Source of the DNA: Candidatus Melainabacteria bacterium
Lineage (GTDB): Bacteria; Cyanobacteriota; Vampirovibrionia; Obscuribacterales; Obscuribacteraceae
Assembly: GCA_003963305.1 (NCBI GenBank)
Contig: RXJR01000017.1
Location: 62,001 to 126,000, forward strand
Reading direction: 5' to 3'
Length of the DNA stretch: 64,000 bases
The translations under genes were made by a program, and so were the position numbers. The notes beneath the pieces were generated by a model. The model did not search any database. It was not told the origin of the DNA and saw only the letters and a program-made list of their open reading frames with translations. Below, one piece after another: positions 1 through 64,000 of the stretch. Within the stretch, counting starts at the first letter, position 1; every line of letters starts with the position of its first letter.

Positions 1-670
1 CAACTACTGCGTTTTCAGGCACTCTGCCGAAAAATTCTTCGCCTGTCTTGATGTCCACTATCGGCGTGCGGGGTGTGATGACTGTGCCCGCGCCGATGAC
101 AGCGTTCGCTTCTACTATACAGCCCTCGTAGATGCCGCAGCTGCCGCTTATGAAGGCATTGTCTTCGACAATTACGGGAGTGCCTTCAGGCGGCTCCAGA
201 ACGCCACCAATTATGGTGCCTGCGCCGATCTGCACATTCTTTCCAATGCGAGCGCATGAACCGACCAGTACGAGTGAATCTACCACGGCGCCCTCATCGA
301 CGTAAGCGCCTATGTTGACAAAGCTGGGTGCCATAATCACTACTTTCGGCGCTACGTAAGCACCTCTTCTCACGGAAGAATAAGGCACAATGCGGTGTGC
401 CTCAGCTGAGAACGTGCGCAGTGGAATTTTGTCAAAGAAATGCCCCTCATCCATTTTTTTTACTGGTGAGATGCGGAAATAAAGCAATATAGCCTTTTTT
501 ACCCAGGCATTGGTTTCCCATTTGCCTTTGATTTTCTCTACTACTTTGATCGTGCCCTGGTCTAACCCTTCCATGACCATGTCAATCAGCATCGTTGTTT
601 CAGGTGGTGTAGTTCTGGCTTCGAACAACTCGTCGATGCGTTTGGCAAGATCCGTGGGATCCTTTTTCAC
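1..670 (-). CDS. dapD: DapD-like tetrahydrodipicolinate N-succinyltransferase, 3' end beyond window
   Basis: Left-handed beta-helix acyltransferase predicted to acylate tetrahydrodipicolinate (succinyl-CoA donor in DapD) in lysine/meso-DAP synthesis, cytoplasmic. The frame is open to the window edge, so the C-terminus is missing. An N-terminal helical domain with WVKKAILLYFRI, then SVRRGAYVAPKVVIMAPSF and NIGAYVDEG, then hexapeptide repeats (VGSCARIGKNVQIGAGT, GGVLEPPEGTPVIVEDN) are typical of DapD rather than of the shorter DapH. The GTG start at 670 overlaps the upstream deacylase stop (GTGA), with GGAG about 8 nt before it, so the two are translationally coupled. It is clearly divergent from the second DapD at 17784. 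It may act on an acetylated rather than a succinylated intermediate; that is not decidable here. Confidence 0.85.
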   Translation of the reverse strand, partial: MKKDPTDLAKRIDELFEARTTPPETTMLIDMVMEGLDQGTIKVVEKIKGKWETNAWVKKAILLYFRISPVKKMDEGHFFDKIPLRTFSAEAHRIVPYSSVRRGAYVAPKVVIMAPSFVNIGAYVDEGAVVDSLVLVGSCARIGKNVQIGAGTIIGGVLEPPEGTPVIVEDNAFISGSCGIYEGCIVEANAVIGAGTVITPRTPIVDIKTGEEFFGRVPENAVV

Positions 671-1857
671 TTCCGGGTCTCCAGATGTTTGATCAATCTC
701 TTCGCTGTTTCGGCTAGCACCGCTGTTCCAATCCACAAACCTGATTCGTCCAGGTCGAATGTGTCGCTGTGATGACTGCGGCGGTCGCCTGCGATTTCTC
801 CACCGAGGAACATGAAAGCGCCCGGCACTACTTCTGCAAACATCGAGAAGTCTTCGCTCCAGGTACGTGGTTTGATGGCCAGGACATTGTCTGCACCAAT
901 CAAGTCGACGGCGGCCTGGCGCATTACTTCGGTTATCTCAGGGTCGTTTACGGTGGTCGGATATCCTAATTCATATTCGATTTTGTAGTCGCCACCCAGA
1001 ACACGAGCGATCGAGCAAGCACGTTCCAGCTCTTGTTGAATAAGATCGCGCACTTCTTTGCTGAATGTGCGGAATGTTCCTTCCAGAGTAACCGAGTCAG
1101 AGATGATGTTGCCTCTGACGCTCGAGCTGTGGAAAGAGCCAACGGTGACGATAGCAGGCTCGAGGGCCGATATCCTGCGGGAGACAATTTGTTGGATGCA
1201 GCCGACGACCTGCGCTGCTACAACCACTGCATCGACTGTGGTTTCGGGATAGGCTCCGTGCCCACCGCGTCCCATGATGGTGATAACGAAACTGTCGGCT
1301 GCTGCCATGACCGGTCCAGGAAGTATCCCAACTTTGCCCGCTGGAATCGTGGCATCCATGTGCAAACCGATGATCGCCTCGACGCCATTGAGCGCATCGT
1401 CTTCCAGCATCTTGTACGCGCCTGATTTGCCGTCTGAGTCGGCAAATTCTTCAGCTGGTTGCATGACCATGCGGATGCTGCCGCCCAGGTCTGCACTTTG
1501 ATTGGCCAGTATCTTGGCTGCGGCAAGCCCACAAGAAATGTGCGCATCGTGCCCACAAGCGTGCATCACACCTTTGTTTTTGGAGGCGTAGCTTTTCTGA
1601 TTTGCTTCATCAATCGGCAAACCGTCCATATCGGCGCGAATCGCTACTCTGGTGCCTTTGCCGATGTCGCCGATGACGCCTGTTTTGCCGACGCCGCGCT
1701 TGATTTTGTAACCAAGAGAGTCGAGCTTGTTAGCGGAAAGCTCCGCAGTTTTGGTCTCGTAGAAGCTTAATTCCGGCTCCGAATGCAGATGTCGGCGCAA
1801 TTCGACAATCTCGCCTTGCAATTTTTTCGCCTGGTCGAGCACTGAGGAGTTTGACAT
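667..1857 (-). CDS. M20D-family amidohydrolase (N-acyl-diaminopimelate/hippurate deacylase type)
   Basis: Zinc peptidase-fold deacylase of 396 aa, the usual length for the M20D group (N-acetyl-LL-DAP deacetylase, hippuricase, IAA-amino-acid hydrolase). Visible metal-site motifs are MHACGHDAH (about residues 97-105) and QPAEEFADSDG (about 132-142); the dimerisation lid domain contains GRGGHGAYPETTVDA. No signal peptide, so cytoplasmic. It is the first gene of a coupled pair with the DapD-like acyltransferase that starts inside its stop codon. This context suggests the acyl-DAP deacylation step of lysine/peptidoglycan precursor synthesis, although M20D specificity cannot be read from motifs and a general N-acyl amino acid hydrolase is possible. 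Confidence 0.85.
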   Translation of the reverse strand: MSNSSVLDQAKKLQGEIVELRRHLHSEPELSFYETKTAELSANKLDSLGYKIKRGVGKTGVIGDIGKGTRVAIRADMDGLPIDEANQKSYASKNKGVMHACGHDAHISCGLAAAKILANQSADLGGSIRMVMQPAEEFADSDGKSGAYKMLEDDALNGVEAIIGLHMDATIPAGKVGILPGPVMAAADSFVITIMGRGGHGAYPETTVDAVVVAAQVVGCIQQIVSRRISALEPAIVTVGSFHSSSVRGNIISDSVTLEGTFRTFSKEVRDLIQQELERACSIARVLGGDYKIEYELGYPTTVNDPEITEVMRQAAVDLIGADNVLAIKPRTWSEDFSMFAEVVPGAFMFLGGEIAGDRRSHHSDTFDLDESGLWIGTAVLAETAKRLIKHLETRK

Positions 1858-2013
1858 TAGTTGAACCTCAAAGGCATTTTTGTGTGTTGATGAGAATAGC
1901 TGATACGCACGCGGACTTACCGATTTCCGAAGATAGATTGCGCAGTGTCCCGGCGTCGAATCATCGGCGCGATCAATTTTCAGATTGAATTCTGTGTGCG
2001 CGAGATCGGTGTA

Positions 2014-2196
2014 TTACCGGTGCCCGCCGCCGCCCATACCGCCGCTCGGACGCCACTGTGCGAGAGCTTCTTCAACCGTTGTGATGGCTATTCTGCTAAC
2101 AAGCAAGCTCAATGCGTCGATTTGTTCTTCAGTAAATTGTGCGCCGGTTTCTTCTAGAGCGCGCCGTATTACACGTTCTGCTTCAGACTTGAGCAT
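2014..2196 (-). CDS. small conserved-looking protein with Gly/His-rich C-terminus
   Basis: A 60-residue protein. I place the start at the ATG at 2196 because a strong GGAGGA lies 6 nt upstream; the longer open frame to 2253 has no such site. The body (LKSEAERVIRRALEETG, then TEEQIDALSLLVSRIA) looks all-helical and amphipathic, and the end is a flexible GGMGGGGHR tail. No membrane segment or known motif recognised. It precedes the deacylase/DapD pair on the same strand but is about 150 nt away, so it may be a separate unit. Function unknown. Confidence 0.55.
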   Translation of the reverse strand: MLKSEAERVIRRALEETGAQFTEEQIDALSLLVSRIAITTVEEALAQWRPSGGMGGGGHR

Positions 2197-2334
2197 AACT
2201 TTCCTCCAACTGCAACTAATAACCTGCGGTCGAATCAGAGATCGCCGCGCCATGTGACGAAAGAGTTTAGCGCGAATTGCTGTGCGGTAGCGTACCGGTA
2301 GCTATGCTTTGCAACCAGGCATGCGTATTTAGAC

Positions 2335-3093
2335 TTAAGCGCGAACCCAGGTTTTGCCAAGCTGTGAGAATTGATTGACCAGGCGATTTAGCCATTGTTT
2401 AGCTGAAGCCAGAACGCCTGGCTTGTCTGATTCATCTGACTCTGCGTTTGGTTTGAATGCTTGTGTTTTCAGAGTTATGCGTTGAGCTTCGCGGTCCATA
2501 GCTTCTTGCAACAGCTCGCGCAGAGTATCAACTTCGACTGTCGACTTTCTGTTTTTTGCTCTGAGCGCGGGAATTCTCGACAAGCTAGGCTCCTTGCTCC
2601 AGACTCGGGGAGCGTGGCTGTCTGCTGAGCGTCTTGGATACTCTGGTCTTGCGTATTCGTCTTCGTCTAGAGCGGGCCAATCGAAGTTGCGTTCCAGGCT
2701 TCTTGTGTCGACTGAGCTGGCGCGGAAATCCCAGGCAAATGGAGTTCTGTCTGGTGTCGTTGTCATTTCAATCTCCTCGCTCGTTGATTTTGCAGTGAAA
2801 GCTGGTTTGAACTCTCCGTTTTGGAAGAGTAGAGGTCTGGCGCAGGTTTCAGCCTGGCTGCCCAGGTTGACGAAAAAGCGATTGCCGTCCGCCAGTTCGA
2901 CACCCTGTAGCGAGAGTGGGCGTTGCATCATGCGGCGTGACTGGTTCATCAATGTGAAGCCAGCCAGTTCGGGCACTCTCGCCGCTGTCTCTGCCTGGCT
3001 GTCGGATGACTCATAGAGCTCACTCATGCAATCGCTGAGATAAAGTCTTGTGCCGCGCAAATCCTTGAGTACGGAAGGAAGGGTCGATTGCAT
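2335..3093 (-). CDS. hypothetical protein, 252 aa
   Basis: Not recognised. No signal peptide or membrane segment. The N-terminal about 90 residues look globular (LKDLRGTRLYLSDCMSELY; GVELADGNRFFVNLGSQAE). The middle is polar and Arg/Pro/Glu-rich and probably disordered. The C-terminal third is helical (VDTLRELLQEAMDREAQRI) and ends in a short amphipathic segment (WLNRLVNQFSQLGKTWVRA). An AAGGTG-like ribosome site precedes the ATG. The 150 nt upstream carry an inverted repeat and a direct repeat (separate entry), suggesting its own regulation. Confidence 0.55.
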   Translation of the reverse strand: MQSTLPSVLKDLRGTRLYLSDCMSELYESSDSQAETAARVPELAGFTLMNQSRRMMQRPLSLQGVELADGNRFFVNLGSQAETCARPLLFQNGEFKPAFTAKSTSEEIEMTTTPDRTPFAWDFRASSVDTRSLERNFDWPALDEDEYARPEYPRRSADSHAPRVWSKEPSLSRIPALRAKNRKSTVEVDTLRELLQEAMDREAQRITLKTQAFKPNAESDESDKPGVLASAKQWLNRLVNQFSQLGKTWVRA

Positions 3094-3149
3094 CTGCCAT
3101 CACCTTGGAAGAAAAATCTTGTCGGGACTCTTGTATCTAATCCATGCCC

Positions 3150-3239
3150 TACTGACATTTCTCGTCAAACGTTGAAAAGCGGCAAAGGCGCCATATTTGA
3201 TGTCAGTAAGGGGGTAGCTTGTGCTTGACTAGGGGTAGC
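3150..3239. promoter_or_regulatory. paired repeats upstream of the 3093 start
   Basis: A perfect 9-bp inverted repeat, TACTGACAT (3150-3158) and ATGTCAGTA (3200-3208), with centres 50 bp apart, is followed by a direct repeat GGGGTAGC at 3211-3218 and 3232-3239, exactly 21 bp (two helical turns) apart. This layout fits protein binding sites controlling the minus-strand gene ending at 3093. No regulator is identified. Confidence 0.35.
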
Positions 3240-3240
3240 A

Positions 3241-3432
3241 TTAGACGCTGATAATAAATGCTCCAATTTGGCGATTGAGCTCGGTGTGGAATTCTTCGTG
3301 AAGCTGCGCCAGTGGTTGCGTCACTTGCTGCGAACTGCCTTCAATTGGCATTGCTAACTGCAAAATCCGCAACACTTCGCGCCTCTTGCTTATGTTGACA
3401 TCGCGCCTGAAATGCTTTAGGGCAATCTTCAT
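3241..3432 (-). CDS. possible small protein, weak
   Basis: A 63-codon open frame, helical and basic at the N-terminus (MKIALKHFRRDVNISKRREV), in an otherwise gene-free stretch between 3094 and 3870. I see no ribosome-binding site before the ATG and no family match. The rest of the interval (3433-3870) holds no recognisable gene or RNA, only the AAAGGAG ribosome site for the next gene just before 3871. Listed as a weak candidate. Confidence 0.15.
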   Translation of the reverse strand: MKIALKHFRRDVNISKRREVLRILQLAMPIEGSSQQVTQPLAQLHEEFHTELNRQIGAFIISV

Positions 3433-3870
3433 TGGCGCTAACGTCGCTATTTATGATTTCCTTATGATCCTGCTAATCTGCGTCCGATGGGGTTTTAAAG
3501 CATGTCTTGCCTGCCTCGTGTCTACCCCAAAAATATCTTTCCGAAATCCCGACAGGTATACGCTCGCAGCGCCCTGCCCGCGCGTCAGCCTGTGGTGATC
3601 AAGAGACAGTAGCTATTTCTAGCTCTATTAGAAGCTTTGTTGGCTTTCCAAGTGTAACTATGTATGTTTTAGACATTCTCTTCTAACTCAACTCAGGATT
3701 ACGTACTCCACACAGGTAGCTCTCCCTTCTCCTCAACACATACGGCACCGCACCTCTTGCAAAGGAAGTATGCGTTCGCCCATGTGATTGAAGCATTGAG
3801 ACAGCTAACGTAATCTTGAACAGACGGTGGTCGTTAACAACAACTCACTCGTCTCAGAAAGGAGCAAGTC

Positions 3871-4551
3871 ATGACTAAAAGGCGTGTAAGCCTGGTTTTT
3901 CGTTCTGCTTTCCGCCGGCTCCCCAAGATGTTGAGGCGAGTTTTCGGTCGCAGATGCCGGGATTGCAAGAAGACTCATCTGGAAGTCGAACGCAAGTTCA
4001 AGATTTCCGCCGACGAGTTTCGCGCTCTCCCTGCCCGTCTTCTCTCTCAAGGCTTTCAGTTGAACGGTCAGGTGTTCATGACGGACACGTTCCTGCCCGT
4101 TCAGGTTGAAGGCGACATGATGCGTATCCGTGTCGAGACCATGAACGACATCACCAAGACGATTCTCACGCGCAAGCAGTGGGTGACCGTCGGTGGTGAG
4201 CGTGAACGGCAGGAGACGGAACGCGAGACCAACGAGCTTGCTGCGGGATGTTTGCTGGAACTCGGCGAACGGCTCGCAGGTGCTCCGCTTCCGTCGTTCA
4301 GCAAGGACCGCGACATGTACAGTCGCCTTGCTGAGGACGAACACCACCAAATCGTTGTCGCGCTCGACACCGCGGAAGGGCTGGGGGACTACTCTGGTCA
4401 CTACATGGAAATCGAGCTTCTGGTACCCGTCGATGGCGATGTGCAAGCCGCAAGGCAGCAAATCGCTACCCTGGCAGCCAGTTTGCTTGGTGAAGAGCGT
4501 GCGTTCGAGCAGCTTTCCTACCAGGAGATGCTGAAGCGTTCCACGCGCTAA
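3871..4551 (+). CDS. CYTH-domain phosphohydrolase-like protein
   Basis: The CYTH fold (class IV adenylate cyclase / thiamine triphosphatase / inorganic triphosphatase) is indicated by the ExExK signature in LEVERKFKI at about residues 37-45, followed by alternating charged strands (MMRIRVET, KTILTRKQW, YMEIELLVP) that would line the triphosphate tunnel. At 226 aa it is slightly longer than a minimal CYTH protein because of a basic N-terminal extension of about 35 residues (FRSAFRRLPKMLRRVFGRR) with two cysteines. Expected activity is metal-dependent hydrolysis of a triphosphate; the substrate is unknown. AAAGGAG precedes the start. Hairpins at 4569-4625 separate it from the downstream AAA+ gene. 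Confidence 0.8.
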   Translation: MTKRRVSLVFRSAFRRLPKMLRRVFGRRCRDCKKTHLEVERKFKISADEFRALPARLLSQGFQLNGQVFMTDTFLPVQVEGDMMRIRVETMNDITKTILTRKQWVTVGGERERQETERETNELAAGCLLELGERLAGAPLPSFSKDRDMYSRLAEDEHHQIVVALDTAEGLGDYSGHYMEIELLVPVDGDVQAARQQIATLAASLLGEERAFEQLSYQEMLKRSTR

Positions 4552-4568
4552 CCAACCAAGTTCTATCA

Positions 4569-4625
4569 GGCGACTGGGTGTCGCCAATTCCCTGGAGCCG
4601 CTTACGTTAGGCGGCTTCTGTGTTT
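4569..4625 (+). terminator. two tandem hairpins after the CYTH gene
   Basis: GGCGAC/GTCGCC (4569-4585) and AGCCGC (4596-4601)/GCGGCT (4611-4616) form adjacent hairpins. The second is followed by TCTGTGTTT, a weak U-tract. Possibly a leaky terminator or processing site before the AAA+ gene. Confidence 0.45.
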
Positions 4626-4707
4626 CATCGGCCACTACGGCCTAGGCGGCGCTCACAGCGTTGCTGATTCTAAACCGCCGGATCAGACCGGCACAAAGGA
4701 GTCTGTT

Positions 4708-6150
4708 ATGTCTACTACCAAGAAAAGCAAGATGATCTTGCTCGACACCGAGCAAGTCAGTCCCCGTACCGAAGCCTTCATCGAGTACTTCGGTTCTCGC
4801 GTCATCGGTCAGCCTCAGGCGAATGCCATGGCTCAGATGATCTTCGAACGTTCCAACAGCCGTCTGCGCAACAAGAAGCAGCCGATCGCCGTCTGCGTCG
4901 CCATCGGTCCTTCGCGTACCGGTAAGTCGTACTCCGGCAAGGTGATTGCCGGCTTCATCCACAACGACGAAGACGCCGTCACCGTGCTCGAAGGCGCTGA
5001 CTACGTCGAGAAGCACCAGGTGCTCGACCTCAAGGGCGCGCCTCCCACCTACGTCGGCGGTCTGTCGGCCAAGGAGAAGGCGGAGCTCAAGCCGGAAGAC
5101 ACCGACCCGCGCTCGCGTATCAGCACCCACAACCTGCGCCGCGTCCGTCTGAACTCGAAGAGCGACATCAACGTCGTCATCATCAACGAGTTCGAGAAGG
5201 CGCACCACGACTTCTACAAGTTCTGGATGGGCGTCTTCGACAACGGCTCCGCTGTTCTCGGTGACGGCGAAATCGTCGACTTCACCAACACCATCTTCAT
5301 CCTGACCATGAACCTGGGCATGGACGAAGTGGAGCGGCTGGAGGAAGGCGGCATCGGCTTCATCGACCGCAAGCACAAGGCGACGCCCGAGGAGATCGAG
5401 GGCATCGTCACCAAGGCGATGAAGCAGCTCTACAAGAAGGAGTTCCGCAACCGTCTGGACGCCGTCGTGGTGTTCAAGCAGCACACCCGTGAAGACCTGC
5501 TCGGCATCGTCGACACGGAGCTGTCTCTGATCCAGCGTCGCAAGGAAGGAGCGCTCGAGGTCGGCGAAGCCTTCGAACTGGAGGTGGAAGCTTCGGCCCG
5601 GAAGTTCCTGCTCGATACCGCAATGGCCGACGGCGGCAGCGTCGCTGAGCTGAAGCGTGTGATCGAGAAGCACCTGGTGACGCTGGTCGACCGCGTCATG
5701 GACAACGGCCTGGTGGACTGCGGCGACAAGCTCGTTGTGTTCCACACCGAGGGCAAGGACAAGCTCTCGTTCGGGCTGCTCAAGGGCGAGGGCGACGTGG
5801 CTGAGGTGGACCGTATGGCTCAGCGTGGCGAGAGCCACAGCAAGGGCGATGCGGCTTCGTTCCAGCGCCGTCTGCACGCTGCCACCAGGGCGCACAAGAG
5901 CGGCGACAACCTGGCTGCCTACGCGGTGACTCTGGTCAGTGACTCGGCTGAGAAGCTGGGTCGGGCTGCCATCGCGCTGCAGCATGACCTGAAGGAGGTT
6001 TACGAGTTGACGATCGTGAACCAGTTCCTGCAGATGTCCGAGGCGCCGTTCATGGTCTCGGTCACCGTCCGCACCACCCCGGAGATGGCAGCGCTGATTG
6101 CCGAGAACAACCCGAAGGTGCAGGTGGTGAAGAAGGAGCGCAAGGGCTAA
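4708..6150 (+). CDS. stand-alone Clp/Hsp100 D2-type AAA+ ATPase with altered motifs
   Basis: The sequence follows the second AAA+ ring of ClpA/ClpB: RVIGQPQANAMAQ, Walker A GPSRTGKS (about residues 68-75), a pore loop GAPPTYVGG with the substrate-gripping Tyr, Walker B-like VVIINEFEKAH, sensor 1 LTMNLG and arginine-finger segment FRNRLDAVVVF. There is no N domain, D1 ring or M domain: 480 aa against about 860 for ClpB. The Walker B Asp is Asn (INEFEKA rather than LDEIEKA), and the sensor-2 GAR motif reads GSVAELKR, without that Arg. The last 120 residues match nothing I recognise. Likely a remodeller or threading ATPase, perhaps with slow ATPase. Codons are strongly C-ended compared with most neighbours. 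AAAGGAG precedes the ATG. Confidence 0.8.
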   Translation: MSTTKKSKMILLDTEQVSPRTEAFIEYFGSRVIGQPQANAMAQMIFERSNSRLRNKKQPIAVCVAIGPSRTGKSYSGKVIAGFIHNDEDAVTVLEGADYVEKHQVLDLKGAPPTYVGGLSAKEKAELKPEDTDPRSRISTHNLRRVRLNSKSDINVVIINEFEKAHHDFYKFWMGVFDNGSAVLGDGEIVDFTNTIFILTMNLGMDEVERLEEGGIGFIDRKHKATPEEIEGIVTKAMKQLYKKEFRNRLDAVVVFKQHTREDLLGIVDTELSLIQRRKEGALEVGEAFELEVEASARKFLLDTAMADGGSVAELKRVIEKHLVTLVDRVMDNGLVDCGDKLVVFHTEGKDKLSFGLLKGEGDVAEVDRMAQRGESHSKGDAASFQRRLHAATRAHKSGDNLAAYAVTLVSDSAEKLGRAAIALQHDLKEVYELTIVNQFLQMSEAPFMVSVTVRTTPEMAALIAENNPKVQVVKKERKG

Positions 6151-6279
6151 TCTGTGAATTCCCAGTCCGATTTACCTTCTCGAGCTGGAGGATTGCCCTT
6201 GAAAGCTTGTTTAACTGCATTGGCTCGGCTCCGACCGCGCTCTTGCTTAAGGTCACGTCAATGGCCGGAAGAAGAGCGC

Positions 6280-6312
6280 GGCGGGGTCAAACCCGCTGCC
6301 TTTTCTTCTTGA
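6280..6312 (+). terminator. Rho-independent terminator after the AAA+ gene
   Basis: GCGGG (6281-6285) pairs with CCCGC (6292-6296) across a short loop, followed by a T-rich run (TTTTCTTCTT at 6301). It separates the ATPase gene from the Tat-exported protein downstream. Confidence 0.55.
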
Positions 6313-6467
6313 TTTTTATTACTATAAAGGGTAGTGATAAATGCGATTCGTGCAAGATTAAAGCTGCGGAAGCGGTGGCGTGTAGGGTAATTCCCGGTCT
6401 CAATAGCATGCGATTCATGCATATTCAAAGCAGCGATTTTTTGAGTTCGTATCGCGGAGGTGTAGAG

Positions 6468-7013
6468 ATGACATTAGAACGCCGCAAATTTCTTCAACAG
6501 TTTACTGCAGCCTGTGGTGCGGGATTGGCTCGAATCATGGGATTTGGTATTGGTTCCGGGCTGATGTCGTCTTTGTCTGGTCCTAAGGCCGCGGCAGCCG
6601 AAGCTGTGGCACTGGGAGCCGGTTCCACCACGGTTCGAGCGCAGGTGCTGGCAGTAGTTGCGCGGCAGGCAATCAATGGAGCCCCCTGGAAGGAAATTTG
6701 TGCGGGTCCAATGCAGGTCAACAATATTTCGGTGGCGGAAGTGGAAACTGAGATTTTGCGACTCAAACGCCATACAGCTGACGGAAGTTGCTGGTGCGAT
6801 TCATGTAGAGAAAAACGAGAAGCAGTTGTGGCTCGTCACGAGGAAAAGCTGAACAGCGTGGCTCATTCGCAGGCGGCACCGTGTGTTTGTGTTGAGTGTC
6901 GTTCATTTGTCGGAACTTTCAACGTTCAACAGAGACAGGCGTTGGTCGAAGAGTTGAAAGCAAGTGGTTTGTATGTAACTGGTCAACTGCCCACAAGGTG
7001 GGGCGGTCCGTAG
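6468..7013 (+). CDS. Tat-exported protein with two CxCxxC motifs
   Basis: The start is set at 6468 because GGAGG lies 8 nt upstream and the N-terminus then becomes a twin-arginine signal peptide (ERRKFLQQFTAACGAG, hydrophobic stretch, small residues near PKAAAAEA). The mature part of about 135 residues holds two cysteine clusters with identical spacing, CWCDSC and CVCVEC, about 33 residues apart. This is typical of zinc or iron-sulphur/copper binding and consistent with folding before export. The segment between is helical and charged. I do not recognise the family. It stands alone between two terminators, so it is probably monocistronic. Confidence 0.65.
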   Translation: MTLERRKFLQQFTAACGAGLARIMGFGIGSGLMSSLSGPKAAAAEAVALGAGSTTVRAQVLAVVARQAINGAPWKEICAGPMQVNNISVAEVETEILRLKRHTADGSCWCDSCREKREAVVARHEEKLNSVAHSQAAPCVCVECRSFVGTFNVQQRQALVEELKASGLYVTGQLPTRWGGP

Positions 7014-7045
7014 TTTTCTTATATGCTTTAGTAGAATTCGTAAAA

Positions 7046-7097
7046 GTGAAAGGTGACAGAAATCTCGCTTGTTTGCGAAATCGCTGTCACCTTCACT
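7046..7097. terminator. bidirectional terminator between convergent genes
   Basis: AGGTGACAG (7051-7059) pairs perfectly with CTGTCACCT (7084-7092), with an inner TCGC/GCGA pairing. On the minus strand the hairpin is followed by TTTCACTTTTA. It ends the patatin gene, overlaps its stop region, and can serve the convergent plus-strand gene. Confidence 0.7.
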
Positions 7098-8100
7098 CTG
7101 CTGTGTTTCCTGCGATCAGGAGGCGGTAGAGGTCTTCGTAAGACCGGCTCGCTTCCCGGCAGAGTGCCAGCTTGTCACCGCTGAGGAGACCTGACCTGGC
7201 CAGCTGATCGACTGCAGCACTGAAGCCCGAGAGCACAGCCGCTTCCTTCTGCTTGCGAGTCAGAGAGAACTCCAGCGAACCTCCAAGGTGTTCAACCCGG
7301 GGCGCGATGAAGATTTCAGCAGTGCGATTGTTCGGGTTCAGCTTTTGCGAGATGCGCCCCGAAATCAGTCGACCAACGGCAAAGAGCGCGCGACGCTGAC
7401 GGGTCATTCCGCCTGAAACGTCGCAAGCAACGATGCGATTGGCGGGCGCCATGAAGTGACGCTGAACGATTCCAGTCGGGCAGTCACCGTAGTCGCTGAG
7501 CGCACCATCGAACAGTTGGCGTCCGCGGTACTCGATCGACTCCATAATGCCCGGCACAGCACAGCTGGCTCGAATTGCCAGACCGAGTGGGGCGGGCTTG
7601 TCGCTGATGCGAGTGGTGCGTCCCTTGTGAATCTGGAAAACACCGTGCGCGGTGAAGAGGATGTGATACTTGCCGCTCACAGCCATCGTCCAGAAGTTCT
7701 CGGGCCAGTCGGGCACGTGCTCATCGATGATGGCACCTAGCCCATCAGACTTCATGATTCCTTCGCGAATGGCGCGGCGCTCGATGGTCTTGGGGCGACG
7801 CGGCAGGTTGCTGCGAATCAGTTCGTAGAGAGTGCGGGTCTTGCTGAACAGTGTGGCGAAGTCGTAACTGATCACTTGTTCGACGAGCACTGGGGCTGGC
7901 ATTCCGCCGGCGTAGAGGGCGCTGATGATCGAACCACCAGAGACACCGCCGATAGATTTCCAGGTCTTCACACCGGCGGTATCGCACGCGAGAATCGCAC
8001 CGGCTCCGGTAAGGAACGCCCGAGTGCCTCCGCTGCCACACACGAGGTGCAGATTGGAGAGATTCGTCGCGTTCTTGTCGTGGTCTTGTATCGCGTTCAT
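7093..8100 (-). CDS. patatin-like phospholipase
   Basis: Patatin Ser/Asp-dyad lipid acyl hydrolase. The oxyanion loop CGSGGTRAF, nucleophile elbow GGVSGGS (G-x-S-x-G) and dyad motif FDGALSDYG are all present, so it should be active on phospholipids or acylglycerols. Start chosen at 8100 (MNAIQDHD) because GGAGGAG sits 7 nt upstream; the longer frame to 8178 lacks a ribosome site. The 335-aa protein has no signal peptide. The C-terminal third is basic and helical. Upstream at 8159-8176 lies a near-palindrome that may be an operator. Confidence 0.85.
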   Translation of the reverse strand: MNAIQDHDKNATNLSNLHLVCGSGGTRAFLTGAGAILACDTAGVKTWKSIGGVSGGSIISALYAGGMPAPVLVEQVISYDFATLFSKTRTLYELIRSNLPRRPKTIERRAIREGIMKSDGLGAIIDEHVPDWPENFWTMAVSGKYHILFTAHGVFQIHKGRTTRISDKPAPLGLAIRASCAVPGIMESIEYRGRQLFDGALSDYGDCPTGIVQRHFMAPANRIVACDVSGGMTRQRRALFAVGRLISGRISQKLNPNNRTAEIFIAPRVEHLGGSLEFSLTRKQKEAAVLSGFSAAVDQLARSGLLSGDKLALCREASRSYEDLYRLLIAGNTAE

Positions 8101-8158
8101 GACGAGCTCCTCCAATCTAGAGTGGTTGAATGAACGAGAGCTGCCCGTGTTAATACGT

Positions 8159-8176
8159 GACACCATTAGTGGTATC
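8159..8176. promoter_or_regulatory. near-palindromic site upstream of the patatin gene
   Basis: GACACCA-TTAG-TGGTATC: 7-bp arms with one mismatch around a 4-bp centre, about 60 nt upstream of the patatin start. Operator-like; no regulator assigned. The rest of 8177-8549 shows no gene, RNA or repeat that I can support. Confidence 0.3.
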
Positions 8177-8549
8177 AATCGAGTGTTTGTGCTTGGGCAG
8201 CAGGGTTGTTTGAAGTTGTGGGGCTAAGAGAAGTTGTTGTGAATAGAGCAGGACATAAACTTAGCGCATGGCGTATATATCTCGAAAGCCGGAAACGCCC
8301 TATTTACGGGAGTTATCTCTGGCAGAAGGTTTGTTACTTCTGGCCAAGTTTGTGCAAATATTAAGCGCTCTTGACTTCCGGGTCAAAGTGTCACTGTTCT
8401 GGTATCTGGTTTGCCGTTGAAGTCGATTCGTAAGCTGTCAGAGTTTTCTTCGACTCAGCGGTCCAGAAACACAGCTGTCGCCGCAACACTTTGCACCGTT
8501 GCTGGAGAGACTCGAAAGTGCGAAATTCGCTGGGCCGGGTCGAATAATG

Positions 8550-9434
8550 TCACTTTTTAACGGCTTTCCGAATCGTTTTGACGAATTGATTGAGAACCGG
8601 ATTTGTTTCATCAATCCAGATTGCTTTTACGCTAATGGATGCATTCAAGTCCGAAACCGGGATCAATACAACATCTTCTGGTTTTCTCGTCTTTGCTGTT
8701 TCGGTGATAAAAGTGGCGCCGATTTCGGCTGACACCAGGCTGAGGAGAGTGCTCTCATTAGTGCCTTCCTGAACCACATTGAGAGCGCAGTCCTTTTGTA
8801 CGAAGCGAGAGAGGATCAAATCGTACAGAGATGGACTGCTGCTTCGCGCAATCCAGACCATTGGATAACTGTCCAGATCGGCTATACGGATGGACTTTCT
8901 GGATGCCAGCTGACTTGACTTGGATACTGCCAGCATCAGTTTTTCTTCTTCAAGTTCGATTGTGTTTACTTGTTGCTCGCGGGGCAGCCAATAGACAAAT
9001 CCCAGGTCTAGCTCGCCTTTTGTAATCAGTTCTGCTTGCTCAATCGATGATGCCGGTACGAGATCGGTTACGACATTTGCGTTTACCTGGCGAAAGGTTT
9101 TCAGAATTTGTGAGAACGTTTTGTTGAACGTCACCCCATCAGCAAAGCCAATGCGCAGCAATCCAGCCTGTCCTTGATTGACGAGCTGGGTCAGTCGCAC
9201 CATTTTTTCGCATTGAGAGAGCAGCTCTTTGCTCTGCGCCAGAAATACTTTTCCGGCGGCAGAAAGTCTGACTCCTTTAGAGAGCCGCTCGAACAGGCAG
9301 ACGCCAAGCTCATCTTCCAGTTGCTTCATTTGACGGCTGAGTGCCGGCTGAACGATATTGAGTCGTTCAGAGGCTTTTCCGAAGTGTTCCAGTTCTGCGA
9401 TCTGGACGAAGTACCTTAACTGTCTCAATTCCAT
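8550..9434 (-). CDS. LysR-family transcriptional regulator
   Basis: The N-terminal winged helix-turn-helix is textbook LysR: MELRQLRYFVQIAELEHFG, then LNIVQPALSRQMKQLEDELG and LFERLSKGVRLSAAG, followed by a two-lobed substrate-binding domain (from about residue 90 to the end; 294 aa is the usual length). It binds a small co-inducer that cannot be predicted. The gene is divergent from a GNAT acetyltransferase, and a perfect 7-bp-arm palindrome lies directly before its start codon, the usual autoregulatory arrangement. The likely target is the divergent acetyltransferase gene. Confidence 0.9.
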   Translation of the reverse strand: MELRQLRYFVQIAELEHFGKASERLNIVQPALSRQMKQLEDELGVCLFERLSKGVRLSAAGKVFLAQSKELLSQCEKMVRLTQLVNQGQAGLLRIGFADGVTFNKTFSQILKTFRQVNANVVTDLVPASSIEQAELITKGELDLGFVYWLPREQQVNTIELEEEKLMLAVSKSSQLASRKSIRIADLDSYPMVWIARSSSPSLYDLILSRFVQKDCALNVVQEGTNESTLLSLVSAEIGATFITETAKTRKPEDVVLIPVSDLNASISVKAIWIDETNPVLNQFVKTIRKAVKK

Positions 9435-9435
9435 G

Positions 9436-9490
9436 ATTGATACCTTTTTGCTATCAATATGGCTTATTTTAACTATTGGACGTTATCAAT
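9436..9490. promoter_or_regulatory. LysR-type operator: ATTGATA-N9-TATCAAT plus third half-site
   Basis: A perfect inverted repeat ATTGATA (9436-9442), 9-bp spacer, TATCAAT (9452-9458) lies 2 bp upstream of the LysR-family start. A third TATCAAT lies at 9484-9490, exactly 32 bp (about three helical turns) from the second. The T-N11-A geometry is that of LysR recognition and activation sites. It probably controls both the regulator and the divergent GNAT gene. Confidence 0.65.
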
Positions 9491-9535
9491 GGCAAGGCGC
9501 AAAATGGTGGCATGTTCATAAGGGAGTGCAAGCGC

Positions 9536-10036
9536 GTGATTACAGTGAGTTCAATCGTTGTTAAACCATTTGAGTCCATTCACCAGGCATCTGTTGAAGC
9601 CCTGGTATTGCCGATTCAGCAAATCGAATTCGGTGTCAAGATCACACGGGAAGAGCAGCCTGATTTGATGTACATCGCTGATACGTTCTTGAGTGGCGGC
9701 GGCAATTTTTGGGTTGCACTCGATGGTGAGCGAGTTGTCGGCTGCGTTGGATTGGTCAATATGGGCAATGCCCAGGTGGCATTGAAGAAAATGTTTGTCG
9801 CTCGTGAGTATCGCGGTAAAGCAACAGGAGTTGCTCAAAGTTTGTTGGACACTGCCGTTCGCTGGTGCAGGAAAGGCGACATTGGGCAGATATTTCTCGG
9901 TACTGTAGAGCAGTTGCATGCAGCGCATCGCTTTTACGAAAAAAACGGTTTTGTGCAGTTGGCAAAGTCTGCATTGCCGGCGACGTTTCCGTTGGTTTCC
10001 GTCGACACCAGGTTCTACAAGTTGGATCTGGAGTGA
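9536..10036 (+). CDS. GNAT-family N-acetyltransferase
   Basis: Acetyl-CoA-dependent acetyltransferase fold. FWVALDGERVVGCVGLV is the strand 3-4 hairpin, KKMFVAREYRGKATGVAQSLLD the acetyl-CoA pyrophosphate loop (R-x-x-G-x-A/G), and AAHRFYEKNGFVQL the conserved C-terminal helix. I prefer the GTG at 9536 (GGGAG about 9 nt upstream) over the ATG at 9512 in the same frame. About 166 aa, no membrane segment, acceptor unknown. It is divergent from the LysR regulator with operator-like sites between them, so probably induced by that regulator's ligand. Confidence 0.8.
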   Translation: MITVSSIVVKPFESIHQASVEALVLPIQQIEFGVKITREEQPDLMYIADTFLSGGGNFWVALDGERVVGCVGLVNMGNAQVALKKMFVAREYRGKATGVAQSLLDTAVRWCRKGDIGQIFLGTVEQLHAAHRFYEKNGFVQLAKSALPATFPLVSVDTRFYKLDLE

Positions 10037-10048
10037 TAGCACGGATGT

Positions 10049-10080
10049 CCATGGAGCGCGCCCGTCCCGGGTGCACATGG
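10049..10080 (+). repeat. dispersed 3'-end hairpin repeat, copy 1
   Basis: Begins CCATGGAGCGC 12 nt after the GNAT stop. Core stem GCGCCCG (10058-10064)/CGGGTGC (10068-10074) with a 3-nt loop. It matches copies at 19796-19828 and, on the minus strand, 28813-28842. The differences from copy 2 are one compensatory pair in the stem and one loop base. Confidence 0.65.
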
Positions 10081-10151
10081 CTCCGTCTGTCGTCGTGACC
10101 TGCACGGTCTGAACGACTTCGCGTCATACTATGTGATGTAGCAAGTCGAGC

Positions 10152-10193
10152 GAAAAGAAAGGGCGCTCTGGTTTCAGCCAGAAGTCGCCCTTG
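10152..10193 (-). terminator. Rho-independent terminator for the minus-strand gene at 10288-11211
   Basis: Read on the minus strand, AAGGGCGACTTCTGG pairs with CCAGAGCGCCCTT (small internal mismatch) and is followed by a T-rich tract (TTTCTTTTCG). It lies about 95 nt beyond the stop of the minus-strand gene. Confidence 0.7.
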
Positions 10194-10287
10194 AGTAAAA
10201 ATCGCCGTTTGTCTTGTCGAAGATGCCGCAGTGCTTTGCGCCGCCGATGTTACAGGCGATGCATCACTTTACTGTGAGGCATCCGCG

Positions 10288-11211
10288 TTACTTGCGATGC
10301 ACCAGCGTGGCGAATACGTCGTTGATCGCCTTGATGCGGCGCTTGCTCTCGCGGTACTGCTTGTCGCTCAGCGTCTGGATGAGCGCAGGCAGGGCGTTCA
10401 GAACAGGCTGCAGCGCGGGCGTAAGTGCCTGCGTCGGTGTCGCCAGCGGCAGACCGGGACGATCGGGCGGCGGACCGTAGGTGATCAGCGCAGCCGACCG
10501 GCGCGCGTAGAAGATCGCCTTCGCCCAGTCAGACGGCAGGAGCCAGCTCAGTTCGTAGGCCGAGTTCGACATGGCGTCAGCGGCCGCGATGATCTTCTCG
10601 TCGGGCGTGAGCAGATAGAGCTCGGGCGCGCCGATCAGACCGGAGGCGTGAGTGACGATCGGGTCCAGGTGCTCGAACACGTCCTGGATGGACGAGGTCG
10701 AGGTGGGCAGCTCGTCTTCCGAGATCTGAGTGACCCGTTCGCGCAGGATGTTGGTGAAACCCTGGATGGCGAGTGCCACCATGAGCGGTATCTCGTTGCC
10801 GTCGCGATAGCTGTTCACGAGGCAGTCGGTCGATTCCGCGATGATGTCGGCGAGGGTCTTGTGCGCATGGGTGATGTTGCCGCAGTGCAGCGTCATCGCC
10901 TCGAACTTCGACGAGCAGACGAGGATGAGGGCGACGAACGACTCGCGCGACGTGGTGACGTTGGCGTGATCGTTGCTGGCGGCGGCGAGCAAAGCGCCCT
11001 GCTTGGCCCATACCAGCGCCTGTCCGAGAGAGTTGGTGCGCAGCAGCCCGTGGAAGTTGCGCATGGCGATGGTGAAGTGTGCAGAGGCGGCGGCGGGTTG
11101 ATCGGTTTCGGTGGCAGTGAGCACGCCGTTGTTCAGACCGGAGCCAGTCGCGAGCACGTCAGCAGGCTGTCCGGAAGTAGAATCCGCAGAGGGAGTGCGA
11201 CCTTGAGTCAT
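10288..11211 (-). CDS. hypothetical cytosolic protein, 307 aa
   Basis: Not recognised. GAGG sits 8 nt before the ATG and a terminator follows, which together favour this strand over the equally long but shadow-like opposite frame. The first 45 residues are Ala/Thr/Ser/Pro-rich and probably disordered. The rest is helical with Ala/Leu-rich segments (QGALLAAASNDHANVTTSRE; AADAMSNSAYELSWLLPSDW) and no signal peptide or clear membrane span. A Pro-rich linker (PPPDRPGLPLATPTQ) precedes a C-terminal helix. Codons are strongly C-ended, as in the AAA+ gene and the His-rich gene at 14806. A perfect 18-bp palindrome lies 38 nt upstream of the start. Confidence 0.65.
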   Translation of the reverse strand: MTQGRTPSADSTSGQPADVLATGSGLNNGVLTATETDQPAAASAHFTIAMRNFHGLLRTNSLGQALVWAKQGALLAAASNDHANVTTSRESFVALILVCSSKFEAMTLHCGNITHAHKTLADIIAESTDCLVNSYRDGNEIPLMVALAIQGFTNILRERVTQISEDELPTSTSSIQDVFEHLDPIVTHASGLIGAPELYLLTPDEKIIAAADAMSNSAYELSWLLPSDWAKAIFYARRSAALITYGPPPDRPGLPLATPTQALTPALQPVLNALPALIQTLSDKQYRESKRRIKAINDVFATLVHRK

Positions 11212-11249
11212 GGAGAATCCTCAGGTTGAGGTTGATCATGCAGACTTCA

Positions 11250-11267
11250 TGTTGACGATAGTCAACA
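11250..11267. promoter_or_regulatory. perfect palindrome TGTTGAC-GATA-GTCAACA
   Basis: Seven-bp perfect arms around a 4-bp centre, 38 nt upstream of the minus-strand start at 11211: an operator-like site. One further half-site (TGTTGAC) occurs near 11514-11520 in the same intergenic region. Confidence 0.5.
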
Positions 11268-11854
11268 CGGAAATAAGGCTGAACTTAATTGAAATTAGAA
11301 CTTTCGGTTAGTTGGCGACGCGGGGAAGAAAAAAGAAATTGCAACTGACGTTAGCAAAGGTCAGTGCTGCATTCCAAGCTTTCAAAGACAAAGAAATGTT
11401 TAGCGCAGTTCGAGGCAGATTAGGTGGTGCTCAGAAAGAACCGTATATGGTGCGCGAGGTTTCATGATTTACCACTATTTTTCTCTTGATAACCTGTCGT
11501 CTATATACACTCGTGTTGACTCGCGCAATCTGCGCTAGAAAGCTTTTCTTCCAGAGTAGTACCTCTTGAGAATCATGAGTTTTATTGAACGAAAGTCTCT
11601 ATGGCAGGCGTTGTTAGCTTGTCAGGGTTTCCAGTAGCTTGGTAAGAGTATTTATCGCTTATTTCTACAAAGAACAAAGACTCTCTGGTTCAAACTCCTC
11701 TTTAAGTTCACCTCCCAGAAGTTTATTTGCGGAATTCATTCCGCGCGATTTGGTATCGCTTGCCCGACTGCCGCCGCCGCTCTCAGAGCTGTGCGCAGTT
11801 AGGTCAGGTGATTGTGACAACGCTTGTGTCAACGCAAGCTAAACGGAGATACCT
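11268..11854. other. long intergenic region between divergent genes
   Basis: About 590 bp without a gene I can support. It is AT-richer than its surroundings. A 67-codon plus-strand frame at 11639 has no ribosome site and low-quality composition. It presumably holds promoters for the flanking divergent genes, but I could not fix -35/-10 pairs. Confidence 0.4.
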
Positions 11855-12505
11855 ATGCTCAAGTCACTCTCTGGAGTTTTTCGGAAGCTCTTTCCGGGAA
11901 TTGTTTTGCTCACGCTGGCGTATCTCGCTGGAGGCACCGATGTCTTCAGCTCGACCGTCCACGAGCATTTTTCCAGGGCTCTGTCGGAATACGGCAGCAG
12001 CCTCGGTCCGTTCGCAGCGAACTTCCTCGCCGGCGCGCTCTTCTTCTGGGTGTGCTGGGCTGCGCATCCGCTGTTGAAGAGCTGGTACGAACGACTGCTC
12101 AATCGCACCGCGGCGTCAGATCGGCTCAAGGCTCTCGTCTCTCAGACGCTGAAGCTCAGCTACTGGTTCATCGCGGCCTTCGTGTCGCTGTCGTTCGTCG
12201 CACCTGACCTGCTCTCCAAGGTGTTCCTTGGTGTCAGCCTGTTTGGTGCGGCGATTGCCCTCGCTTTCAAGGACATTGCGCGAGATGGGATCTCGGGTTT
12301 CTTCCTCACCTTCAGTCCGCACTTCGGTCTGGGAGACACCATCGAGCTGGTTGGCACGACGATCAAAGGCAAGATCAGCGCCATCAGCTATGTCCAGACG
12401 AGCATCGAGACCGAAGAGGGCACCATCGTCGTACCAAATGGCGACATGTGGTCCAAGTCGGTCAAGGTGTACAAGGCGACGTCGGAGGCTGGACCTCGGT
12501 CTTAG
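11855..12505 (+). CDS. MscS-type small mechanosensitive channel, short form
   Basis: Inner-membrane channel of the MscS family, which opens under membrane tension to release osmolytes. Hydrophobic segments lie at about residues 13-28, 50-72 and 95-112, followed by the pore helix (GVSLFGAAIALAFKD, Gly/Ala-packed) and the start of the beta domain (GDTIELVGTTIKGKISAIS; EEGTIVVPNGDMW). The PNG motif is present, but the protein ends about 20 residues later, so the C-terminal alpha/beta vestibule domain of the 286-aa E. coli channel is missing. No frameshift is visible and the stop is clean, so the short form is probably real. Confidence 0.8.
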   Translation: MLKSLSGVFRKLFPGIVLLTLAYLAGGTDVFSSTVHEHFSRALSEYGSSLGPFAANFLAGALFFWVCWAAHPLLKSWYERLLNRTAASDRLKALVSQTLKLSYWFIAAFVSLSFVAPDLLSKVFLGVSLFGAAIALAFKDIARDGISGFFLTFSPHFGLGDTIELVGTTIKGKISAISYVQTSIETEEGTIVVPNGDMWSKSVKVYKATSEAGPRS

Positions 12506-12564
12506 CAACCGTTCTGAGCTTCGACCGTAATGTTATTCCGTGGGTGGTCTGCTAGAGTAAGCGC

Positions 12565-13650
12565 ATGAATAAGCGTTTGAAAAAGCTCCAGAAGTCACTG
12601 GACACCCACGGAATCGACGGTCTCCTCGTTCGCACCGATGAAGGCGACAACCAGAACGTAGCTTACTTGAGCGGCTTCGGTGGGAGCACAGGCGTGCTTC
12701 TCATCACCGCCAAGAAGGCTTACATCATCACCGATGCGCGTTACTACACCCGTGCCACGGCTGAAGCTACCGACTTCAAGCTGGTGAAAGTGTTGCGCGG
12801 GAAAAAAGTGACAGAGCACATCAACGAAGCTCTCTCTCTGGCTGGTCTGAAAAAGGGCTGCAAAATCGGCTTTGAAGCCGCACACATACCTGTGCAGATA
12901 GCCAAGATCTGGAAAACTGATTTGAAGGCTAAGCTCGTGCCGACGGTGCATGTCGTCGAGAGATTCCGTCAGTACAAAGACGAGCACGAAGTGGAGCTGC
13001 TGCGTACGGCTTGCAAAGTCACCAGCCGTGTCTACAACGAAGTGGCGGCTTTGCTTGCTCCCGGGTTGACAGAAAATCAAGTCGCCTTCGAGCTCGACAT
13101 GCGCTTGCGCAAGTATGGTGCTTTGACGAACAGTTTCTCTTCGATTGTGGCCAGTGGACCGAATTCGGCCGTACCTCATCACTCCACCGGCGATCGCAAA
13201 CTTAGAGCTGGTGAGCCTGTGGTCATGGATTTCGGTGGTCTCTTCCCGGGCGGTTATTGTTCCGACATTACCCGCACTGCTTTCGTGCCAGGCAAGAAGC
13301 CAGACCCGAAGATGCAGGAGATTTACGAAATCGTTCTAAAGGCCAACAAAGCGGCTCGAAAAGCGCTTAAGGTGGGCATGCTCTATCGCGATTTCGACAA
13401 AGTCGCTCGCGATGTGATTCAGAAAAGCGGCTACGGTCAGTACTTCACTCATGGTCTGGGACACAGCCTCGGGCTGGTTGCACACGATCCCTACGACTAT
13501 GAGAATGACCCATTCAAAGAGGGTATGGTCGTCACCGATGAGCCTGGCATCTACATCGATGGTTTCGGTGGAGTGCGCATCGAAGATGATCTTGTCGTCA
13601 CCAAAGACGGTGTCGAATGTCTGACAAACGCCCCTTACTGGAAGTTTTAG
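12565..13650 (+). CDS. Xaa-Pro aminopeptidase / M24B metallopeptidase
   Basis: Removes N-terminal residues preceding proline; cytoplasmic. It has the creatinase-like N-terminal domain (residues 1-125) and the pita-bread catalytic domain. The dinuclear metal ligands are visible: Asp in VVMDFGG and in YCSDITRTAF, His in FTHGLGHSLGL, Glu in VVTDEPGIYI and in VRIEDDLVV. At 361 aa it is the short PepQ/YpdF-like form, not the 440-aa PepP form. The ribosome site is weak. Monocistronic, and convergent with the APH-like kinase only 15 nt away. Confidence 0.9.
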   Translation: MNKRLKKLQKSLDTHGIDGLLVRTDEGDNQNVAYLSGFGGSTGVLLITAKKAYIITDARYYTRATAEATDFKLVKVLRGKKVTEHINEALSLAGLKKGCKIGFEAAHIPVQIAKIWKTDLKAKLVPTVHVVERFRQYKDEHEVELLRTACKVTSRVYNEVAALLAPGLTENQVAFELDMRLRKYGALTNSFSSIVASGPNSAVPHHSTGDRKLRAGEPVVMDFGGLFPGGYCSDITRTAFVPGKKPDPKMQEIYEIVLKANKAARKALKVGMLYRDFDKVARDVIQKSGYGQYFTHGLGHSLGLVAHDPYDYENDPFKEGMVVTDEPGIYIDGFGGVRIEDDLVVTKDGVECLTNAPYWKF

Positions 13651-13665
13651 ACCGAGAATTCGGGA

Positions 13666-14673
13666 CTAGGCTGGGATCAGTGAACGGCGCTCGCGCAGTT
13701 CCTGGACGAGTTTAGGTATCAAGTTATCGACGGGTCCGACTGTAGTGCCCAGGATGCCTCGGCGCCGCCGTTCCACAAGCCATTGTAGGAACAGCAGCCG
13801 ACTCAATGTTTCTGCGTAAGGCAAAAGGGAGCGAACCTGGTCTGCGTTTCTGCCTGATTCATAGCAGTAAGAGTCGATTAGCTGCTCCCGGTAGTTGGCG
13901 AATTTGCCGTTCTTGTGATGGGTCATTGCCAGCGTGGCAAGGTCCATCAGAGGAACGCCAAGCACGGTGAACCAGGACCAGTCGATTATGAAAAGCCGCT
14001 CGTTGCGCACGATGATGTTTTCTGCGTAGAGGTCACCGTGCACGAGAGAGGTTGTTTCACCAGCTAATTTCGAGGCTAGTAGCGCTGCCAGTTGCTCCAG
14101 GAATTGCTGGTCAGCCTGGCTGGCGATACGCCATTCGTTCAGCAATCTGACCATGTCGCCCGTTAGTCGCTCGTAATCTGAGGGCAGCAACGTGCGCAAC
14201 ACATTGGTGTGAATAAGTTCGGCAGTTCTGTAGCTATATGCACGATGCAGCTTGGCAAGCTCTTCTCCGACCCGCCCGGCTAAATCGGATGTAGCTAATG
14301 TCTCCAGAAAACCGGTGCCGAGATCTTCCATGAACAGCGCTGTGAGCGGCCCATGAGTGGCTGTGAGATAGAGCTGGGCCGAATTGGAAATCGACGGTAT
14401 CAGAATCTTTTCGTGCAGGTCCTGCTCGACATCCCACGGCGGCAGAACTTGCTTGTAGATGAGTGAGGAGGGCAACGCATCGTCGATGTTGAGCCTTTCC
14501 ACATAAGACAGGTCTCGATGCCGCAGCAACTGTCGGCTCGAGATTTGTACAGGCTTCCCATAAAACTCAGACAGCCATGCGTCGAGCTTGTCTTCGGGCG
14601 CAGGCGTCAGAAGTGTGAGGCTTTGGTCTTCTTCTTGCTGAGTCAAACGAGTCACCGAGGTTGGTTTCTTCAT
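13666..14673 (-). CDS. aminoglycoside-phosphotransferase-like kinase
   Basis: Eukaryotic-like/APH small-molecule kinase fold: the catalytic loop LVHGDLYAENIIV carries the Brenner H-G-D-x-x-x-x-N motif and IIDWSWF gives the metal-binding Asp. ALFMEDLGTGFLE is the hinge region. 335 aa, cytoplasmic. Family members phosphorylate antibiotics, choline, homoserine or sugars; nothing here identifies the substrate and there is no reason to call it a resistance gene. It ends 15 nt from the convergent peptidase stop, with no obvious terminator between. Confidence 0.8.
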   Translation of the reverse strand: MKKPTSVTRLTQQEEDQSLTLLTPAPEDKLDAWLSEFYGKPVQISSRQLLRHRDLSYVERLNIDDALPSSLIYKQVLPPWDVEQDLHEKILIPSISNSAQLYLTATHGPLTALFMEDLGTGFLETLATSDLAGRVGEELAKLHRAYSYRTAELIHTNVLRTLLPSDYERLTGDMVRLLNEWRIASQADQQFLEQLAALLASKLAGETTSLVHGDLYAENIIVRNERLFIIDWSWFTVLGVPLMDLATLAMTHHKNGKFANYREQLIDSYCYESGRNADQVRSLLPYAETLSRLLFLQWLVERRRRGILGTTVGPVDNLIPKLVQELRERRSLIPA

Positions 14674-14805
14674 TGTACTCCCGCATTACAACTCGGTTGC
14701 GGCGGGAGCGATGTCGACTGAGGTACTCGAACAACTTGGCTACAACCCGAGCGCAAGCTCGATTGGATTATCCGGGCAACTGCCCTAACAACGGAGGATT
14801 TTCTT

Positions 14806-15963
14806 ATGGACGGTGATCACGGACATGGGGGTGATGGACATGGGCATAGTATGTCCCATGGTCATGTAGCGCACCATGCAGGCGGTGATGCGCATGGTGG
14901 ACATGCGACTCACGAAGCGCTGCTCGTGGCCTTCAGCCACGGCGGCGATCACTCGGGTGTGCACAGCTTCGGTCATCATGCCAGCCATGCGCATCCTCAC
15001 AACATGCAAGTCGTGCACATGGGTATGGGTCGGGAAGACACCAAAGGTGCCACCGATTCCAAGAGCGATGAAGAGCATCCTGGCGAGATTCGCACCTTCG
15101 TGGTGCACGTCGCGAACCACGGGCAGCCCAACATCCTCGAGGCGATCCAGCGCATCGCCCACAGGCACGACATGCTTCGCATCGACTTGTTCCGGCCGAA
15201 CTTCGATCCGCTCGACGTTCTGAAGTACGAGCTGGCGGACTGGTCGGCGTACAGCGAGCCGTACCAGCACATCAATATGCCCGAGGGCTACTTCCCTGGA
15301 GCCACCGGGCGCACTCGCATCATTCGCCAGTACTGGCAGGTGGGCAAGCGTCCTCGCATGTTCGCGCTCAAGACCCTGCCTGTGTTCGACAAGGATGCGA
15401 GCACGTTCATCGAGCTCTCGGTCGTCCAGTGGCGATATGACTTCACTGGCGACTACGAGACCAAGCTCGTTCTCACCATCGGCTCTCTGCCCGTCTGGGA
15501 CGAGGTCGCCTGTGCGTGGGGTTACAAGCGCACCCCGTTCGAGCTGCATCAGCGCGTCGCCATCAAGGTCTGCAATTACATCTTCGACTATCTCTCGGGG
15601 CTTGCTCCGACGAAGGCGTCGCAGATATTGCGGGCTCATGTGCGCGCGAAGTATCCGCCCGCGCCCGAAGACGACCGCCCTGACGGCGTCGTGGTCGGCA
15701 CTCCGGCGGATGACGCTGATCTGTCGCACGGACGTCGAGAAGACCCCGAGAAACCGCCACCGCCTGCGACTCCGCCGGCTGACGATGGTGGCGGCGACGA
15801 CTCTGATGGAGGTGAGGGAATCGCAGCACCGGAAACGGCAGGATTCGTCGCTTCAGGCGCGAACCTGGATGCAGTGGTCGGCCGCTCAGACGCTGTGCCC
15901 GCGAGCAAATCGCGTGCAGATGCGCATGGGAAGTCGGCGCTCGTCATCGAGCTCGATGACTGA
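14806..15963 (+). CDS. His-rich N-terminus protein of unknown function
   Basis: The first about 70 residues are dominated by His, Gly and Asp (HGHGGDGHGHSMSHGHVAHH), a metal-chelating or buffering tail. Residues about 85-280 form a globular domain with well-conserved-looking segments (FVVHVANHGQPNILEAIQRI; RIDLFRPNFDPLDVLKYEL; IIRQYWQVGKRPRMFALKTL) that I cannot assign. The last 100 residues are acidic, Pro/Gly-rich and disordered. No signal peptide. Codons are C-ended. A clear ribosome site (GGAGG) precedes the ATG and a strong terminator follows the stop, so it is a single-gene unit. A second His-rich N-terminus occurs in the unrelated gene at 27675. Confidence 0.65.
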   Translation: MDGDHGHGGDGHGHSMSHGHVAHHAGGDAHGGHATHEALLVAFSHGGDHSGVHSFGHHASHAHPHNMQVVHMGMGREDTKGATDSKSDEEHPGEIRTFVVHVANHGQPNILEAIQRIAHRHDMLRIDLFRPNFDPLDVLKYELADWSAYSEPYQHINMPEGYFPGATGRTRIIRQYWQVGKRPRMFALKTLPVFDKDASTFIELSVVQWRYDFTGDYETKLVLTIGSLPVWDEVACAWGYKRTPFELHQRVAIKVCNYIFDYLSGLAPTKASQILRAHVRAKYPPAPEDDRPDGVVVGTPADDADLSHGRREDPEKPPPPATPPADDGGGDDSDGGEGIAAPETAGFVASGANLDAVVGRSDAVPASKSRADAHGKSALVIELDD

Positions 15964-15969
15964 TTTGTC

Positions 15970-16030
15970 GGCGGAGACAGGAGTGCACCATCATGGTTGC
16001 GCCTGTCTCCGCCGTCTTTTTTTCTTTTTT
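15970..16030 (+). terminator. strong Rho-independent terminator
   Basis: GGCGGAGACAGG (15970-15981) pairs perfectly with CCTGTCTCCGCC (16002-16013) and is followed by a long T-rich run. It ends the His-rich gene. Confidence 0.9.
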
Positions 16031-16150
16031 CAGGCAGATAGCCTAAAATGTTTTTTTGCGCTATTAAATATTTGCGGTTCGGGACTTCTCTTCGCGTTCT
16101 TTCTTCAGTCTCTTGTTTGGCGCTTTCCTGCTTCGACTGAAAAATGTTGG

Positions 16151-16321
16151 TCAAACAGCCGAGATGAGAATACGAATGCGAAACATCGGCTTCAAGAAAG
16201 AGAACATGTTTTTCGCTCTGGAAGATTCTTCATGCTCCGATTGGGCTTTGGATCTCACCAGTCGCTCCAGTTCGTTGATGTCAATTCTCTGGAAATTCTT
16301 TTGAGTTGCTTGCTTTGTCAT
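16151..16321 (-). CDS. possible small basic protein, weak
   Basis: A 56-codon frame (MTKQATQKNFQRIDINELERL, truncated here) with a charged helical N-terminal part and a hydrophobic-basic end (FLKPMFRIRILISA), possibly membrane-associated. Only a poor AGGG site precedes the ATG. It lies in a roughly 490-bp interval (16031-16521) with no other recognisable feature. Could be a real small protein or chance. Confidence 0.25.
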   Translation of the reverse strand: MTKQATQKNFQRIDINELERLVRSKAQSEHEESSRAKNMFSFLKPMFRIRILISAV

Positions 16322-16521
16322 CGTTTTAGCCCTGCGCCACCGTTGATGCATTGAAGATAGCCTCACTTTTGTAAATAAAAACGGAATGGATTGTGACAAC
16401 TTCAAATCGCTGGAACTAATCAAGAGCTGGAAAAGTGCAGAGGGAAGTGTGAATAATGGTGTCGAAATGACATTCATTGCCTCGACCTTAGTGCCCGCGG
16501 TCAATTACGCTCAGTGCATTC

Positions 16522-17715
16522 ATGAATCCATTTCTAACCGAGCTACAGCCATATCCATTTGAGAAGCTCGCTGCCCTGAAAGCGGGAGTGAACCCGCCTG
16601 CGGGCAAAAGTGCCATCGTGATGTCTATCGGTGAGCCCAAGCATCCGTCGCCGAAGTTCATCAAAGACGCGCTCAGCGCCAATCTGGACGGGATCGCTGG
16701 TTATCCCACGACTGCCGGGCAGCCTGCACTTCGCCAGGCTATCGCCAACTGGCTTTGCCGCCGCTTCCATTTGAAGCCCGAGACGATGGACCCCGAGCGC
16801 AATGTATTGCCCGTAAATGGCACGCGTGAGGCACTTTTTGCCATCGCTCAATGTTGTATTGATGCGAAATCGGCTCCATATGTCTTGATGCCTAATCCTT
16901 TCTACCAGATTTACGAAGGAGCAGCTCTACTGGCCGGCGCTAAGCCCTGGTTCATCAACGTTTCGGAAGAGAGCCTCTTGCCCGATTTCGATGCCGTACC
17001 TGAAGATGTTTGGAGGCAGTGCCAGCTCCTTTATCTGTGTTCGCCGGGCAATCCAACAGGCGCAGTCATGTCGTCTGAGCTCCTCTGCCGGTTGATAGAC
17101 CTGTCGCATAAATACAACTTCGTGATTGCATCCGACGAATGTTATTCAGAGCTTTATCCGCTTGAAGAAAATCCGCCCGTGGGAATTTTGCAAGCTGCCG
17201 CGGCGATGGGAGTGCATGATTATTCAAATTGTCTTGCCTTTCACAGTTTGTCGAAACGTTCATCAGTGCCTGGATTGCGCTCTGGTTTCGTGGCTGGAGA
17301 TGCCAAAATCATCGAGCGTTTTCGCTTGTTCCGCACTTATCACGGTTGTGCCATGCCGCTGCCTACGCAGATGGCCAGCATCGCAGCCTGGCAAGACGAA
17401 GAACATGTTGTGGAAAATCGCGCTCTCTACCGTGAGAAATTCGCGCGTGCCATAGAAATTTTGCAACCTGTCACCCAGGTCGCCGAGCCTGAGGGCGCCT
17501 TTTACCTCTGGTTGAAGACCGGCGGCGACGATACTGCTTTTGCCCGTGATATGTTCGCAGAGCAAAATGTTACCGTTCTGCCTGGAAGTTATCTTTCTCG
17601 TCCCGTTTCAGGTATAGACCCGGGAGCCGGAAGAGTGCGCATCGCGCTTGTGCCTGGCAGAGACGAATGTCTCGAGGCAATAAGGCGAATCGCTGAATTT
17701 GTTGGGTCGCGTTAG
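16522..17715 (+). CDS. dapC: N-succinyldiaminopimelate aminotransferase
   Basis: Fold-type I PLP aminotransferase of 397 aa converting N-succinyl-2-amino-6-ketopimelate to N-succinyl-LL-DAP. The N-terminus (NPFLTELQPYPFEKLAALKA) is the DapC hallmark. Also visible are SIGEPKHPSP, YPTTAGQPALRQAI, the substrate loop CSPGNPTGAVM, ASDECYSELY and the PLP-lysine segment HSLSKRSSVPGLRSG. It heads dapC-dapD-dapE, 68 nt before dapD, so all enzymes from the ketopimelate to LL-DAP are together. The paralogous tyrosine/ArgD aminotransferases can share the reaction, but the context supports DapC. Confidence 0.9.
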   Translation: MNPFLTELQPYPFEKLAALKAGVNPPAGKSAIVMSIGEPKHPSPKFIKDALSANLDGIAGYPTTAGQPALRQAIANWLCRRFHLKPETMDPERNVLPVNGTREALFAIAQCCIDAKSAPYVLMPNPFYQIYEGAALLAGAKPWFINVSEESLLPDFDAVPEDVWRQCQLLYLCSPGNPTGAVMSSELLCRLIDLSHKYNFVIASDECYSELYPLEENPPVGILQAAAAMGVHDYSNCLAFHSLSKRSSVPGLRSGFVAGDAKIIERFRLFRTYHGCAMPLPTQMASIAAWQDEEHVVENRALYREKFARAIEILQPVTQVAEPEGAFYLWLKTGGDDTAFARDMFAEQNVTVLPGSYLSRPVSGIDPGAGRVRIALVPGRDECLEAIRRIAEFVGSR

Positions 17716-17783
17716 AGCCGACCGGGCGCCTGATCTGAGATTCAGAAGTAACTAGAGTGTTCGACTAAGCAAAGTGAGGAGCA

Positions 17784-18614
17784 ATGCAGAAGACAGAAAC
17801 TATACAGGGAATCATTGAAGAAGCGTTCGAGAAGCGCGCGGAAATCACCCCGACAAAAGTGGACGCGCGGGTCAAAGATGCTGTAAATGAAGCCATTGCA
17901 TTGCTTGATAGCGGAGCCGTTCGTGTGGCGGAAAAGCAAAGCGGCGAGTGGATTGTTAATCAATGGCTGAAAAAGGCTGTACTTTTGTCTTTTCGCATTC
18001 AAGACAATATGGTCATGGATGGCGGATATACCAACTACTTCGATAAAGTGCCGGCGAAATTTGCTGCTACCTCTGATGCGGAATTTCGTTCGGGCGGCAT
18101 GCGTGTCGTGCCACCGGCAGCGGTGCGTCGCGGATCTTATGTGGCGTCAAGCGTCGTGTTGATGCCGTCTTTTGTGAACATCGGTGCTTATGTCGATGAG
18201 GGCACCATGGTAGACACCTGGGCTACGGTCGGCTCTTGTGCCCAGATTGGCAAAAATGTGCATCTCTCGGGTGGAGTGGGGATTGGCGGCGTTCTTGAGC
18301 CGATGCAGGCGAGCCCGACTATCATTGAAGACAACTGTTTTATTGGCGCAAGATCGGAAGTTGCCGAGGGTGTGATCGTCGAAGCAGGCTCTGTTATCTC
18401 GATGGGCGTCTATCTCGGGCAGAGCACGAAGATTTTCAATCGTGCTACCGGTGAGATTACCTACGGCAGAGTGCCTGCAGGATCGGTTGTCGTAGCAGGC
18501 AATTTGCCCGCCAAAGACGGCAGTCATTCTCTTTATTGTGCGGTAATCGTCAAGCAAGTGGACGAAAGAACACGCGGTAAAGTGGGAATCAATGAGCTTC
18601 TGCGTGATGTCTAG
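17784..18614 (+). CDS. dapD: 2,3,4,5-tetrahydropyridine-2,6-dicarboxylate N-succinyltransferase
   Basis: Complete 276-aa DapD, the length of the enterobacterial enzyme. It transfers succinyl from succinyl-CoA to tetrahydrodipicolinate. The helical N-domain ([36 protein letters not shown]) is followed by left-handed beta-helix hexapeptides, including [17 protein letters not shown] and [19 protein letters not shown], and a C-terminus [11 protein letters not shown]. The sequence is strikingly like the proteobacterial form. GAGGAG lies directly before the ATG, and the stop overlaps the ribosome site for dapE. It coexists with a clearly different DapD at 1-670, so one of the two may be acquired or specialised. 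Confidence 0.95.
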
Positions 18615-19763
<1,149 letters not shown>

Positions 19764-19795
19764 TTGTTTTAATACATCGCCGTGCGCATCTTTCA

Positions 19796-19828
19796 CCATG
19801 GAGCGCGCGCGTCTCGCGTGCACTAATC
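19796..19828 (+). repeat. dispersed 3'-end hairpin repeat, copy 2
   Basis: CCATGGAGCGCGCGCG onward, stem GCGCGCG (19805-19811)/CGCGTGC (19815-19821), ending ACTAATC. It lies 32 nt after the dapE stop. Matches copy 1 (10049) and copy 3 (28813, minus). Confidence 0.65.
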
Positions 19829-19924
19829 TAGGTTTCCAATCATCTGCATTATTGCCCAACCAGGTGCCATGTTAGAGCGCTTAAGACCGGTGCGCTCGGT
19901 GTATAAGTCCCTCGGGACCCCGAC

Positions 19925-22111
19925 ATGAGCTGTTCAAGTGAGGTCGACAGGATGCACTTTTTTGTCCAGAGTTGGTTGCGTGAGCAGACTGAAGACGAAC
20001 AGCTCGAGGTTTATTCCGTAGATTTGGGCGAGAAAGACGCACGGGACAGGCGTGAGTATTTAGTCACGAACGGCCTGGGCAGCTACGCTTCGGCGAACAT
20101 CTGGGGAGCTAACACCAGGCGCTATCATGGGCTGCTGGTTGCTGCTTTGAAGCCGCCTGTGCAGCGAATGGTCTTGTTCTCTCGAATTGATGAGGTGGTC
20201 ACTGTTCGGGGTGTTGAAACCAGTCTGGCCACGAACTACTGGAAATCAGGGGTTACATCTCCAACTGGATACGAGACGCTCAAGGGTTTCTCTCCCATAC
20301 CTGTGCCTACATGGATTTATCAAGTCGACGGCGGGTTGTTGATCAAGCAAGTTGCGATGATGCCTGAAAAACAACAGGTGGCGGTCGGGTATACCTGGCA
20401 TGCCGATCCGGTTCGTGGCACTGAGGCTGAATCCGCTCATCTGCGCCTGCATCTCCTCGTCAACTATAGAGACTTCCACAGTGCCACAGTGGGCTCGGAT
20501 AGTTGGCAGTTCTCGCAACATCAAGACGGCGACCGGGTCCGCATATCAGCTTTTCCAGGCGCGCAGCCGCTGGACATCTACTTCGACAGGGGTACTTATA
20601 CGCCGCTTTCGGATTGGTATAGGGATTATTACTGGCCTCGTGAGAGTGAGCGCGGGCTGGAGGATCGCGAAGATTGTTTTCACGTTGGTATGGTCAATGT
20701 TGAGCTGCGACCAGGACAGTCTGTCACCATATTTGGTGCTGTGGACAGCGTATTGTTGCGCAATATCGATGATGTGGTTAAGGTAAGCTGGGCTCACAAG
20801 AAAAGCCTTCTAGCATCTGCTGGGGCAGTTTCCGCGCCTATCGAACAGCAGGCGCTGATTCTGGCGGCTGATGATTTTGTTGTGCGCAGGCAGTCGACGA
20901 GAAGTAATTCGATAATTGCCGGATATCACTGGTTCTCCGATTGGGGACGCGATTCGATGATCAGCCTGCCAGGGCTGACGCTATCAACCGGTCGCCCGCA
21001 AGTTGCTCGCAGCGTGCTTGAGACTTTCGGTGCTTACTTGAGTGAGGGCATGCTGCCCAACTATTTCCCTGACGCGGGAACGGCTCCTGAGTACAATACA
21101 GCGGACGCGACGTTGTGGTGGGCTTTTGCCTTATTGCATTACTATCGCGAAAGTGGCGACGCGAATTTTATTCGTGAGCAATTACCGTTGCTCGAGAGTG
21201 TTGTTGAGTGGCATCAGAAGGGCACAAGGCATGGCTTGCGCATGGATCCCGTCGATTCATTGATTGCCGGTGGTAATGCTGGTGTTCAGTTGACCTGGAT
21301 GGATGCGAAAGTTGGCGACTATGTCGTCACGCCTCGTTCGGGCAAGGCGGTGGAAATCAACGCTCTCTGGTACAACTTTTTAAAGACGATCGAGTTTCTC
21401 TACTGTGCCGTTGGTTCGGCGAGTCTTCTCGAAAACCCTCATGGGAAGCCCGGCTTGCTGGGGTCATCTAAGAAGTCGGAATACTATGCAGAAATTGCCG
21501 AACGGGTTCAGTCGAGTTTCAGTAAGTTCTGGAACGAGAAAGCAGGCTGCTTTCACGACTGCATACGCGATGATGGCACCACCGATTCATCTATTCGACC
21601 AAATCAGCTGCTCGCCGCCAGCCTCACTTTTCCTGTCGCTACGAAGGAACAAGCTCGGTCAATGTTGAAGATCGTGGAAGAAGAGCTGCTCACTCCCAAG
21701 GGCTTGAGGACGCTGTCTCCACACGACGCAAGGTATGCGGGAATCTATGGTGGTGGAAAAGTGCAGGCTAATCAGTACGATCGCGATATCACCTATCACC
21801 AGGGAACGGTCTGGCCATGGATGTTTGGACCATGGGTAGACTGCCGTATGTACGCTTATGGAAACGAGCCGGGGAATCATGAGCTGATTGCCGAAAAATT
21901 GCAGACCATTGTGCAACACATTTTTGGTGAGGGTTGTCTTGGTTCGATTTCGGAAATCTTTGATGGTGACGCGCCGCATGCGCCGCGAGGTTGCGTCGCT
22001 CAAGCCTGGAGTGTTGCAGAATTATTGAGAGTTTTGCGCACTTACCCCGAGCTTGTTGTTATTGATACCGCTTGTCATGAGAACTGCGAGTCAAGCGCTC
22101 GTGCTACATAG
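19925..22111 (+). CDS. glycogen debranching enzyme, amylo-alpha-1,6-glucosidase type (GH133-like)
   Basis: Bacterial/archaeal-type debranching enzyme that hydrolyses alpha-1,6 branch points. The N-terminal beta-sandwich (residues about 40-290) contains EYLVTNGLGSYASANIWGA and TRRYHGLLVAAL, signature of the GDE_N family. The C-terminal (alpha/alpha)6 barrel (about 310-710) contains YHWFSDWGRDSMISLPGLTL, where the acidic residues of FSDWGRD sit near the active site, and YHQGTVWPWMFGPW. 728 aa, no signal peptide. An alternative start is the ATG at 19952, preceded by GTGAGG. Separated from the following carbohydrate genes by 380 bp. Confidence 0.9.
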   Translation: MSCSSEVDRMHFFVQSWLREQTEDEQLEVYSVDLGEKDARDRREYLVTNGLGSYASANIWGANTRRYHGLLVAALKPPVQRMVLFSRIDEVVTVRGVETSLATNYWKSGVTSPTGYETLKGFSPIPVPTWIYQVDGGLLIKQVAMMPEKQQVAVGYTWHADPVRGTEAESAHLRLHLLVNYRDFHSATVGSDSWQFSQHQDGDRVRISAFPGAQPLDIYFDRGTYTPLSDWYRDYYWPRESERGLEDREDCFHVGMVNVELRPGQSVTIFGAVDSVLLRNIDDVVKVSWAHKKSLLASAGAVSAPIEQQALILAADDFVVRRQSTRSNSIIAGYHWFSDWGRDSMISLPGLTLSTGRPQVARSVLETFGAYLSEGMLPNYFPDAGTAPEYNTADATLWWAFALLHYYRESGDANFIREQLPLLESVVEWHQKGTRHGLRMDPVDSLIAGGNAGVQLTWMDAKVGDYVVTPRSGKAVEINALWYNFLKTIEFLYCAVGSASLLENPHGKPGLLGSSKKSEYYAEIAERVQSSFSKFWNEKAGCFHDCIRDDGTTDSSIRPNQLLAASLTFPVATKEQARSMLKIVEEELLTPKGLRTLSPHDARYAGIYGGGKVQANQYDRDITYHQGTVWPWMFGPWVDCRMYAYGNEPGNHELIAEKLQTIVQHIFGEGCLGSISEIFDGDAPHAPRGCVAQAWSVAELLRVLRTYPELVVIDTACHENCESSARAT

Positions 22112-22493
22112 TTCAATCATTGCAATATTGCATCTGAGTGAATTATCACGTGCTGTGTAACTCGCGCAGCTGCGTCTATGGCAACGTCAACAGTTGAGAG
22201 GGCGTTCTGACGACACTTTCTGGCGAGGCTTGAAACACAACGTCATATTTCTGTTGATATTCCTTCACGCGCGAGACTTGTCTTGGCTTGTTATCAAACT
22301 TTAGGTCTAAAGATACTGTTTTGTTTCTTTCTTCATATCTTTTTCGAGCTTTTTAAACCTTTTGTCCCACTATCTCTACTGCTCTTTGATGCAATTGCGC
22401 ATCGAGCACACTGACGTTCTCGAGCTTCTGGGAAATGATTCCCGGAAGGTCTACTCGGAGAGCGAATATCGGTCTAACTAACGAGAGACGACC
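22112..22493. other. intergenic region upstream of the glucanase operon
   Basis: 380 bp, AT-rich in the second half. It contains the short palindrome TGCAATATTGCA near its left end and a hairpin CTGGGAA-ATGA-TTCCCGG about 60 nt before the next start, possibly a leader or regulatory structure. No gene seen. Confidence 0.4.
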
Positions 22494-23840
22494 ATGACTA
22501 AATTCGCATCTGCAAAAAGAAAATCGCACCGCGTCAGAGACGAAGCCGTTCTCGAACGAGTGCAGCGAGCCACGTTTCAGTGGTTCGTCGATTGCCAGAA
22601 TCATGACACGGGTCTGATCTGGGATCGCAGCCGTCCGGGATGCCCTGCCACCATTGCTGGTGTTGGCTTCGCCTTGACGGTATATCCGGTGGCGGTCCGT
22701 CGCGGTTGGATCAACCGCGATAACGCTGTTGCATATGCCGTCAAAGTTTTGCGCGTTCTTGCCAATGCTCCTCAGGGCGAAGGTAAGAGCGGCTACAGCG
22801 GTCATCGCGGCTTCTTCTATCACTTCCTCGACCCAGCTACAGGTTTGCGGGCTACGGCTCCGCAGTTCTGGGATTCCGAGCTTTCCACCATCGACACGGC
22901 ATTGCTCATGGCTGGTGTGAGCTTTGCTCGTACTTACTTCAGCAAGCGAAACGGTCTCGAGAAGGAGATTCGCAGCCTCTGCACGGCGCTTCTCGAACGC
23001 GTCGAATGGTCCTGGATGATTCGGGCGGACAAGAAGATCCACCACGGCTGGACGCCGGAGAACGGCATCATCCCCCACGTTTACGGCGGCTACAGCGAGG
23101 CGCTCCTGCTCTACTTGCAAGCGCTGGCGCCGAAGAACCACCCCGCACCGGCGGAGTGCTGGACTTCTTTGCTGGACGGCGTGAAGGCTGAAAGCTTCGG
23201 CGGCAAGCCCTACATTGCCATGCCGGGCACGCCTCTGTTTTGCTATCAGTATCCGCATTGCTGGATTGATTTCCGGGGCATCGCCGATGATACCAATCGT
23301 CGGCTCGGCTTCGATTACTTCCAGAACAGCGTTCGGGCTACGAAAGCTCAGTATCGTTACAGCGTGGACAATCCAAACGGGTGGCGCGGCTACGATGAGC
23401 TCGACTGGGGGCTGACCGCCTGCGACGGTCCGGGCAACGAAACCAAAGTTGTCGACAATCGCGAGCGCACATTTCGCGGCTACAGCGAGCGTGGTTGCCC
23501 GCGGGGCTTCGATGACGGGACGCTGGCGCCGACGGCTGCAATCAGTTCGATCGTCTACACGCCGAGGCGATCGCTGCGCACCATGCGATTCTGGCTCAAG
23601 CATCGTCCCGAGATCTTCTCGGAAATGACCGGATTTGCTGATGCGTTCAACCCGACGTTTGATACGTCCAGATCGTCTGGCTGGGTCGGTTCGGACCGCG
23701 TCGCCATCGACCAGGGACCGATCATCCTGATGATCGAGAACTACCGCAGCGGCTTCGTCTGGGAGGTGATGCGCAAGGATCGCTCTCTGCGGCGGGCGCT
23801 GCGACGTGCAGGGTTCAAGGGCGGCTGGCTCGAGAAGTGA
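22494..23840 (+). CDS. GH144-type glucanase ('glucoamylase family', PF10091-like)
   Basis: (alpha/alpha)6-barrel glycosidase of the family once labelled glucoamylase and now containing endo-beta-1,2-glucanases. Recognisable segments: RVQRATFQWFVDCQNHDTGL near the N-terminus, IAGVGFALTVYPVAV, GHRGFFYHFLDPATG, STIDTALLMAGVSFA, VYGGYSEALLLYLQALA and, near the end, SDRVAIDQGPIILMIENYRS. 448 aa without a signal peptide, so apparently cytoplasmic, unlike many secreted members. First gene of a cluster with a GH1 beta-glucosidase and a second debranching-type enzyme. This would allow cleavage of beta-1,2-glucan or oligosaccharides to sophorose and then glucose, but the linkage is inference. Confidence 0.75.
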   Translation: MTKFASAKRKSHRVRDEAVLERVQRATFQWFVDCQNHDTGLIWDRSRPGCPATIAGVGFALTVYPVAVRRGWINRDNAVAYAVKVLRVLANAPQGEGKSGYSGHRGFFYHFLDPATGLRATAPQFWDSELSTIDTALLMAGVSFARTYFSKRNGLEKEIRSLCTALLERVEWSWMIRADKKIHHGWTPENGIIPHVYGGYSEALLLYLQALAPKNHPAPAECWTSLLDGVKAESFGGKPYIAMPGTPLFCYQYPHCWIDFRGIADDTNRRLGFDYFQNSVRATKAQYRYSVDNPNGWRGYDELDWGLTACDGPGNETKVVDNRERTFRGYSERGCPRGFDDGTLAPTAAISSIVYTPRRSLRTMRFWLKHRPEIFSEMTGFADAFNPTFDTSRSSGWVGSDRVAIDQGPIILMIENYRSGFVWEVMRKDRSLRRALRRAGFKGGWLEK

Positions 23841-23917
23841 GCCGCCTGACGAGAAATTGAAGCTACGAAAGTCGTGCCCGATTGCGGGCGGCTGGCTGGA
23901 ACAGTAAGGAGACCAGC

Positions 23918-25288
23918 ATGACAAAAACAAGCTATGAAAAGTCGCGCCGGTGGAATGGCGCGCATAGCCCGGTGCCGGTGCGCAAGTTTGGCTTCGCGCC
24001 TGGTTTCGTATACGGTGCATCAACATCGGCTTACCAGATTGAAGGAGGCGTCGGCCCGGAGACTGGTCGCGGACCTTCGATCTGGGAGAAATATTTCGCC
24101 GATCGCCCGCACCTCGACAACGGCGATGTTTCCTGCGATCACTACAATCGCATGGAAGACGACGTGCGCATGATGAAGCGGATGGGTCTGAAAGCCTATC
24201 GCTTCTCGATTTCCTGGCCACGCGTCTTGCCGCTCGGCAAGGGGCGGGTGAACGAGAAGGGTCTCGATTTTTACAGCAGGCTCGTCGATGCCCTTCTGCG
24301 GAATGGCATCGAGCCTTACGTGACGCTGTATCACTGGGACTTGCCGCAAGCGCTGGAGGATCAAGGCGGCTGGTTGAACCGCGACACTGCGCACTATTTC
24401 GCTGATTACGCGGCTGTTGTCGCCCGGCGGCTCGGCGACCGCGTCAAATATTTCGGCACTCTCAACGAGCCCGAGGTAATTGTCGCGGGCTACATCGGCG
24501 AGGGTCTGGCGCCTGCGCTGCAAGACAACAAGCTGCGCGTCAAGGTGGCGCACAACTTGATGTTGGCGCATGGTCTGGCCACTCAGGCGCTGCGTGCCAT
24601 CAACCCTGACTTCCAGATCGGTGTGACACTGAATCTGGTGCCTGCGGAACCGTCTGACGCGGGCAAATCTGCAGCTGTCGCGGCTGCTCGCCGCCACTGG
24701 CAGAGGAACTATGCGCTCTATCTGGACGCGATCCTCAAGGCTCAATATCCCGATGTGGTGCTGGATGAAATGGCAGAAACCGGCGTGGAGATTCACCCCG
24801 GCGACATGGCAATCATCTCGCAGCGCATCGATTACCTTGGCGTGAACTGGTATCTGCGGCACGTTGTCGATGAGCACGGCTCTGTAATCGATGTGCCGGG
24901 TGCGACCAGGACGCTGATGGGTTGGGAGATTCATGCTCCAGCCCTGACGCGCATGCTGGTCAGCATGAACGACGAGTATCAGTTGCCTCCCATCTTCATC
25001 ACCGAGAACGGCGCAGCCCTGCCCGATACGCTGGCGAAGGGGCGCGTGCGCGATCTCGGTCGCATGACCTACATTCATGACCATCTCGTGGCGCTGGAGT
25101 GTGCAGTCGCTCTCGGCGTCAATGTTGCCGGCTATTTCGCCTGGAGTTTGATGGACAATCTCGAATGGTCACTTGGTTTCAAGATGACCTTCGGTATTGT
25201 GCATGTTGACCGCAATACGCTCAAGCGCACTGTCAAGGACAGCGGCTTGTGGTACCGGGATGTGATCAAGCTCCACCACGACGGATAG
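23918..25288 (+). CDS. bglA: GH1 beta-glucosidase
   Basis: TIM-barrel retaining beta-glycosidase of 456 aa from the ATG at 23918, preceded by AAGGAG. Motifs: YGASTSAYQIEG at the start of the barrel, AYRFSISWPRVLP, TLYHWDLPQALEDQGGW, acid/base Glu in TLNEPEV (commonly TFNEPW, so two positions differ), the nucleophile Glu in IFITENGAA, and AWSLMDNLEWSLGF in the aglycone/glycone site. No signal peptide. It lies 77 nt after the glucanase and 31 nt before the debranching-type gene, so a three-gene operon. Hydrolyses cello- or sophoro-oligosaccharides; the exact preference is not visible. Confidence 0.92.
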   Translation: MTKTSYEKSRRWNGAHSPVPVRKFGFAPGFVYGASTSAYQIEGGVGPETGRGPSIWEKYFADRPHLDNGDVSCDHYNRMEDDVRMMKRMGLKAYRFSISWPRVLPLGKGRVNEKGLDFYSRLVDALLRNGIEPYVTLYHWDLPQALEDQGGWLNRDTAHYFADYAAVVARRLGDRVKYFGTLNEPEVIVAGYIGEGLAPALQDNKLRVKVAHNLMLAHGLATQALRAINPDFQIGVTLNLVPAEPSDAGKSAAVAAARRHWQRNYALYLDAILKAQYPDVVLDEMAETGVEIHPGDMAIISQRIDYLGVNWYLRHVVDEHGSVIDVPGATRTLMGWEIHAPALTRMLVSMNDEYQLPPIFITENGAALPDTLAKGRVRDLGRMTYIHDHLVALECAVALGVNVAGYFAWSLMDNLEWSLGFKMTFGIVHVDRNTLKRTVKDSGLWYRDVIKLHHDG

Positions 25289-25319
25289 ACCGGGAGATCT
25301 CTAGAAAAGGAGACATCCT

Positions 25320-27491
25320 ATGTCTGCGAAACCATTCGTTCAGGCGGATGCGGCAAGCGACCAGGCGGTTGTCTTGCCTTCGCCAACCAAGCCCGACCTG
25401 ACTGCACCCAGGCTGGTGCTCAAACAGGGCGGCACGATGGTCATGATCAACCCGCAGGGTATCATGACCCGCTCTCCTGACCATGCGCTCGGCATGTTCG
25501 CTGACGACACGCGCGGTCTACGCGAACTCGATTTGCGCGTGGATGGAAAACCGCTGCTCTTCGAGTCGGGCGGCGCTGATTCCAGCTATCATGCTGGTTT
25601 TCGCTACCGGGCACCGCTCGGTGGTATCGAGAACGGTGCCCTGAGTGCCGGCAGCGCTCTTGTCGTCTATGAAGACGATCTTTACTACAAGCTCGTCTTC
25701 AGCAACGATGGACTCGAAGCCGTCAGGTTTGATCTGGCAGTTTTGTTTAGCGCCGGATTCGAAGATGTCTTCGAGGTGCGTGGGTCGGATCGCAAACAGC
25801 GAGGTATTTTGTTGCCGCCTCAGGTGCTCGACTCTCACCGAGTCGAGCTTGCTTACGTGGGTCTGGACGGCGTGCACCGGTCGGTTCAACTCGATTTTGC
25901 CGGTCCGCAGCCGACGCTCCTGGCCGGGCATCAGGCGGTGTACAACATCGACCTTGATGCCGGTGCAAGCTGGCAGCTCGAATTGCGCGTCAGTTACAAG
26001 ACCGACCAGAAGCCGCATCAGTGCCGACTCTCGGCGTGGTCGTTCGGTCAGGCACTTGCCTCAGCACAGAGCGAATTCAATAACTGGCTGACAGGCAACG
26101 CCGGCATCGAAACTTCTCATGCCGCGCTCAACAACGTGCTTCGCCGCGCCGTCGAAGACATCAACATGCTGCGCCTGGGTCATCTCGGTATCGCTGCCGG
26201 ATTGCCTCAGTTTGCCGTGCCTTTCGGTCGCGACAGCGCCATCACCGGGTTGCAGACCTGCTGGCTCATGCCGGGGCTTTCGCGTGACATCATCGTTGCT
26301 CTGGCCTCGTACCAGGGCACCAAATACGATGCTGTAACGGCAGAAGAACCGGGCAAAATCATGCATGAACTGCGCACCGGCGAGATGGTCAAGACCGGTG
26401 AAGCGCCGTTTGGTCCGTATTACGGCACTGTCGACGCCACTCAGTTGTGGCTGATGCTGATCTCGGAATACACCAGGTGGACTGGCGATCTGGCTCTTTC
26501 GGCGCGCTTGTGGCCGCAAATCCAGGCGGCGGTATCTTTCTTGCGCAGACGCTCACGGCGCACCGGCTTTATCACCTATGGTGGACGACCCGGTGAAGCT
26601 CTGGCCAATCAGTGCTGGAAGGACTCGTACAACTCGATCATGTACAGTGATGGCTCGCTGGCTATCGCTCCGATTGCGGTGTGCGAGGCGCAGGGCTACA
26701 TGTATGCGGCTTTTGTCGGCGTTGCCGAACTGGCTCGGAAGCACCGCAAGAATGCGTATGCTCGCCGCCTGGAAGCTCGTTCTTCGAAGCTCAGAGCGGA
26801 CTTTCAGCGCCGCTTCTGGATGCCGGAGCGTGGTTTTGTTGCCCTGGCGCTCGATAAGCACCACAGGCAGTGCGATGTGATTTCGTCCAATCCCGGTCAT
26901 TTGCTCGGGCTGGGAATTCTCACATCAAGGCAGGAGAAGCTCGTCGCAAAGCGGCTGATGGCGCCGGACATGTTCAACGGGTGGTTCATTCGCACGCTGG
27001 CAAGTTCGGAGGTCGCCTACGACGACTCTGACTATCAGCGTGGTTCCGGCTGGCCGCACGACAATGGATTGGCGGCTGTCGGCATGCGTCAAATCGGTCA
27101 ATACGAGGACGCCATTAAGGTCTTCGCTGCTCATGTTGACATAGCCTCGGCGGCGAGCGACTTCCGTTTGCACGAGTTGTATTGCGGAAACGCGAGAACG
27201 CCTGAGTCCCGCGAACCAGTGCACTACAAAGTTGCATGCGTGCCTCAAGCCTGGGCAGCCGGTAGCATTTTGCACATGCTCAGGGTATGCGTGAATCCAG
27301 TGCCTCAAGGCAATACGGTGAGCATAGTCAATCCGCGTTTGCCGGATTGGTTGCACAGTCTCTCTATCAGCAGATTGCGTGTGGGTGGTGGGTCTGTTGA
27401 TCTGCAATTCACGCGCAATGCTGACGGTACGACCAGCTCTGTTGTGAAATCTGCCAACAACGCGAAGGTTAAGCTGGTGCGTAAGCGCTAG
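25320..27491 (+). CDS. amylo-alpha-1,6-glucosidase-like / GDE_N_bis glycogen debranching-type enzyme
   Basis: 723 aa. The N-terminal domain (about 40-240) has the pattern FADDTRGLRELDLRVDGKPL and YKLVFSNDGLEAVRFDL of GDE_N_bis. The C-terminal barrel carries FAVPFGRDSAITGLQTCWLM, EEPGKIMHELRTGEM, YYGTVDATQLWLMLISEY and YQRGSGWPHDNGLAAVGM, as in MGH1-type glucosidases. Only distantly similar to the debranching enzyme at 19925, so it probably has a different substrate (alpha- or sucrose-linked oligosaccharide). Excellent ribosome site (AAAAGGAGA). Third gene of the glycoside operon; a tandem repeat and terminator follow the stop. Confidence 0.85.
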   Translation: MSAKPFVQADAASDQAVVLPSPTKPDLTAPRLVLKQGGTMVMINPQGIMTRSPDHALGMFADDTRGLRELDLRVDGKPLLFESGGADSSYHAGFRYRAPLGGIENGALSAGSALVVYEDDLYYKLVFSNDGLEAVRFDLAVLFSAGFEDVFEVRGSDRKQRGILLPPQVLDSHRVELAYVGLDGVHRSVQLDFAGPQPTLLAGHQAVYNIDLDAGASWQLELRVSYKTDQKPHQCRLSAWSFGQALASAQSEFNNWLTGNAGIETSHAALNNVLRRAVEDINMLRLGHLGIAAGLPQFAVPFGRDSAITGLQTCWLMPGLSRDIIVALASYQGTKYDAVTAEEPGKIMHELRTGEMVKTGEAPFGPYYGTVDATQLWLMLISEYTRWTGDLALSARLWPQIQAAVSFLRRRSRRTGFITYGGRPGEALANQCWKDSYNSIMYSDGSLAIAPIAVCEAQGYMYAAFVGVAELARKHRKNAYARRLEARSSKLRADFQRRFWMPERGFVALALDKHHRQCDVISSNPGHLLGLGILTSRQEKLVAKRLMAPDMFNGWFIRTLASSEVAYDDSDYQRGSGWPHDNGLAAVGMRQIGQYEDAIKVFAAHVDIASAASDFRLHELYCGNARTPESREPVHYKVACVPQAWAAGSILHMLRVCVNPVPQGNTVSIVNPRLPDWLHSLSISRLRVGGGSVDLQFTRNADGTTSSVVKSANNAKVKLVRKR

Positions 27492-27495
27492 TGGA

Positions 27496-27544
27496 GTCAC
27501 CGTAAGTCGGGTCACCCTAAGTCGGGTCACCCTAAGTCGGGTCA
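27496..27544 (+). repeat. 15-bp tandem repeat, about 3.3 units
   Basis: GTCACCGTAAGTCGG followed by two copies of GTCACCCTAAGTCGG and a partial GTCA, directly after the stop of the debranching-type gene. The units differ at one base. Minisatellite-like; no function assigned. Confidence 0.9.
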
Positions 27545-27547
27545 GTG

Positions 27548-27590
27548 AGTGGTCTGGGGCAATCTTGTTCCAGACCACTTTCGACTTTTC
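27548..27590 (+). terminator. Rho-independent terminator of the glycoside operon
   Basis: AGTGGTCTGG (27548-27557) pairs perfectly with CCAGACCACT (27570-27579), followed by TTTCGACTTTTC. Confidence 0.8.
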
Positions 27591-27674
27591 AGCGTAGAAA
27601 AATTTTCCGCCGTTATACTACTGCATGTCGCACTTGGTTGATTCGCTCGGTTGTCTCTCGTGCGTTCGCGGAAT

Positions 27675-28556
27675 CTAATATCCGCCCGGGCGACTAGCCA
27701 CCTTCGCAACTCCCGACATTCCGTGTCCTCCATATCTAGCCTCTGCGTAACGGATTCCAGCCACGAGATTAGATAGCGGGTCGTGAATGTTGGTGTCGAG
27801 TCCTGGAAGTGCATACCGGTGAAAGGTGGATGGAATAGTCTGCATCAATCCCGTAGAAGGGTGTCCTTCTTTGGCATTGATGTCCCAGTTGTTGGTAATG
27901 TTCGGGTTCCAGCTGCTTTCTCTGGTGACGATTTTGTTTACGGCAGCTTCGTTTTCAGGCGTTACAGGAATACCAGCCAGTTCAAGCGCCTTATCAATCA
28001 ACTCTTTTCGAGCGCCCACGGGGACATTGTCGCCTACAGCATGTGAGTCGAATCCGCCGTTTGCGCCACCACCGGCCTCAGCGCTCTGGTTGAAACCGTT
28101 GTAGTGTCCGTGATTGTAGTGCATGCTGCTATAAGCTCGTCTCAAGCGCTCGGATTCGTGCGGCGCATGTCGGCTCGTGCTGACTACTGTTTTATTACCG
28201 TTGGGATTTTGGCTGTCGTCCGAAACAACCTCATAGTCGTGCTGAACATGGTGGTGTTTGTCCAGATGTTCGTCTTCTACGAGTTTGAGATGTGGAAGAA
28301 ATCCCTTTTTGTGGAGGTCATCGTTGATCTTTTCCAGATCTTTCTGGAACTCATGAGGGTGCTGTCGGCGCAGATGTTCAATGTCTTCATAGACGTGTTT
28401 GAAGTCGTGTGGATTGTGCTTTAAGTGTTGCTCGATGCGTCGCTCGGTTTCGTTGACGTGCTGCGTGTGCAACTGCTCGGCATTAGCATGCGAATGACTG
28501 TGATGGGGATGATCATGGTGATGATCATGGTGATGATCGTGGTGACGTTCTGCCAC
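27675..28556 (-). CDS. lytic transglycosylase-like protein with His-rich N-terminus
   Basis: The last about 110 residues resemble the SLT/goose-lysozyme-type transglycosylase core used in phage and secretion-associated muramidases: VNKIVTRESSWNPNITNN with the catalytic-type Glu, GLMQTIPSTFHRYALPG, and NLVAGIRYAEARYGGHG. The N-terminus is extraordinary: HHDHHHDHHHDHPHHSHSH in the first 25 residues, and about a fifth of the first 150 residues are His. No signal peptide is present, so the route to peptidoglycan is unclear; holin, Tat or secretion-system export, or a lysis role, are possibilities. The His tail should bind Zn/Ni/Cu. 293 aa; monocistronic on the minus strand. Confidence 0.75.
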   Translation of the reverse strand: MAERHHDHHHDHHHDHPHHSHSHANAEQLHTQHVNETERRIEQHLKHNPHDFKHVYEDIEHLRRQHPHEFQKDLEKINDDLHKKGFLPHLKLVEDEHLDKHHHVQHDYEVVSDDSQNPNGNKTVVSTSRHAPHESERLRRAYSSMHYNHGHYNGFNQSAEAGGGANGGFDSHAVGDNVPVGARKELIDKALELAGIPVTPENEAAVNKIVTRESSWNPNITNNWDINAKEGHPSTGLMQTIPSTFHRYALPGLDTNIHDPLSNLVAGIRYAEARYGGHGMSGVAKVASRPGGY

Positions 28557-28812
28557 GGACGGGACTCCGTTATTAGTAAGGGTTCAGGGTTATGGGGTGA
28601 GAGGTGGTTTCGGGCTGATGGGCTTGAGGACGGCTGGAACTAACAGCGTTCAGGGTTCAGGGGAATGTTTCTTTCGTTCCTACAAGATAACAGGCACCTT
28701 GTGTCGTAGCTGTGGCAATCCCGATCTATTTTGACAATTTCTAGAGAGTTCGATTTGTTGAATCCAATGCAATTAGAGGAAATTCGCGGGATTCTCAGAA
28801 CCGGCCCTTGTC
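28557..28812. other. intergenic region with imperfect G-rich repeats
   Basis: Upstream of the His-rich transglycosylase-like gene. GGTTCAGGGTTATGGGG (about 28583) and CGTTCAGGGTTCAGGGG (about 28647) are imperfect copies about 65 bp apart. No gene or clear promoter recognised. Confidence 0.3.
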
Positions 28813-28842
28813 GATTAGCGCGCGGGCCGCGTGCGTTCCATG
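28813..28842 (-). repeat. dispersed 3'-end hairpin repeat, copy 3
   Basis: Read on the minus strand, CATGGAACGCACGCG onward, ending CTAATC, 2 nt after the kinase stop. The stem arms are GCACGCG and CGCGCGC, with one A.C mismatch where the other copies have G.U. More diverged than copies 1 and 2, but in the same orientation relative to the upstream gene. Confidence 0.5.
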
Positions 28843-28844
28843 AC

Positions 28845-29339
28845 TTACGAGCCCGGGAAGAAGAATCGGAAGTCGTTCTCGTCGTTGCCCGGACGGATTA
28901 TTGCCAGTTTGCCTTCGCTGCGTTGCGGTCTGCCTGAACGGTTCAGTTCCATGAACATATTGGCCACGATATCGTCAGGCACGACTCGTTCCCGACTGGC
29001 GTTTCGTTTTAAACAGACATCCAGGGGAACATCCAGCAGCCACAGTTGGATGTCTGTGTAACCGGCTTTCTGAGCACGCTCCAGCAGTGGTTTGCGTTGG
29101 CGCGGATTTAGATTTGTGTTGTCGACAATGATGTCCAGTTCTTTCGATAGCGCATCTTCCAGGCGTTCGAAGAAGATTCTAAAGACCTCTTCTTTGTCGC
29201 CTTGTTCCGCGGCGTTTCCATACAGTTCTTCTCGTATTGGGTCAGCACTGAGGCAATGGAATCCCTTCTCAACGATTTTCTTCGCCAGCGTCGTTTTGCC
29301 CGAGCCTGGGATGCCAACGAGTAGTATCAGTCGTTTCAA
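28845..29339 (-). CDS. P-loop kinase, polynucleotide-kinase-like
   Basis: 164-aa single-domain P-loop kinase: Walker A GIPGSGKTTLAKK at the N-terminus, a DPIREELYG segment, the IIVDNTNLNPRQRKPLLE motif typical of T4 PNK-like and YMDB-type kinases, and lid arginines (CLKRNASRER, NRSGRPQ). Cytoplasmic. Substrate unknown: nucleic acid 5' ends, small molecules or tRNA-like RNAs are phosphorylated by relatives. Its start overlaps the stop of the membrane protein gene by 4 nt (29336-29339), so it is the last gene of the pyrB-pyrC-membrane protein unit. Confidence 0.8.
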   Translation of the reverse strand: MKRLILLVGIPGSGKTTLAKKIVEKGFHCLSADPIREELYGNAAEQGDKEEVFRIFFERLEDALSKELDIIVDNTNLNPRQRKPLLERAQKAGYTDIQLWLLDVPLDVCLKRNASRERVVPDDIVANMFMELNRSGRPQRSEGKLAIIRPGNDENDFRFFFPGS

Positions 29340-29863
29340 GATTCCTTATCCTCCGTCTTCTTGCCTTGTTCTGCCTGTTTTTGCTTTTGTTCTAGTTCTT
29401 GTTCCTGTTGTTGTTTCTCAGCGGCGTCTTTTTCCGCGTCTTTCAATTTATTGTCTTCATGTGCCCATTTGACCCAAAATCCCGACACAATGAGCGCCAT
29501 GAACAAGTAGATGAAAACTAGAACCAGGCGCCCGATATAGCGCGAAGGCGTAGCGTCTGTGGCGTATTCTTCAAGCCAGGTGTTGCAGTAGAAAAATAAT
29601 CCGACCGAGCAAAAGAACGCAGATGTGGCAAAATTAGCCATTTTTGCCCACTTCGAGTAAACACGCCATGACCAGATTGCCTGCATGACATAGCCCATTC
29701 CGAAGAGAAAAATGGCGATGCCCACGTGCTGGTAGCGTGTCAGTGAGATGTAGTGCTGCAGGGGTGTCTTGAACGCGACGAGGGCAATCAAACCCATGGT
29801 AAGTATGAATCCGTACTTACTTACTCGTCTCCATAGCTTATTGAAAATGGAGTCACCGCTCAT
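29336..29863 (-). CDS. four-helix integral membrane protein with charged C-terminal coiled tail
   Basis: Hydrophobic segments at about residues 17-32, 45-65, 78-95 and 108-128, then a 45-residue highly charged Lys/Glu/Gln tail (KDAEKDAAEKQQQEQELEQK), probably coiled coil and cytoplasmic. Not recognised. It is 11 nt after pyrC and overlaps the kinase start by 4 nt, so it is cotranscribed with pyrimidine genes; no functional link is evident. Confidence 0.7.
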   Translation of the reverse strand: MSGDSIFNKLWRRVSKYGFILTMGLIALVAFKTPLQHYISLTRYQHVGIAIFLFGMGYVMQAIWSWRVYSKWAKMANFATSAFFCSVGLFFYCNTWLEEYATDATPSRYIGRLVLVFIYLFMALIVSGFWVKWAHEDNKLKDAEKDAAEKQQQEQELEQKQKQAEQGKKTEDKES

Positions 29864-29874
29864 GATTTTGAAAA

Positions 29875-31203
29875 TCAGTTTGACTTGGAATGGCTTGTAG
29901 AGAGCGCCGGCATATGTTGCAGGTCGCAGTAGATCTGGTTGCCCTGGTATATAGTGAGCAGATTTTTGCCGGTCATTTTGCGTTCGTTGAACGGTGAATT
30001 TATGCTCTTAGAAAATCCGTCTTTGGTTTGATAAGTCCATATAAGCTTTGGTTGGAGCAGTGCGAAATTAGCTGTGCTGCCCTTTTCGAACTTGCAAGTG
30101 CGGTTCAAAATGTGTGCAGGTTTTGAAGTGAGGAGTGCCACCAATTTGTGCTCGTCCAGTTCACCTGACAGGACCAACCGTTCGTAGCAAAGCGCGAAGG
30201 CAGTCTCTAAGCCGATTACACCAAAAGGTGCCTCGTCAAAAGTTTTTGCTTTGTCTGAGCGACTGTGCGGTGCATGATCTGTAGCGATAGCGTCGATAGT
30301 GCCGTCTTTCAGCCCGCGCACGCATTCCGCTTGATCCGCTTTTGAGCGCAAAGGTGGGTTCATCTTAAAGGAAGTGTCGAAGTCTTTGATATCTTCATCC
30401 GAAAGAACGAGGTGGTGCGGGGTGACGTCTGCTGTGACGCGCAGTTTGTCTGCCTTGGCTCCGCGAATCAAATTCACCGAAGCGGCAGTTGAAACATGGG
30501 CGAAGTGCAGGCGGCCACCTGTTTGACGAACAATTTCTATCTCACGAGCGATGCAAGCTGACTCGGCAGCGGGCGTGATCGAAGCAAGTCCAAGTCTTGT
30601 GGCGGTTGGCGATTCGTTGATGCATCCGCCTGCAGCAAGATCTCTGTCTTCAGCGTGGCTGATGATGAACCGTTCCGCCAGCTCGGCGTATTCAAGGGCG
30701 CGGCGCAGCACCGCTAAATTACTGACTGGCAAACCGTCGTCTGAGAAAGCGGCAACGCCCATGGATGCCAGCTCTACCATTTCGGTGAGCTCGTTTCCTG
30801 CCATTCCTTTAGTGACGCACGCGACGGGCAGCACTTCGATGCAAGCACGCTCTGAAATGAGCTGGCGAATTCGCGACATGACAAGAACGTCGTCTGTGGG
30901 CGGGTCGGTGTTGGCCATGGCGACCACTGTCGTGTATCCGCCGCAAGCAGCAGCTCGCGTGCCTGTGAAAATGTCTTCTTTGTTTGATTGTCCCAGGTCG
31001 CGTAAATGCGTGTGCAGGTCAACAAATCCGTGCGACAACCAGAGTCCCGAAGCGTCGATGATTTCTTCGTCTGGCGATTCTTTGGCACTGTCGATGTGTT
31101 CGGCTAAATCTACTATTTTTCCGTTTTCGACGCGCACATCCAGCCGATGTTTTTTCGAATCATCAACGAGTAAACCATTCTTGATCAGCAAAGATCTAGC
31201 CAC
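29875..31203 (-). CDS. pyrC: dihydroorotase
   Basis: Class I dihydroorotase (442 aa) for the third step of UMP synthesis, cyclising carbamoyl-aspartate to dihydroorotate. Metal and substrate motifs: FVDLHTHLRD (His-x-His), VAMANTDPPTDD, FAHVSTAASVNLIR, VTPHHLVLSDED and IATDHAPHSRSDK (catalytic Asp). The C-terminal about 60 residues (GSTANFALLQPKLIWTYQ) are the composite-domain strands. Its start overlaps the pyrB end by 8 nt, giving pyrB-pyrC coupling as in many bacteria. Cytosolic, probably complexed with PyrB. Confidence 0.93.
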   Translation of the reverse strand: MARSLLIKNGLLVDDSKKHRLDVRVENGKIVDLAEHIDSAKESPDEEIIDASGLWLSHGFVDLHTHLRDLGQSNKEDIFTGTRAAACGGYTTVVAMANTDPPTDDVLVMSRIRQLISERACIEVLPVACVTKGMAGNELTEMVELASMGVAAFSDDGLPVSNLAVLRRALEYAELAERFIISHAEDRDLAAGGCINESPTATRLGLASITPAAESACIAREIEIVRQTGGRLHFAHVSTAASVNLIRGAKADKLRVTADVTPHHLVLSDEDIKDFDTSFKMNPPLRSKADQAECVRGLKDGTIDAIATDHAPHSRSDKAKTFDEAPFGVIGLETAFALCYERLVLSGELDEHKLVALLTSKPAHILNRTCKFEKGSTANFALLQPKLIWTYQTKDGFSKSINSPFNERKMTGKNLLTIYQGNQIYCDLQHMPALSTSHSKSN

Positions 31204-32245
31204 CGTTTGCAGTCCTTTGTTTGGATTGGTTGTGCTCCGACATAAGAAGGAATAGAACAGCCATACGCACAGCGATGCCGCTGGCCACCTGGCGACTGAT
31301 CAATGACACATTGGGATCGTCCATCAATTCGTCTGTAATCTCGATGCCGCGATTGACTGGTCCTGGATGCAGCACATGCACGCCCGGTTTTGCCAGGCTC
31401 AAGCGTTTGTGATCGATGCGATATAGTCTCTGGAATTCACCGATGCTTGGTATCAGCCCCTGTTGTTGGCGTTCCATCTGCAATCGCAAGGCGATGATGA
31501 AGTCAGCGTTTTCGATGGCTGGTTCGAGGCGGGAATGCACAGTGGCGCCCAGAGTATCGAGATATTTAGGAACCAGGGTAGGTGGACCGGCAACGTGGAT
31601 ATCTACGCCGAGCTTCTTAAGCAGCGAAATGTTCGAACGCGCTACTCGTGAATGGGTGATATCGCCAATGATGGCAATTTTGCAGCCGGTGACGCTCGGA
31701 CGTATTTCGAGCATGCTGAACAGATCGAGTAAAGCTTGCGTTGGGTGTGCGTTCCACCCGTCGCCGGCATTGATGACATGAACCTCAGGTGTTAATGCTT
31801 TGGAGAGTTTGTGCGCTGCTCCTGAAGAAGAATGCCTCTGGATTACCGCGTTGACACCCATTGAGACGAGCGTCATGGCTGTGTCTTCGATTGTTTCGCC
31901 TTTTGTTACCGAGGAGGTTTTGATGTCCAGATTCAATACAGAGGCGCCGAGCTTCTTCGCTGCCAGCTCGAAACTGCTGCGGGTGCGCGTTGAATTTTCG
32001 TAGAATAAGTTTGCGACAATCTTGTTGTTCAGCACCGAAAGTGGTGCGCGTGTTGTCTCGTGCAATTTTTTGCACTTCACGGCAAGCGCCATCAGGCATT
32101 CGATTTCGGGCACTGTCAGGTCGGCCGTATCGAGTAAATGTCGGCGTTTTGCCCAGGCTTCCACGCCCGGCGTATCGAACGGAATAAGCAAAGTGCTTTC
32201 TTTGTCAGAACAATTCGGATCTGCGACTGAGAGCTGATCTGCCAT
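31196..32245 (-). CDS. pyrB: aspartate carbamoyltransferase catalytic subunit
   Basis: Catalyses carbamoyl phosphate plus aspartate to carbamoyl-aspartate. Motifs: ENSTRTRSSFELAAKKLGA (carbamoyl-phosphate STRTR loop), INAGDGWNAHPTQALLD, AIIGDITHSRVARSN, and the aspartate-binding VLHPGPVNRGIEI. About 349 aa from the ATG at 32245 (AGG 7 nt upstream); a TTG two codons earlier is an alternative. There is no regulatory pyrI in the window. The last 8 nt overlap pyrC. Confidence 0.93.
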   Translation of the reverse strand: MADQLSVADPNCSDKESTLLIPFDTPGVEAWAKRRHLLDTADLTVPEIECLMALAVKCKKLHETTRAPLSVLNNKIVANLFYENSTRTRSSFELAAKKLGASVLNLDIKTSSVTKGETIEDTAMTLVSMGVNAVIQRHSSSGAAHKLSKALTPEVHVINAGDGWNAHPTQALLDLFSMLEIRPSVTGCKIAIIGDITHSRVARSNISLLKKLGVDIHVAGPPTLVPKYLDTLGATVHSRLEPAIENADFIIALRLQMERQQQGLIPSIGEFQRLYRIDHKRLSLAKPGVHVLHPGPVNRGIEITDELMDDPNVSLISRQVASGIAVRMAVLFLLMSEHNQSKQRTANGG

Positions 32246-32461
32246 TTGCAAGCCTGCGAAACTTAGCTTTGTCAGTGAGTATCATAAGGCATTCGCCAGT
32301 TAATTGCGCTTAAGAAGGTCGTTTGGGGGTTGCCAATATATATCCTTTCTACTAACATCTTGATGCGTTTGGAATCCACAATTGGCGCTGGTGCTGATGA
32401 AAGTCGGTGCGAGATTTGTGCTTGCAATCGTTTACATGTTTGAAACGGAGGGCTGCCACCC

Positions 32462-32641
32462 ATGTCAAATGACAACTCTACCGATGATCTGCAGCGAAGC
32501 AGTTTTGCGAATAACTACGCAAGCCGTTTGCTCAATCGGGTTCTGACCGATAGGAAGAAAGCCGACACGAAAGTGACTACGGCTGATGCAGCCAGGTTTG
32601 CCTCCCGCGCCGAATCGAAAGAACTGGTTTCTACCAAATAA
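32462..32641 (+). CDS. small protein, 59 aa
   Basis: Short frame beginning MSNDNSTDDLQRSSFANNY and ending ESKELVSTK, with GGAGG nine nt before the ATG. Hydrophilic, no membrane segment, with a basic central helix (RLLNRVLTDRKKADTK). Its good ribosome site and clean composition make it credible, though too short for any homology claim by eye. It sits between the divergent pyrB and the MurF-like gene; the 150 nt after it contain no other feature. Confidence 0.5.
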   Translation: MSNDNSTDDLQRSSFANNYASRLLNRVLTDRKKADTKVTTADAARFASRAESKELVSTK

Positions 32642-32793
32642 GCGGGTTTCGGCTGCTAACTATTTTCACTTGTGAACTGACAGCGTCAGCGCGAAATTCA
32701 ACCGTCGTTCAAACTGTTCGATTAAACAAGTCATCAGCCCTTCCATATAAATAGAAGGGTCGATATCATTTCCTGCAATACTGATTTTTATCC

Positions 32794-33627
32794 GTGATGC
32801 ACGAGGTGGTGACTGTGGCGGCTGTTTTTTCTGCTGAAGAAATTATGGATATTACGGGTGCCAGGCTGGCACTTGGATTGATGCCTGACGAATCTGCCGA
32901 GGTTCATACAGACACGCGCACGCTGCCTGAAGGGGCGTGGTATGTGGCGCTGTCTGGAAAAAAATACGATGGTCACGATTTTTTGGGCGATGCCTTCTCC
33001 GAAGGGGCTATCGGTTGCATAGTCGGCGAGCGGCCCGCATATGCGATTGCGAGCACTAGTTTTCCTCTTCTTGCAGTGATAGATCCTCTCGATGCCCTGG
33101 CTAAACTGGCTAAACACTGGCGAGAGCATGTATCACCAAAAGTTCTGGTTGTGATGGTAAATCGCTCGGAAGAACGCTGTCCGGCCGGCAAATTTTGTTA
33201 TGACGATTTGCAGGTGAAGCATCGTACGGAATATTTGCGCCTCGCCAATGAAGATACCGGTGCAGTACTAAATGCGGTGCTTGATGTGAATGAACCAACC
33301 GAGCGGCTGATTGTGGAAATTTCGCCAACGAGCTTCGATCACATCAGTAAAGCGCTGTCGGTGCTGGACCCTGATGTTCTTGTAATTTCGAAAGACGGTT
33401 ACGATCATTTCCGCATGTCTTGCACTCAACAGGAGTTCAACGAAGGGCTGAATGCAACGTTTGCCTGGCCGGATGCGAGCAAATGCACGTTAATCATTGC
33501 GACATCTGCTCAAGATGTTGTGATTCGTAGTGATGCCTTCTCGGGAAAGAAAATCATTCATGAGGACGACGATCACTCCGAAGATCCAGATATCTGGGCG
33601 GCGCGAAAGGCTTGCGCAGCTATTTAG
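32794..33627 (+). CDS. degenerate MurF-like protein lacking the ATP-binding loop
   Basis: Residues about 12-110 follow the MurF N-terminal UDP-binding domain (VHTDTRTLPEGAWYVALSG, KKYDGHDFLGDAFSEGA). The stretch that should be the Mur-ligase P-loop (G-x-x-GKT/S after a hydrophobic strand) reads VLVVMVNRSEERCP, with no glycine-lysine-threonine. Further segments still track the central domain (NEDTGAVLNAVL, LIVEISPTSFDHI, VLVISKDGYDHF). The C-terminal domain is absent: 277 aa against about 450. It therefore cannot be a normal D-Ala-D-Ala-adding ligase. It is an intact open frame, so perhaps a repurposed binding protein. A GTG at 32815 is an alternative start. Confidence 0.65.
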   Translation: MMHEVVTVAAVFSAEEIMDITGARLALGLMPDESAEVHTDTRTLPEGAWYVALSGKKYDGHDFLGDAFSEGAIGCIVGERPAYAIASTSFPLLAVIDPLDALAKLAKHWREHVSPKVLVVMVNRSEERCPAGKFCYDDLQVKHRTEYLRLANEDTGAVLNAVLDVNEPTERLIVEISPTSFDHISKALSVLDPDVLVISKDGYDHFRMSCTQQEFNEGLNATFAWPDASKCTLIIATSAQDVVIRSDAFSGKKIIHEDDDHSEDPDIWAARKACAAI

Positions 33628-33641
33628 CAGGAGTTATTGCG

Positions 33642-34205
33642 ATGTGTCCTGCTAAAGTCGAGAAAGTCGTGTATTTGGGTGATTTCACCGTTTCTGATGG
33701 AAATGTCGCCGCTGCAGATCCATGTCGAAAGACTTTGGACGATGGTGGTAGTGCTTTTTTTTCTAACTGCGCTGTTGGCTTGTGGCACGCATTTGTTTTG
33801 GATGACTCGGCGGACGCTTATAAACTGATTGCAATTTACTCGAGGGCTGATGCTGAGCTGGCTTCGTGGACTATTTCGCTTGGTGATTCGGTCAGTGTCT
33901 TGTCTGGTCAGGCCGGAATCTTCGACAGGTCGCGTTATCGGTACGATCAGGAGTTTTATGAGCGGCTGTGTGATTTGACTGCTCGGGGCGTCGCTGACTC
34001 CGTTCAAAACAAATTAGCTGGTCTGGAGGCATGGTGTTTTGACTGGGGCGCCGTGACAGCCACCGCGCTGGGTGATGGTAACTTCTTGTGCTACACGCTT
34101 GTGGCAGCGGGCGGCACTACAGTCGGTGTCGCAATCGACTTCTATCCTTCTTATACTTCATGGGCTGATATCAGCCTCAATAAAGTCATGGGTCGACTGT
34201 CCTAG
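33642..34205 (+). CDS. DUF4241-like protein
   Basis: 187 aa from the ATG at 33642, with AGGAG 8 nt upstream; the MurF-like stop is only 14 nt away, so the two are cotranscribed. SGQAGIFDRSRY and the C-terminal GDGNFLCYTLVAAGGTTVGV / VAIDFY resemble the DUF4241 pattern, whose function is unknown. No signal peptide or membrane segment. Assigned by pattern memory only. Confidence 0.5.
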   Translation: MCPAKVEKVVYLGDFTVSDGNVAAADPCRKTLDDGGSAFFSNCAVGLWHAFVLDDSADAYKLIAIYSRADAELASWTISLGDSVSVLSGQAGIFDRSRYRYDQEFYERLCDLTARGVADSVQNKLAGLEAWCFDWGAVTATALGDGNFLCYTLVAAGGTTVGVAIDFYPSYTSWADISLNKVMGRLS

Positions 34206-34323
34206 CGCGATAGGGCGAGTCACGGTAATTGGTGAGGACTGGTGAACTGCGACGCCTGAATGGTGACGGGGCGACGGCTGGTGTTCCCTGCAGATCACTC
34301 GTTTACCAGTAACGTGTAAAGGC

Positions 34324-34710
34324 TCAGGTGGGTTGTTGAACGAATCTGCGGCGGTTGCGAGAGACCAGAAGATAGAGCTGTCTGGTCAGCCACATGGTGC
34401 CTGGTAAGCAATAAAAGACCACGGCTATTTTGCCACCGGGCAAATTTTTCAGGATGATTGGAATCGCCTCAGGACCTTCCCATCGATAGTTCATATCGTC
34501 GAAAAGAACGAGGCTCCATGGGCTTGCATCGAACTGATTCAACAGGCGGGCATCTTCCGGCGCTGTTGATTCACGGCTGATGAAGTTGAATTTTCCTGTC
34601 CGATCCCAGAGTTTGATAATCGCTGCAAGCTTGCCAACGAGTGCGCATCGTTCGTCACAAACGATTCTGAACGTATAAAGTTCTTGGCACTGTGTGGCAA
34701 GTTGTTCCAT
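34324..34710 (-). CDS. DCC/DUF393-like protein with incomplete DxxCxxC motif
   Basis: 128 aa resembling the thioredoxin-fold DCC family, which normally opens with an aspartate and two cysteines (DGxCxLC). Here it reads FRIVCDERCALVGKL: the Asp and first Cys stand but the second Cys position is Val. The rest fits: FNFISRESTAPEDARLLNQF, SLVLFDDMNYRWEGPEAIPI and a C-terminal helix QLYLLVSRNRRRF. If this assignment is right, a two-cysteine redox reaction is impossible. No signal peptide; isolated gene. Confidence 0.55.
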   Translation of the reverse strand: MEQLATQCQELYTFRIVCDERCALVGKLAAIIKLWDRTGKFNFISRESTAPEDARLLNQFDASPWSLVLFDDMNYRWEGPEAIPIILKNLPGGKIAVVFYCLPGTMWLTRQLYLLVSRNRRRFVQQPT

Positions 34711-34897
34711 AGTTTCAAACCTATCCAGAATGAGGTTTCAAGTTGATTAAGTTTAGCAGAACTTTACCGTAATGGCATATCAGAAAACCCTAGATCTAAT
34801 CATGGTTTTTGGCTTATTGCTGCACCTGTCGAGTTCGCCCATTAGAAGAGTTCTGTTGACGAATTTTTTGTTCAGGTTGTCAAGAAATAGCAAACTG

Positions 34898-35341
34898 CTA
34901 TGCCACCGAATCTGGTTCGCGATTCTCTTCGCTGCTTCCGAGCCACTTTTGGATCTTGTTCTGTAGTTGCTCGAGAGTGAACGGTTTGGACAGGTAGTCA
35001 TCCATGCCAGCGTCGAGGCAGCGCTCTCGATCACCGCTCAAGGCGTGAGCTGTTACGGCTATGATGGGAACTCGATGTCCCTGCGCATCTTGCAACTCGC
35101 GAATTTGCAACGTGCACTTCAGTCCGTCTGTGACCGGCATTCTCCAGTCCATCAAGATGATGTCGAATGATCCCTGGCGGAGCAGATTCAGCGCTTCACC
35201 GCTTGTTGTTGCAAATTCAACTTCGATGAAGAGGTGGTCGCTTATGAGTGACATGAGTTTCTGATGAGCCAGGTCGTCGTCGACGACAAGCACTTTGGGG
35301 CGCCTGTCCTCGTCTTGCTCGTTTTGTGATTCGGGGCGCAT
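34898..35341 (-). CDS. CheY-like single-domain response regulator
   Basis: 147 aa with one receiver domain: acidic pocket VLVVDDD, phosphoacceptor Asp in IILMDWRMPVTDG, Thr in IIAVTAHALSGDR and Lys in DDYLSKPFTLEQL. No output domain; short charged tails at both ends. Such stand-alone receivers pass phosphate or bind partner proteins. The only full kinase in the window is far away (55848-58028) with its own regulator, so the partner is unknown. Confidence 0.85.
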   Translation of the reverse strand: MRPESQNEQDEDRRPKVLVVDDDLAHQKLMSLISDHLFIEVEFATTSGEALNLLRQGSFDIILMDWRMPVTDGLKCTLQIRELQDAQGHRVPIIAVTAHALSGDRERCLDAGMDDYLSKPFTLEQLQNKIQKWLGSSEENREPDSVA

Positions 35342-35422
35342 GGATTTACCAGCAGACTATCAACTACATTATTATGCCCGAATTTGCAATGGTTGACGTA
35401 GACTTTGAGTAGCAAAACTCTT

Positions 35423-35998
35423 TTACTTGCAGCAGGTTCCGGCTGATTTGCCTTCTTTCAATTTGTTTGCCCCGGGCTTTTCCGCTGATGATTTATGGGA
35501 TGAATCGCCAGCTTTATCAGACGCGGAAGACTTCACCCCAACTGCCATCGCGCGGTATTTTTTCAGGGCCGGGCTTTCTTTTTCGAATGGGTACTCATTG
35601 GCATACTTGTCGTCGACAACCTTCTGGATCTCAGCAATTAGCTTGCCCTCTTTCTTCATTCGGGCTGCGATAACTGCTTCGTCTGTACAAATCTGGCAGT
35701 CGGCACCATGAGTGGTAGTGAAACAATCGAGCAATGAAGTGTGCTGATCGGTTTCGTCGCAACCGCAATAACAGAAAAGCTTTTCGATGATTTCAGGGCA
35801 TTGTTGCGCGGCTTGATAGCCGACCGCTGCCTGTCCGAAAAACTGCCCAGCCGGGAGCACCGTTCGTGACACGCCCGGAACAGCATGTGGCGTTTCGCTC
35901 GCTTTTGTTATTTCGCTCCATTCCGACCAGGCCAACATCCCGCCGATTGCCAGCGCAACGGCGAGTCCGCCAAAGATTGTTTTGATTCCCGAGTCCAT
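35423..35998 (-). CDS. membrane-anchored CYCGC-motif protein
   Basis: 191 aa from the ATG at 35998. A single N-terminal hydrophobic helix (IFGGLAVALAIGGMLAW) anchors or exports it. The mature part has EKLFCYCGCDETDQHTSLLDC followed by GADCQICTDE, the PCYCGC family pattern (here F replaces P), a cysteine-rich metal- or copper-binding-looking site outside the membrane. The end is Lys/Ser-rich and finishes with a Cys pair (GTCCK). The ribosome site is weak. Divergent from mnmG. Confidence 0.65.
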   Translation of the reverse strand: MDSGIKTIFGGLAVALAIGGMLAWSEWSEITKASETPHAVPGVSRTVLPAGQFFGQAAVGYQAAQQCPEIIEKLFCYCGCDETDQHTSLLDCFTTTHGADCQICTDEAVIAARMKKEGKLIAEIQKVVDDKYANEYPFEKESPALKKYRAMAVGVKSSASDKAGDSSHKSSAEKPGANKLKEGKSAGTCCK

Positions 35999-36151
35999 CA
36001 GGTGATTCTGTTCCTGTTGACCTTCTGTAAACTGGAATAGGCGCGCTATCGCTATGTTTGATATGATGGCACACTTAAGCTGAGATTGGTAACGCGAAAT
36101 GTTGCCGATGAAGCGCCTGTCACATTTGTGCGCGGCGCGAAGAGACGAACC

Positions 36152-38026
36152 ATGACGCAGAAGTACGACGTAATCGTTATCGGTGGAGGGCACGGCGGCT
36201 GTGAAGCTGCTAATGCCGCGGCAGCCCTGGGCTGTTCCACTTTGATGCTTGCCGTAAATCTGGATACGATCGGTGCGATGCCGTGCAATCCGGCCGTCGG
36301 TGGTCCTGCTAAGTCTCACCTCGTTAAGGAGGTGGACGCGCTCGGCGGAGTCATGGGCATAGCGGCAGATGCCACTTACTTGCAGATGCGCATGCTGAAC
36401 ATGAGCCGCGGGCCGGCGGTTCAGTCGTTGCGGGCTCAGTCGGACAAGCGCGAATACAGCGCCTGGATGAAAAATTATATGGAATCGCTGCCGAACGTCA
36501 CTTTGCGGCAGGGAATGGTGAAGAACTTCCTGGTTGAGAATGGCAAAGTTTCCGGTATTGAGCTTGCTTTCGGTGACCGCATCGAGGCGCGCGCTGTCGT
36601 GCTGTGTGCGGGTACTTTCCTGGAAGGCACAATCTGGATTGGAAAAGAGACTATGCCGGCTGGGCGAGCCGGTGAGTTCCCCGCGATTGGTTTGTCTGCC
36701 TATCTGAAGTCTCTCGGCTTCAGGATGGATCGCCTTAAAACCGGAACCCCGCCACGTTTAGACGGACGCACAATCGACTACACAAATCTTCCTGTGGTGC
36801 CGGGTGATGACAGTCTGCAGTTTTTCTCATTCCTGGATAATCGTCCGGTCAGAGAGCAGATGCCCTGCCATCAAACGAGAACAACCGCTGTTACACATGA
36901 ACTGATTCGAAATAACCTGCATGAGTCGCCGATGTATTCAGGAATGATTCATGGTGTGGGACCGCGCTATTGCCCTTCTGTGGAAGACAAGGTAGTGCGT
37001 TTCGCAGACAAAGAGAGTCATGCGTTTTTCCTTGAGCCGGAAGGGCGTTCAACTTATGAAGTCTATCTGCAGGGATGTTCTACTAGTTTGCCTGTAGCTG
37101 TGCAACATCAAATTGTGCATTCCCTGCCGGGTCTCGAAAATGCCATTATGGTGCGCCCGGCGTATGCCGTTGAGTATGACTACTTACCGGCGATTCAGTT
37201 CACGCACGCACTGATGTCAAAAGATTTGCCCGGGTTTTTTGCGGCCGGTCAGATGCTTGGCACCAGCGGTTACGAGGAAGCCGCGGCACAAGGTATCATC
37301 GCCGGTATCAATGCGGCGCACTATGTGCTTGATCGTGAACCGTTCCAATTGCTTCGTTCAACGAGTTACACAGCTACTTTGATCGATGATCTGGTTACCA
37401 AAGAGATTGGTGAGCCTTATCGGATGATGACCTCTCGTTCTGAATATCGTCTTTTGTTGCGTCAAGACAATGCTGATGAACGGTTGACCCCGCTCGGACG
37501 AGAAATCGGCACAGTCAATGATGAACGTTGGGCGGTGTTTGAACGCAAACAGAATGCGATTGGTGCTGAGCGCAAACGCTTGAGCAAAACCCGCATTCAG
37601 CCCTCCGCAGAATGGGATGAAGCACTTGCTGAATATAACGAACAGCTGAAGCTCTCGGTGACGCTGGAGGAATTGTTGCGCCGCCCGCGGGTTCCATATT
37701 CTGTGATTGCGAAGATGAGCCCTGCGCCTGAGGGCTTTGACTACGCGCTGGAATTGGAAACTGAAATCAAGTATGCAGGTTACATCGAGCGCCAGAAAAA
37801 TCATGTTGCCCAAACTGAAAAGTACGATTCTGTAAGGCTTCCCTCGGATCTGGATTATTTGTCTCTGGGTAATTTGTGCAAGGAAGCGAGGGAAAAGCTC
37901 AACAAGGTTCGTCCCGAGACACTGGGTCAGGCTGCACGCATGGGTGGTGTCAGCCCCGCCGATATTTCTGTATTGCTTGTGACGCTGGAAACTGCTCGTA
38001 GAGCCGCGGCCGCAGCCAGGGTGTAA
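36152..38026 (+). CDS. mnmG: tRNA uridine-5-carboxymethylaminomethyl modification enzyme MnmG (GidA)
   Basis: FAD/NADH-dependent enzyme working with MnmE to add the cmnm5 group to the tRNA wobble uridine. Start set at 36152, whose protein begins MTQKYDVIVIGGGHGGCEAA, the canonical FAD dinucleotide fold; the longer frame adds an unmatched leader. Other hallmarks: AVNLDTIGAMPCNPAVGGPA, MLNMSRGPAVQSLRAQSDK, RAVVLCAGTFLEG, RTTAVTHELIR and the C-terminal helical domain (RPRVPYSVIAKM; ARMGGVSPADISVLLVTLE). 624 aa, as expected. MnmE is not in the window. Convergent with the next gene, 3 nt between stops. Confidence 0.97.
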   Translation: MTQKYDVIVIGGGHGGCEAANAAAALGCSTLMLAVNLDTIGAMPCNPAVGGPAKSHLVKEVDALGGVMGIAADATYLQMRMLNMSRGPAVQSLRAQSDKREYSAWMKNYMESLPNVTLRQGMVKNFLVENGKVSGIELAFGDRIEARAVVLCAGTFLEGTIWIGKETMPAGRAGEFPAIGLSAYLKSLGFRMDRLKTGTPPRLDGRTIDYTNLPVVPGDDSLQFFSFLDNRPVREQMPCHQTRTTAVTHELIRNNLHESPMYSGMIHGVGPRYCPSVEDKVVRFADKESHAFFLEPEGRSTYEVYLQGCSTSLPVAVQHQIVHSLPGLENAIMVRPAYAVEYDYLPAIQFTHALMSKDLPGFFAAGQMLGTSGYEEAAAQGIIAGINAAHYVLDREPFQLLRSTSYTATLIDDLVTKEIGEPYRMMTSRSEYRLLLRQDNADERLTPLGREIGTVNDERWAVFERKQNAIGAERKRLSKTRIQPSAEWDEALAEYNEQLKLSVTLEELLRRPRVPYSVIAKMSPAPEGFDYALELETEIKYAGYIERQKNHVAQTEKYDSVRLPSDLDYLSLGNLCKEAREKLNKVRPETLGQAARMGGVSPADISVLLVTLETARRAAAAARV

Positions 38027-38029
38027 TAT

Positions 38030-39178
38030 TTATTCCGTCGGCACCGGCGATGTCACCGTATTTGGTGGCTCGGTGTTGGACGCAGGAATGACTGGGGCGG
38101 TTAGATTGGCGTTGCTGGGATGAGCTTGCGGCACAACCTGGTAAGCGCGCCGATGTGGGTACACCGGTGGATTTTCTGGTGTTGTATAAGGCACGATCGG
38201 TTTGTTTTCTACGACAGGCTGGGTAATTGTTATCGTGTTTGAATCCGCCGGGTGAGCGGCAGGTGCACTGCGGCGAGCTACCGGCGCCCGGTAGACCGGC
38301 GCGCTCCTGGCGGGTCGGTCAGGCGCAGCCGCCTGGTGTTTCGGTGACGGGGGCGGTGCGAATTTGAAGTTTCGTACCATGGGCGACAGGATATTCCAGG
38401 CTTGATACAACACTGCAATTGCTATCAGTGGAAGTATGACCGGCTTGGCCAGGTTTCTGATAACGTGCATGGGCGCCGTGTACAGGCTGTAAAAGAAATA
38501 GCCGATGCGTTTGAGGCTTTTGTAGTACCAGGGCTTTTTCTTGCGCACTTTGGCACCGCTCGGCGGTCCAAGCTCCATAAGAGCGCGCTCTTCCATCGTG
38601 GTGTATCTGATCTTTGGTTCTTCTTCTTCTACCTCTGGTTCGTCCTCTTCCTGCTCGGCGAACACTTCGGATGCGATGCGCACGGGCATCGAGTGCCAGG
38701 TCGACTTCTTTTTGGGTTTGCTCGCCGCAGGATCGGGCACTTCAACCGGTTTAATGACTGGAATTTCGTCACTGTCGAAAACCCGGTCAAGTAGTGCATC
38801 GCTGTCCTGAAGTTCGGAAGGCTCTGCGGGCAGCTCGGGCAAGCAGACCAGCAGTTTTTCGATCGGAATATTGAGCGTCAGCTCGGTGTTTTCAAAAAAT
38901 TCCGGCGGAGCCGTAATGTATTTGAAGTTGGCCGAAACCAGTCTGGCAATCTCTTTCAGGGCTTCGTAGCCTGTGCTGATTCGCTCAAATTGTCCATTCT
39001 TCAGCTCTGCGCCACAGATGTATCGGCTTTGAGAGATGCAAATCGTTCCGTGGCGCCCGTTTTGCTCATCATTCAGCAGAAGGGCACTGAGCGGCTCAGG
39101 TTGTCCCTCCATCACCCTGCGGAGGACTTCGGAGAGCTGCAGTTGGTATCGGAGCGTGCCGGCAAATTGGACGTTCAC
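38030..39178 (-). CDS. DUF4388-like protein with one transmembrane helix and Pro-rich tail
   Basis: 382 aa, GTG start. Residues 1-115 (VQFAGTLRYQLQLSEVLRR, GRHGTICISQSRYICGAEL, YEALKEIARLVSANFKYIT) fit the DUF4388/PATAN domain found in bacterial signalling proteins. Then an acidic linker (EEDEPEVEEEEP), a basic stretch, one membrane helix (PVILPLIAIAVLYQAWNIL, about residues 247-265) and a Pro/Ala-rich extracytoplasmic tail of about 110 residues. Cytoplasmic sensor with membrane anchor is inferred. Partner unknown; no other signalling gene is adjacent. Confidence 0.65.
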   Translation of the reverse strand: MNVQFAGTLRYQLQLSEVLRRVMEGQPEPLSALLLNDEQNGRHGTICISQSRYICGAELKNGQFERISTGYEALKEIARLVSANFKYITAPPEFFENTELTLNIPIEKLLVCLPELPAEPSELQDSDALLDRVFDSDEIPVIKPVEVPDPAASKPKKKSTWHSMPVRIASEVFAEQEEDEPEVEEEEPKIRYTTMEERALMELGPPSGAKVRKKKPWYYKSLKRIGYFFYSLYTAPMHVIRNLAKPVILPLIAIAVLYQAWNILSPMVRNFKFAPPPSPKHQAAAPDRPARSAPVYRAPVARRSAPAAHPADSNTITITQPVVENKPIVPYTTPENPPVYPHRRAYQVVPQAHPSNANLTAPVIPASNTEPPNTVTSPVPTE

Positions 39179-39372
39179 TTTTTGAATCTCAATGCGTCAC
39201 TTCTGATTTTCCCAATGGATGGGTTTCCTAACTGCGTTCACTGACAGCAAGAATAATTTTTGTGCCTCTCGGAGCCTAATTTTCACGCGACGGCGGTGAT
39301 GAGGTTAAATGTATACTTGAGGCCATTCTTATCAGCTGGCGAGAAGGCGACAAAGTCATTGAGGAACCAGGT

Positions 39373-41166
39373 GTGTTTGGTCGAAAAAGCCTAGTCGGTT
39401 TAGCTTTTACCGTAATGCTCGGGTTTAACCTGGTCGTCTCGCCCACGGTAGTAGCCGCTGACAGTAATGCCGGAATCACAAGCCCTGTCGATGATGACGG
39501 GTCTAAATCTCTGTTTGGCGGAAAGTGGCGCAGCAGTCTGACCGCCCCCACCGTTCCTGCCCAGCCGACACCTACAACTTCCTGGCTGCCGCAGTCAGGC
39601 AAGCCGCGAGTTGCAATGCTCTGTATCCACGGATTCAGTCTCCACAAGTTTTGTTTTGATGCATTCGGCAAGGAAATGGCGAAAGACGGCATTGCTGCCT
39701 ATGCAATAGACCTGCGCGGGTTCGGTGAATTGAAGAAGAAAACGGAGCATTCTTCGTTCGATATCGACGGCTGGCTGGTAGATATCAAAGCTGCCCTGGA
39801 AAAAATCCATCAGGAACAACCGGGTGTGCCGGTGCTGCTACTTGGCGAATCGATGGGAGGAGCCGTTGCTTTAAGAGCGGCAGCGCTTTATCCCGATCTT
39901 GTCGATGGTTTGATTGCTTCTGTGCCTGCTCGTGACAGGTTCGGCATGAGTGAGGGAGAGAAGAAAGTTACCCTGACGGCTGTGACTCGTGCTATCACGG
40001 GTGATTTCGATAAACCCATCAGCGGTGCCGCCTTTGGCGCTGTGCAGAAGATTTCCGGTCAGGAGTCTTTGCGAGCTCAGTGGAAAAACGATCCGCTTAT
40101 GCGAACTGATTTTTCAGCCAAGGAATTTGTGCAGTTCGATGAGTTCATGTCCGGCAATTTGAATGCTGCCACCTACATCAAGAAATTGCCTGTGCTCTTC
40201 ATTCAGGGCACTGATGACAAACTGATTCGCCCCGAGGGCACCTGGAAGCTCTACGAAAAGCTTGCTACCGCTAACCGCCAGCTCGTTTTGAGCAAAAATG
40301 CCGAACACCTTATTTTTGAAGAGGGGCAGTTCAAGCCCGAAGATCTGAGTTTCGTTACAACATGGATCGACCGCAACGTGGCACCGCTTGACCTGGCAAT
40401 TGCCGGCAACGCAGACAAATTATCAGTGGTGGCATCTTCGAAAAACGATGCGACTATGCAGGTTGCTACTACAGGGAACGCTCAGAAAACTGGCGCGGCT
40501 AATGGAGGTAATCTTTCCGTTGACGACGTAGCCCGGCAACTGGCTTCTGTTCCGGCACCTGCGGCTCAAAGTGAGTTCAAACACAAGATAGTGGCGACAT
40601 CACCTCAAATCAATTTCTGGATTGAATTAAATCGTGGCAATAAGATCTACCGCTGCAACAACAAAACTGAATTCAAGACAGGTGACAGAATTCGCTTTCA
40701 TCTGATTCCCGAGACAGATGGTTATGCATACCTGGTCATGAAGGCAGGCACAACCGGAAAGAGCGATGTGTTATTCCCGAATCCGAAATATGGAACGCAG
40801 AATTATCTCAATCACGGCATGGATTATCCGATTCCCGCTGTAGGGTGGATGCAATTCGATCAACACCCCGGTACGGAGCAGTTGGGTCTTGTTTTTGCCA
40901 ATGTGAAAGTGGATGTCACACCGGAAAAACTGAAAAATCGAACTCTGACTGCTTTTGTTTCGCACGATCAGACCGGTTCGAAAGACCTATGTCCAACGCG
41001 CATGAAGCTCTCGTGGGATGACCCGATGCCGGTGATTTTGCCGGATGATTTTTCGGCTATTTCTCAGGTGCAAAATTCAGCCGACAGTAGTCTTGTTCGG
41101 CTCGGAGCGCAGAATGGCGGTATGGTTTCGGCCAGCATTTCTCTCCTGCATAACAGCGGACGATGA
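39373..41166 (+). CDS. secreted alpha/beta hydrolase fused to a DUF4384-like domain
   Basis: 597 aa; GTG start with GAGGA upstream; a signal peptide (LVGLAFTVMLGFNLVVSPTVVAA) directs export. Residues about 75-335 are a lysophospholipase/monoglyceride-lipase-like hydrolase: oxyanion CIHGFS, nucleophile LLGESMGGAVAL, acid FIQGTDDKLI and His in NAEHLIFEEGQF, so the Ser-Asp-His triad looks complete. After a Ser/Thr/Ala linker, residues about 410-560 (INFWIELNRGNKIYRCNNKT, DGYAYLVMKAGTTGKSDVLF, NPKYG) match DUF4384. It overlaps the pseudo-caspase gene by 4 nt (ATGA), so the two are coupled. The hydrolase domain has a paralogue at 58347. Confidence 0.75.
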   Translation: MFGRKSLVGLAFTVMLGFNLVVSPTVVAADSNAGITSPVDDDGSKSLFGGKWRSSLTAPTVPAQPTPTTSWLPQSGKPRVAMLCIHGFSLHKFCFDAFGKEMAKDGIAAYAIDLRGFGELKKKTEHSSFDIDGWLVDIKAALEKIHQEQPGVPVLLLGESMGGAVALRAAALYPDLVDGLIASVPARDRFGMSEGEKKVTLTAVTRAITGDFDKPISGAAFGAVQKISGQESLRAQWKNDPLMRTDFSAKEFVQFDEFMSGNLNAATYIKKLPVLFIQGTDDKLIRPEGTWKLYEKLATANRQLVLSKNAEHLIFEEGQFKPEDLSFVTTWIDRNVAPLDLAIAGNADKLSVVASSKNDATMQVATTGNAQKTGAANGGNLSVDDVARQLASVPAPAAQSEFKHKIVATSPQINFWIELNRGNKIYRCNNKTEFKTGDRIRFHLIPETDGYAYLVMKAGTTGKSDVLFPNPKYGTQNYLNHGMDYPIPAVGWMQFDQHPGTEQLGLVFANVKVDVTPEKLKNRTLTAFVSHDQTGSKDLCPTRMKLSWDDPMPVILPDDFSAISQVQNSADSSLVRLGAQNGGMVSASISLLHNSGR

Positions 41167-43049
41167 GGATAAGAATGGGTCGCAGCAGGTCGTTTTGGTT
41201 TTCGCAAATATCAGCTGCCATTGTTCTTGTTAACGTTCCGCTATCCGCATTTGGCCAAGCTGGTGGAAACCCCGCTACCAGTGCAAACTCTGCGACCAGC
41301 TCGAATACCGCAACCGGCTCGAATGCCGCGACCAGCTCGAACAACGCAACTGGTGCTAATGTCGCTGGCGGTGCTTCATCTCTGGATATGGCACCAAAGG
41401 CGGTGCGAGGAATCGAATTCACAAAGATTCAGGACCTCGATCCAAAGTCGCGTGGTGCCAACAGACCCATCAAACAGAAATGGGCTGTGGTTATAGGCAT
41501 GTCCAAGTTCAAAGAAGCCCGTCTGGCTCCCACTGATGCCATGGATATGGCGCAATCTGCCAGGGAATTCGATAACTATCTGGTCGATCCTCACGGGGGT
41601 CGATTCGAGCGCAGTCACGTTAAGTTGCTTACGGACGCAGGCGCATCGAAGCAGGCGATCTCCACGGCACTTGGACCAAGCTTTCTGGGGAGCGCCGGTA
41701 AAGACGACATGGTCGTTGTATACCTGGCTACGAGTGCGTTTCCAACCACCGATGGGAACACTTATTTGTGTACTTATGATTGTGCGCTCGATAATATTTA
41801 CGGCACCTGCATATCAATGCAATCAATAATGAGCACGTTGAAAGAGAGTATTCATTCCGACCGCATTTTATTGGTTTTGCAAGCTGGATACAGTGGTGCG
41901 GCTGAATTAGGCGGCGCTGCAAAAACGACCGAAACTACTGCGGCAGCTAAATCTGCATTTAATTTCGACTTGCAGAAAGCCGTCCTGGGAAACGGTTTTA
42001 TCATTCTATCTTCCAGTCAGCCCAATGAAATGACCTGGAGTACTGCCTTTTCTCGCAATCTGACAAAAGCACTACGAGAGGAAGATGGACTGATTTCGCT
42101 CAACAAAGCATTTGAAATTGCAAAAGGTAAGACTGAGGCAGAAACGGCTGCAGCTGGACCTGGGCGTAAGCAAATTCCAGTCATGAAGTCGTCGTGGACA
42201 GGATCGGATCTTGTCGTTGGGGCACTACCCGCGGAGCGTGTTGCTGATTTGCCGGCATCCGTCAGTTCCTTTCTTTCAGCTGAAGGTTCCTATCTAAAAG
42301 CCAATCAGGCAGTCGCTGAGGGTAAAATCGACGAGGCTCTGGAGCAGTATAAGCTAGCTGTGGTAGCTGATCCAAATTACGCGGACGCTGTTGCCGACTG
42401 GGGCGCCGCGTTGACTATGAAGAATGATTGGAAAGGCGCAGCTGACATGTATAGCAAAGCGATTGCGATGCGTCCGCTCGACGAACTTTTCCACTTGAAT
42501 TATGCTCGTGTGCTGGACAAATTGGGTGACAAGGATGCCAGCTTGCAAGAGCTGAACACCGCATATAAATTGAATCCTAAAGACATGTCCGTGCTCTTAG
42601 CGCTTTCCAATAAACTGTTGATCAACAATCAGGCGTCCGATGCTGTGAATTATCTGGAACAGGCAGTCGATTTGTATCCGGCGCGTTCTGATTTGCGAGA
42701 GCGCTTAAGTTATGCGTTGATGAAGAGCGGTGATGTCGATCAGGCTTGTGCTCAGGCGAAAGAGGCGGTGCATTTAGATCCCAAATCAGCATCGGCGCAT
42801 ACAACCCTGGGTTCGGTTCTCATGGTGCAGAATTTCGTCACGCCGGCAGTCGAGGCTTATCAGGAGGCTGCCAGGCTGAGCCCGCTAGACCCAAATATTT
42901 GCTGGCTTTTAGGAAAGTCTCTTGAAAAAAATGGAGAGCGTGATGCTGCTATCGCGCAGCTGCAAAGGTTTCTAAGCCTGTGCTCGCCCGGTGATCCGCG
43001 CGGCGAACAGGCTAAAGCGCATCTTGATGAATTGAAGGCACGCAGGTAA
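41163..43049 (+). CDS. caspase-fold protein without catalytic His/Cys, fused to TPR repeats
   Basis: 628 aa with an N-terminal signal peptide (SFWFSQISAAIVLVNVPLS). After a low-complexity Ala/Thr/Ser/Asn linker comes a C14-type domain: KWAVVIGMSKFKEARL, DDMVVVYLATSAF, then DGNTYLCTYDCALDNIYG, RILLVLQAGYSGAAEL and ILSSSQPNEMTWSTAFSRNL. The active-site His (normally YFSGHG) is replaced by ATSA, and the Cys (normally DACHSG) by QAGYSG, so both dyad residues are lost. C-terminal about 280 residues are TPR repeats (YADAVADWGAALTMKNDWKG and five more of this type). A scaffold or substrate-binding role is likelier than proteolysis. Coupled to the preceding hydrolase. Confidence 0.7.
   Translation: MRIRMGRSRSFWFSQISAAIVLVNVPLSAFGQAGGNPATSANSATSSNTATGSNAATSSNNATGANVAGGASSLDMAPKAVRGIEFTKIQDLDPKSRGANRPIKQKWAVVIGMSKFKEARLAPTDAMDMAQSAREFDNYLVDPHGGRFERSHVKLLTDAGASKQAISTALGPSFLGSAGKDDMVVVYLATSAFPTTDGNTYLCTYDCALDNIYGTCISMQSIMSTLKESIHSDRILLVLQAGYSGAAELGGAAKTTETTAAAKSAFNFDLQKAVLGNGFIILSSSQPNEMTWSTAFSRNLTKALREEDGLISLNKAFEIAKGKTEAETAAAGPGRKQIPVMKSSWTGSDLVVGALPAERVADLPASVSSFLSAEGSYLKANQAVAEGKIDEALEQYKLAVVADPNYADAVADWGAALTMKNDWKGAADMYSKAIAMRPLDELFHLNYARVLDKLGDKDASLQELNTAYKLNPKDMSVLLALSNKLLINNQASDAVNYLEQAVDLYPARSDLRERLSYALMKSGDVDQACAQAKEAVHLDPKSASAHTTLGSVLMVQNFVTPAVEAYQEAARLSPLDPNICWLLGKSLEKNGERDAAIAQLQRFLSLCSPGDPRGEQAKAHLDELKARR
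41292..41363 (+). repeat. 18-bp coding tandem repeat
   Basis: Four consecutive 18-nt units (GCGACCAGCTCGAATACC and variants) encode the six-residue repeat ATSSNT/ATGSNA/ATSSNN/ATGANV in the linker after the signal peptide of the caspase-fold protein. Copy number may vary between strains. Confidence 0.8.
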
Positions 43050-43213
43050 GACGTTCAGAGAATCTTGTTGCAAGCCAGCCGTTGGTTTCTCCGAGTACGT
43101 AATAGTTTCGTCAGAGTAATTAATTTCGCAGATTATGTGGAATGAATTGCATCGTTTGCCTGGATTGGGGAAAATTGGCAGACGGTGTGCCGTGGTTGTT
43201 AAGTGAGGAAGAA

Positions 43214-43777
43214 ATGAAGCAAATAGATCGCCTTGCGCAGCGACGCAGTCGAATTGTTCGAAGTGCCCTGGTGCTGGTTATCGGTTTGTTTGGCTGTGGC
43301 GGCTGGCTGGCTGCTAAGAGCGCTCCAGACATCGGTGAGACCATCAACGGTTTGGCTCCGGCACGAGATCCCGATTCGGGGCTGACCTATATGATGCCTC
43401 CCGGATTTTTCAGTCGAGAAAGACAGGACGGCTCAACGGCAGTTGGTGATGTCAATGGAAGCCACTTCAGTGTCGATGTGCAGAAAGTCGATTTCAAAAC
43501 TGAAGCTGACATGATTGCAGCTATAGAGGTTGAGGCTCAGCGTTTATCAGATCGCAAGAGCGAGAAGAACCTGAAGGTGCATGGTTGCATGGCGCGGCAG
43601 TGGTACTACACAAACAAACTTGGTGCAACGAGATTACTCGTCATTGCTACGCCCAAGTATCTGATTGATTGTTTGTGGCATGCAGATATCGAAAACGACG
43701 CAAGCAAGAGGGCTTGCGACACTTTTTTCAACAGCATTAATCCGAATTGTCCGAAGTGCAATTTGCCTAAAAACTAA
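43214..43777 (+). CDS. membrane-anchored extracytoplasmic protein
   Basis: 187 aa from the ATG at 43214, GAGG five to six nt upstream (a longer frame begins at 43142). One N-terminal helix (SALVLVIGLFGCGGWLAAK) anchors it; a Cys in the helix could be a lipobox remnant but the pattern is poor. The outer part (GLTYMMPPGFFSRERQDGS; HFSVDVQKVDF) looks like a small alpha/beta domain, with four Cys in the last 40 residues (ACDTFFNSINPNCPKC). Not recognised. Follows the caspase-fold gene by 160 nt, same strand. Confidence 0.6.
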   Translation: MKQIDRLAQRRSRIVRSALVLVIGLFGCGGWLAAKSAPDIGETINGLAPARDPDSGLTYMMPPGFFSRERQDGSTAVGDVNGSHFSVDVQKVDFKTEADMIAAIEVEAQRLSDRKSEKNLKVHGCMARQWYYTNKLGATRLLVIATPKYLIDCLWHADIENDASKRACDTFFNSINPNCPKCNLPKN

Positions 43778-43847
43778 ATCGAACCTTTCATTCCTGTCTA
43801 AGACGCGCTATCTTTACTGCGTTTTCTGATGAGATGGGAGATCGCGT

Positions 43848-44885
43848 ATGAACAGAGTTTTGATGGGTCTGGTTGCTCTTACCGTGACCGTAAGCGTCCA
43901 GTGCAGCCAACTTTGCCTTCCCGCGCAGGCGCAGTGGTCTAGAGGGCAACTGGGAAGTTCCATCGATAACCTGAATTCGCAGATGGATACGCTGGTGAAG
44001 ACCGTGCAGATTTTTCTGCAAACGCGTGGACGTTGGTTTCCGCAGCCGCAGGGCGCTGATATGCAGCTTTGCTATGCCTTGAAAGATATGAAAGATCAAG
44101 TGGCGAAGCTTGATAAGACGAAGCGCGATTCTGATATTCCTTCTCAAATTCAGCGTATCAATTCCAGCGCATCGGGCGTGCTCGGGCTTTTGCAGCAAAC
44201 GGGAATGGATGCGAGTGTCATGAGTCAGTGGAGTATGGTCAGTAACTCGATTCAACAAATCAGCGGTGGATACAGCATCAATCCTATTCTCAACCCCGGC
44301 ACATGGAATCCATCACCGGGATGGGAGCGACCCAACTACAATCCCTGGTCCCCAACGCTCATCTCCAGCAGTTATATGGCGCCTAACAGCATTGTTGCCA
44401 CCTGGAATGATGGTGGGCGTGTCGTAAACGTCACATCTGTGTTGGATTCGTACGTGATTAACAACGGTCGTCGTACTCGACCAGCAAAGGGCGACGAGGT
44501 GCATTTGCTGCAAACGGCATATCAGCGAGCTCGCGAGCAGAATCCGGGATTTGCAACTCCGATAAATATTCGTCAGAGAGGGAATGGTACTTTCTATCTG
44601 CAGGGGCAACCGCCAGTGCGCATTTCTCAAGTTGAGATTGTTAGCCCGAAATGGTCGCCAGATGTCACTATCAATATTATTGGCGACCATGGGCAGCAGT
44701 TCAATGTGAATGGCACTTTGACGAACTTTAGCCCGGGTGGGTTCGGCGTTAACATGCAGAGCTCAGGCATAGGTGGTGCAGCTGGTTCGCTGCAAGCAAG
44801 CACTGGAGCTTTCAGCAGGCTTTCCTCGCTGGTCGGCAACGGCAGTCTCGGCGGACGACCTTTCAGCTTGCAATTTACGCAGTAA
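43848..44885 (+). CDS. secreted protein of unknown function
   Basis: 345 aa with a Sec signal peptide (VLMGLVALTVTVSVQCSQLC, cleavage near PAQAQW) and a GGGAG ribosome site. The N-terminal half is helical (SIDNLNSQMDTLVKTVQIFL); the middle, Pro/Trp/Asn-rich, repeats NPxxWNPSP-like turns; the C-terminal half is beta-strand-rich (PDVTINIIGDHGQQFNVNGT) and Gly/Ser-rich at the end. No catalytic motif recognised. Probably an envelope or surface-structure protein. Confidence 0.6.
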   Translation: MNRVLMGLVALTVTVSVQCSQLCLPAQAQWSRGQLGSSIDNLNSQMDTLVKTVQIFLQTRGRWFPQPQGADMQLCYALKDMKDQVAKLDKTKRDSDIPSQIQRINSSASGVLGLLQQTGMDASVMSQWSMVSNSIQQISGGYSINPILNPGTWNPSPGWERPNYNPWSPTLISSSYMAPNSIVATWNDGGRVVNVTSVLDSYVINNGRRTRPAKGDEVHLLQTAYQRAREQNPGFATPINIRQRGNGTFYLQGQPPVRISQVEIVSPKWSPDVTINIIGDHGQQFNVNGTLTNFSPGGFGVNMQSSGIGGAAGSLQASTGAFSRLSSLVGNGSLGGRPFSLQFTQ

Positions 44886-44893
44886 CGTTCGGG

Positions 44894-44991
44894 CTCGGGT
44901 TTTGCTCAGTTTTTGTGGGCACTCGGCTTTTGTTCGCGTCTTTGCTCCGTGTGGCACGGATTTTGCTCGCGCTTGGCCGGGTTCTTGCTAG
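44894..44991 (+). repeat. imperfect short repeats after the secreted-protein gene
   Basis: Four imperfect copies of a C-C-G-G-x-T-T-T-T-G-C-T-C core (44894, 44922, 44955, 44978) spaced 28, 33 and 23 bp, in the region between the convergent genes. Possibly decay products of a tandem repeat; no function assigned. Confidence 0.3.
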
Positions 44992-45032
44992 TTGATTTGC
45001 ACTATATTTGGTGCTTGGCTGCTTCGATGCGG

Positions 45033-45464
45033 TTACGCGGATTCGACTGGATCAGATTTGATTACACCGCTCTTGTACAGCCATTTCCCGTTTACCTTCT
45101 CAAAGGTGCTGGTTTCAGTAAAGCTGGCGTCCTGGTCTGCTTGCCTGAGATAAGCTGTGAATTTGACAGTGGAAGTGTCTTGTCCGTCTTCGGAATGTAG
45201 AACTTTCAGTCGATCGAAACGCGTGTGTTTGACGAAGTTTTCGATTTCCTTTTGCCAGCGCGGTCTGTCTGCTGTGAATTCCGGATGCTCAGGATGCGTT
45301 GTAGCCATGATGTACTCGCTTAATCCCAGAGCGTAGGCGCAGTACCTTGAACGCATCAGCGCCTCTGCTCTGGCAGGCAACGCGCCTTCGTGATATTGCT
45401 TGCAACATTTCTGGTACAACAGTTTACTGTCGCACGGGCATTTTGCGAACTTGTCCATAGTCAT
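45033..45464 (-). CDS. ychJ: YchJ-family SEC-C motif protein
   Basis: 143 aa. The N-terminal zinc-binding SEC-C motif is visible (KCPCDSKLLYQKCCKQYHEG, C-x-C-x8-CC), then the YchJ signature EALMRSRYCAYALGLSEYIM and TTHPEH, then an NTF2-like beta domain (VKFTAYLRQADQDASFTETS; NGKWLYKSGVI). The second, C-terminal SEC-C motif of some members is absent. Function unknown; SEC-C proteins bind zinc and other macromolecules. Two closely spaced starts (45464 or 45458). It lies 5 nt after the thioredoxin-like gene and is probably cotranscribed. Confidence 0.85.
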   Translation of the reverse strand: MTMDKFAKCPCDSKLLYQKCCKQYHEGALPARAEALMRSRYCAYALGLSEYIMATTHPEHPEFTADRPRWQKEIENFVKHTRFDRLKVLHSEDGQDTSTVKFTAYLRQADQDASFTETSTFEKVNGKWLYKSGVIKSDPVESA

Positions 45465-45469
45465 CCCAA

Positions 45470-46153
45470 TTATCTGTGCTGGTTTATTACAGCAGCAAGC
45501 GCTTCTTCGCTTCTCGGTGGGCTGGCATTATAGAGAACATTGCCGCTTGCATCAAGCATTATCATTCGCGGAATACTTTCCACATTGTATTTGCTTGCCT
45601 GATCCTTGCTCGTATCGAGATCTAATTTTTCGAAGGTGATGTCTCTGAATTTTGAAGTTGTTGCGTCAAACACGGGCGCAAATGTTTTACAAGCCCCTCA
45701 CCAATCGGCGTAGAACTCGATTATCTTTTTGACTTTTGCGGTTGCGACGATGGGCGTCGATGATGCGGATGTTGCCGTGTGAGAAGGTGTCGCTGTGGCA
45801 ACAGAAGATGAAGAACTGCCTGAATACTTTGCTTTAGAAAGCTGATCGAATCCTGATTGCGCCATGCCTCTCAATCGAGCGTCGCCGTTCTGTGTCACCC
45901 AGAGATATTCCGCCTTCGCGCCTTCGATATGACCAAGCGCCTGCTTGCACAGTGCCAGATAGTAGTGAACCATGGCGTTTGTTGGGTAGGCTTGCTTGTA
46001 GATTTCGAATTCTGCGTTAGCCTGACTGTATTTGCCTGCCGTGTAATCGGCAACCGCTTGTTGGAAGCTTACGGGCGCCGCCTCTGAGCATTGATTTGAA
46101 AGTGTCGCAACCACGGCAACTAACAGCAATGAGCCACTGGCAAGTTTTCTCAC
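45470..46153 (-). CDS. TPR-thioredoxin protein with in-frame TGA at the active-site cysteine (selenoprotein candidate)
   Basis: Read through the TGA at 45698-45700, the gene encodes 227 residues. Signal peptide (SGSLLLVAVVATLSNQCSEA), a TPR-like region (YTAGKYSQANAEFEIYKQAY, MVHYYLALCKQALGHIEGA), a Ser/Thr/Ala linker, then a thioredoxin domain: IIEFYADW, [TGA], GACKTFAPVFD. The expected thioredoxin motif WCGxCK therefore reads W-stop-G-A-C-K, the TGA standing exactly where the nucleophilic cysteine belongs. The remaining 75 codons are open in the same frame, with the cis-proline segment NVESIPRMIMLD and the last strand GNVLYNASP intact. Selenocysteine is the simplest functional reading; a recent nonsense mutation or read error are the alternatives. 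Probably periplasmic. Confidence 0.6.
45661..45697 (-). promoter_or_regulatory. possible bacterial SECIS region directly 3' of the TGA
   Basis: Within 37 nt after the TGA the RNA can form one of two exclusive hairpins: UUGCG/CGCAA (nt 17-21 and 33-37, 11-nt loop), or AAACAU/GUGUUU (nt 11-16 and 25-30, 8-nt loop UUGCGCCC). Both lie in the distance window of bacterial SECIS elements, but neither has the consensus G within the first two loop bases, so support is weak. Confidence 0.25.
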
Positions 46154-46321
46154 ACTGTTTCCTCCTGAAGCACGGCTATTATTTGATAAGTTAGCATTTC
46201 ACTTGAGTTCAATTCTATTCCGAAACCAGTTTGAACAATCGGAACTAAAACCCCGAGCCCATGCTCTTATTGACGGATGACAAAAAGTATGACAAACTGG
46301 CATACAGAGAGGGATGATGTT

Positions 46322-46582
46322 ATGCCTGCAACCAGAGAAAGAAAGACTAAGTTCACGGCTAGCGTAAACGAAAGTGTGGTCGCAAGAGTCGACGAACACG
46401 TAGTAAAACTCAAAGTGACTCGCAGTGACATCGTCGAAGAAGCAATGGAAATGTGGCTGCGAAGTAAAACTGAGGAGGAAGAAGAGCGTTATTTCACCGC
46501 TGCCGCCGCTGAAATGAACGCAGACGCAAAGGCTTGGAATGCCTTAACGAGCCGCTCTGCTAAGAATACCTGGAAACGCTAA
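46322..46582 (+). CDS. antitoxin of a MazF-type pair (ribbon-helix-helix-like)
   Basis: 86 aa from the ATG at 46322 (a start at 46277 is possible). The N-terminal half fits a short beta strand and two helices (TKFTASVNESVVARVDEHVV, TRSDIVEEAMEMWLR), as in CopG/MetJ-like DNA-binding antitoxins, and the C-terminal half is acidic then basic (KTEEEEERYF; SRSAKNTWKR), suited to wrap the toxin. Its stop and the toxin start share one base (46582). Expected to repress its own operon with the toxin. Confidence 0.75.
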   Translation: MPATRERKTKFTASVNESVVARVDEHVVKLKVTRSDIVEEAMEMWLRSKTEEEEERYFTAAAAEMNADAKAWNALTSRSAKNTWKR

Positions 46583-46968
46583 TGAAGGAATCAGCAGGTG
46601 TTGCTCCTGCGTTTCCCCGCCGCGGGGAAGTGTGGTTGCTGAATGTAAATCCAATCACACCGGGCGATCCGCATTTACCTAGACCGGTTGTAATAGTCTC
46701 GACAAACCCACGCAATCGTAATTGGGATAGTGTCATTGTTGTGCCATTGAGTACAGGATTGCAGCAGCCCAATGCGAACTTCCACAAACCGATTCCAGCC
46801 GGTCAGGGTGGTATAAATTTGGACTCGCACGCTAGATGCGATCTAGTCAGTAATTTAGAAAAGACTTGTCTGGATTTGGCCAGGGGCCCTCTTGGTAGCG
46901 CTCTTTCGGATTTACACATGTGGGAAATAGTGAAGGGAATTCGCGCGTCTGTTGGAGACACAAACTAG
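46582..46968 (+). CDS. MazF/PemK-family toxin endoribonuclease
   Basis: 128 aa with the PemK-fold signature FPRRGEVWLLNVNPITPGD, LPRPVVIVSTNPRN, SVIVVPLSTG and SHARCDLVSNLEKTCLD, which covers the SH3-like barrel and the catalytic Arg region. MazF toxins cleave single-stranded mRNA at short motifs. The strand-1 motif RRGEVW is intact, suggesting activity. Downstream of and overlapping the antitoxin by one base, the classic coupled arrangement. Confidence 0.88.
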   Translation: MKESAGVAPAFPRRGEVWLLNVNPITPGDPHLPRPVVIVSTNPRNRNWDSVIVVPLSTGLQQPNANFHKPIPAGQGGINLDSHARCDLVSNLEKTCLDLARGPLGSALSDLHMWEIVKGIRASVGDTN

Positions 46969-47067
46969 TTGTGCGAAGCTTATGCTCCGCTGTCGGGGCA
47001 GCTTTTAGAGCCTGGTGCAAGGTGGAAGACTGGCGAGAGCTAGAAAACTACGTGGTAAAAGTGCGGC

Positions 47068-47580
47068 ATGAGAAAATTGATTCTGAACTTGGCATTGTCT
47101 CTTGATGGGTTTATCGAAGGTCCAAATGGCGAGTATGACTGGTGTTTTACCGACCAGGACTATGGGCTTTCTGATTTCCTGGACGGTATCGATGCTTTGT
47201 TAATGGGTCGAAAGTCATACGAAACGTTACAAGCGTCAGGCACAGACCCGTTTTCTGCAAAGCGTAAGTATATCGTTTCGACCAAACTGGCTTTGACTAA
47301 TTCGAGTGAGATGATCATTGGCGGCGACTTTGTAACAGCTATTCGTCGATTGAAAGAGGAAAGAGGTAAAGACATTTGGCTATTTGGCGGTGCTCAACTC
47401 ACTGATGCATTGTTGAAGGAGAAGCTCGTTGACGAGTTTCAAATCGCAATTCATCCGTTACTCTTGGGGGCAGGCACTCGATTGTTTCAGAAGCTAGATA
47501 GCCGGTTGAGTCTGGAGCTGGCTGATTGCAAGCAGTATGGTAGCGGTCTTGTTCAACTTTTCTATCGGACTAAATATTAG
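47068..47580 (+). CDS. dihydrofolate-reductase-family protein (RibD C-terminal-like)
   Basis: 170 aa of the DHFR/RibD_C fold found in the YyaP/YwjB group: MRKLILNLALSLDGFIEGPN, then DALLMGRKSYETLQ, KRKYIVSTK, and the NADPH-binding GKDIWLFGGAQLTDALLKE, ending GSGLVQLFYRTKY. These proteins are NADPH-binding reductases of largely unknown substrate; a true DHFR role is unlikely. No good ribosome site; 100 nt beyond the toxin gene. Cytoplasmic. Confidence 0.8.
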   Translation: MRKLILNLALSLDGFIEGPNGEYDWCFTDQDYGLSDFLDGIDALLMGRKSYETLQASGTDPFSAKRKYIVSTKLALTNSSEMIIGGDFVTAIRRLKEERGKDIWLFGGAQLTDALLKEKLVDEFQIAIHPLLLGAGTRLFQKLDSRLSLELADCKQYGSGLVQLFYRTKY

Positions 47581-47670
47581 GCAGGTCGGAGGCGTGATAC
47601 TTTGTGTCATCAAAGCGCACGCGCACTAATAGGCGATCACCGCAGAATATATGAGTTGTTCTCCAACAGA

Positions 47671-48297
47671 TTATTGTGTTCGTTTGCCTGTAACAACAGT
47701 CGTTGTAGTCGTTGAGAATTCGCCGTTTGGAGTTGGTTTGACCGTGGCTGTATCCGGGTTAGATGTCGAACTAGATGCCACGCTGCTGCTGTTGCTCCGC
47801 GCGGCGGCATAGGCTTCCACCTGTGATTGATATTTTCGGAATGGCGGCCACCATGTTTTCTGGTGATGCGCTTTGAATTCGTCGGCGACTTGTTGTGCAC
47901 TCCAGTGTAAGTCGACCATGCGATGCGCGGCTATGTAGACACCGGTGCGGTCCATATTTACTTCGCACGAGGTGTATACCGGCTGCATTTTGGGATTGTT
48001 TACGATTGCTCGAAATTGGTCCATCTGTTCGAATGTGGGAACCTTGAAGACGCCTGTTTTGATGACGCACCAGTTCATGCCGAGCTTCTTGCAGAGCCTT
48101 TCTTTCTGCTTTTGCGGATTGGTGCGCAGGGAAACGATCGTTTTGAAGCCTTTGTCGTGCAGCGTTTCAATCTGTTTCACCTTTGGATCCATGCCGCGCC
48201 ACAGTGTTGGTGTTATCTGCTCCATTGGGGTGTGGACAAAGGGTGCATACAGAAATGCAAACTGCAAAGTCAGATTATGAATGTCCAAAGTTTCCAC
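47671..48297 (-). CDS. dual-specificity/tyrosine phosphatase-like protein, modified P-loop
   Basis: 208 aa. The phosphatase signature C-x5-R-T is present in YTSCEVNMDRTGVYIA (about residues 109-116), preceded by ITPTLWRGMDPKVKQIETLH and IVSLRT, as in DSP/tyrosine phosphatases of bacteria. The residue before the catalytic Cys, normally His, is Ser. An acid Asp may lie in an upstream loop. The last 45 residues are Ser/Thr/Pro-rich and probably disordered. An N-terminal hydrophobic segment (LTLQFAFLYAPFV) might be a membrane anchor. No partner kinase nearby. Confidence 0.65.
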   Translation of the reverse strand: METLDIHNLTLQFAFLYAPFVHTPMEQITPTLWRGMDPKVKQIETLHDKGFKTIVSLRTNPQKQKERLCKKLGMNWCVIKTGVFKVPTFEQMDQFRAIVNNPKMQPVYTSCEVNMDRTGVYIAAHRMVDLHWSAQQVADEFKAHHQKTWWPPFRKYQSQVEAYAAARSNSSSVASSSTSNPDTATVKPTPNGEFSTTTTTVVTGKRTQ

Positions 48298-48350
48298 CTC
48301 GCGAAAGACTGTCAGCTTGACGAAGCAGGCGTCCAGAAAGTTGCAGGCAC

Positions 48351-51188
48351 TCAGATTTGCGTAGAAGGTTGCGAGGAGCGTTTATTGGATGGTTTCTCCG
48401 CAACCTGCGATGGTTCGTGACCGAATTGCCAGGCGCATCCTGCCAGCACTCTTAATGGAAGCATATAACGAGTTCCCTGGAATGGGCTACCCAGGTTGGT
48501 GGGATAACGTTGGTTGAGAAGATTTTCTATGCGCACGTCGAATGAGGCCGGGAGGAATCGATATTGTTTTCGCAGTGCTAGAGACGTGTTGTAGCCCGCG
48601 CTCAACCCCAGGTTTGTTATCACTGGTGTACGGGACGGGTGCGGACCGTAGATGGCGACATCGCGTCCATCCTGCAGTCCCGTGCTGACTTGTGCGTCGC
48701 CCAACACCCACCAGTTCGCTCTGCCCTTATATCCCAAACCTGCAGTGCCCTGGAAGCGGCGGTCGTGGTCGGGATACTGAGCTAAAGGTGGCTCTGGGAA
48801 ATCATAGAAGCCTCCCGAGACTCCGTGCGTTCCGCGCAAATAAGCTGCTTGTACAGTGCTAGAAAGGAATCCATTCAAACCGTAGCCGTCGCGTTTTGGT
48901 TTCAAGTCGATGCGAGTTTCAACACCGTACGCTTCTTGCGCGCTGTTAGTGAGGCGATTGTAGATTGGTAAGTTTCCGATAACGCCGGAATCGCCAAAAT
49001 TTCGCAAGTATTTATAGAAGAGGTTCGTTCTTGTTACAAACCTTGGTCCGACTTGTTGCTCGATACTGAAGTCTACCAGCTTTCCACGGGTTGCCTGTAG
49101 GGGGCGTGGCGTGCCCGGATAAATACCGTTCACCGGGTCGACTCCGGTCACCAGAAATGGCGCGATAAAAGTGTCGACCGGAGTTGGTGTGAAAATGTCC
49201 GAGTAAGAGGCTCGTACCACTGTATTTTTAGTGACTACGAAAGAAGCTCCGTATCTGCCGCTTGCCTGTGCGTCAGTAACGCGCTGAGTCTGGTATGGTT
49301 TTAGGCTGAAAGGCTGAACGTCGGGCACAGAAGCGACCTGTTCCGCAAGTGCCATGCTGTTGCCGAAGACGCTGTGCTGTAAGTCAAAGCGCACACCGCC
49401 GTCGAGGGTTAGTCGTTTCCAGAATCCGGTTTTGGGTGTCCATTTATCTTGCAGATAGGCGCTCTGTAGCCAGCGGAACCCGGTAAATGTGCTGCCTTTG
49501 AATTGCGGTCCGTCGGGGGTTCCAGTAAATGGGCTGATCACTGCGCCGAATGGCAGCGGATTCAAATTGACCTGTGATGCTCCGACGTAGTCGCCCGCTG
49601 CCTGCAACTGGCTGACCTGGTCAGCTGCTTCTGCACTTGCGGCCAGGGAGCCTGGCAAGTCTGCATTGAAATATGTGGCACCAAACTTGGTGCGCACCGG
49701 GCGAATTTCTGTTAAAAAGCCGGTTTTTAAGTGGTGGGTTTTGTGAACGACTTTTGAAATGTCTCCCTGCGCCGAGAAAATATAATTGAACCTTCGCGCC
49801 GTCGCGGCAAGAGACCAGATTGGCTGCTCTGCATTGATTACGGGGGCAGGGTCGAAGGCAGGGCTGGATTTGAAGCTTTCTGAGTAAAAGCCGTTTAGCA
49901 AGTGCAGATTTAGTTCGTCGAAGAATTTCTCCCCTTTTCTTTTCCAGCTGGCGATGAAGTAGTCTTGTCGATCTTGTTGGAAACCACGCACACCGCTGTT
50001 TCGGGAGAATTTTGAAAGAGGCGATTGTAAAAAGCTTTCGTTGATTGCCAGGTCAAATTTAAATGTATCTTTTGGGGTGGCTTTCCAAACGAGGCTGGAG
50101 AGGGTATTAATATCGGCTCCAGCATTGCCTACGAAATCTTTGGTTCCGGGTGCCAGTCGCAGCGAGGTACCGCGAAATTGTCCGGATGAGCTGAAACGTA
50201 AGTTGTAGAGCTTGCTGTCGGGGTTCTGGCTGAAGGCACCGCTTGTGTTGTAGTAAATGCTTCCCGCGAGCGGACCGCCGATTTGCTGGCCGATTAAGAA
50301 GTTTGGTTTAGTATCGATCGGCAATGATTTCATTCGAGCGATAGCGCCGAGAGGACCGCCACCGTCACTGGCTTCGTAACCACCTATGTCGACTTTCATG
50401 TTCTGAAGAGAACGCGGGCTGACCGGTTGGCTTTGCTGCAATACTCCTGCTGCTTCTGGAATTACCACGCCGTCCAATTCATAGTTGATGGCGTTGTGTT
50501 CACCACGGGTGATGACATTGCCGTAGCTGTCGTTCATGATGCCAGGCGTGCTTTCAATCAGCTGTCGCAAGTCATTTCCAGACTTGTATTCATAGATATA
50601 GCGGTGATCGATATTAGTGGTGGCACCGATTGATTCGGGGTGGATCAGTGTGCGCTTACCCGTGATGCGAAGTGTTTCCACCGGCTCCAGGTCTTCCATG
50701 GCAATGTCGAGTATCTTCGACTCACCCGGGGCAATGGCAATTTTCTGATTCGTGGAAAGCATCTCAGCAGCTGAGATTGTGAAGTCGTACTCCCCTGGCT
50801 CTACGTCAGGGAAGGTGTAAGTACCATCAGCTCTGCTTTCTGTGTGGTAGCGTTTGTGTTCTTCGCCAATTTTCGACAAGACAACACGTGCATCTTTAAT
50901 GACATGTTCTTTGGTTTGATCCGTGATCTTTCCATTGAGAGCCCCCGCCTTCTGACTGGTTTTCGCTGGCTCAGCATTAACAGATTGGGCTAGAAACGTA
51001 GATCCGGCACTGGAATTTAAAAGTTTCGCGTTCAGACTTTTAGACGATTGTGACTTCAGACCATCGCTTGAGTTCTTAATTTCGATTGGCGGACTGAGCG
51101 GAATGGAATCTTCCGCCAGTGCTGCGCTGCCGATTGTAGTGCTGGCGAAAATCGATAGACTTAGGGCCAGTTGGCGGTTTATAGACAT
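48351..51188 (-). CDS. TonB-dependent outer-membrane receptor with carboxypeptidase-like N-domain
   Basis: 945 aa. Signal peptide (LALSLSIFASTTIGSAALAE), then a carboxypeptidase-regulatory-like domain (about 85-165: GKITDQTKEHVIKDARVVLS, SRADGTYTFPDVEPGEYDF), a plug domain (RQLIESTPGIMNDSYGN, GPLGAIARMKSLPID) and a 22-strand barrel by composition, with strands such as YFIASWKRKGEKFFDELNLH and the near-terminal FDVRIENLLNQRYPTNLGSP, YMLPLRVLAGCAWQFG. The protein continues 25 polar residues past the usual beta-signal. Imports a scarce ligand (metal chelate or sugar) by TonB energy. A promoter with an operator lies upstream. Confidence 0.85.
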   Translation of the reverse strand: MSINRQLALSLSIFASTTIGSAALAEDSIPLSPPIEIKNSSDGLKSQSSKSLNAKLLNSSAGSTFLAQSVNAEPAKTSQKAGALNGKITDQTKEHVIKDARVVLSKIGEEHKRYHTESRADGTYTFPDVEPGEYDFTISAAEMLSTNQKIAIAPGESKILDIAMEDLEPVETLRITGKRTLIHPESIGATTNIDHRYIYEYKSGNDLRQLIESTPGIMNDSYGNVITRGEHNAINYELDGVVIPEAAGVLQQSQPVSPRSLQNMKVDIGGYEASDGGGPLGAIARMKSLPIDTKPNFLIGQQIGGPLAGSIYYNTSGAFSQNPDSKLYNLRFSSSGQFRGTSLRLAPGTKDFVGNAGADINTLSSLVWKATPKDTFKFDLAINESFLQSPLSKFSRNSGVRGFQQDRQDYFIASWKRKGEKFFDELNLHLLNGFYSESFKSSPAFDPAPVINAEQPIWSLAATARRFNYIFSAQGDISKVVHKTHHLKTGFLTEIRPVRTKFGATYFNADLPGSLAASAEAADQVSQLQAAGDYVGASQVNLNPLPFGAVISPFTGTPDGPQFKGSTFTGFRWLQSAYLQDKWTPKTGFWKRLTLDGGVRFDLQHSVFGNSMALAEQVASVPDVQPFSLKPYQTQRVTDAQASGRYGASFVVTKNTVVRASYSDIFTPTPVDTFIAPFLVTGVDPVNGIYPGTPRPLQATRGKLVDFSIEQQVGPRFVTRTNLFYKYLRNFGDSGVIGNLPIYNRLTNSAQEAYGVETRIDLKPKRDGYGLNGFLSSTVQAAYLRGTHGVSGGFYDFPEPPLAQYPDHDRRFQGTAGLGYKGRANWWVLGDAQVSTGLQDGRDVAIYGPHPSRTPVITNLGLSAGYNTSLALRKQYRFLPASFDVRIENLLNQRYPTNLGSPFQGTRYMLPLRVLAGCAWQFGHEPSQVAEKPSNKRSSQPSTQI

Positions 51189-51234
51189 GGGTTCCCTTGG
51201 TTATGGTCTTGGCAGGGTTTGACTCTGCGGCAAA

Positions 51235-51264
51235 ATTGTAAATGGAAACCGTTTTCATTTTCAA
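51235..51264 (-). promoter_or_regulatory. promoter with embedded LacI-like operator upstream of the TonB receptor gene
   Basis: On the minus strand, TTGAAA and TACAAT are spaced 18 bp (-35 at 51264-51259, -10 at 51240-51235). Within the spacer lies TGAAAACGGTTTCCA (51257-51243), arms TGAAAAC/GTTTCCA with one mismatch, the shape of LacI/GalR-family operators. Start codon is about 47 nt downstream of the -10 element. No Fur box is obvious. Confidence 0.5.
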
Positions 51265-51400
51265 TTCTTGATAACGCTTGCCTATACTTTTTATGCGGGA
51301 TTTATATAGCTTTCCCACTACCCGGGTTCAGTGTTCTTAGATATGATGGATTTAAGTGTTCGCACGCACCACTTCGCGAGCACGGTCAGGAGTTGATACG

Positions 51401-53167
51401 ATGTACGACGCTCCGCACGGTATCCTATTGTCCTATCCCGCTCGCAAGGTCGTGCGCAGCCGGAGCGGAAGCATGCTGGTTCTGATTGTTGCAACAATGG
51501 GAATTATTGTTGCGCTTATATTTTTTGGACTCAACTATGTGCGCTTGCTTGGTAGCAACGCTGAACAGAAGAAAGCAATCGAGTCTGCTGCTCTTGCGGC
51601 AGCCAGTGATCTTGCCGGTCTTGTAGTAAATACTGATGAGTTCGGTTTCGTTTCTCTTTCTGATGCCGCTCCCGTTGGCACCAGTACTAGTGCCCCCGAC
51701 CAACTCTCTATGCCGGTACACGGAATCAATACAATCATTGGAACCGCTCGTCTCGACTTGATTATTGCTGATCAGCTTAATGACGAAACTATGCGGCAGT
51801 TTGCCATCCTCGACGCAAAGAATGCGAAAAAGGCCGCCAAAACTCTGGTCGATGCCCTGAATGCTGCTATTTTGCCGGGCGGCAAGGTAGTCGACAAGGA
51901 TGGCAGGTGGCTGTATCCGTATGTCGACGCTATCAATGCTTATACCGCAAATGATATTCGCATGACCGGAGCTTCTTACTATGTGCCTAATTCCATGAAG
52001 CTTACCCTGGGCACTGTAACTGGTGGCATTGCGACAAACACTCCGGTGCCTCAGCCGGCGGCTTCAGCGCCTGTCGATCCTTCTCAGCAAGTAGAGGGCT
52101 TCTATCGTTCTGACATGAACATTAAGTATTTGAATACAGATTTTGTATTTGCTTCTGTTGGAAAGAACTCGGCACTAGCCGATCCCAAGCTTTTCGTGCC
52201 TGGTGGCGACCAGTCACTTCCTTACTGCATACCGGCAATTGTCAAAGCTGAAGCCAATCAGTTCATTTCTACTACGATGAATGGCGATCAGGTTCATGCC
52301 GAGTCCTGTGCCGTTCCCTCCAGCTTGTACGATCCTTTGCCGGCGCCTGGGTCTCTTTCATTGAGTTTCCCTGACGGACCCGTGCCTGAAATCAAAAAGT
52401 TCGCCGACATTCTTACCAATGCTCAGCTCAACGATGTGAGCAGACCGTCTACTTTGCTTACTCCCATCAACGGCGATTTCCCCTGGGATAGCGGCTCCAT
52501 GATGTCGGCCAGTCAGTGGCCTCTTGATGCTGCAATCAGCCCGCCGATCGGAGTCGTCTGGAGAGCGGCATTTTATGATTGGATTCGTCGAGCCGGCTGT
52601 AAAGCTAAGATTGACCAGGTGCTGGCGGTGCCCAATGCTCCCCTCGCCTCGCCGAATCCTGCTACGGTTGTGTTTGCTCCTGTCACTACTGCCGGTGGCA
52701 CTACCGGAACTCCGTTGGGACCGGTGCCGGCCGGCATCATTCATGTATTCAAGTTTGATTCTTCTGGCTCTGTACTGTACAAGAGCGCACCACTTAAGCC
52801 CTATCCTTACTCTGTTTCAAGTAACAAGCAATTGTACGCCGAGTCTCTTGGTGCTATCAAGAACAGCAGCGTGCCTTTGTTCAGCATCACCCCGCCGTTG
52901 CTGCCTGACTTGAAGGGCGTGAAGAACGTGCCTGGTCAACTGGATTTTACCAATACCTGGGATGTCTATATTCGTGACGAAGTGCGCCAGCCTGGTACCA
53001 ATCTCGGTGGCAAGCACGGCGGCGAGCCACTCGATAATAATCAGGTGGCGATGGATGTTGGTGATGTCTTGCGTGCTAACCGGCGTGCTCCTGTGACAGC
53101 GCAGACCACAGTCGGCATGACCGATACATCGAAGCTACCCTTCGGACTGGAGCTTGACTTGAATTGA
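51401..53167 (+). CDS. TadE/TadG-like membrane-anchored envelope protein
   Basis: 588 aa from the ATG at 51401 (AGGAG 8 nt upstream). The N-terminus is the hallmark of TadE/G-like pilus-assembly proteins: SRSGSMLVLIVATMGIIVAL, one helix, then LNYVRLLGSNAEQKKAIESAA, with the Glu-type position that lies after the pseudopilin-like helix. The long extracytoplasmic part is Pro/Ala/Ser-rich with several conserved-looking motifs (SASQWPLDAAISPPIGVVWR). Its stop overlaps a TTG start for the Gly-rich gene, so they are cotranscribed. Other Tad genes are not in the window. Confidence 0.6.
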   Translation: MYDAPHGILLSYPARKVVRSRSGSMLVLIVATMGIIVALIFFGLNYVRLLGSNAEQKKAIESAALAAASDLAGLVVNTDEFGFVSLSDAAPVGTSTSAPDQLSMPVHGINTIIGTARLDLIIADQLNDETMRQFAILDAKNAKKAAKTLVDALNAAILPGGKVVDKDGRWLYPYVDAINAYTANDIRMTGASYYVPNSMKLTLGTVTGGIATNTPVPQPAASAPVDPSQQVEGFYRSDMNIKYLNTDFVFASVGKNSALADPKLFVPGGDQSLPYCIPAIVKAEANQFISTTMNGDQVHAESCAVPSSLYDPLPAPGSLSLSFPDGPVPEIKKFADILTNAQLNDVSRPSTLLTPINGDFPWDSGSMMSASQWPLDAAISPPIGVVWRAAFYDWIRRAGCKAKIDQVLAVPNAPLASPNPATVVFAPVTTAGGTTGTPLGPVPAGIIHVFKFDSSGSVLYKSAPLKPYPYSVSSNKQLYAESLGAIKNSSVPLFSITPPLLPDLKGVKNVPGQLDFTNTWDVYIRDEVRQPGTNLGGKHGGEPLDNNQVAMDVGDVLRANRRAPVTAQTTVGMTDTSKLPFGLELDLN

Positions 53168-53616
53168 AAAGCTATAAATTGACCCGTCTAATTCTCACTT
53201 TCGTAAGCATTTCATTTTGTCTGCAAGGCGATGGTTGCGGCGGAGGTTATGGCGGCAACGGCGGCAACGGCGGCTCAGGCGGTACCTCGGGAACATCTGG
53301 GACCGGCAGCACTGGTGGGCCGGGCGGTACAGGCACGACGGGCGGCACCAGTGGCACAGGTGGTGCTGCCGGTAATGGGCTTCCCGTGCATGGAGCCGGG
53401 TCTATTCCTTTGCTGGGTGCGCAGTCAGACTTTAACGAAACTATGACGCCAAGCACCACTTATCGGGCTTTTAAAATTGGACCATCGGCAGTGCGTCCGA
53501 GCTACACTACCAACGGCACTGCCATCGACATTCGCTTTCGTCGGCAGGTCAGCGCCAAGGCTTATGCCGCTACTTTAGGTTTTGATACGGGCTACGTGGC
53601 CGAATTCGAGCAGTAA
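53164..53616 (+). CDS. Gly/Thr/Ser-rich secreted protein
   Basis: 150 aa, TTG start overlapping the stop of the TadE/G-like gene. N-terminal hydrophobic segment (LTRLILTFVSISFCLQGDGC) is a signal or lipoprotein leader. Residues 26-75 are almost only Gly, Thr and Ser (GGNGGNGGSGGTSGTSGTGS), then a compact 75-residue domain (FNETMTPSTTYRAFKIGPSA; AIDIRFRRQVSAKAYAATLG). The last 47 bp overlap the convergent HTTM gene on the other strand. Function unknown; surface-structure component is inferred from the coupling. Confidence 0.55.
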   Translation: MKSYKLTRLILTFVSISFCLQGDGCGGGYGGNGGNGGSGGTSGTSGTGSTGGPGGTGTTGGTSGTGGAAGNGLPVHGAGSIPLLGAQSDFNETMTPSTTYRAFKIGPSAVRPSYTTNGTAIDIRFRRQVSAKAYAATLGFDTGYVAEFEQ

Positions 53617-54508
53617 TCTTTCTAACGAAATTAAGCACATCAGCTGGTTCCAGGAAATTTATGTAACTGGCGATCATTATGTACTCGAATACTGGAATGT
53701 TCATCGTCACGTCAATACAAAGGTGGAAGAGTGTGCCGATCAGCAATACGAGATAACGTGTTTTTTTCCACCACACCAGGGTGAATAGAGCCAGTTCGAT
53801 CAGGAGAGTCAGCCAGCAGAGAATCTGGTAGACCCAGAGATGGTCGAAGAGTATGGGAAAAGGCAATCTGCTGAAGTCGGTTAGTCGACTGCAATTGTAT
53901 AAAGCCGTTCCATCCAGCCATTGTGAGTGAACTATCTTAGTGAAGAATGTTTGTGCATAGACGCCGGCAAGTTGCAGCTGCAAGAGGCGTTGTGCCCACG
54001 GACTGCCTGAGACAAGGTTGAGAGGCGTTGTATTAGAGGAGCGCAGGCGCATTCGGTCAACTGAATAGAGCGCGCCCGCTTCTGAAAAGATAAGCAAGAG
54101 TGCTTCCAACCGCAGCAGTGTATCGCCTGAATTCATGATGCAAGCCATGCGCTGATCGAATGAACAGAGGCAGATAAAGACTACGAAGGCACTAAACCTG
54201 GTGAACAGTCCAAGTGTCAGACAAGTTGCAGATAGCATCAACGCGGCATAAACAGCCAGGGCTACTGTGTCAGAGCTCGGAAACAGGAAAAATATGCTGA
54301 AGCGCGCCTCGGACATTTCCCAGTCGTGAATTGTCTGCGTTGAAATCACTGGGTGGGAGCCGAACCAGGTGAGAAGGTCTGGGGTGAGCAAAAGCCCTGT
54401 GATCAGCACTAGCAGCCCGTATGCGATGCGAAAAAGGCAAACTGGTGCGGGTGAAGCTGGTGCGAACCAGAAATTTTTCAAAGATGACGCAAGTGTTCCT
54501 GACCTCAA
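53570..54508 (-). CDS. HTTM-domain integral membrane protein
   Basis: 312 aa polytopic protein of the horizontally transferred transmembrane (HTTM) group, related to vitamin K-dependent gamma-carboxylase: PAPVCLFRIAYGLLVLITGL, FLFPSSDTVALAVYAALMLS, TRFSAFVVFICLCSFDQRMA, GDTLLRLEALLLIFSEAGAL, WAQRLLQLQLAGVYAQTFFT and LLIGTLFHLCIDVTMNIPVF. About eight membrane helices. Biochemical role unknown. Its start overlaps the upstream partner gene by 4 nt. Last gene of a four-gene operon with a two-component system. Its 3' end overlaps the convergent Gly-rich gene by 47 bp. Confidence 0.8.
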   Translation of the reverse strand: MRSGTLASSLKNFWFAPASPAPVCLFRIAYGLLVLITGLLLTPDLLTWFGSHPVISTQTIHDWEMSEARFSIFFLFPSSDTVALAVYAALMLSATCLTLGLFTRFSAFVVFICLCSFDQRMACIMNSGDTLLRLEALLLIFSEAGALYSVDRMRLRSSNTTPLNLVSGSPWAQRLLQLQLAGVYAQTFFTKIVHSQWLDGTALYNCSRLTDFSRLPFPILFDHLWVYQILCWLTLLIELALFTLVWWKKTRYLVLLIGTLFHLCIDVTMNIPVFEYIMIASYINFLEPADVLNFVRKITARIRPRSPYQNLK

Positions 54509-55113
54509 TTCTGCGTGCTCCCGTCATTGACAAGATCATCTGGTTGAATCGGAAAAGTAAAGTATTTGTGCGATTTGTAAGTCGTCGACGGCTCTGGCAG
54601 TGGGTCGGTTGTAGGCGGCGGAATGTCTGACCAGAACCGAACCAGCCCGACTTTCACAGGTCTGATGCCTGTTTCCGTATAAACTTGTCTGGCTATATAT
54701 CGTGCCAGATCCGGCCATAGAACCGCATCGCTTGGTTCATTGGCGATATCGTTGTAGAGCTTTCGAAATCGTTCTTTCGGCATTTTGCGCAGGAAATCGA
54801 ATCGTTCTATGCGCGGGTAGGTCCAGAATATTGTCTTGCCGTTTTCGAGTTGCACCTCACCCTCGAGATAGAGGTTAAAGTTGCGCGGTGGGGCGAAGAC
54901 AGTGTAGTACTGCCAGAGTCCGGTGTATTCCAGGATATTCCAAAATGGCGCCAGAAGTGTTTTTCGCCAGGGCGATGGTGGGCAGAGAAAAAGTGCGCCA
55001 GTATAGAGGTAAAAGAAGATAAAAGCGCTGATTAGTGGAATTCTGATGGCTTCCCAATAATCTTCTATTCTCGATTTTGTCTGTGCTTTGATTGTAGTTT
55101 TCCAGTTTCTCAG
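54505..55113 (-). CDS. HTTM-associated membrane protein, probable CTG start
   Basis: About 202 aa. An ATG or GTG search starts the frame only at 54855, in mid-domain, but the same frame is open upstream to a stop at 55114-55116 and the added residues are clearly part of the protein (RIPLISAFIFFYLYTGALFL membrane helix, then GLWQYYTVFAPPRNFNLYLE). The only upstream candidate start is CTG at 55113, which overlaps the regulator's stop as CTGA, mimicking the common ATGA coupling. Sequence family resembles small companions of HTTM proteins. A 4-nt overlap links it to the HTTM gene. Confidence 0.6.
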   Translation of the reverse strand: MRNWKTTIKAQTKSRIEDYWEAIRIPLISAFIFFYLYTGALFLCPPSPWRKTLLAPFWNILEYTGLWQYYTVFAPPRNFNLYLEGEVQLENGKTIFWTYPRIERFDFLRKMPKERFRKLYNDIANEPSDAVLWPDLARYIARQVYTETGIRPVKVGLVRFWSDIPPPTTDPLPEPSTTYKSHKYFTFPIQPDDLVNDGSTQN

Positions 55114-55787
55114 TCAAGGCAGACGAGTTGGTACCCTACACCGTATACGGTGCTAAGAGTTTCTTTCAGTCCTACCGATTCCAGCTGCTGTCTGAGTCGT
55201 TTGACCGCTGTTCTGACTGTATCGGTACCGGCTGTCGCATCTGCGGACCAGACGCGGTTTACTAGAGTTTCGGCGGGAAACACCTGATTGGGATGGCGCA
55301 TGAAAAATTCGAGCAAAGCAAAATCTCTCGGGTAGAGTTTCAGTTCTTTGTCACGCACCATGAATTTGCGTGAGGATGTGTCGAGCCTCAACTCACCGCG
55401 CACGATGAGATTGCCGGTCACAGCCTCCGGTCGTCGCAAGATGGCGCGCACACGAGCTGACAGTTCTTTCAAATCGAAGGGTTTAGTTAAATAATCGTCT
55501 GCCCCAGAGTCCAGACCTTTTTCTTTGTCGTCTATATGCGTCTTGCCGGTGAGCATAAGTATCGGGGTCTGCAGACCTGTGCGCCGCATTTTGCCGCAAA
55601 TGTCCACTCCTTGTAAATCAGGGAGTGTCCAGTCCAAAATGATCAAGTCATACTTGTAAGTTGTCAGAAAATCTTCGCCGTCTCTACCAGTGAAAACGGT
55701 CTCTATAGTGTGTCCCTGTGATTCGAGCCAGTCCTTCACGACTCCGCAGAGGGCGACATCATCATCAACCATAATTATCTTGGCCAC
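55110..55787 (-). CDS. OmpR/PhoB-family response regulator
   Basis: 225 aa: receiver (residues 1-120) with IIMVDDDVALC acidic pocket, phosphoacceptor in LIILDWTLPDLQG, MLTGKTHIDDKEKG and the Lys of DDYLTKPFDLKEL, followed by a winged-helix DNA-binding domain (LELDTSSRKFMV region, YPRDFALLEFFMRHPNQVFP, VRTAVKRLRQQLESVG, STVYGVGYQL). It lies 60 nt after the kinase gene and is its cognate partner by position. The stop overlaps the next gene's start. Confidence 0.92.
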   Translation of the reverse strand: MAKIIMVDDDVALCGVVKDWLESQGHTIETVFTGRDGEDFLTTYKYDLIILDWTLPDLQGVDICGKMRRTGLQTPILMLTGKTHIDDKEKGLDSGADDYLTKPFDLKELSARVRAILRRPEAVTGNLIVRGELRLDTSSRKFMVRDKELKLYPRDFALLEFFMRHPNQVFPAETLVNRVWSADATAGTDTVRTAVKRLRQQLESVGLKETLSTVYGVGYQLVCLD

Positions 55788-55847
55788 GGGTGAAAGTCCT
55801 GTATTACCGGATCTGACTTCCGAGTATATCGCAGGTTCGTCAGTTTG

Positions 55848-58028
55848 TTAGGACTGCACAGCGGGCAGTTTAATCCAGAAAGTGCTGCCGGTGGCGCCGT
55901 CACTTTCCACGCCTATCTGACCATTGTGGCTTTCGACAATCGCTTTGCAAATCGCCAGTCCGAGTCCGCTTCCCATCGAGCGCTTACCGTCGCTGACTGC
56001 CACCTGCTGGAATTTCTCGAAAATACTGTCTTGAAATTCTTTGGGAATGCCTCGGCCCTCGTCTTTCACGAACATTGAAACGTGACCATTGGATGCCGAA
56101 GACGATACGTAGACGTTTCCGCCAACAGGCGAGAACTTGACTGCATTTGAAATCAGATTTACGAGTACCTGCACGAGCCGGTCTGAGTCGGCTGTGATTG
56201 CTGCTCCGGGGCTGTCGACGTGCAGGGAAACTCCCTTTTGCTCGGCATAGCTTTTCACGGAACCCACAGATGATTCGATGATTTCGTGTACATCACACGG
56301 TTCCAGCTCCATTGTCAATTTGCCTGCTTCCAGTTTTTCCAGGTCGAGCAGATCGCTGACCAGGTTGATCAGGCGTTCTACGTTTCGCTGTGCGTCGACG
56401 ACGCGTTTCGTGCCGCCTTCGTTGATCGGTCCATAGATGCCTTCTTGAATCAGCGTCAGAGTGCCGCCTATAGACGTCAACGGAGTGCGCAGGTCGTGGC
56501 TGATCATAGCGATAAACTCTTGTTTCAACTTTTCGATTTCGCGACGCTCGGTAATGTCTTTGATGTGAATTAAAAGTCTGTTGCCTTCGAATCCCTTGTA
56601 CTCAGCAGTAGTGAGCTCGACAGGAAAAGTTTCGCCGTTGCTTTTCTTGCCGATTTGTTCAAGGGTTTTGCCGGCCTGTAGATCTTTTACGGAACTATCC
56701 TCTTCTTCAAATAATTTGCTGACAGGCTGATTGATCATATCTTCAGCAGAAACCAGAAACATTTCACTGGTCATTCTGTTTATCGACTCGACCTTGCCGC
56801 TGGAGTCGGTTGTCACGACGCCGACCGGAAGGTTCTCGATGACAGAGCGAATGCGTTCTTCGTTAGCTCGAATCAAATTCTCTTCGCGCTTCCTTTCAGA
56901 AATGTCATGTACGACGCTGAACCACATTTCTTCTTTGGTTGACCATTGCGCCGACCAGATGGCAAAAATGGTGCTTTGATCCTTTCTCACCAATTGCAGT
57001 TCATAGGGGGCGCTGTTGGTGGCTCTAACGACTGAATCGAGATATGTTTTCAATCCGTTGCGATATTCTTCTGCAACGAAAAGGATGTAGCGCTGTCCAA
57101 TCAGTTCGTCTACGCCATAGCCGAGCATGTTTTCGACAGCCGGATTGACTTTGAAAATGCGCGCGTCTTTGCTGATCGAACAGATCAGGTCGGTGGCATT
57201 TTCGACGATCGCCCGTTCTTTCTGTGCGGCATCCTCCAGTGCTTGAGCGACTTCATGGAATTGTCGATCGAGTTTAGCAATTTCGTCGTTGCCCTTCATG
57301 ACCGGATGCAATTCCTGTCCTACTGCCAGTCGAAGACTGTTTTCGCTGACTCTTTTCAGGCGTCCCGTGATTCCGCCCGTAAAGATGAACAGGAAGAGAA
57401 ATGCAATGCCGATGTTGAATGCAGCCAACACCACGATCAGTGTTGAAGCTGTTTGACGTGCGCGTGCTTCTTGCGCTGAGATGTCCGTCTCCATCTCAGT
57501 GTAATACTTGAGCAATGCCGCTTCTCTTGCTACCGTCTGTTCGCCCAGGGCGTGCAGCTTTGCCAGCCACTGGTATTGCTCGCCCGAGTTTTGTCCGAAT
57601 GCGCACATGCGCACTTTTTCCATCATCATCAGACCGGTTTTGCAATATCTGTCGATGTCGTCTAGAGCCTGGGTTGCAGTTGGGTCGTCTTTAACCAGTT
57701 TTCGCAAGACAATGCATTCTTGTTTGACCATGCGTGGCTGGTTGTAATATTCCTTCTGAAACTGCGGGTTTTGTTCTGATTGCTCAGCGGTTTCGCCAGA
57801 CAGCCATCCGTGCTGTACGACGCGCGTCAAGCCTACTGTCGTCTGGTTGAAGAGGTGGGTCAGATTGTTTAAGTGCGAAATGATTTCGCGCACCCGTTCT
57901 TCGCGTTCAAGTTGCTCACCGGCATGATTGAGCATTTGCGAGAGTGTGTAGACGAAGGCAAGCTCGAACGCTAGCATGAGAGTGACGGCGATAGTGCCTT
58001 TGTGGGCTAGCGATAGTCTGAGGCGCAC
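55848..58028 (-). CDS. membrane sensor histidine kinase (HAMP-PAS-PAS-HisKA-HATPase)
   Basis: 726 aa. Two membrane helices (about residues 11-30 and 193-215) flank a four-helix periplasmic sensor of about 160 residues (MMEKVRMCAFGQNSGEQYQW), then HAMP. PAS 1 about 275-375 (NATDLICSISKDARIFKVNP; ENMLGYGVDELIGQ), PAS 2 about 395-490 (ENLPVGVVTTDSSGKVESIN). HisKA phosphoacceptor His in MISHDLRTPLTSIGG, ATP lid motifs LVNLISNAVKFSPVGG (N box), VKDEGRGIPKEF (G1) and GSGLGLAICK (G2). No receiver domain. Partners the response regulator directly downstream. Confidence 0.93.
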   Translation of the reverse strand: MRLRLSLAHKGTIAVTLMLAFELAFVYTLSQMLNHAGEQLEREERVREIISHLNNLTHLFNQTTVGLTRVVQHGWLSGETAEQSEQNPQFQKEYYNQPRMVKQECIVLRKLVKDDPTATQALDDIDRYCKTGLMMMEKVRMCAFGQNSGEQYQWLAKLHALGEQTVAREAALLKYYTEMETDISAQEARARQTASTLIVVLAAFNIGIAFLFLFIFTGGITGRLKRVSENSLRLAVGQELHPVMKGNDEIAKLDRQFHEVAQALEDAAQKERAIVENATDLICSISKDARIFKVNPAVENMLGYGVDELIGQRYILFVAEEYRNGLKTYLDSVVRATNSAPYELQLVRKDQSTIFAIWSAQWSTKEEMWFSVVHDISERKREENLIRANEERIRSVIENLPVGVVTTDSSGKVESINRMTSEMFLVSAEDMINQPVSKLFEEEDSSVKDLQAGKTLEQIGKKSNGETFPVELTTAEYKGFEGNRLLIHIKDITERREIEKLKQEFIAMISHDLRTPLTSIGGTLTLIQEGIYGPINEGGTKRVVDAQRNVERLINLVSDLLDLEKLEAGKLTMELEPCDVHEIIESSVGSVKSYAEQKGVSLHVDSPGAAITADSDRLVQVLVNLISNAVKFSPVGGNVYVSSSASNGHVSMFVKDEGRGIPKEFQDSIFEKFQQVAVSDGKRSMGSGLGLAICKAIVESHNGQIGVESDGATGSTFWIKLPAVQS

Positions 58029-58346
58029 TTAGTCTGTTCCAGGTGATGTGGACACAATTATAGCGGAGGATTGTCACCCGTAGCGGTGTGGCGACAGAGC
58101 TTCATTGCAGCCGATGGTTGAGCATATGGACATTGAAGAATCGACTTTGCACCTCATATGGTGTCAGATGCCTCGGTGTTTTGCCCTGATCGGTGCTCAA
58201 TTGTCTTTCCAGCAGACTCGATTTGGCAGTGGTGAATTTGAGTAACTGAAAGAAAATAGCAAAGGTATTGTGGCGCTGGCGTGACAAAGCGAAGTAGAAT
58301 TGCTTAGCTCGCCGTTCAGTATCACTTCTCGTATTTAGCTGAAAAA
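58029..58346. other. intergenic region between divergent genes
   Basis: About 320 bp between the kinase and the TPR-hydrolase gene. I see no gene, RNA or perfect repeat; presumably holds both promoters, but no -35/-10 pair could be fixed. Confidence 0.4.
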
Positions 58347-60116
58347 ATGGAATATCAAGAACTCGGACCTTTATCTCAACAGTCTCGTTTCAGTCGTCGA
58401 TTTGCCGGAGTGCCCATGATTTGCGGGGCTCTGATTTGCAGCTTACTAATGGTGGTGCAGCCTGCATTTTCATTATCGGGGGAGGCGGTTGAAACTGCCA
58501 ATCAAGCTTTCTGGAAGCGTGACTATAAGAGCGCTAAGGAATTAGTGAGCAAATTGTTGCTCGACCAGACTCTGGCATCGCCAGATAAGGCTCGCTGTCT
58601 GGTCAATCGGTCAATATGTGAGGCTCAGCTCGATGAGTGGGAGGAGGCTAGAAAAGATTCGGCAGAGGCCTTGAAATTGGCCGCACCGCAGTCGCTGACG
58701 GAGGCTGACGCTGCCATGGTGCAGGCGCGACTGTTCTTGCTTGATGAAAAAATAGACAAAGCCCGTGTCATGTATGAGAGAGCTATTTCCATTATTTCGA
58801 CTTTGCAAGGTAAGTGGAATGCCGATTTGGCGCCGTTTTACGAGGGACTTGCGGCTTGCGATTTGATCGAGAAAAACTATCAGAGTGCGGAAAAATATTA
58901 CAAAGAAGTAGCGCAATTAGATTTACTCAAGTATGGACCGGATGATACGCATCTGGCATGGGCTCTTATGAGTCTGGCTTCTGTAGAACGACGTCTGAAC
59001 CGCATCGAATTGGCTGGTACTCTATTCAAGAAAGTTTTCTGGAATTTCCGTCATCAAAACGAAGAGCGAATTCTCAGCGAGTTCAAAGATTATCCCAATC
59101 AAGACGAACTGGTAAAGTCGCTCCGTCATCATATGTATGGAACACTGGGCGGCTACAATAATCGCAATTGTGGTCTTGATTTTATTAAAAGCGGCATACC
59201 TTCTGATGTCCTGGCGGCGCCACCATCGGTGCGAGAGAAGACTTTCGATAACTGGTTCAAAGAACGAGTTGGTCGTGAAAGAGCGCCTGGCTTTGCTTAT
59301 TTCAATCCGACTGTACCGTTGAAAGGCCTTATCGTCGCTGTACATGGGCTCGGGTTGCACAGCGGCGCCTACAATGCGTTCGGTGAACGTATTCAGAAAG
59401 AAGGATACGGACTTGTCTCATTTGATGTGCGCGGTTTCGGTTCTTATCGAAACGATGAAGTGACGCAGAAGCTTGATTTGCTGGCAGCCGTGTCTGACAT
59501 TCAGAGGATATTGCGCGAGATGCGCAGTGATTATCCGGATATTCCCCTTATTCTGCTCGGTGAGTCGATGGGCGGTGCTATTGCTTTGCGCATCGCCTCC
59601 GAGTCTCCCAATTTGATTGACGCAGTGATAAGCTCCGTTCCTTCCGGCTCTCGATATCAAGCCAGAAGAACTGCCTTCAAAGTAGCGCTTAAATTTCTCA
59701 ATCAGAAGCACGAGCAGTTTGACGTCGGTAGCGCCGTCGTCAAGCAGGCTACTGCCGATATGGATTTGCGTGACATGTGGGAAGGTGATTCTCAAATGCG
59801 CATGAAGCTCTCACCAAGCGAGTTGCTAAACTTCCAGAGTTTCATGAGTGACAACGTCAAAGCGGCAACCAAGATCAGCAAAACTCCTGTGATTATTTTT
59901 CAGGGTTTCAGCGACAACCTTGTGAAACCGATGGGTACCCTGGCTATTTATCAGGCGATTCCCAATAAAGATAAGGACATGATTTTCATTGGCAGAGCCG
60001 AACACTTGATTTTCGAGGAAGGGCAGTTCGATGAAGTAATCTTCAAAGGCGTTCTGGAGTGGATTAATCGGCATGCAGTGCCGCATTTGGCGACTAAGTC
60101 CCAACCTGGCAAATGA
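58347..60116 (+). CDS. TPR-alpha/beta hydrolase (paralogue of the 39373 hydrolase)
   Basis: 589 aa, exported: basic leader then CGALICSLLMVVQPAFSLSG. An internal ATG at 58416 has a better ribosome site (GGAG) and is an alternative start. Residues about 45-240 are TPR-like helical pairs (AVETANQAFWKRDYKSAKEL, NRSICEAQLDEWEEARKDSA, AWALMSLASVERRLNRIELA). Residues about 325-575 are a monoglyceride-lipase-like hydrolase: AVHGLGLHSGAYNAFGERI, LLGESMGGAIALR, FQGFSDNLVKP, AEHLIFEEGQF, triad complete. It shares GESMGGA and AEHLIFEEGQF with the secreted hydrolase at 39373, so the two are recent-looking paralogues with different partner domains. Confidence 0.78.
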   Translation: MEYQELGPLSQQSRFSRRFAGVPMICGALICSLLMVVQPAFSLSGEAVETANQAFWKRDYKSAKELVSKLLLDQTLASPDKARCLVNRSICEAQLDEWEEARKDSAEALKLAAPQSLTEADAAMVQARLFLLDEKIDKARVMYERAISIISTLQGKWNADLAPFYEGLAACDLIEKNYQSAEKYYKEVAQLDLLKYGPDDTHLAWALMSLASVERRLNRIELAGTLFKKVFWNFRHQNEERILSEFKDYPNQDELVKSLRHHMYGTLGGYNNRNCGLDFIKSGIPSDVLAAPPSVREKTFDNWFKERVGRERAPGFAYFNPTVPLKGLIVAVHGLGLHSGAYNAFGERIQKEGYGLVSFDVRGFGSYRNDEVTQKLDLLAAVSDIQRILREMRSDYPDIPLILLGESMGGAIALRIASESPNLIDAVISSVPSGSRYQARRTAFKVALKFLNQKHEQFDVGSAVVKQATADMDLRDMWEGDSQMRMKLSPSELLNFQSFMSDNVKAATKISKTPVIIFQGFSDNLVKPMGTLAIYQAIPNKDKDMIFIGRAEHLIFEEGQFDEVIFKGVLEWINRHAVPHLATKSQPGK

Positions 60117-60235
60117 TTTGTTGCAGACCGGGAGTGGTGCATCTTTAAAAGTGCTCTGCCATCGCCCCTGATACCGAAGCTGAACGGAGGTGCTGCAATC
60201 AAGTTACAATTAGCGAAAGGCTAAATGGAATTTCG

Positions 60236-60964
60236 ATGCGCGGCTCACGGTTTTACTTGTTCTGTATGTGCCTCCTTCAGTCATTGGCAGCGGGGTTCGG
60301 CGCTGCCCGAGCCGCTGACGTCTCACAGGATGCCAAGCCAAGCTCGATTCGTCTCACCGGTGGCGTCGTGCACAGTGAACGTTTGACGCCTGTTCCAGTA
60401 GCATCGATGCCCGGAAAAACTTTCAACCTGGCAGCTGCTTTTGGGCCGAACACAAGTAAGGCTCCTGCCAAGAAGTTTGCCGTTCCGAACTGGCTGGCGG
60501 GTACATGGGAGCGAACTCAGTCGACTGAAGTCAGTCGCGTCAATCTGGCAACCAACACTCATGCTGAAACAACGGGTACTTCAGTCGCCCGGGTCACGGA
60601 TAAATTCGGCACGTATAAAGACGCTCAAGGAAGAGTCTGGCAACTATTTGACCCTCGAAAGGCCACAGGGCAAATCGATAGAGGCAATTTCATGGATTAT
60701 CACCGAGTTTCGACTTACGATTTAATCAGCCGGGGAGACAAGGTGGCTATCGTCGAAGTGACCGCTTTACACCTGGTTGTCAACAAAAAGACTCAGAAAA
60801 TTATTTCCACTTTTCAGGACGAAGAATTAAACACTTATACGCAGGTATCTGACGGGCAGCTGCGCACAGACAGCTCGGTCAAGGTTTTTGATGCACATGG
60901 CAAGCCGATTTATCTGACGCGCTCGACTTCGCTCGAATCGCGTCTGGCTCCTTTCAAAGGCTGA
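60236..60964 (+). CDS. secreted protein of unknown function
   Basis: 242 aa with a signal peptide (FYLFCMCLLQSLAAGFGAAR, cleavage near ARAADV) and a GGAA ribosome site. After a Pro/Ser-rich region, a beta-rich domain follows (PNWLAGTWERTQSTEVSRV; KFGTYKDAQGRVWQLFDPR; KVAIVEVTALHLVVNKKTQK), lipocalin/nuclear-transport-like in feel but unassigned. Follows the TPR-hydrolase gene on the same strand by 119 nt and may be coexpressed. The 250 bp after it hold no feature I can support. Confidence 0.55.
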   Translation: MRGSRFYLFCMCLLQSLAAGFGAARAADVSQDAKPSSIRLTGGVVHSERLTPVPVASMPGKTFNLAAAFGPNTSKAPAKKFAVPNWLAGTWERTQSTEVSRVNLATNTHAETTGTSVARVTDKFGTYKDAQGRVWQLFDPRKATGQIDRGNFMDYHRVSTYDLISRGDKVAIVEVTALHLVVNKKTQKIISTFQDEELNTYTQVSDGQLRTDSSVKVFDAHGKPIYLTRSTSLESRLAPFKG

Positions 60965-61212
60965 AATAGCGGCGTTTTCTGTGGTTTTTTGCAGTGTTGA
61001 TGACAAGCTCTGATTTAAATCACGGAAATTTCGCTGCACGTGAGTGATTGGGGGTGTAAGCGGGTAATAATTAGATATGCGATGGACCGCTCAATGTCGG
61101 GGCGGGATTGATTGTCTACGACCCATTGTCGCAGGAGATATTATTGCTGCCGCAGGGCAGGTATTTATCACCTGATCTTGTTTTCTAGCTCCGGGAAGGA
61201 AATTCAACTGCC

Positions 61213-64000
61213 GTGCCATTCGATTTCTTAAAACCAAAACCCAAGTCTACTGTCACTCGATATCCAACTGACTTTTTGCTAGGAGACCTGCTCGTCAAAG
61301 CAGGACTGGTTTCCCAGCAGCAGCTGGACGAGGCGGTGAAGCTGGCTGGCAGCAAGAACGTTCACGTCGGGCAGATGTTGATCAATTTCCGCTATATCTC
61401 GCCAAGAGATTTGCAGGCGGCAGTGGACGCTCAATCGATGTTGCGAGACAGAACCATCGACCAGCATCTTGCTGCTGGTTGTTTGAAAATTGCTTGCAAG
61501 ACAGGCATGACATTTGCAGAAGTTGTGCGAGACCAGCATGCCGGGACAGGCGAGGGTTCGTCAAACAAGCTGGGCGAGCTTCTCTCCGAAGCCGGCCTGG
61601 TCACCAAAGAGCAGCTCGCTAAGTCGATGGGACGCAGCCAGGCAACTGGCTTGCCGCTCGGTCGAATATTGGTTTTGAATGGTGCGCTCCCTGAAACGAT
61701 TTTGACGATGGCTCTGGAAATCCAGGTTCGCATCCGTGACGGCATGATGTCTCGCGAAGAAGCGATCAATGCTCTGCGCACGGCCGGCGGTGGAGAGGAA
61801 GGGACTGACCAACAGCATCACGTGGACGAGACGTTGCGCATGTCGCTCATGCAGCCTCGCAAAAAGGGTGTACGGCTGGGTGAATTGATGGTCATGGCCG
61901 GTCTACTGAACGAGACCGACGTGATGAATGCACTCGAATTGGGTCTGGTGAACAATCAACAGATCGGACAGGTGCTGGTCGAGCAAGGTTACGTCTCTGA
62001 TGAACTGCTTGGCGCCGCCTTAGAATTGCAGCGGCGTATCGATGAAGACAAGTTGTCTCCACAAGATGCTGCCGATGCGTTAAAGCAGATCAAAGCGACC
62101 GGTCAGGATGTTTCGACTGTGCTCGAAACTATAGATGAACAGGTGGCAGAGGCTGAATCCAAACAGATTGTTTCTTTCGACAAAATGCTTATGCTGGCGC
62201 GCGTTGTTACTCAAGATGATATTGATAATGCGCTGGAAAAGTCGGCTAAAAACGCGCAGCTTCTGGCCAAAGTTTTGCATATGACAGGTTACATTGATGA
62301 ATTGACAATGCAATGTGTTTTGCAGTGTTACACCATGATGTCTAATGGTTTCCTCACCCAGGACGATGCCATTGTCACGCTCGACTACTGTCTGAACAGG
62401 CAGGAAAAGATCAGCTTTGCCGAGGCTCTTGCTCACATAGGTTGGAACGCCACTATGCCGATGCAGGTGCAGGGCGCTACCTCTGTCGATATCTCGCAAG
62501 TGAAGTTGGGTCTGTTTGGCACCAAGGTTGATACCGTTGAAACGAAAGAAAGAGGCTATTCCCTTGAAGAGTTAGATGCAATCGGCACACCGGCCGCTGC
62601 ACCTCAGGCTGAAACGGTTAAAGAAGTTTATAGCGAAGTCGCGGAAGATTCGTCGCCGGTTGCTGCACCACCAGAGCCACCACCGATGTTGGCATCTTTG
62701 CTTGACGAGATGCTGGATGATTCTGAAGAAGTTGCTTCAGAGCCTGCAGCGTCTAGTGAATTTACCGGTTCGGAATTCGTTCCGGAAGAATTCGTCGCAG
62801 AGGAATTTGTATTTGAAGAGTCCGGTGCTGAGCAGATTGATCTCTCCGAAGTGATTAAGACTGCCGATGAAGCAGAGGAAGCTGTCAGCTTGATTGATGC
62901 CTTCCTGGACGACGACGACTCAATGATTGAAGCAGCGGTACAGAAAGCAAATGACGTTGACCAGACGATGTCGCTTGAAGAAGTGGCGATTGCCGATTCT
63001 GAAAACGCTGAACTCGAGAGCGCCGTCCTTCTTGATGAGCTTGTCGACGGTGTCGCTGGTGCTGTCGATGAGGCTGCAGAACCTTTTGAAGTCTCCGACG
63101 GAATCGAAGCAATGGCAGCTGAAGCGCTTGCTGTTGATGACGCTGGTGCTGAAGTCGTTGAGGAGACTTTCAGTGATGAAGTCGACACGTCGGCAGCTGA
63201 GGTTTCAGTTCCCGAGTCATCACTCGCTCATCTGGATGATGGACCGAGAGACGAAGTACCGTCCATGCTGGGCAGTCTTCTCGATGAAATCAGCGAAGAA
63301 ATTGAATTGAAGGCGATGCTGTCGAAGTCGGTCAACGAAGAGGAATCTTTGGAAGCCGAACAGTCGCAAAGCCTGGAAGATGACAAGGCGGCAATTGAGT
63401 CTCTCGAAAACAAGGTCGTCGAGGCTGCGCAGGAACCGATCTCCGAAGAAGCCGTCGATGCATCGACTTCCTCGTACGATAATTTACCAGCCTTCTTTAA
63501 GGTGCTAGTCGATCAGGAAAAAGCAAAGGAATCAGACACCCAAAAAGTTCCGGCCGTCGATGAAGTGATCAATGCTCTCGACAGTGTTCTGGGCGGAGAA
63601 TCTATTGAAGCGAAGGCTGCCGAGCCTGTTGCAAAAGAAGAGGCTCCGGTGAATGAGAACAAGCTCGTCTCACTCTCCGACTTGCGCGGTCTCTTCTCTG
63701 CCGACAAAGGCACTAATGGTGGTGGCAAAGATGTGGCTCGCGTCTCGCCTACTGATTCGACGTCTAGCTTGCTGGATAAGCTGTTGCCACCCGACCCGGA
63801 AAAGGATGTGGTCAAGAAAGCTGCGGGTGCGGAGACTTCGGCATTAGCAGAGTCCAGGGAGCAAGCAGAAGAAGCCGTCGCTGAAAGTCTACATCCGACA
63901 TCTGCGGAGGACGCCCCCGCGCTGCAGACGACTGAGTCCGAGGTCGCACGACCTGAGATTGCAGAACCTGCGATCGCTGCTTCTGAGTCGTTCAACTCAG
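61213..64000 (+). CDS. very long protein with GspE-N-like repeats and acidic tail, cut by window edge
   Basis: Open from GTG at 61213 to the window edge (at least 929 codons). Residues about 20-440 hold four degenerate copies of a roughly 100-residue module resembling the N-terminal domain of type II secretion/pilus ATPases (MshEN/T2SSE_N): GDLLVKAGLVSQQQLDEAVK, KLGELLSEAGLVTKEQLAKS, RLGELMVMAGLLNETDVMNA and a weaker SFDKMLMLARVVTQDDIDNA. Each half-module ends with a VGQMLI- or IGQVLVEQGYVS-type motif. The rest is acidic, Ala/Glu/Ser/Asp-rich low complexity (EEVASEPAASSEFTGSEFVP) and probably disordered. No ATPase domain is seen in the window. Could be a c-di-GMP-binding scaffold; inference only. 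Confidence 0.7.
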   Translation, partial: MPFDFLKPKPKSTVTRYPTDFLLGDLLVKAGLVSQQQLDEAVKLAGSKNVHVGQMLINFRYISPRDLQAAVDAQSMLRDRTIDQHLAAGCLKIACKTGMTFAEVVRDQHAGTGEGSSNKLGELLSEAGLVTKEQLAKSMGRSQATGLPLGRILVLNGALPETILTMALEIQVRIRDGMMSREEAINALRTAGGGEEGTDQQHHVDETLRMSLMQPRKKGVRLGELMVMAGLLNETDVMNALELGLVNNQQIGQVLVEQGYVSDELLGAALELQRRIDEDKLSPQDAADALKQIKATGQDVSTVLETIDEQVAEAESKQIVSFDKMLMLARVVTQDDIDNALEKSAKNAQLLAKVLHMTGYIDELTMQCVLQCYTMMSNGFLTQDDAIVTLDYCLNRQEKISFAEALAHIGWNATMPMQVQGATSVDISQVKLGLFGTKVDTVETKERGYSLEELDAIGTPAAAPQAETVKEVYSEVAEDSSPVAAPPEPPPMLASLLDEMLDDSEEVASEPAASSEFTGSEFVPEEFVAEEFVFEESGAEQIDLSEVIKTADEAEEAVSLIDAFLDDDDSMIEAAVQKANDVDQTMSLEEVAIADSENAELESAVLLDELVDGVAGAVDEAAEPFEVSDGIEAMAAEALAVDDAGAEVVEETFSDEVDTSAAEVSVPESSLAHLDDGPRDEVPSMLGSLLDEISEEIELKAMLSKSVNEEESLEAEQSQSLEDDKAAIESLENKVVEAAQEPISEEAVDASTSSYDNLPAFFKVLVDQEKAKESDTQKVPAVDEVINALDSVLGGESIEAKAAEPVAKEEAPVNENKLVSLSDLRGLFSADKGTNGGGKDVARVSPTDSTSSLLDKLLPPDPEKDVVKKAAGAETSALAESREQAEEAVAESLHPTSAEDAPALQTTESEVARPEIAEPAIAASESFNS

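Follow-up and report, generated by a model that had tools for sequence, protein, structure and literature searches.

A predicted selenocysteine-containing TPR–thioredoxin fusion encoded in Candidatus Melainabacteria

Gene organization and domain architecture

The DNA analysed here, a stretch of 64,000 nucleotides (the window), belongs to contig RXJR01000017.1 of a Candidatus Melainabacteria bacterium of the order Obscuribacterales, the genome assembly of which comprises 7.48 Mb in 44 contigs. The minus strand of the window carries at 45470..46153 a putative selenoprotein gene, delineated from its translation, Pfam matches, an AlphaFold2 model and homologues, that is predicted to encode a signal peptide, a TPR-like domain and a thioredoxin domain with a U-x-x-C motif. 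The gene begins with a GTG start codon (46153-46151, minus strand), preceded by 7 nt by a Shine-Dalgarno sequence, AGGAGG, recognized by inspection (46161..46166, minus strand), and ends with a TAA stop codon (45472-45470, minus strand). The open frame is interrupted by a single TGA (45698..45700, minus strand), from which it extends 166 codons back to the previous in-frame stop and 75 codons forward. Translated with TGA as selenocysteine (Sec), the product has 227 residues, and the only internal TGA falls at residue 152, in the context ...IIEFYADW-U-GACKTFAPVF..., the alignment column of the first Cys of WCxxC. The original prediction, that one TGA splits the gene at the thioredoxin nucleophile (W-TGA-G-A-C-K), was thus confirmed.

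The C-terminal domain (residues 134-227; 45473..45754, minus strand) was assigned from Pfam and Foldseek. PF00085 matches residues 134-224 with E=3.3e-20, and thioredoxins were retrieved from the PDB by Foldseek at E of about 3e-6. Both features of the thioredoxin fold that were looked for, an equivalent of WCxxC and a cis-proline, were found; the cis-proline, P195, is invariant in the alignment, and the window protein retains the terminal strand and helix. The claim that the 75 in-frame codons after the TGA preserve the cis-proline and the terminal strand therefore holds, also in the AlphaFold2 model. The score against the NCBIfam thioredoxin equivalog TIGR01068 is 69.6 bits, below the curated cut-off of 96.8 bits, so the domain is thioredoxin-like and not a canonical free thioredoxin or ordinary TrxA.

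The AlphaFold2 model of the window protein has a mean pLDDT of 78.7. Its N-terminal domain is built of five helices with block pLDDT values mostly >90, and the TPR-like helical region (helices at residues 30-107; 45833..46066, minus strand) was delimited by DSSP on the model and by Pfam TPR matches in members of the alignment. The window protein itself matches TPR_19 weakly (E=0.01, 16.6 bits, with a Pfam gathering score of 25), and TPR_2 is matched at E<=1 by all 19 family members, the best at 1.6e-6; the best TPR matches in the family reach 1.1e-6 to 1.6e-6. Upstream of the helices, residues 1-25 (MRKLASGSLLLVAVVATLSNQCSEA; 46079..46153, minus strand) resemble a signal peptide by inspection and are modelled with low confidence. 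The idea of an exported TPR fusion accordingly stands as far as the five-helix model and the family-wide TPR_2 matches carry it; the TPR signal of the window protein is weak, and the export signal was recognized by inspection.

These features bear on where the protein may act. If it were a cytoplasmic selenoprotein that is kept reduced by thioredoxin reductase and serves as a thioredoxin-like reductant, its closest structural relatives would be as observed, the top structural matches being classical cytoplasmic thioredoxins. Against this stands the hydrophobic N-terminal stretch that follows RK and ends in SEA-AP, a feature that the window protein shares with several homologues, and a cytoplasmic location is regarded as unlikely. 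An exported protein with a role in thiol-disulfide chemistry is the somewhat favoured reading.

A ychJ-like gene (45033-45464, minus strand; YchJ_M-like, E 3.4e-27) lies directly 3' of the selenoprotein gene. On its other side, a type II toxin-antitoxin pair at 46277-46968 (plus strand) is divergent from it, with a CopG/RHH antitoxin-like gene (46277-46582, plus strand) followed by a PemK/MazF-like toxin gene (46582-46968, plus strand). In 12 other related loci, ychJ was not a neighbour, and, tandem paralogues aside, no immediate neighbour was shared with the window. A functional link to ychJ or to the MazF/CopG pair was rejected, since these neighbours are not conserved, and the inclusion of ychJ in the predicted architecture falls with it.

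Selenocysteine machinery, the Sec/Cys column and selection

The genome from which the window was taken was found to encode every component of Sec decoding that the original prediction had proposed to look for: selA (529.8 bits), a full-length selB (336.6 bits), selD (366.8 bits) and a tRNA-Sec with anticodon UCA (71.8 bits). The selD gene carries Cys and adjoins a TusA/DsrE-type gene that is YedF-like by inspection. In four genomes of genus g23, a distance of about 10–19 kb separates the tRNA-Sec gene from the Sec gene, and in genome G022 two tRNA-Sec matches were recorded, on contigs C100 and C17 (70.2 and 54.9 bits).

Homologues were searched in 99 genomes, including that of the window, and were found in 48. 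Within the family sample of 50 genomes, 24 have at least one homologue with a single TGA at the CxxC position. In the main subfamily, the TGA occupies the same column in all 21 aligned TGA copies, the window gene among them, and 16 Cys copies have TGC or TGT there. Three further TGA copies (L106, L107 and L108, in G016, G013 and G030, respectively) form a second TPR–thioredoxin subfamily, with the motifs W-U-G-[YP]-C and FxPVWE. As the original prediction had argued, a chance nonsense mutation is improbable given this recurrence in both subfamilies, and comparison of orthologues revealed TGA or Cys at the codon, with no scattered frameshifts or stops. A sequencing error is very unlikely because the same TGA appears in about 20 independent assemblies.

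Cys homologues are often tandem neighbours of TGA copies in the same genome (G039, G045 and G048); a tandem arrangement of Sec and Cys copies was also seen in G043. Two tandem copies in G007 (L028 and L112) both have the TGA and the same downstream hairpin, and two TGA copies, L042 and L043, have Gly instead of Trp before Sec (HLDG-U-VPC).

The TGA copies also follow the Sec machinery. None was found in the five genomes that have a homologue but lack selA and tRNA-Sec (G008, G011, G015, G020 and G021), versus 22 of the 36 genomes with tRNA-Sec (one-sided Fisher test without kinship correction, 0.016); the value rises to 0.07 when every tRNA-Sec-negative genome is included. In G043 and G045, tRNA-Sec was not found despite the presence of TGA copies, these assemblies being 83% and 75% complete. 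Seven genomes (G001, G003, G010, G022, G023, G025 and G028) have selA and tRNA-Sec with no TGA copy of the TPR–thioredoxin found, and other selenoproteins probably exist in this family.

Substitution patterns were compared between the window gene and the copy in the nearest relative that has one, a member of the same genus; the two are 72% identical. After the TGA, 0.128 non-synonymous versus 0.777 synonymous differences per site were counted, and a similar synonymous excess was observed on both sides of the TGA in other gene pairs. Judged by these counts, purifying selection acts on the part of the gene that follows the TGA. This result also bears on the possibility of a dual output, in which translation would stop at the UGA when selenium is low, the resulting exported TPR protein of 151 aa would be functional, and Sec readthrough would be a minority event. 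Such a product is conceivable in that the whole of the predicted N-terminal TPR domain is encoded ahead of the UGA. Yet the 3' part is constrained as much as the 5' part, which indicates that the full-length product matters, and the Cys homologues yield the full-length form only; the dual output is therefore thought improbable, and a full-length Sec-containing product is preferred.

In a tree of 37 rows, at least three changes between Sec and Cys are required, and well-supported branches make two of these unavoidable; the Sec and Cys labels are strongly clustered relative to shuffles.

A conserved hairpin downstream of the UGA

A SECIS-type hairpin is predicted just 3' of the UGA at 45661..45681 (minus strand), on the basis of codon invariance and covariation. 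In the window gene it reads UUGCG - CCCGUGUUUGA - CGCAA. It starts 16 nt after the UGA, spanning nt 20–40 from the U of UGA, in all 21 main-subfamily TGA copies, where a 5-bp stem closes a loop that begins CCCGUGUUUG. The statistics were computed on 19 distinct sequences of the 21, one of them from a near-copy locus. The stem is 100% paired in these 19, and double compensatory changes (UA↔CG and GC↔CG) occur in two of the five stem pairs, in 9 cells, a number reached by none of 500 shuffles and equalled by no slid register. All 19 non-redundant Sec copies use the same loop codons, CCC-GTG-TTT; among Cys copies, by contrast, same-residue codons at the loop positions agree in 32% of pairs. The codons up- and downstream of the loop have no comparable uniformity. 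The hairpin is absent from the Cys copies. In the second subfamily (L106, L107 and L108), a related loop, CC(C/G)GUGUGGG, is located at the same distance from the UGA.

The published model of bacterial SECIS elements specifies a stem of 4-16 bp, a loop 16-37 nt from the UGA, a G within the first two loop positions and an energy of <= -7.5 kcal/mol (PMC13188914). The hairpin of the window gene agrees with the first three, having a 5-bp stem plus an inner C-G pair and a loop 22-23 nt after the UGA, which starts C-G-U if the inner C26-G34 pair is counted. Its energy, about -3.9 kcal/mol, is weaker than the limit of -7.5, which is a constraint of the prediction model and not a biological requirement; in five relatives with an extra C-G pair the hairpin reaches -10.5 kcal/mol. 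When the 44 nt from the UGA were folded as a single sequence, the minimum-energy structure differed from the hairpin and was no better than those of shuffles (z -0.24). The proposed search for a SECIS element after the TGA was thus borne out by a conserved, covarying hairpin, and not by the energy limit for the window gene or by the single-sequence fold.

A covariance model of the hairpin detected one strong site in the source genome (65 bits), the next match (25 bits) not being a TGA gene, and in relatives 21 sites at >=60 bits, all at TPR–thioredoxin genes. The low-scoring matches checked in relatives were dismissed as chance, Cys homologues or second-subfamily genes. No Rfam family matches the hairpin. 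No second Sec gene was found when the source genome was searched with the covariance model and with the pattern TGA-N21-CCSGTGT; of 26 sites, only that in the TPR–thioredoxin gene is flanked in both directions by frames that stay open over a long distance. The formate dehydrogenase alpha homologues of this genome contain no TGA. Separately, a Cys copy in G011, a genome with no selA or tRNA-Sec, scores 37.9 bits with the model (L038, 484-1455) and keeps 9 of 10 loop bases and 3 of 5 stem pairs, which is suggestive of a decayed, fossil SECIS element.

The hairpin and the TGA column together decide against a pseudogene, that is, an ordinary Cys thioredoxin recently disabled by a nonsense mutation or apparently so through an assembly error. 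A single TGA interrupting the frame is what such a lesion would look like, but about 20 other genomes have this TGA at the identical alignment position, purifying selection continues past it, and a conserved RNA hairpin follows it in TGA copies only. The conservation of the column and the covariation of the hairpin refute the pseudogene reading, whose residual probability is very small. Still less credible is the idea that in this lineage TGA stands for an amino acid such as Trp or Gly throughout the genome. This would account for the internal TGA but is refuted by the use of TGA as a terminal stop, both in the window, where 17 of 46 large ORFs end with it, and among the Sec copies, of which 7 of 21 do; in addition, the homologous residue is Cys, neither Trp nor Gly, and a dedicated tRNA-Sec(UCA) is present. 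Most plausibly, the two meanings of TGA are told apart by the hairpin.

Proposed function and relation to known selenoproteins

Because the Sec machinery, the Sec/Cys column, the selected hairpin and the constrained 3' half all point the same way, the TPR–thioredoxin gene is almost certainly, as far as sequence can tell, a selenoprotein gene in which the UGA is read as Sec, and the proposal that Sec replaces the first Cys (U-x-x-C) is supported. We infer the actual insertion of Sec, as well as export, the catalytic direction and the substrates. In the proposed mechanism, SelA would make Sec-tRNA-Sec from selenophosphate supplied by SelD, and SelB-GTP carrying Sec-tRNA-Sec would bind the hairpin 16 nt past the UGA, so that residue 152 is decoded as Sec. 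The product would have U-G-A-C where thioredoxin has C-G-x-C, with Sec as the probable nucleophile attacking disulfides and Cys155 as the resolving thiol. The protein would most likely act as an extracytoplasmic (periplasmic) thiol-disulfide reductase or isomerase, the TPR module possibly serving as a docking surface for partner proteins.

What distinguishes this protein from known selenoproteins? The Trx selenoprotein family (PF00085, UxxC) is listed as experimentally verified, with WP_010956703.1 as example (PMC13188914, PMC9312934), and shares with the window protein the thioredoxin fold, Sec replacing the first Cys of CxxC and selABCD decoding. No TPR module is mentioned for that family, whereas in the window protein, from Obscuribacterales, a TPR-like domain and, probably, an export signal precede the thioredoxin domain. 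The thioredoxin-like, TlpA, DsbG-like and thiol:disulfide interchange selenoproteins (PF13098, NF041057, cd02966; PMC13188914) likewise have an active-site Sec and probably function in extracytoplasmic exchange, but these are other Trx subfamilies, and the TPR-fused domain of the window protein is best matched by PF00085 (E 3e-20). The Trx7/PDZ selenoprotein (NF041199; PMC13188914) is similar in having a Trx-like domain fused to a protein-interaction domain, although this domain is PDZ and Sec is second (CxxU), in contrast to TPR and Sec first. Closest to home, the Obscuribacterales Cys paralogues (for example L026, L032, L038 and L110) have the same TPR–Trx architecture and are about 35-50% identical, but unlike the window gene they have a TGC or TGT codon and no SECIS hairpin.

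Neither the 2022 nor the 2026 inventory (PMC9312934, PMC13188914) mentions a TPR or tetratricopeptide selenoprotein, and the latter mentions no Melainabacteria. UxxC thioredoxin selenoproteins are therefore known as such, while the TPR fusion, export and the Obscuribacterales lineage are absent from both inventories. Cyanobacteria have been reported to be without Sec (PMC9312934, PMC1794560). Sec in Ca. Melainabacteria is not wholly unreported: a single passing mention was found in the open-access literature, where PMC9529120 notes that a proteome from Ca. Melainabacteria includes one protein with Sec, PWT95605.1.

A broader evolutionary picture can be put forward tentatively. The TPR–thioredoxins may constitute a lineage-specific selenoprotein family of Obscuribacterales in which Sec and Cys replaced one another on at least two or three occasions, with L106-L108 representing a second subfamily with its own Sec and a related GUGU-type loop, and the window gene is perhaps the main or only reason for which the Sec machinery is kept.

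Overall, the analysis adds a predicted domain architecture, an exported TPR–thioredoxin with UxxC. For Ca. Melainabacteria, non-photosynthetic relatives of Cyanobacteria, it also records a complete Sec system together with a multi-copy family of selenoproteins. Annotation that stops at the UGA truncates these genes. The tandem Sec and Cys paralogues within one genome offer a natural test of the contribution of Sec to thioredoxin.
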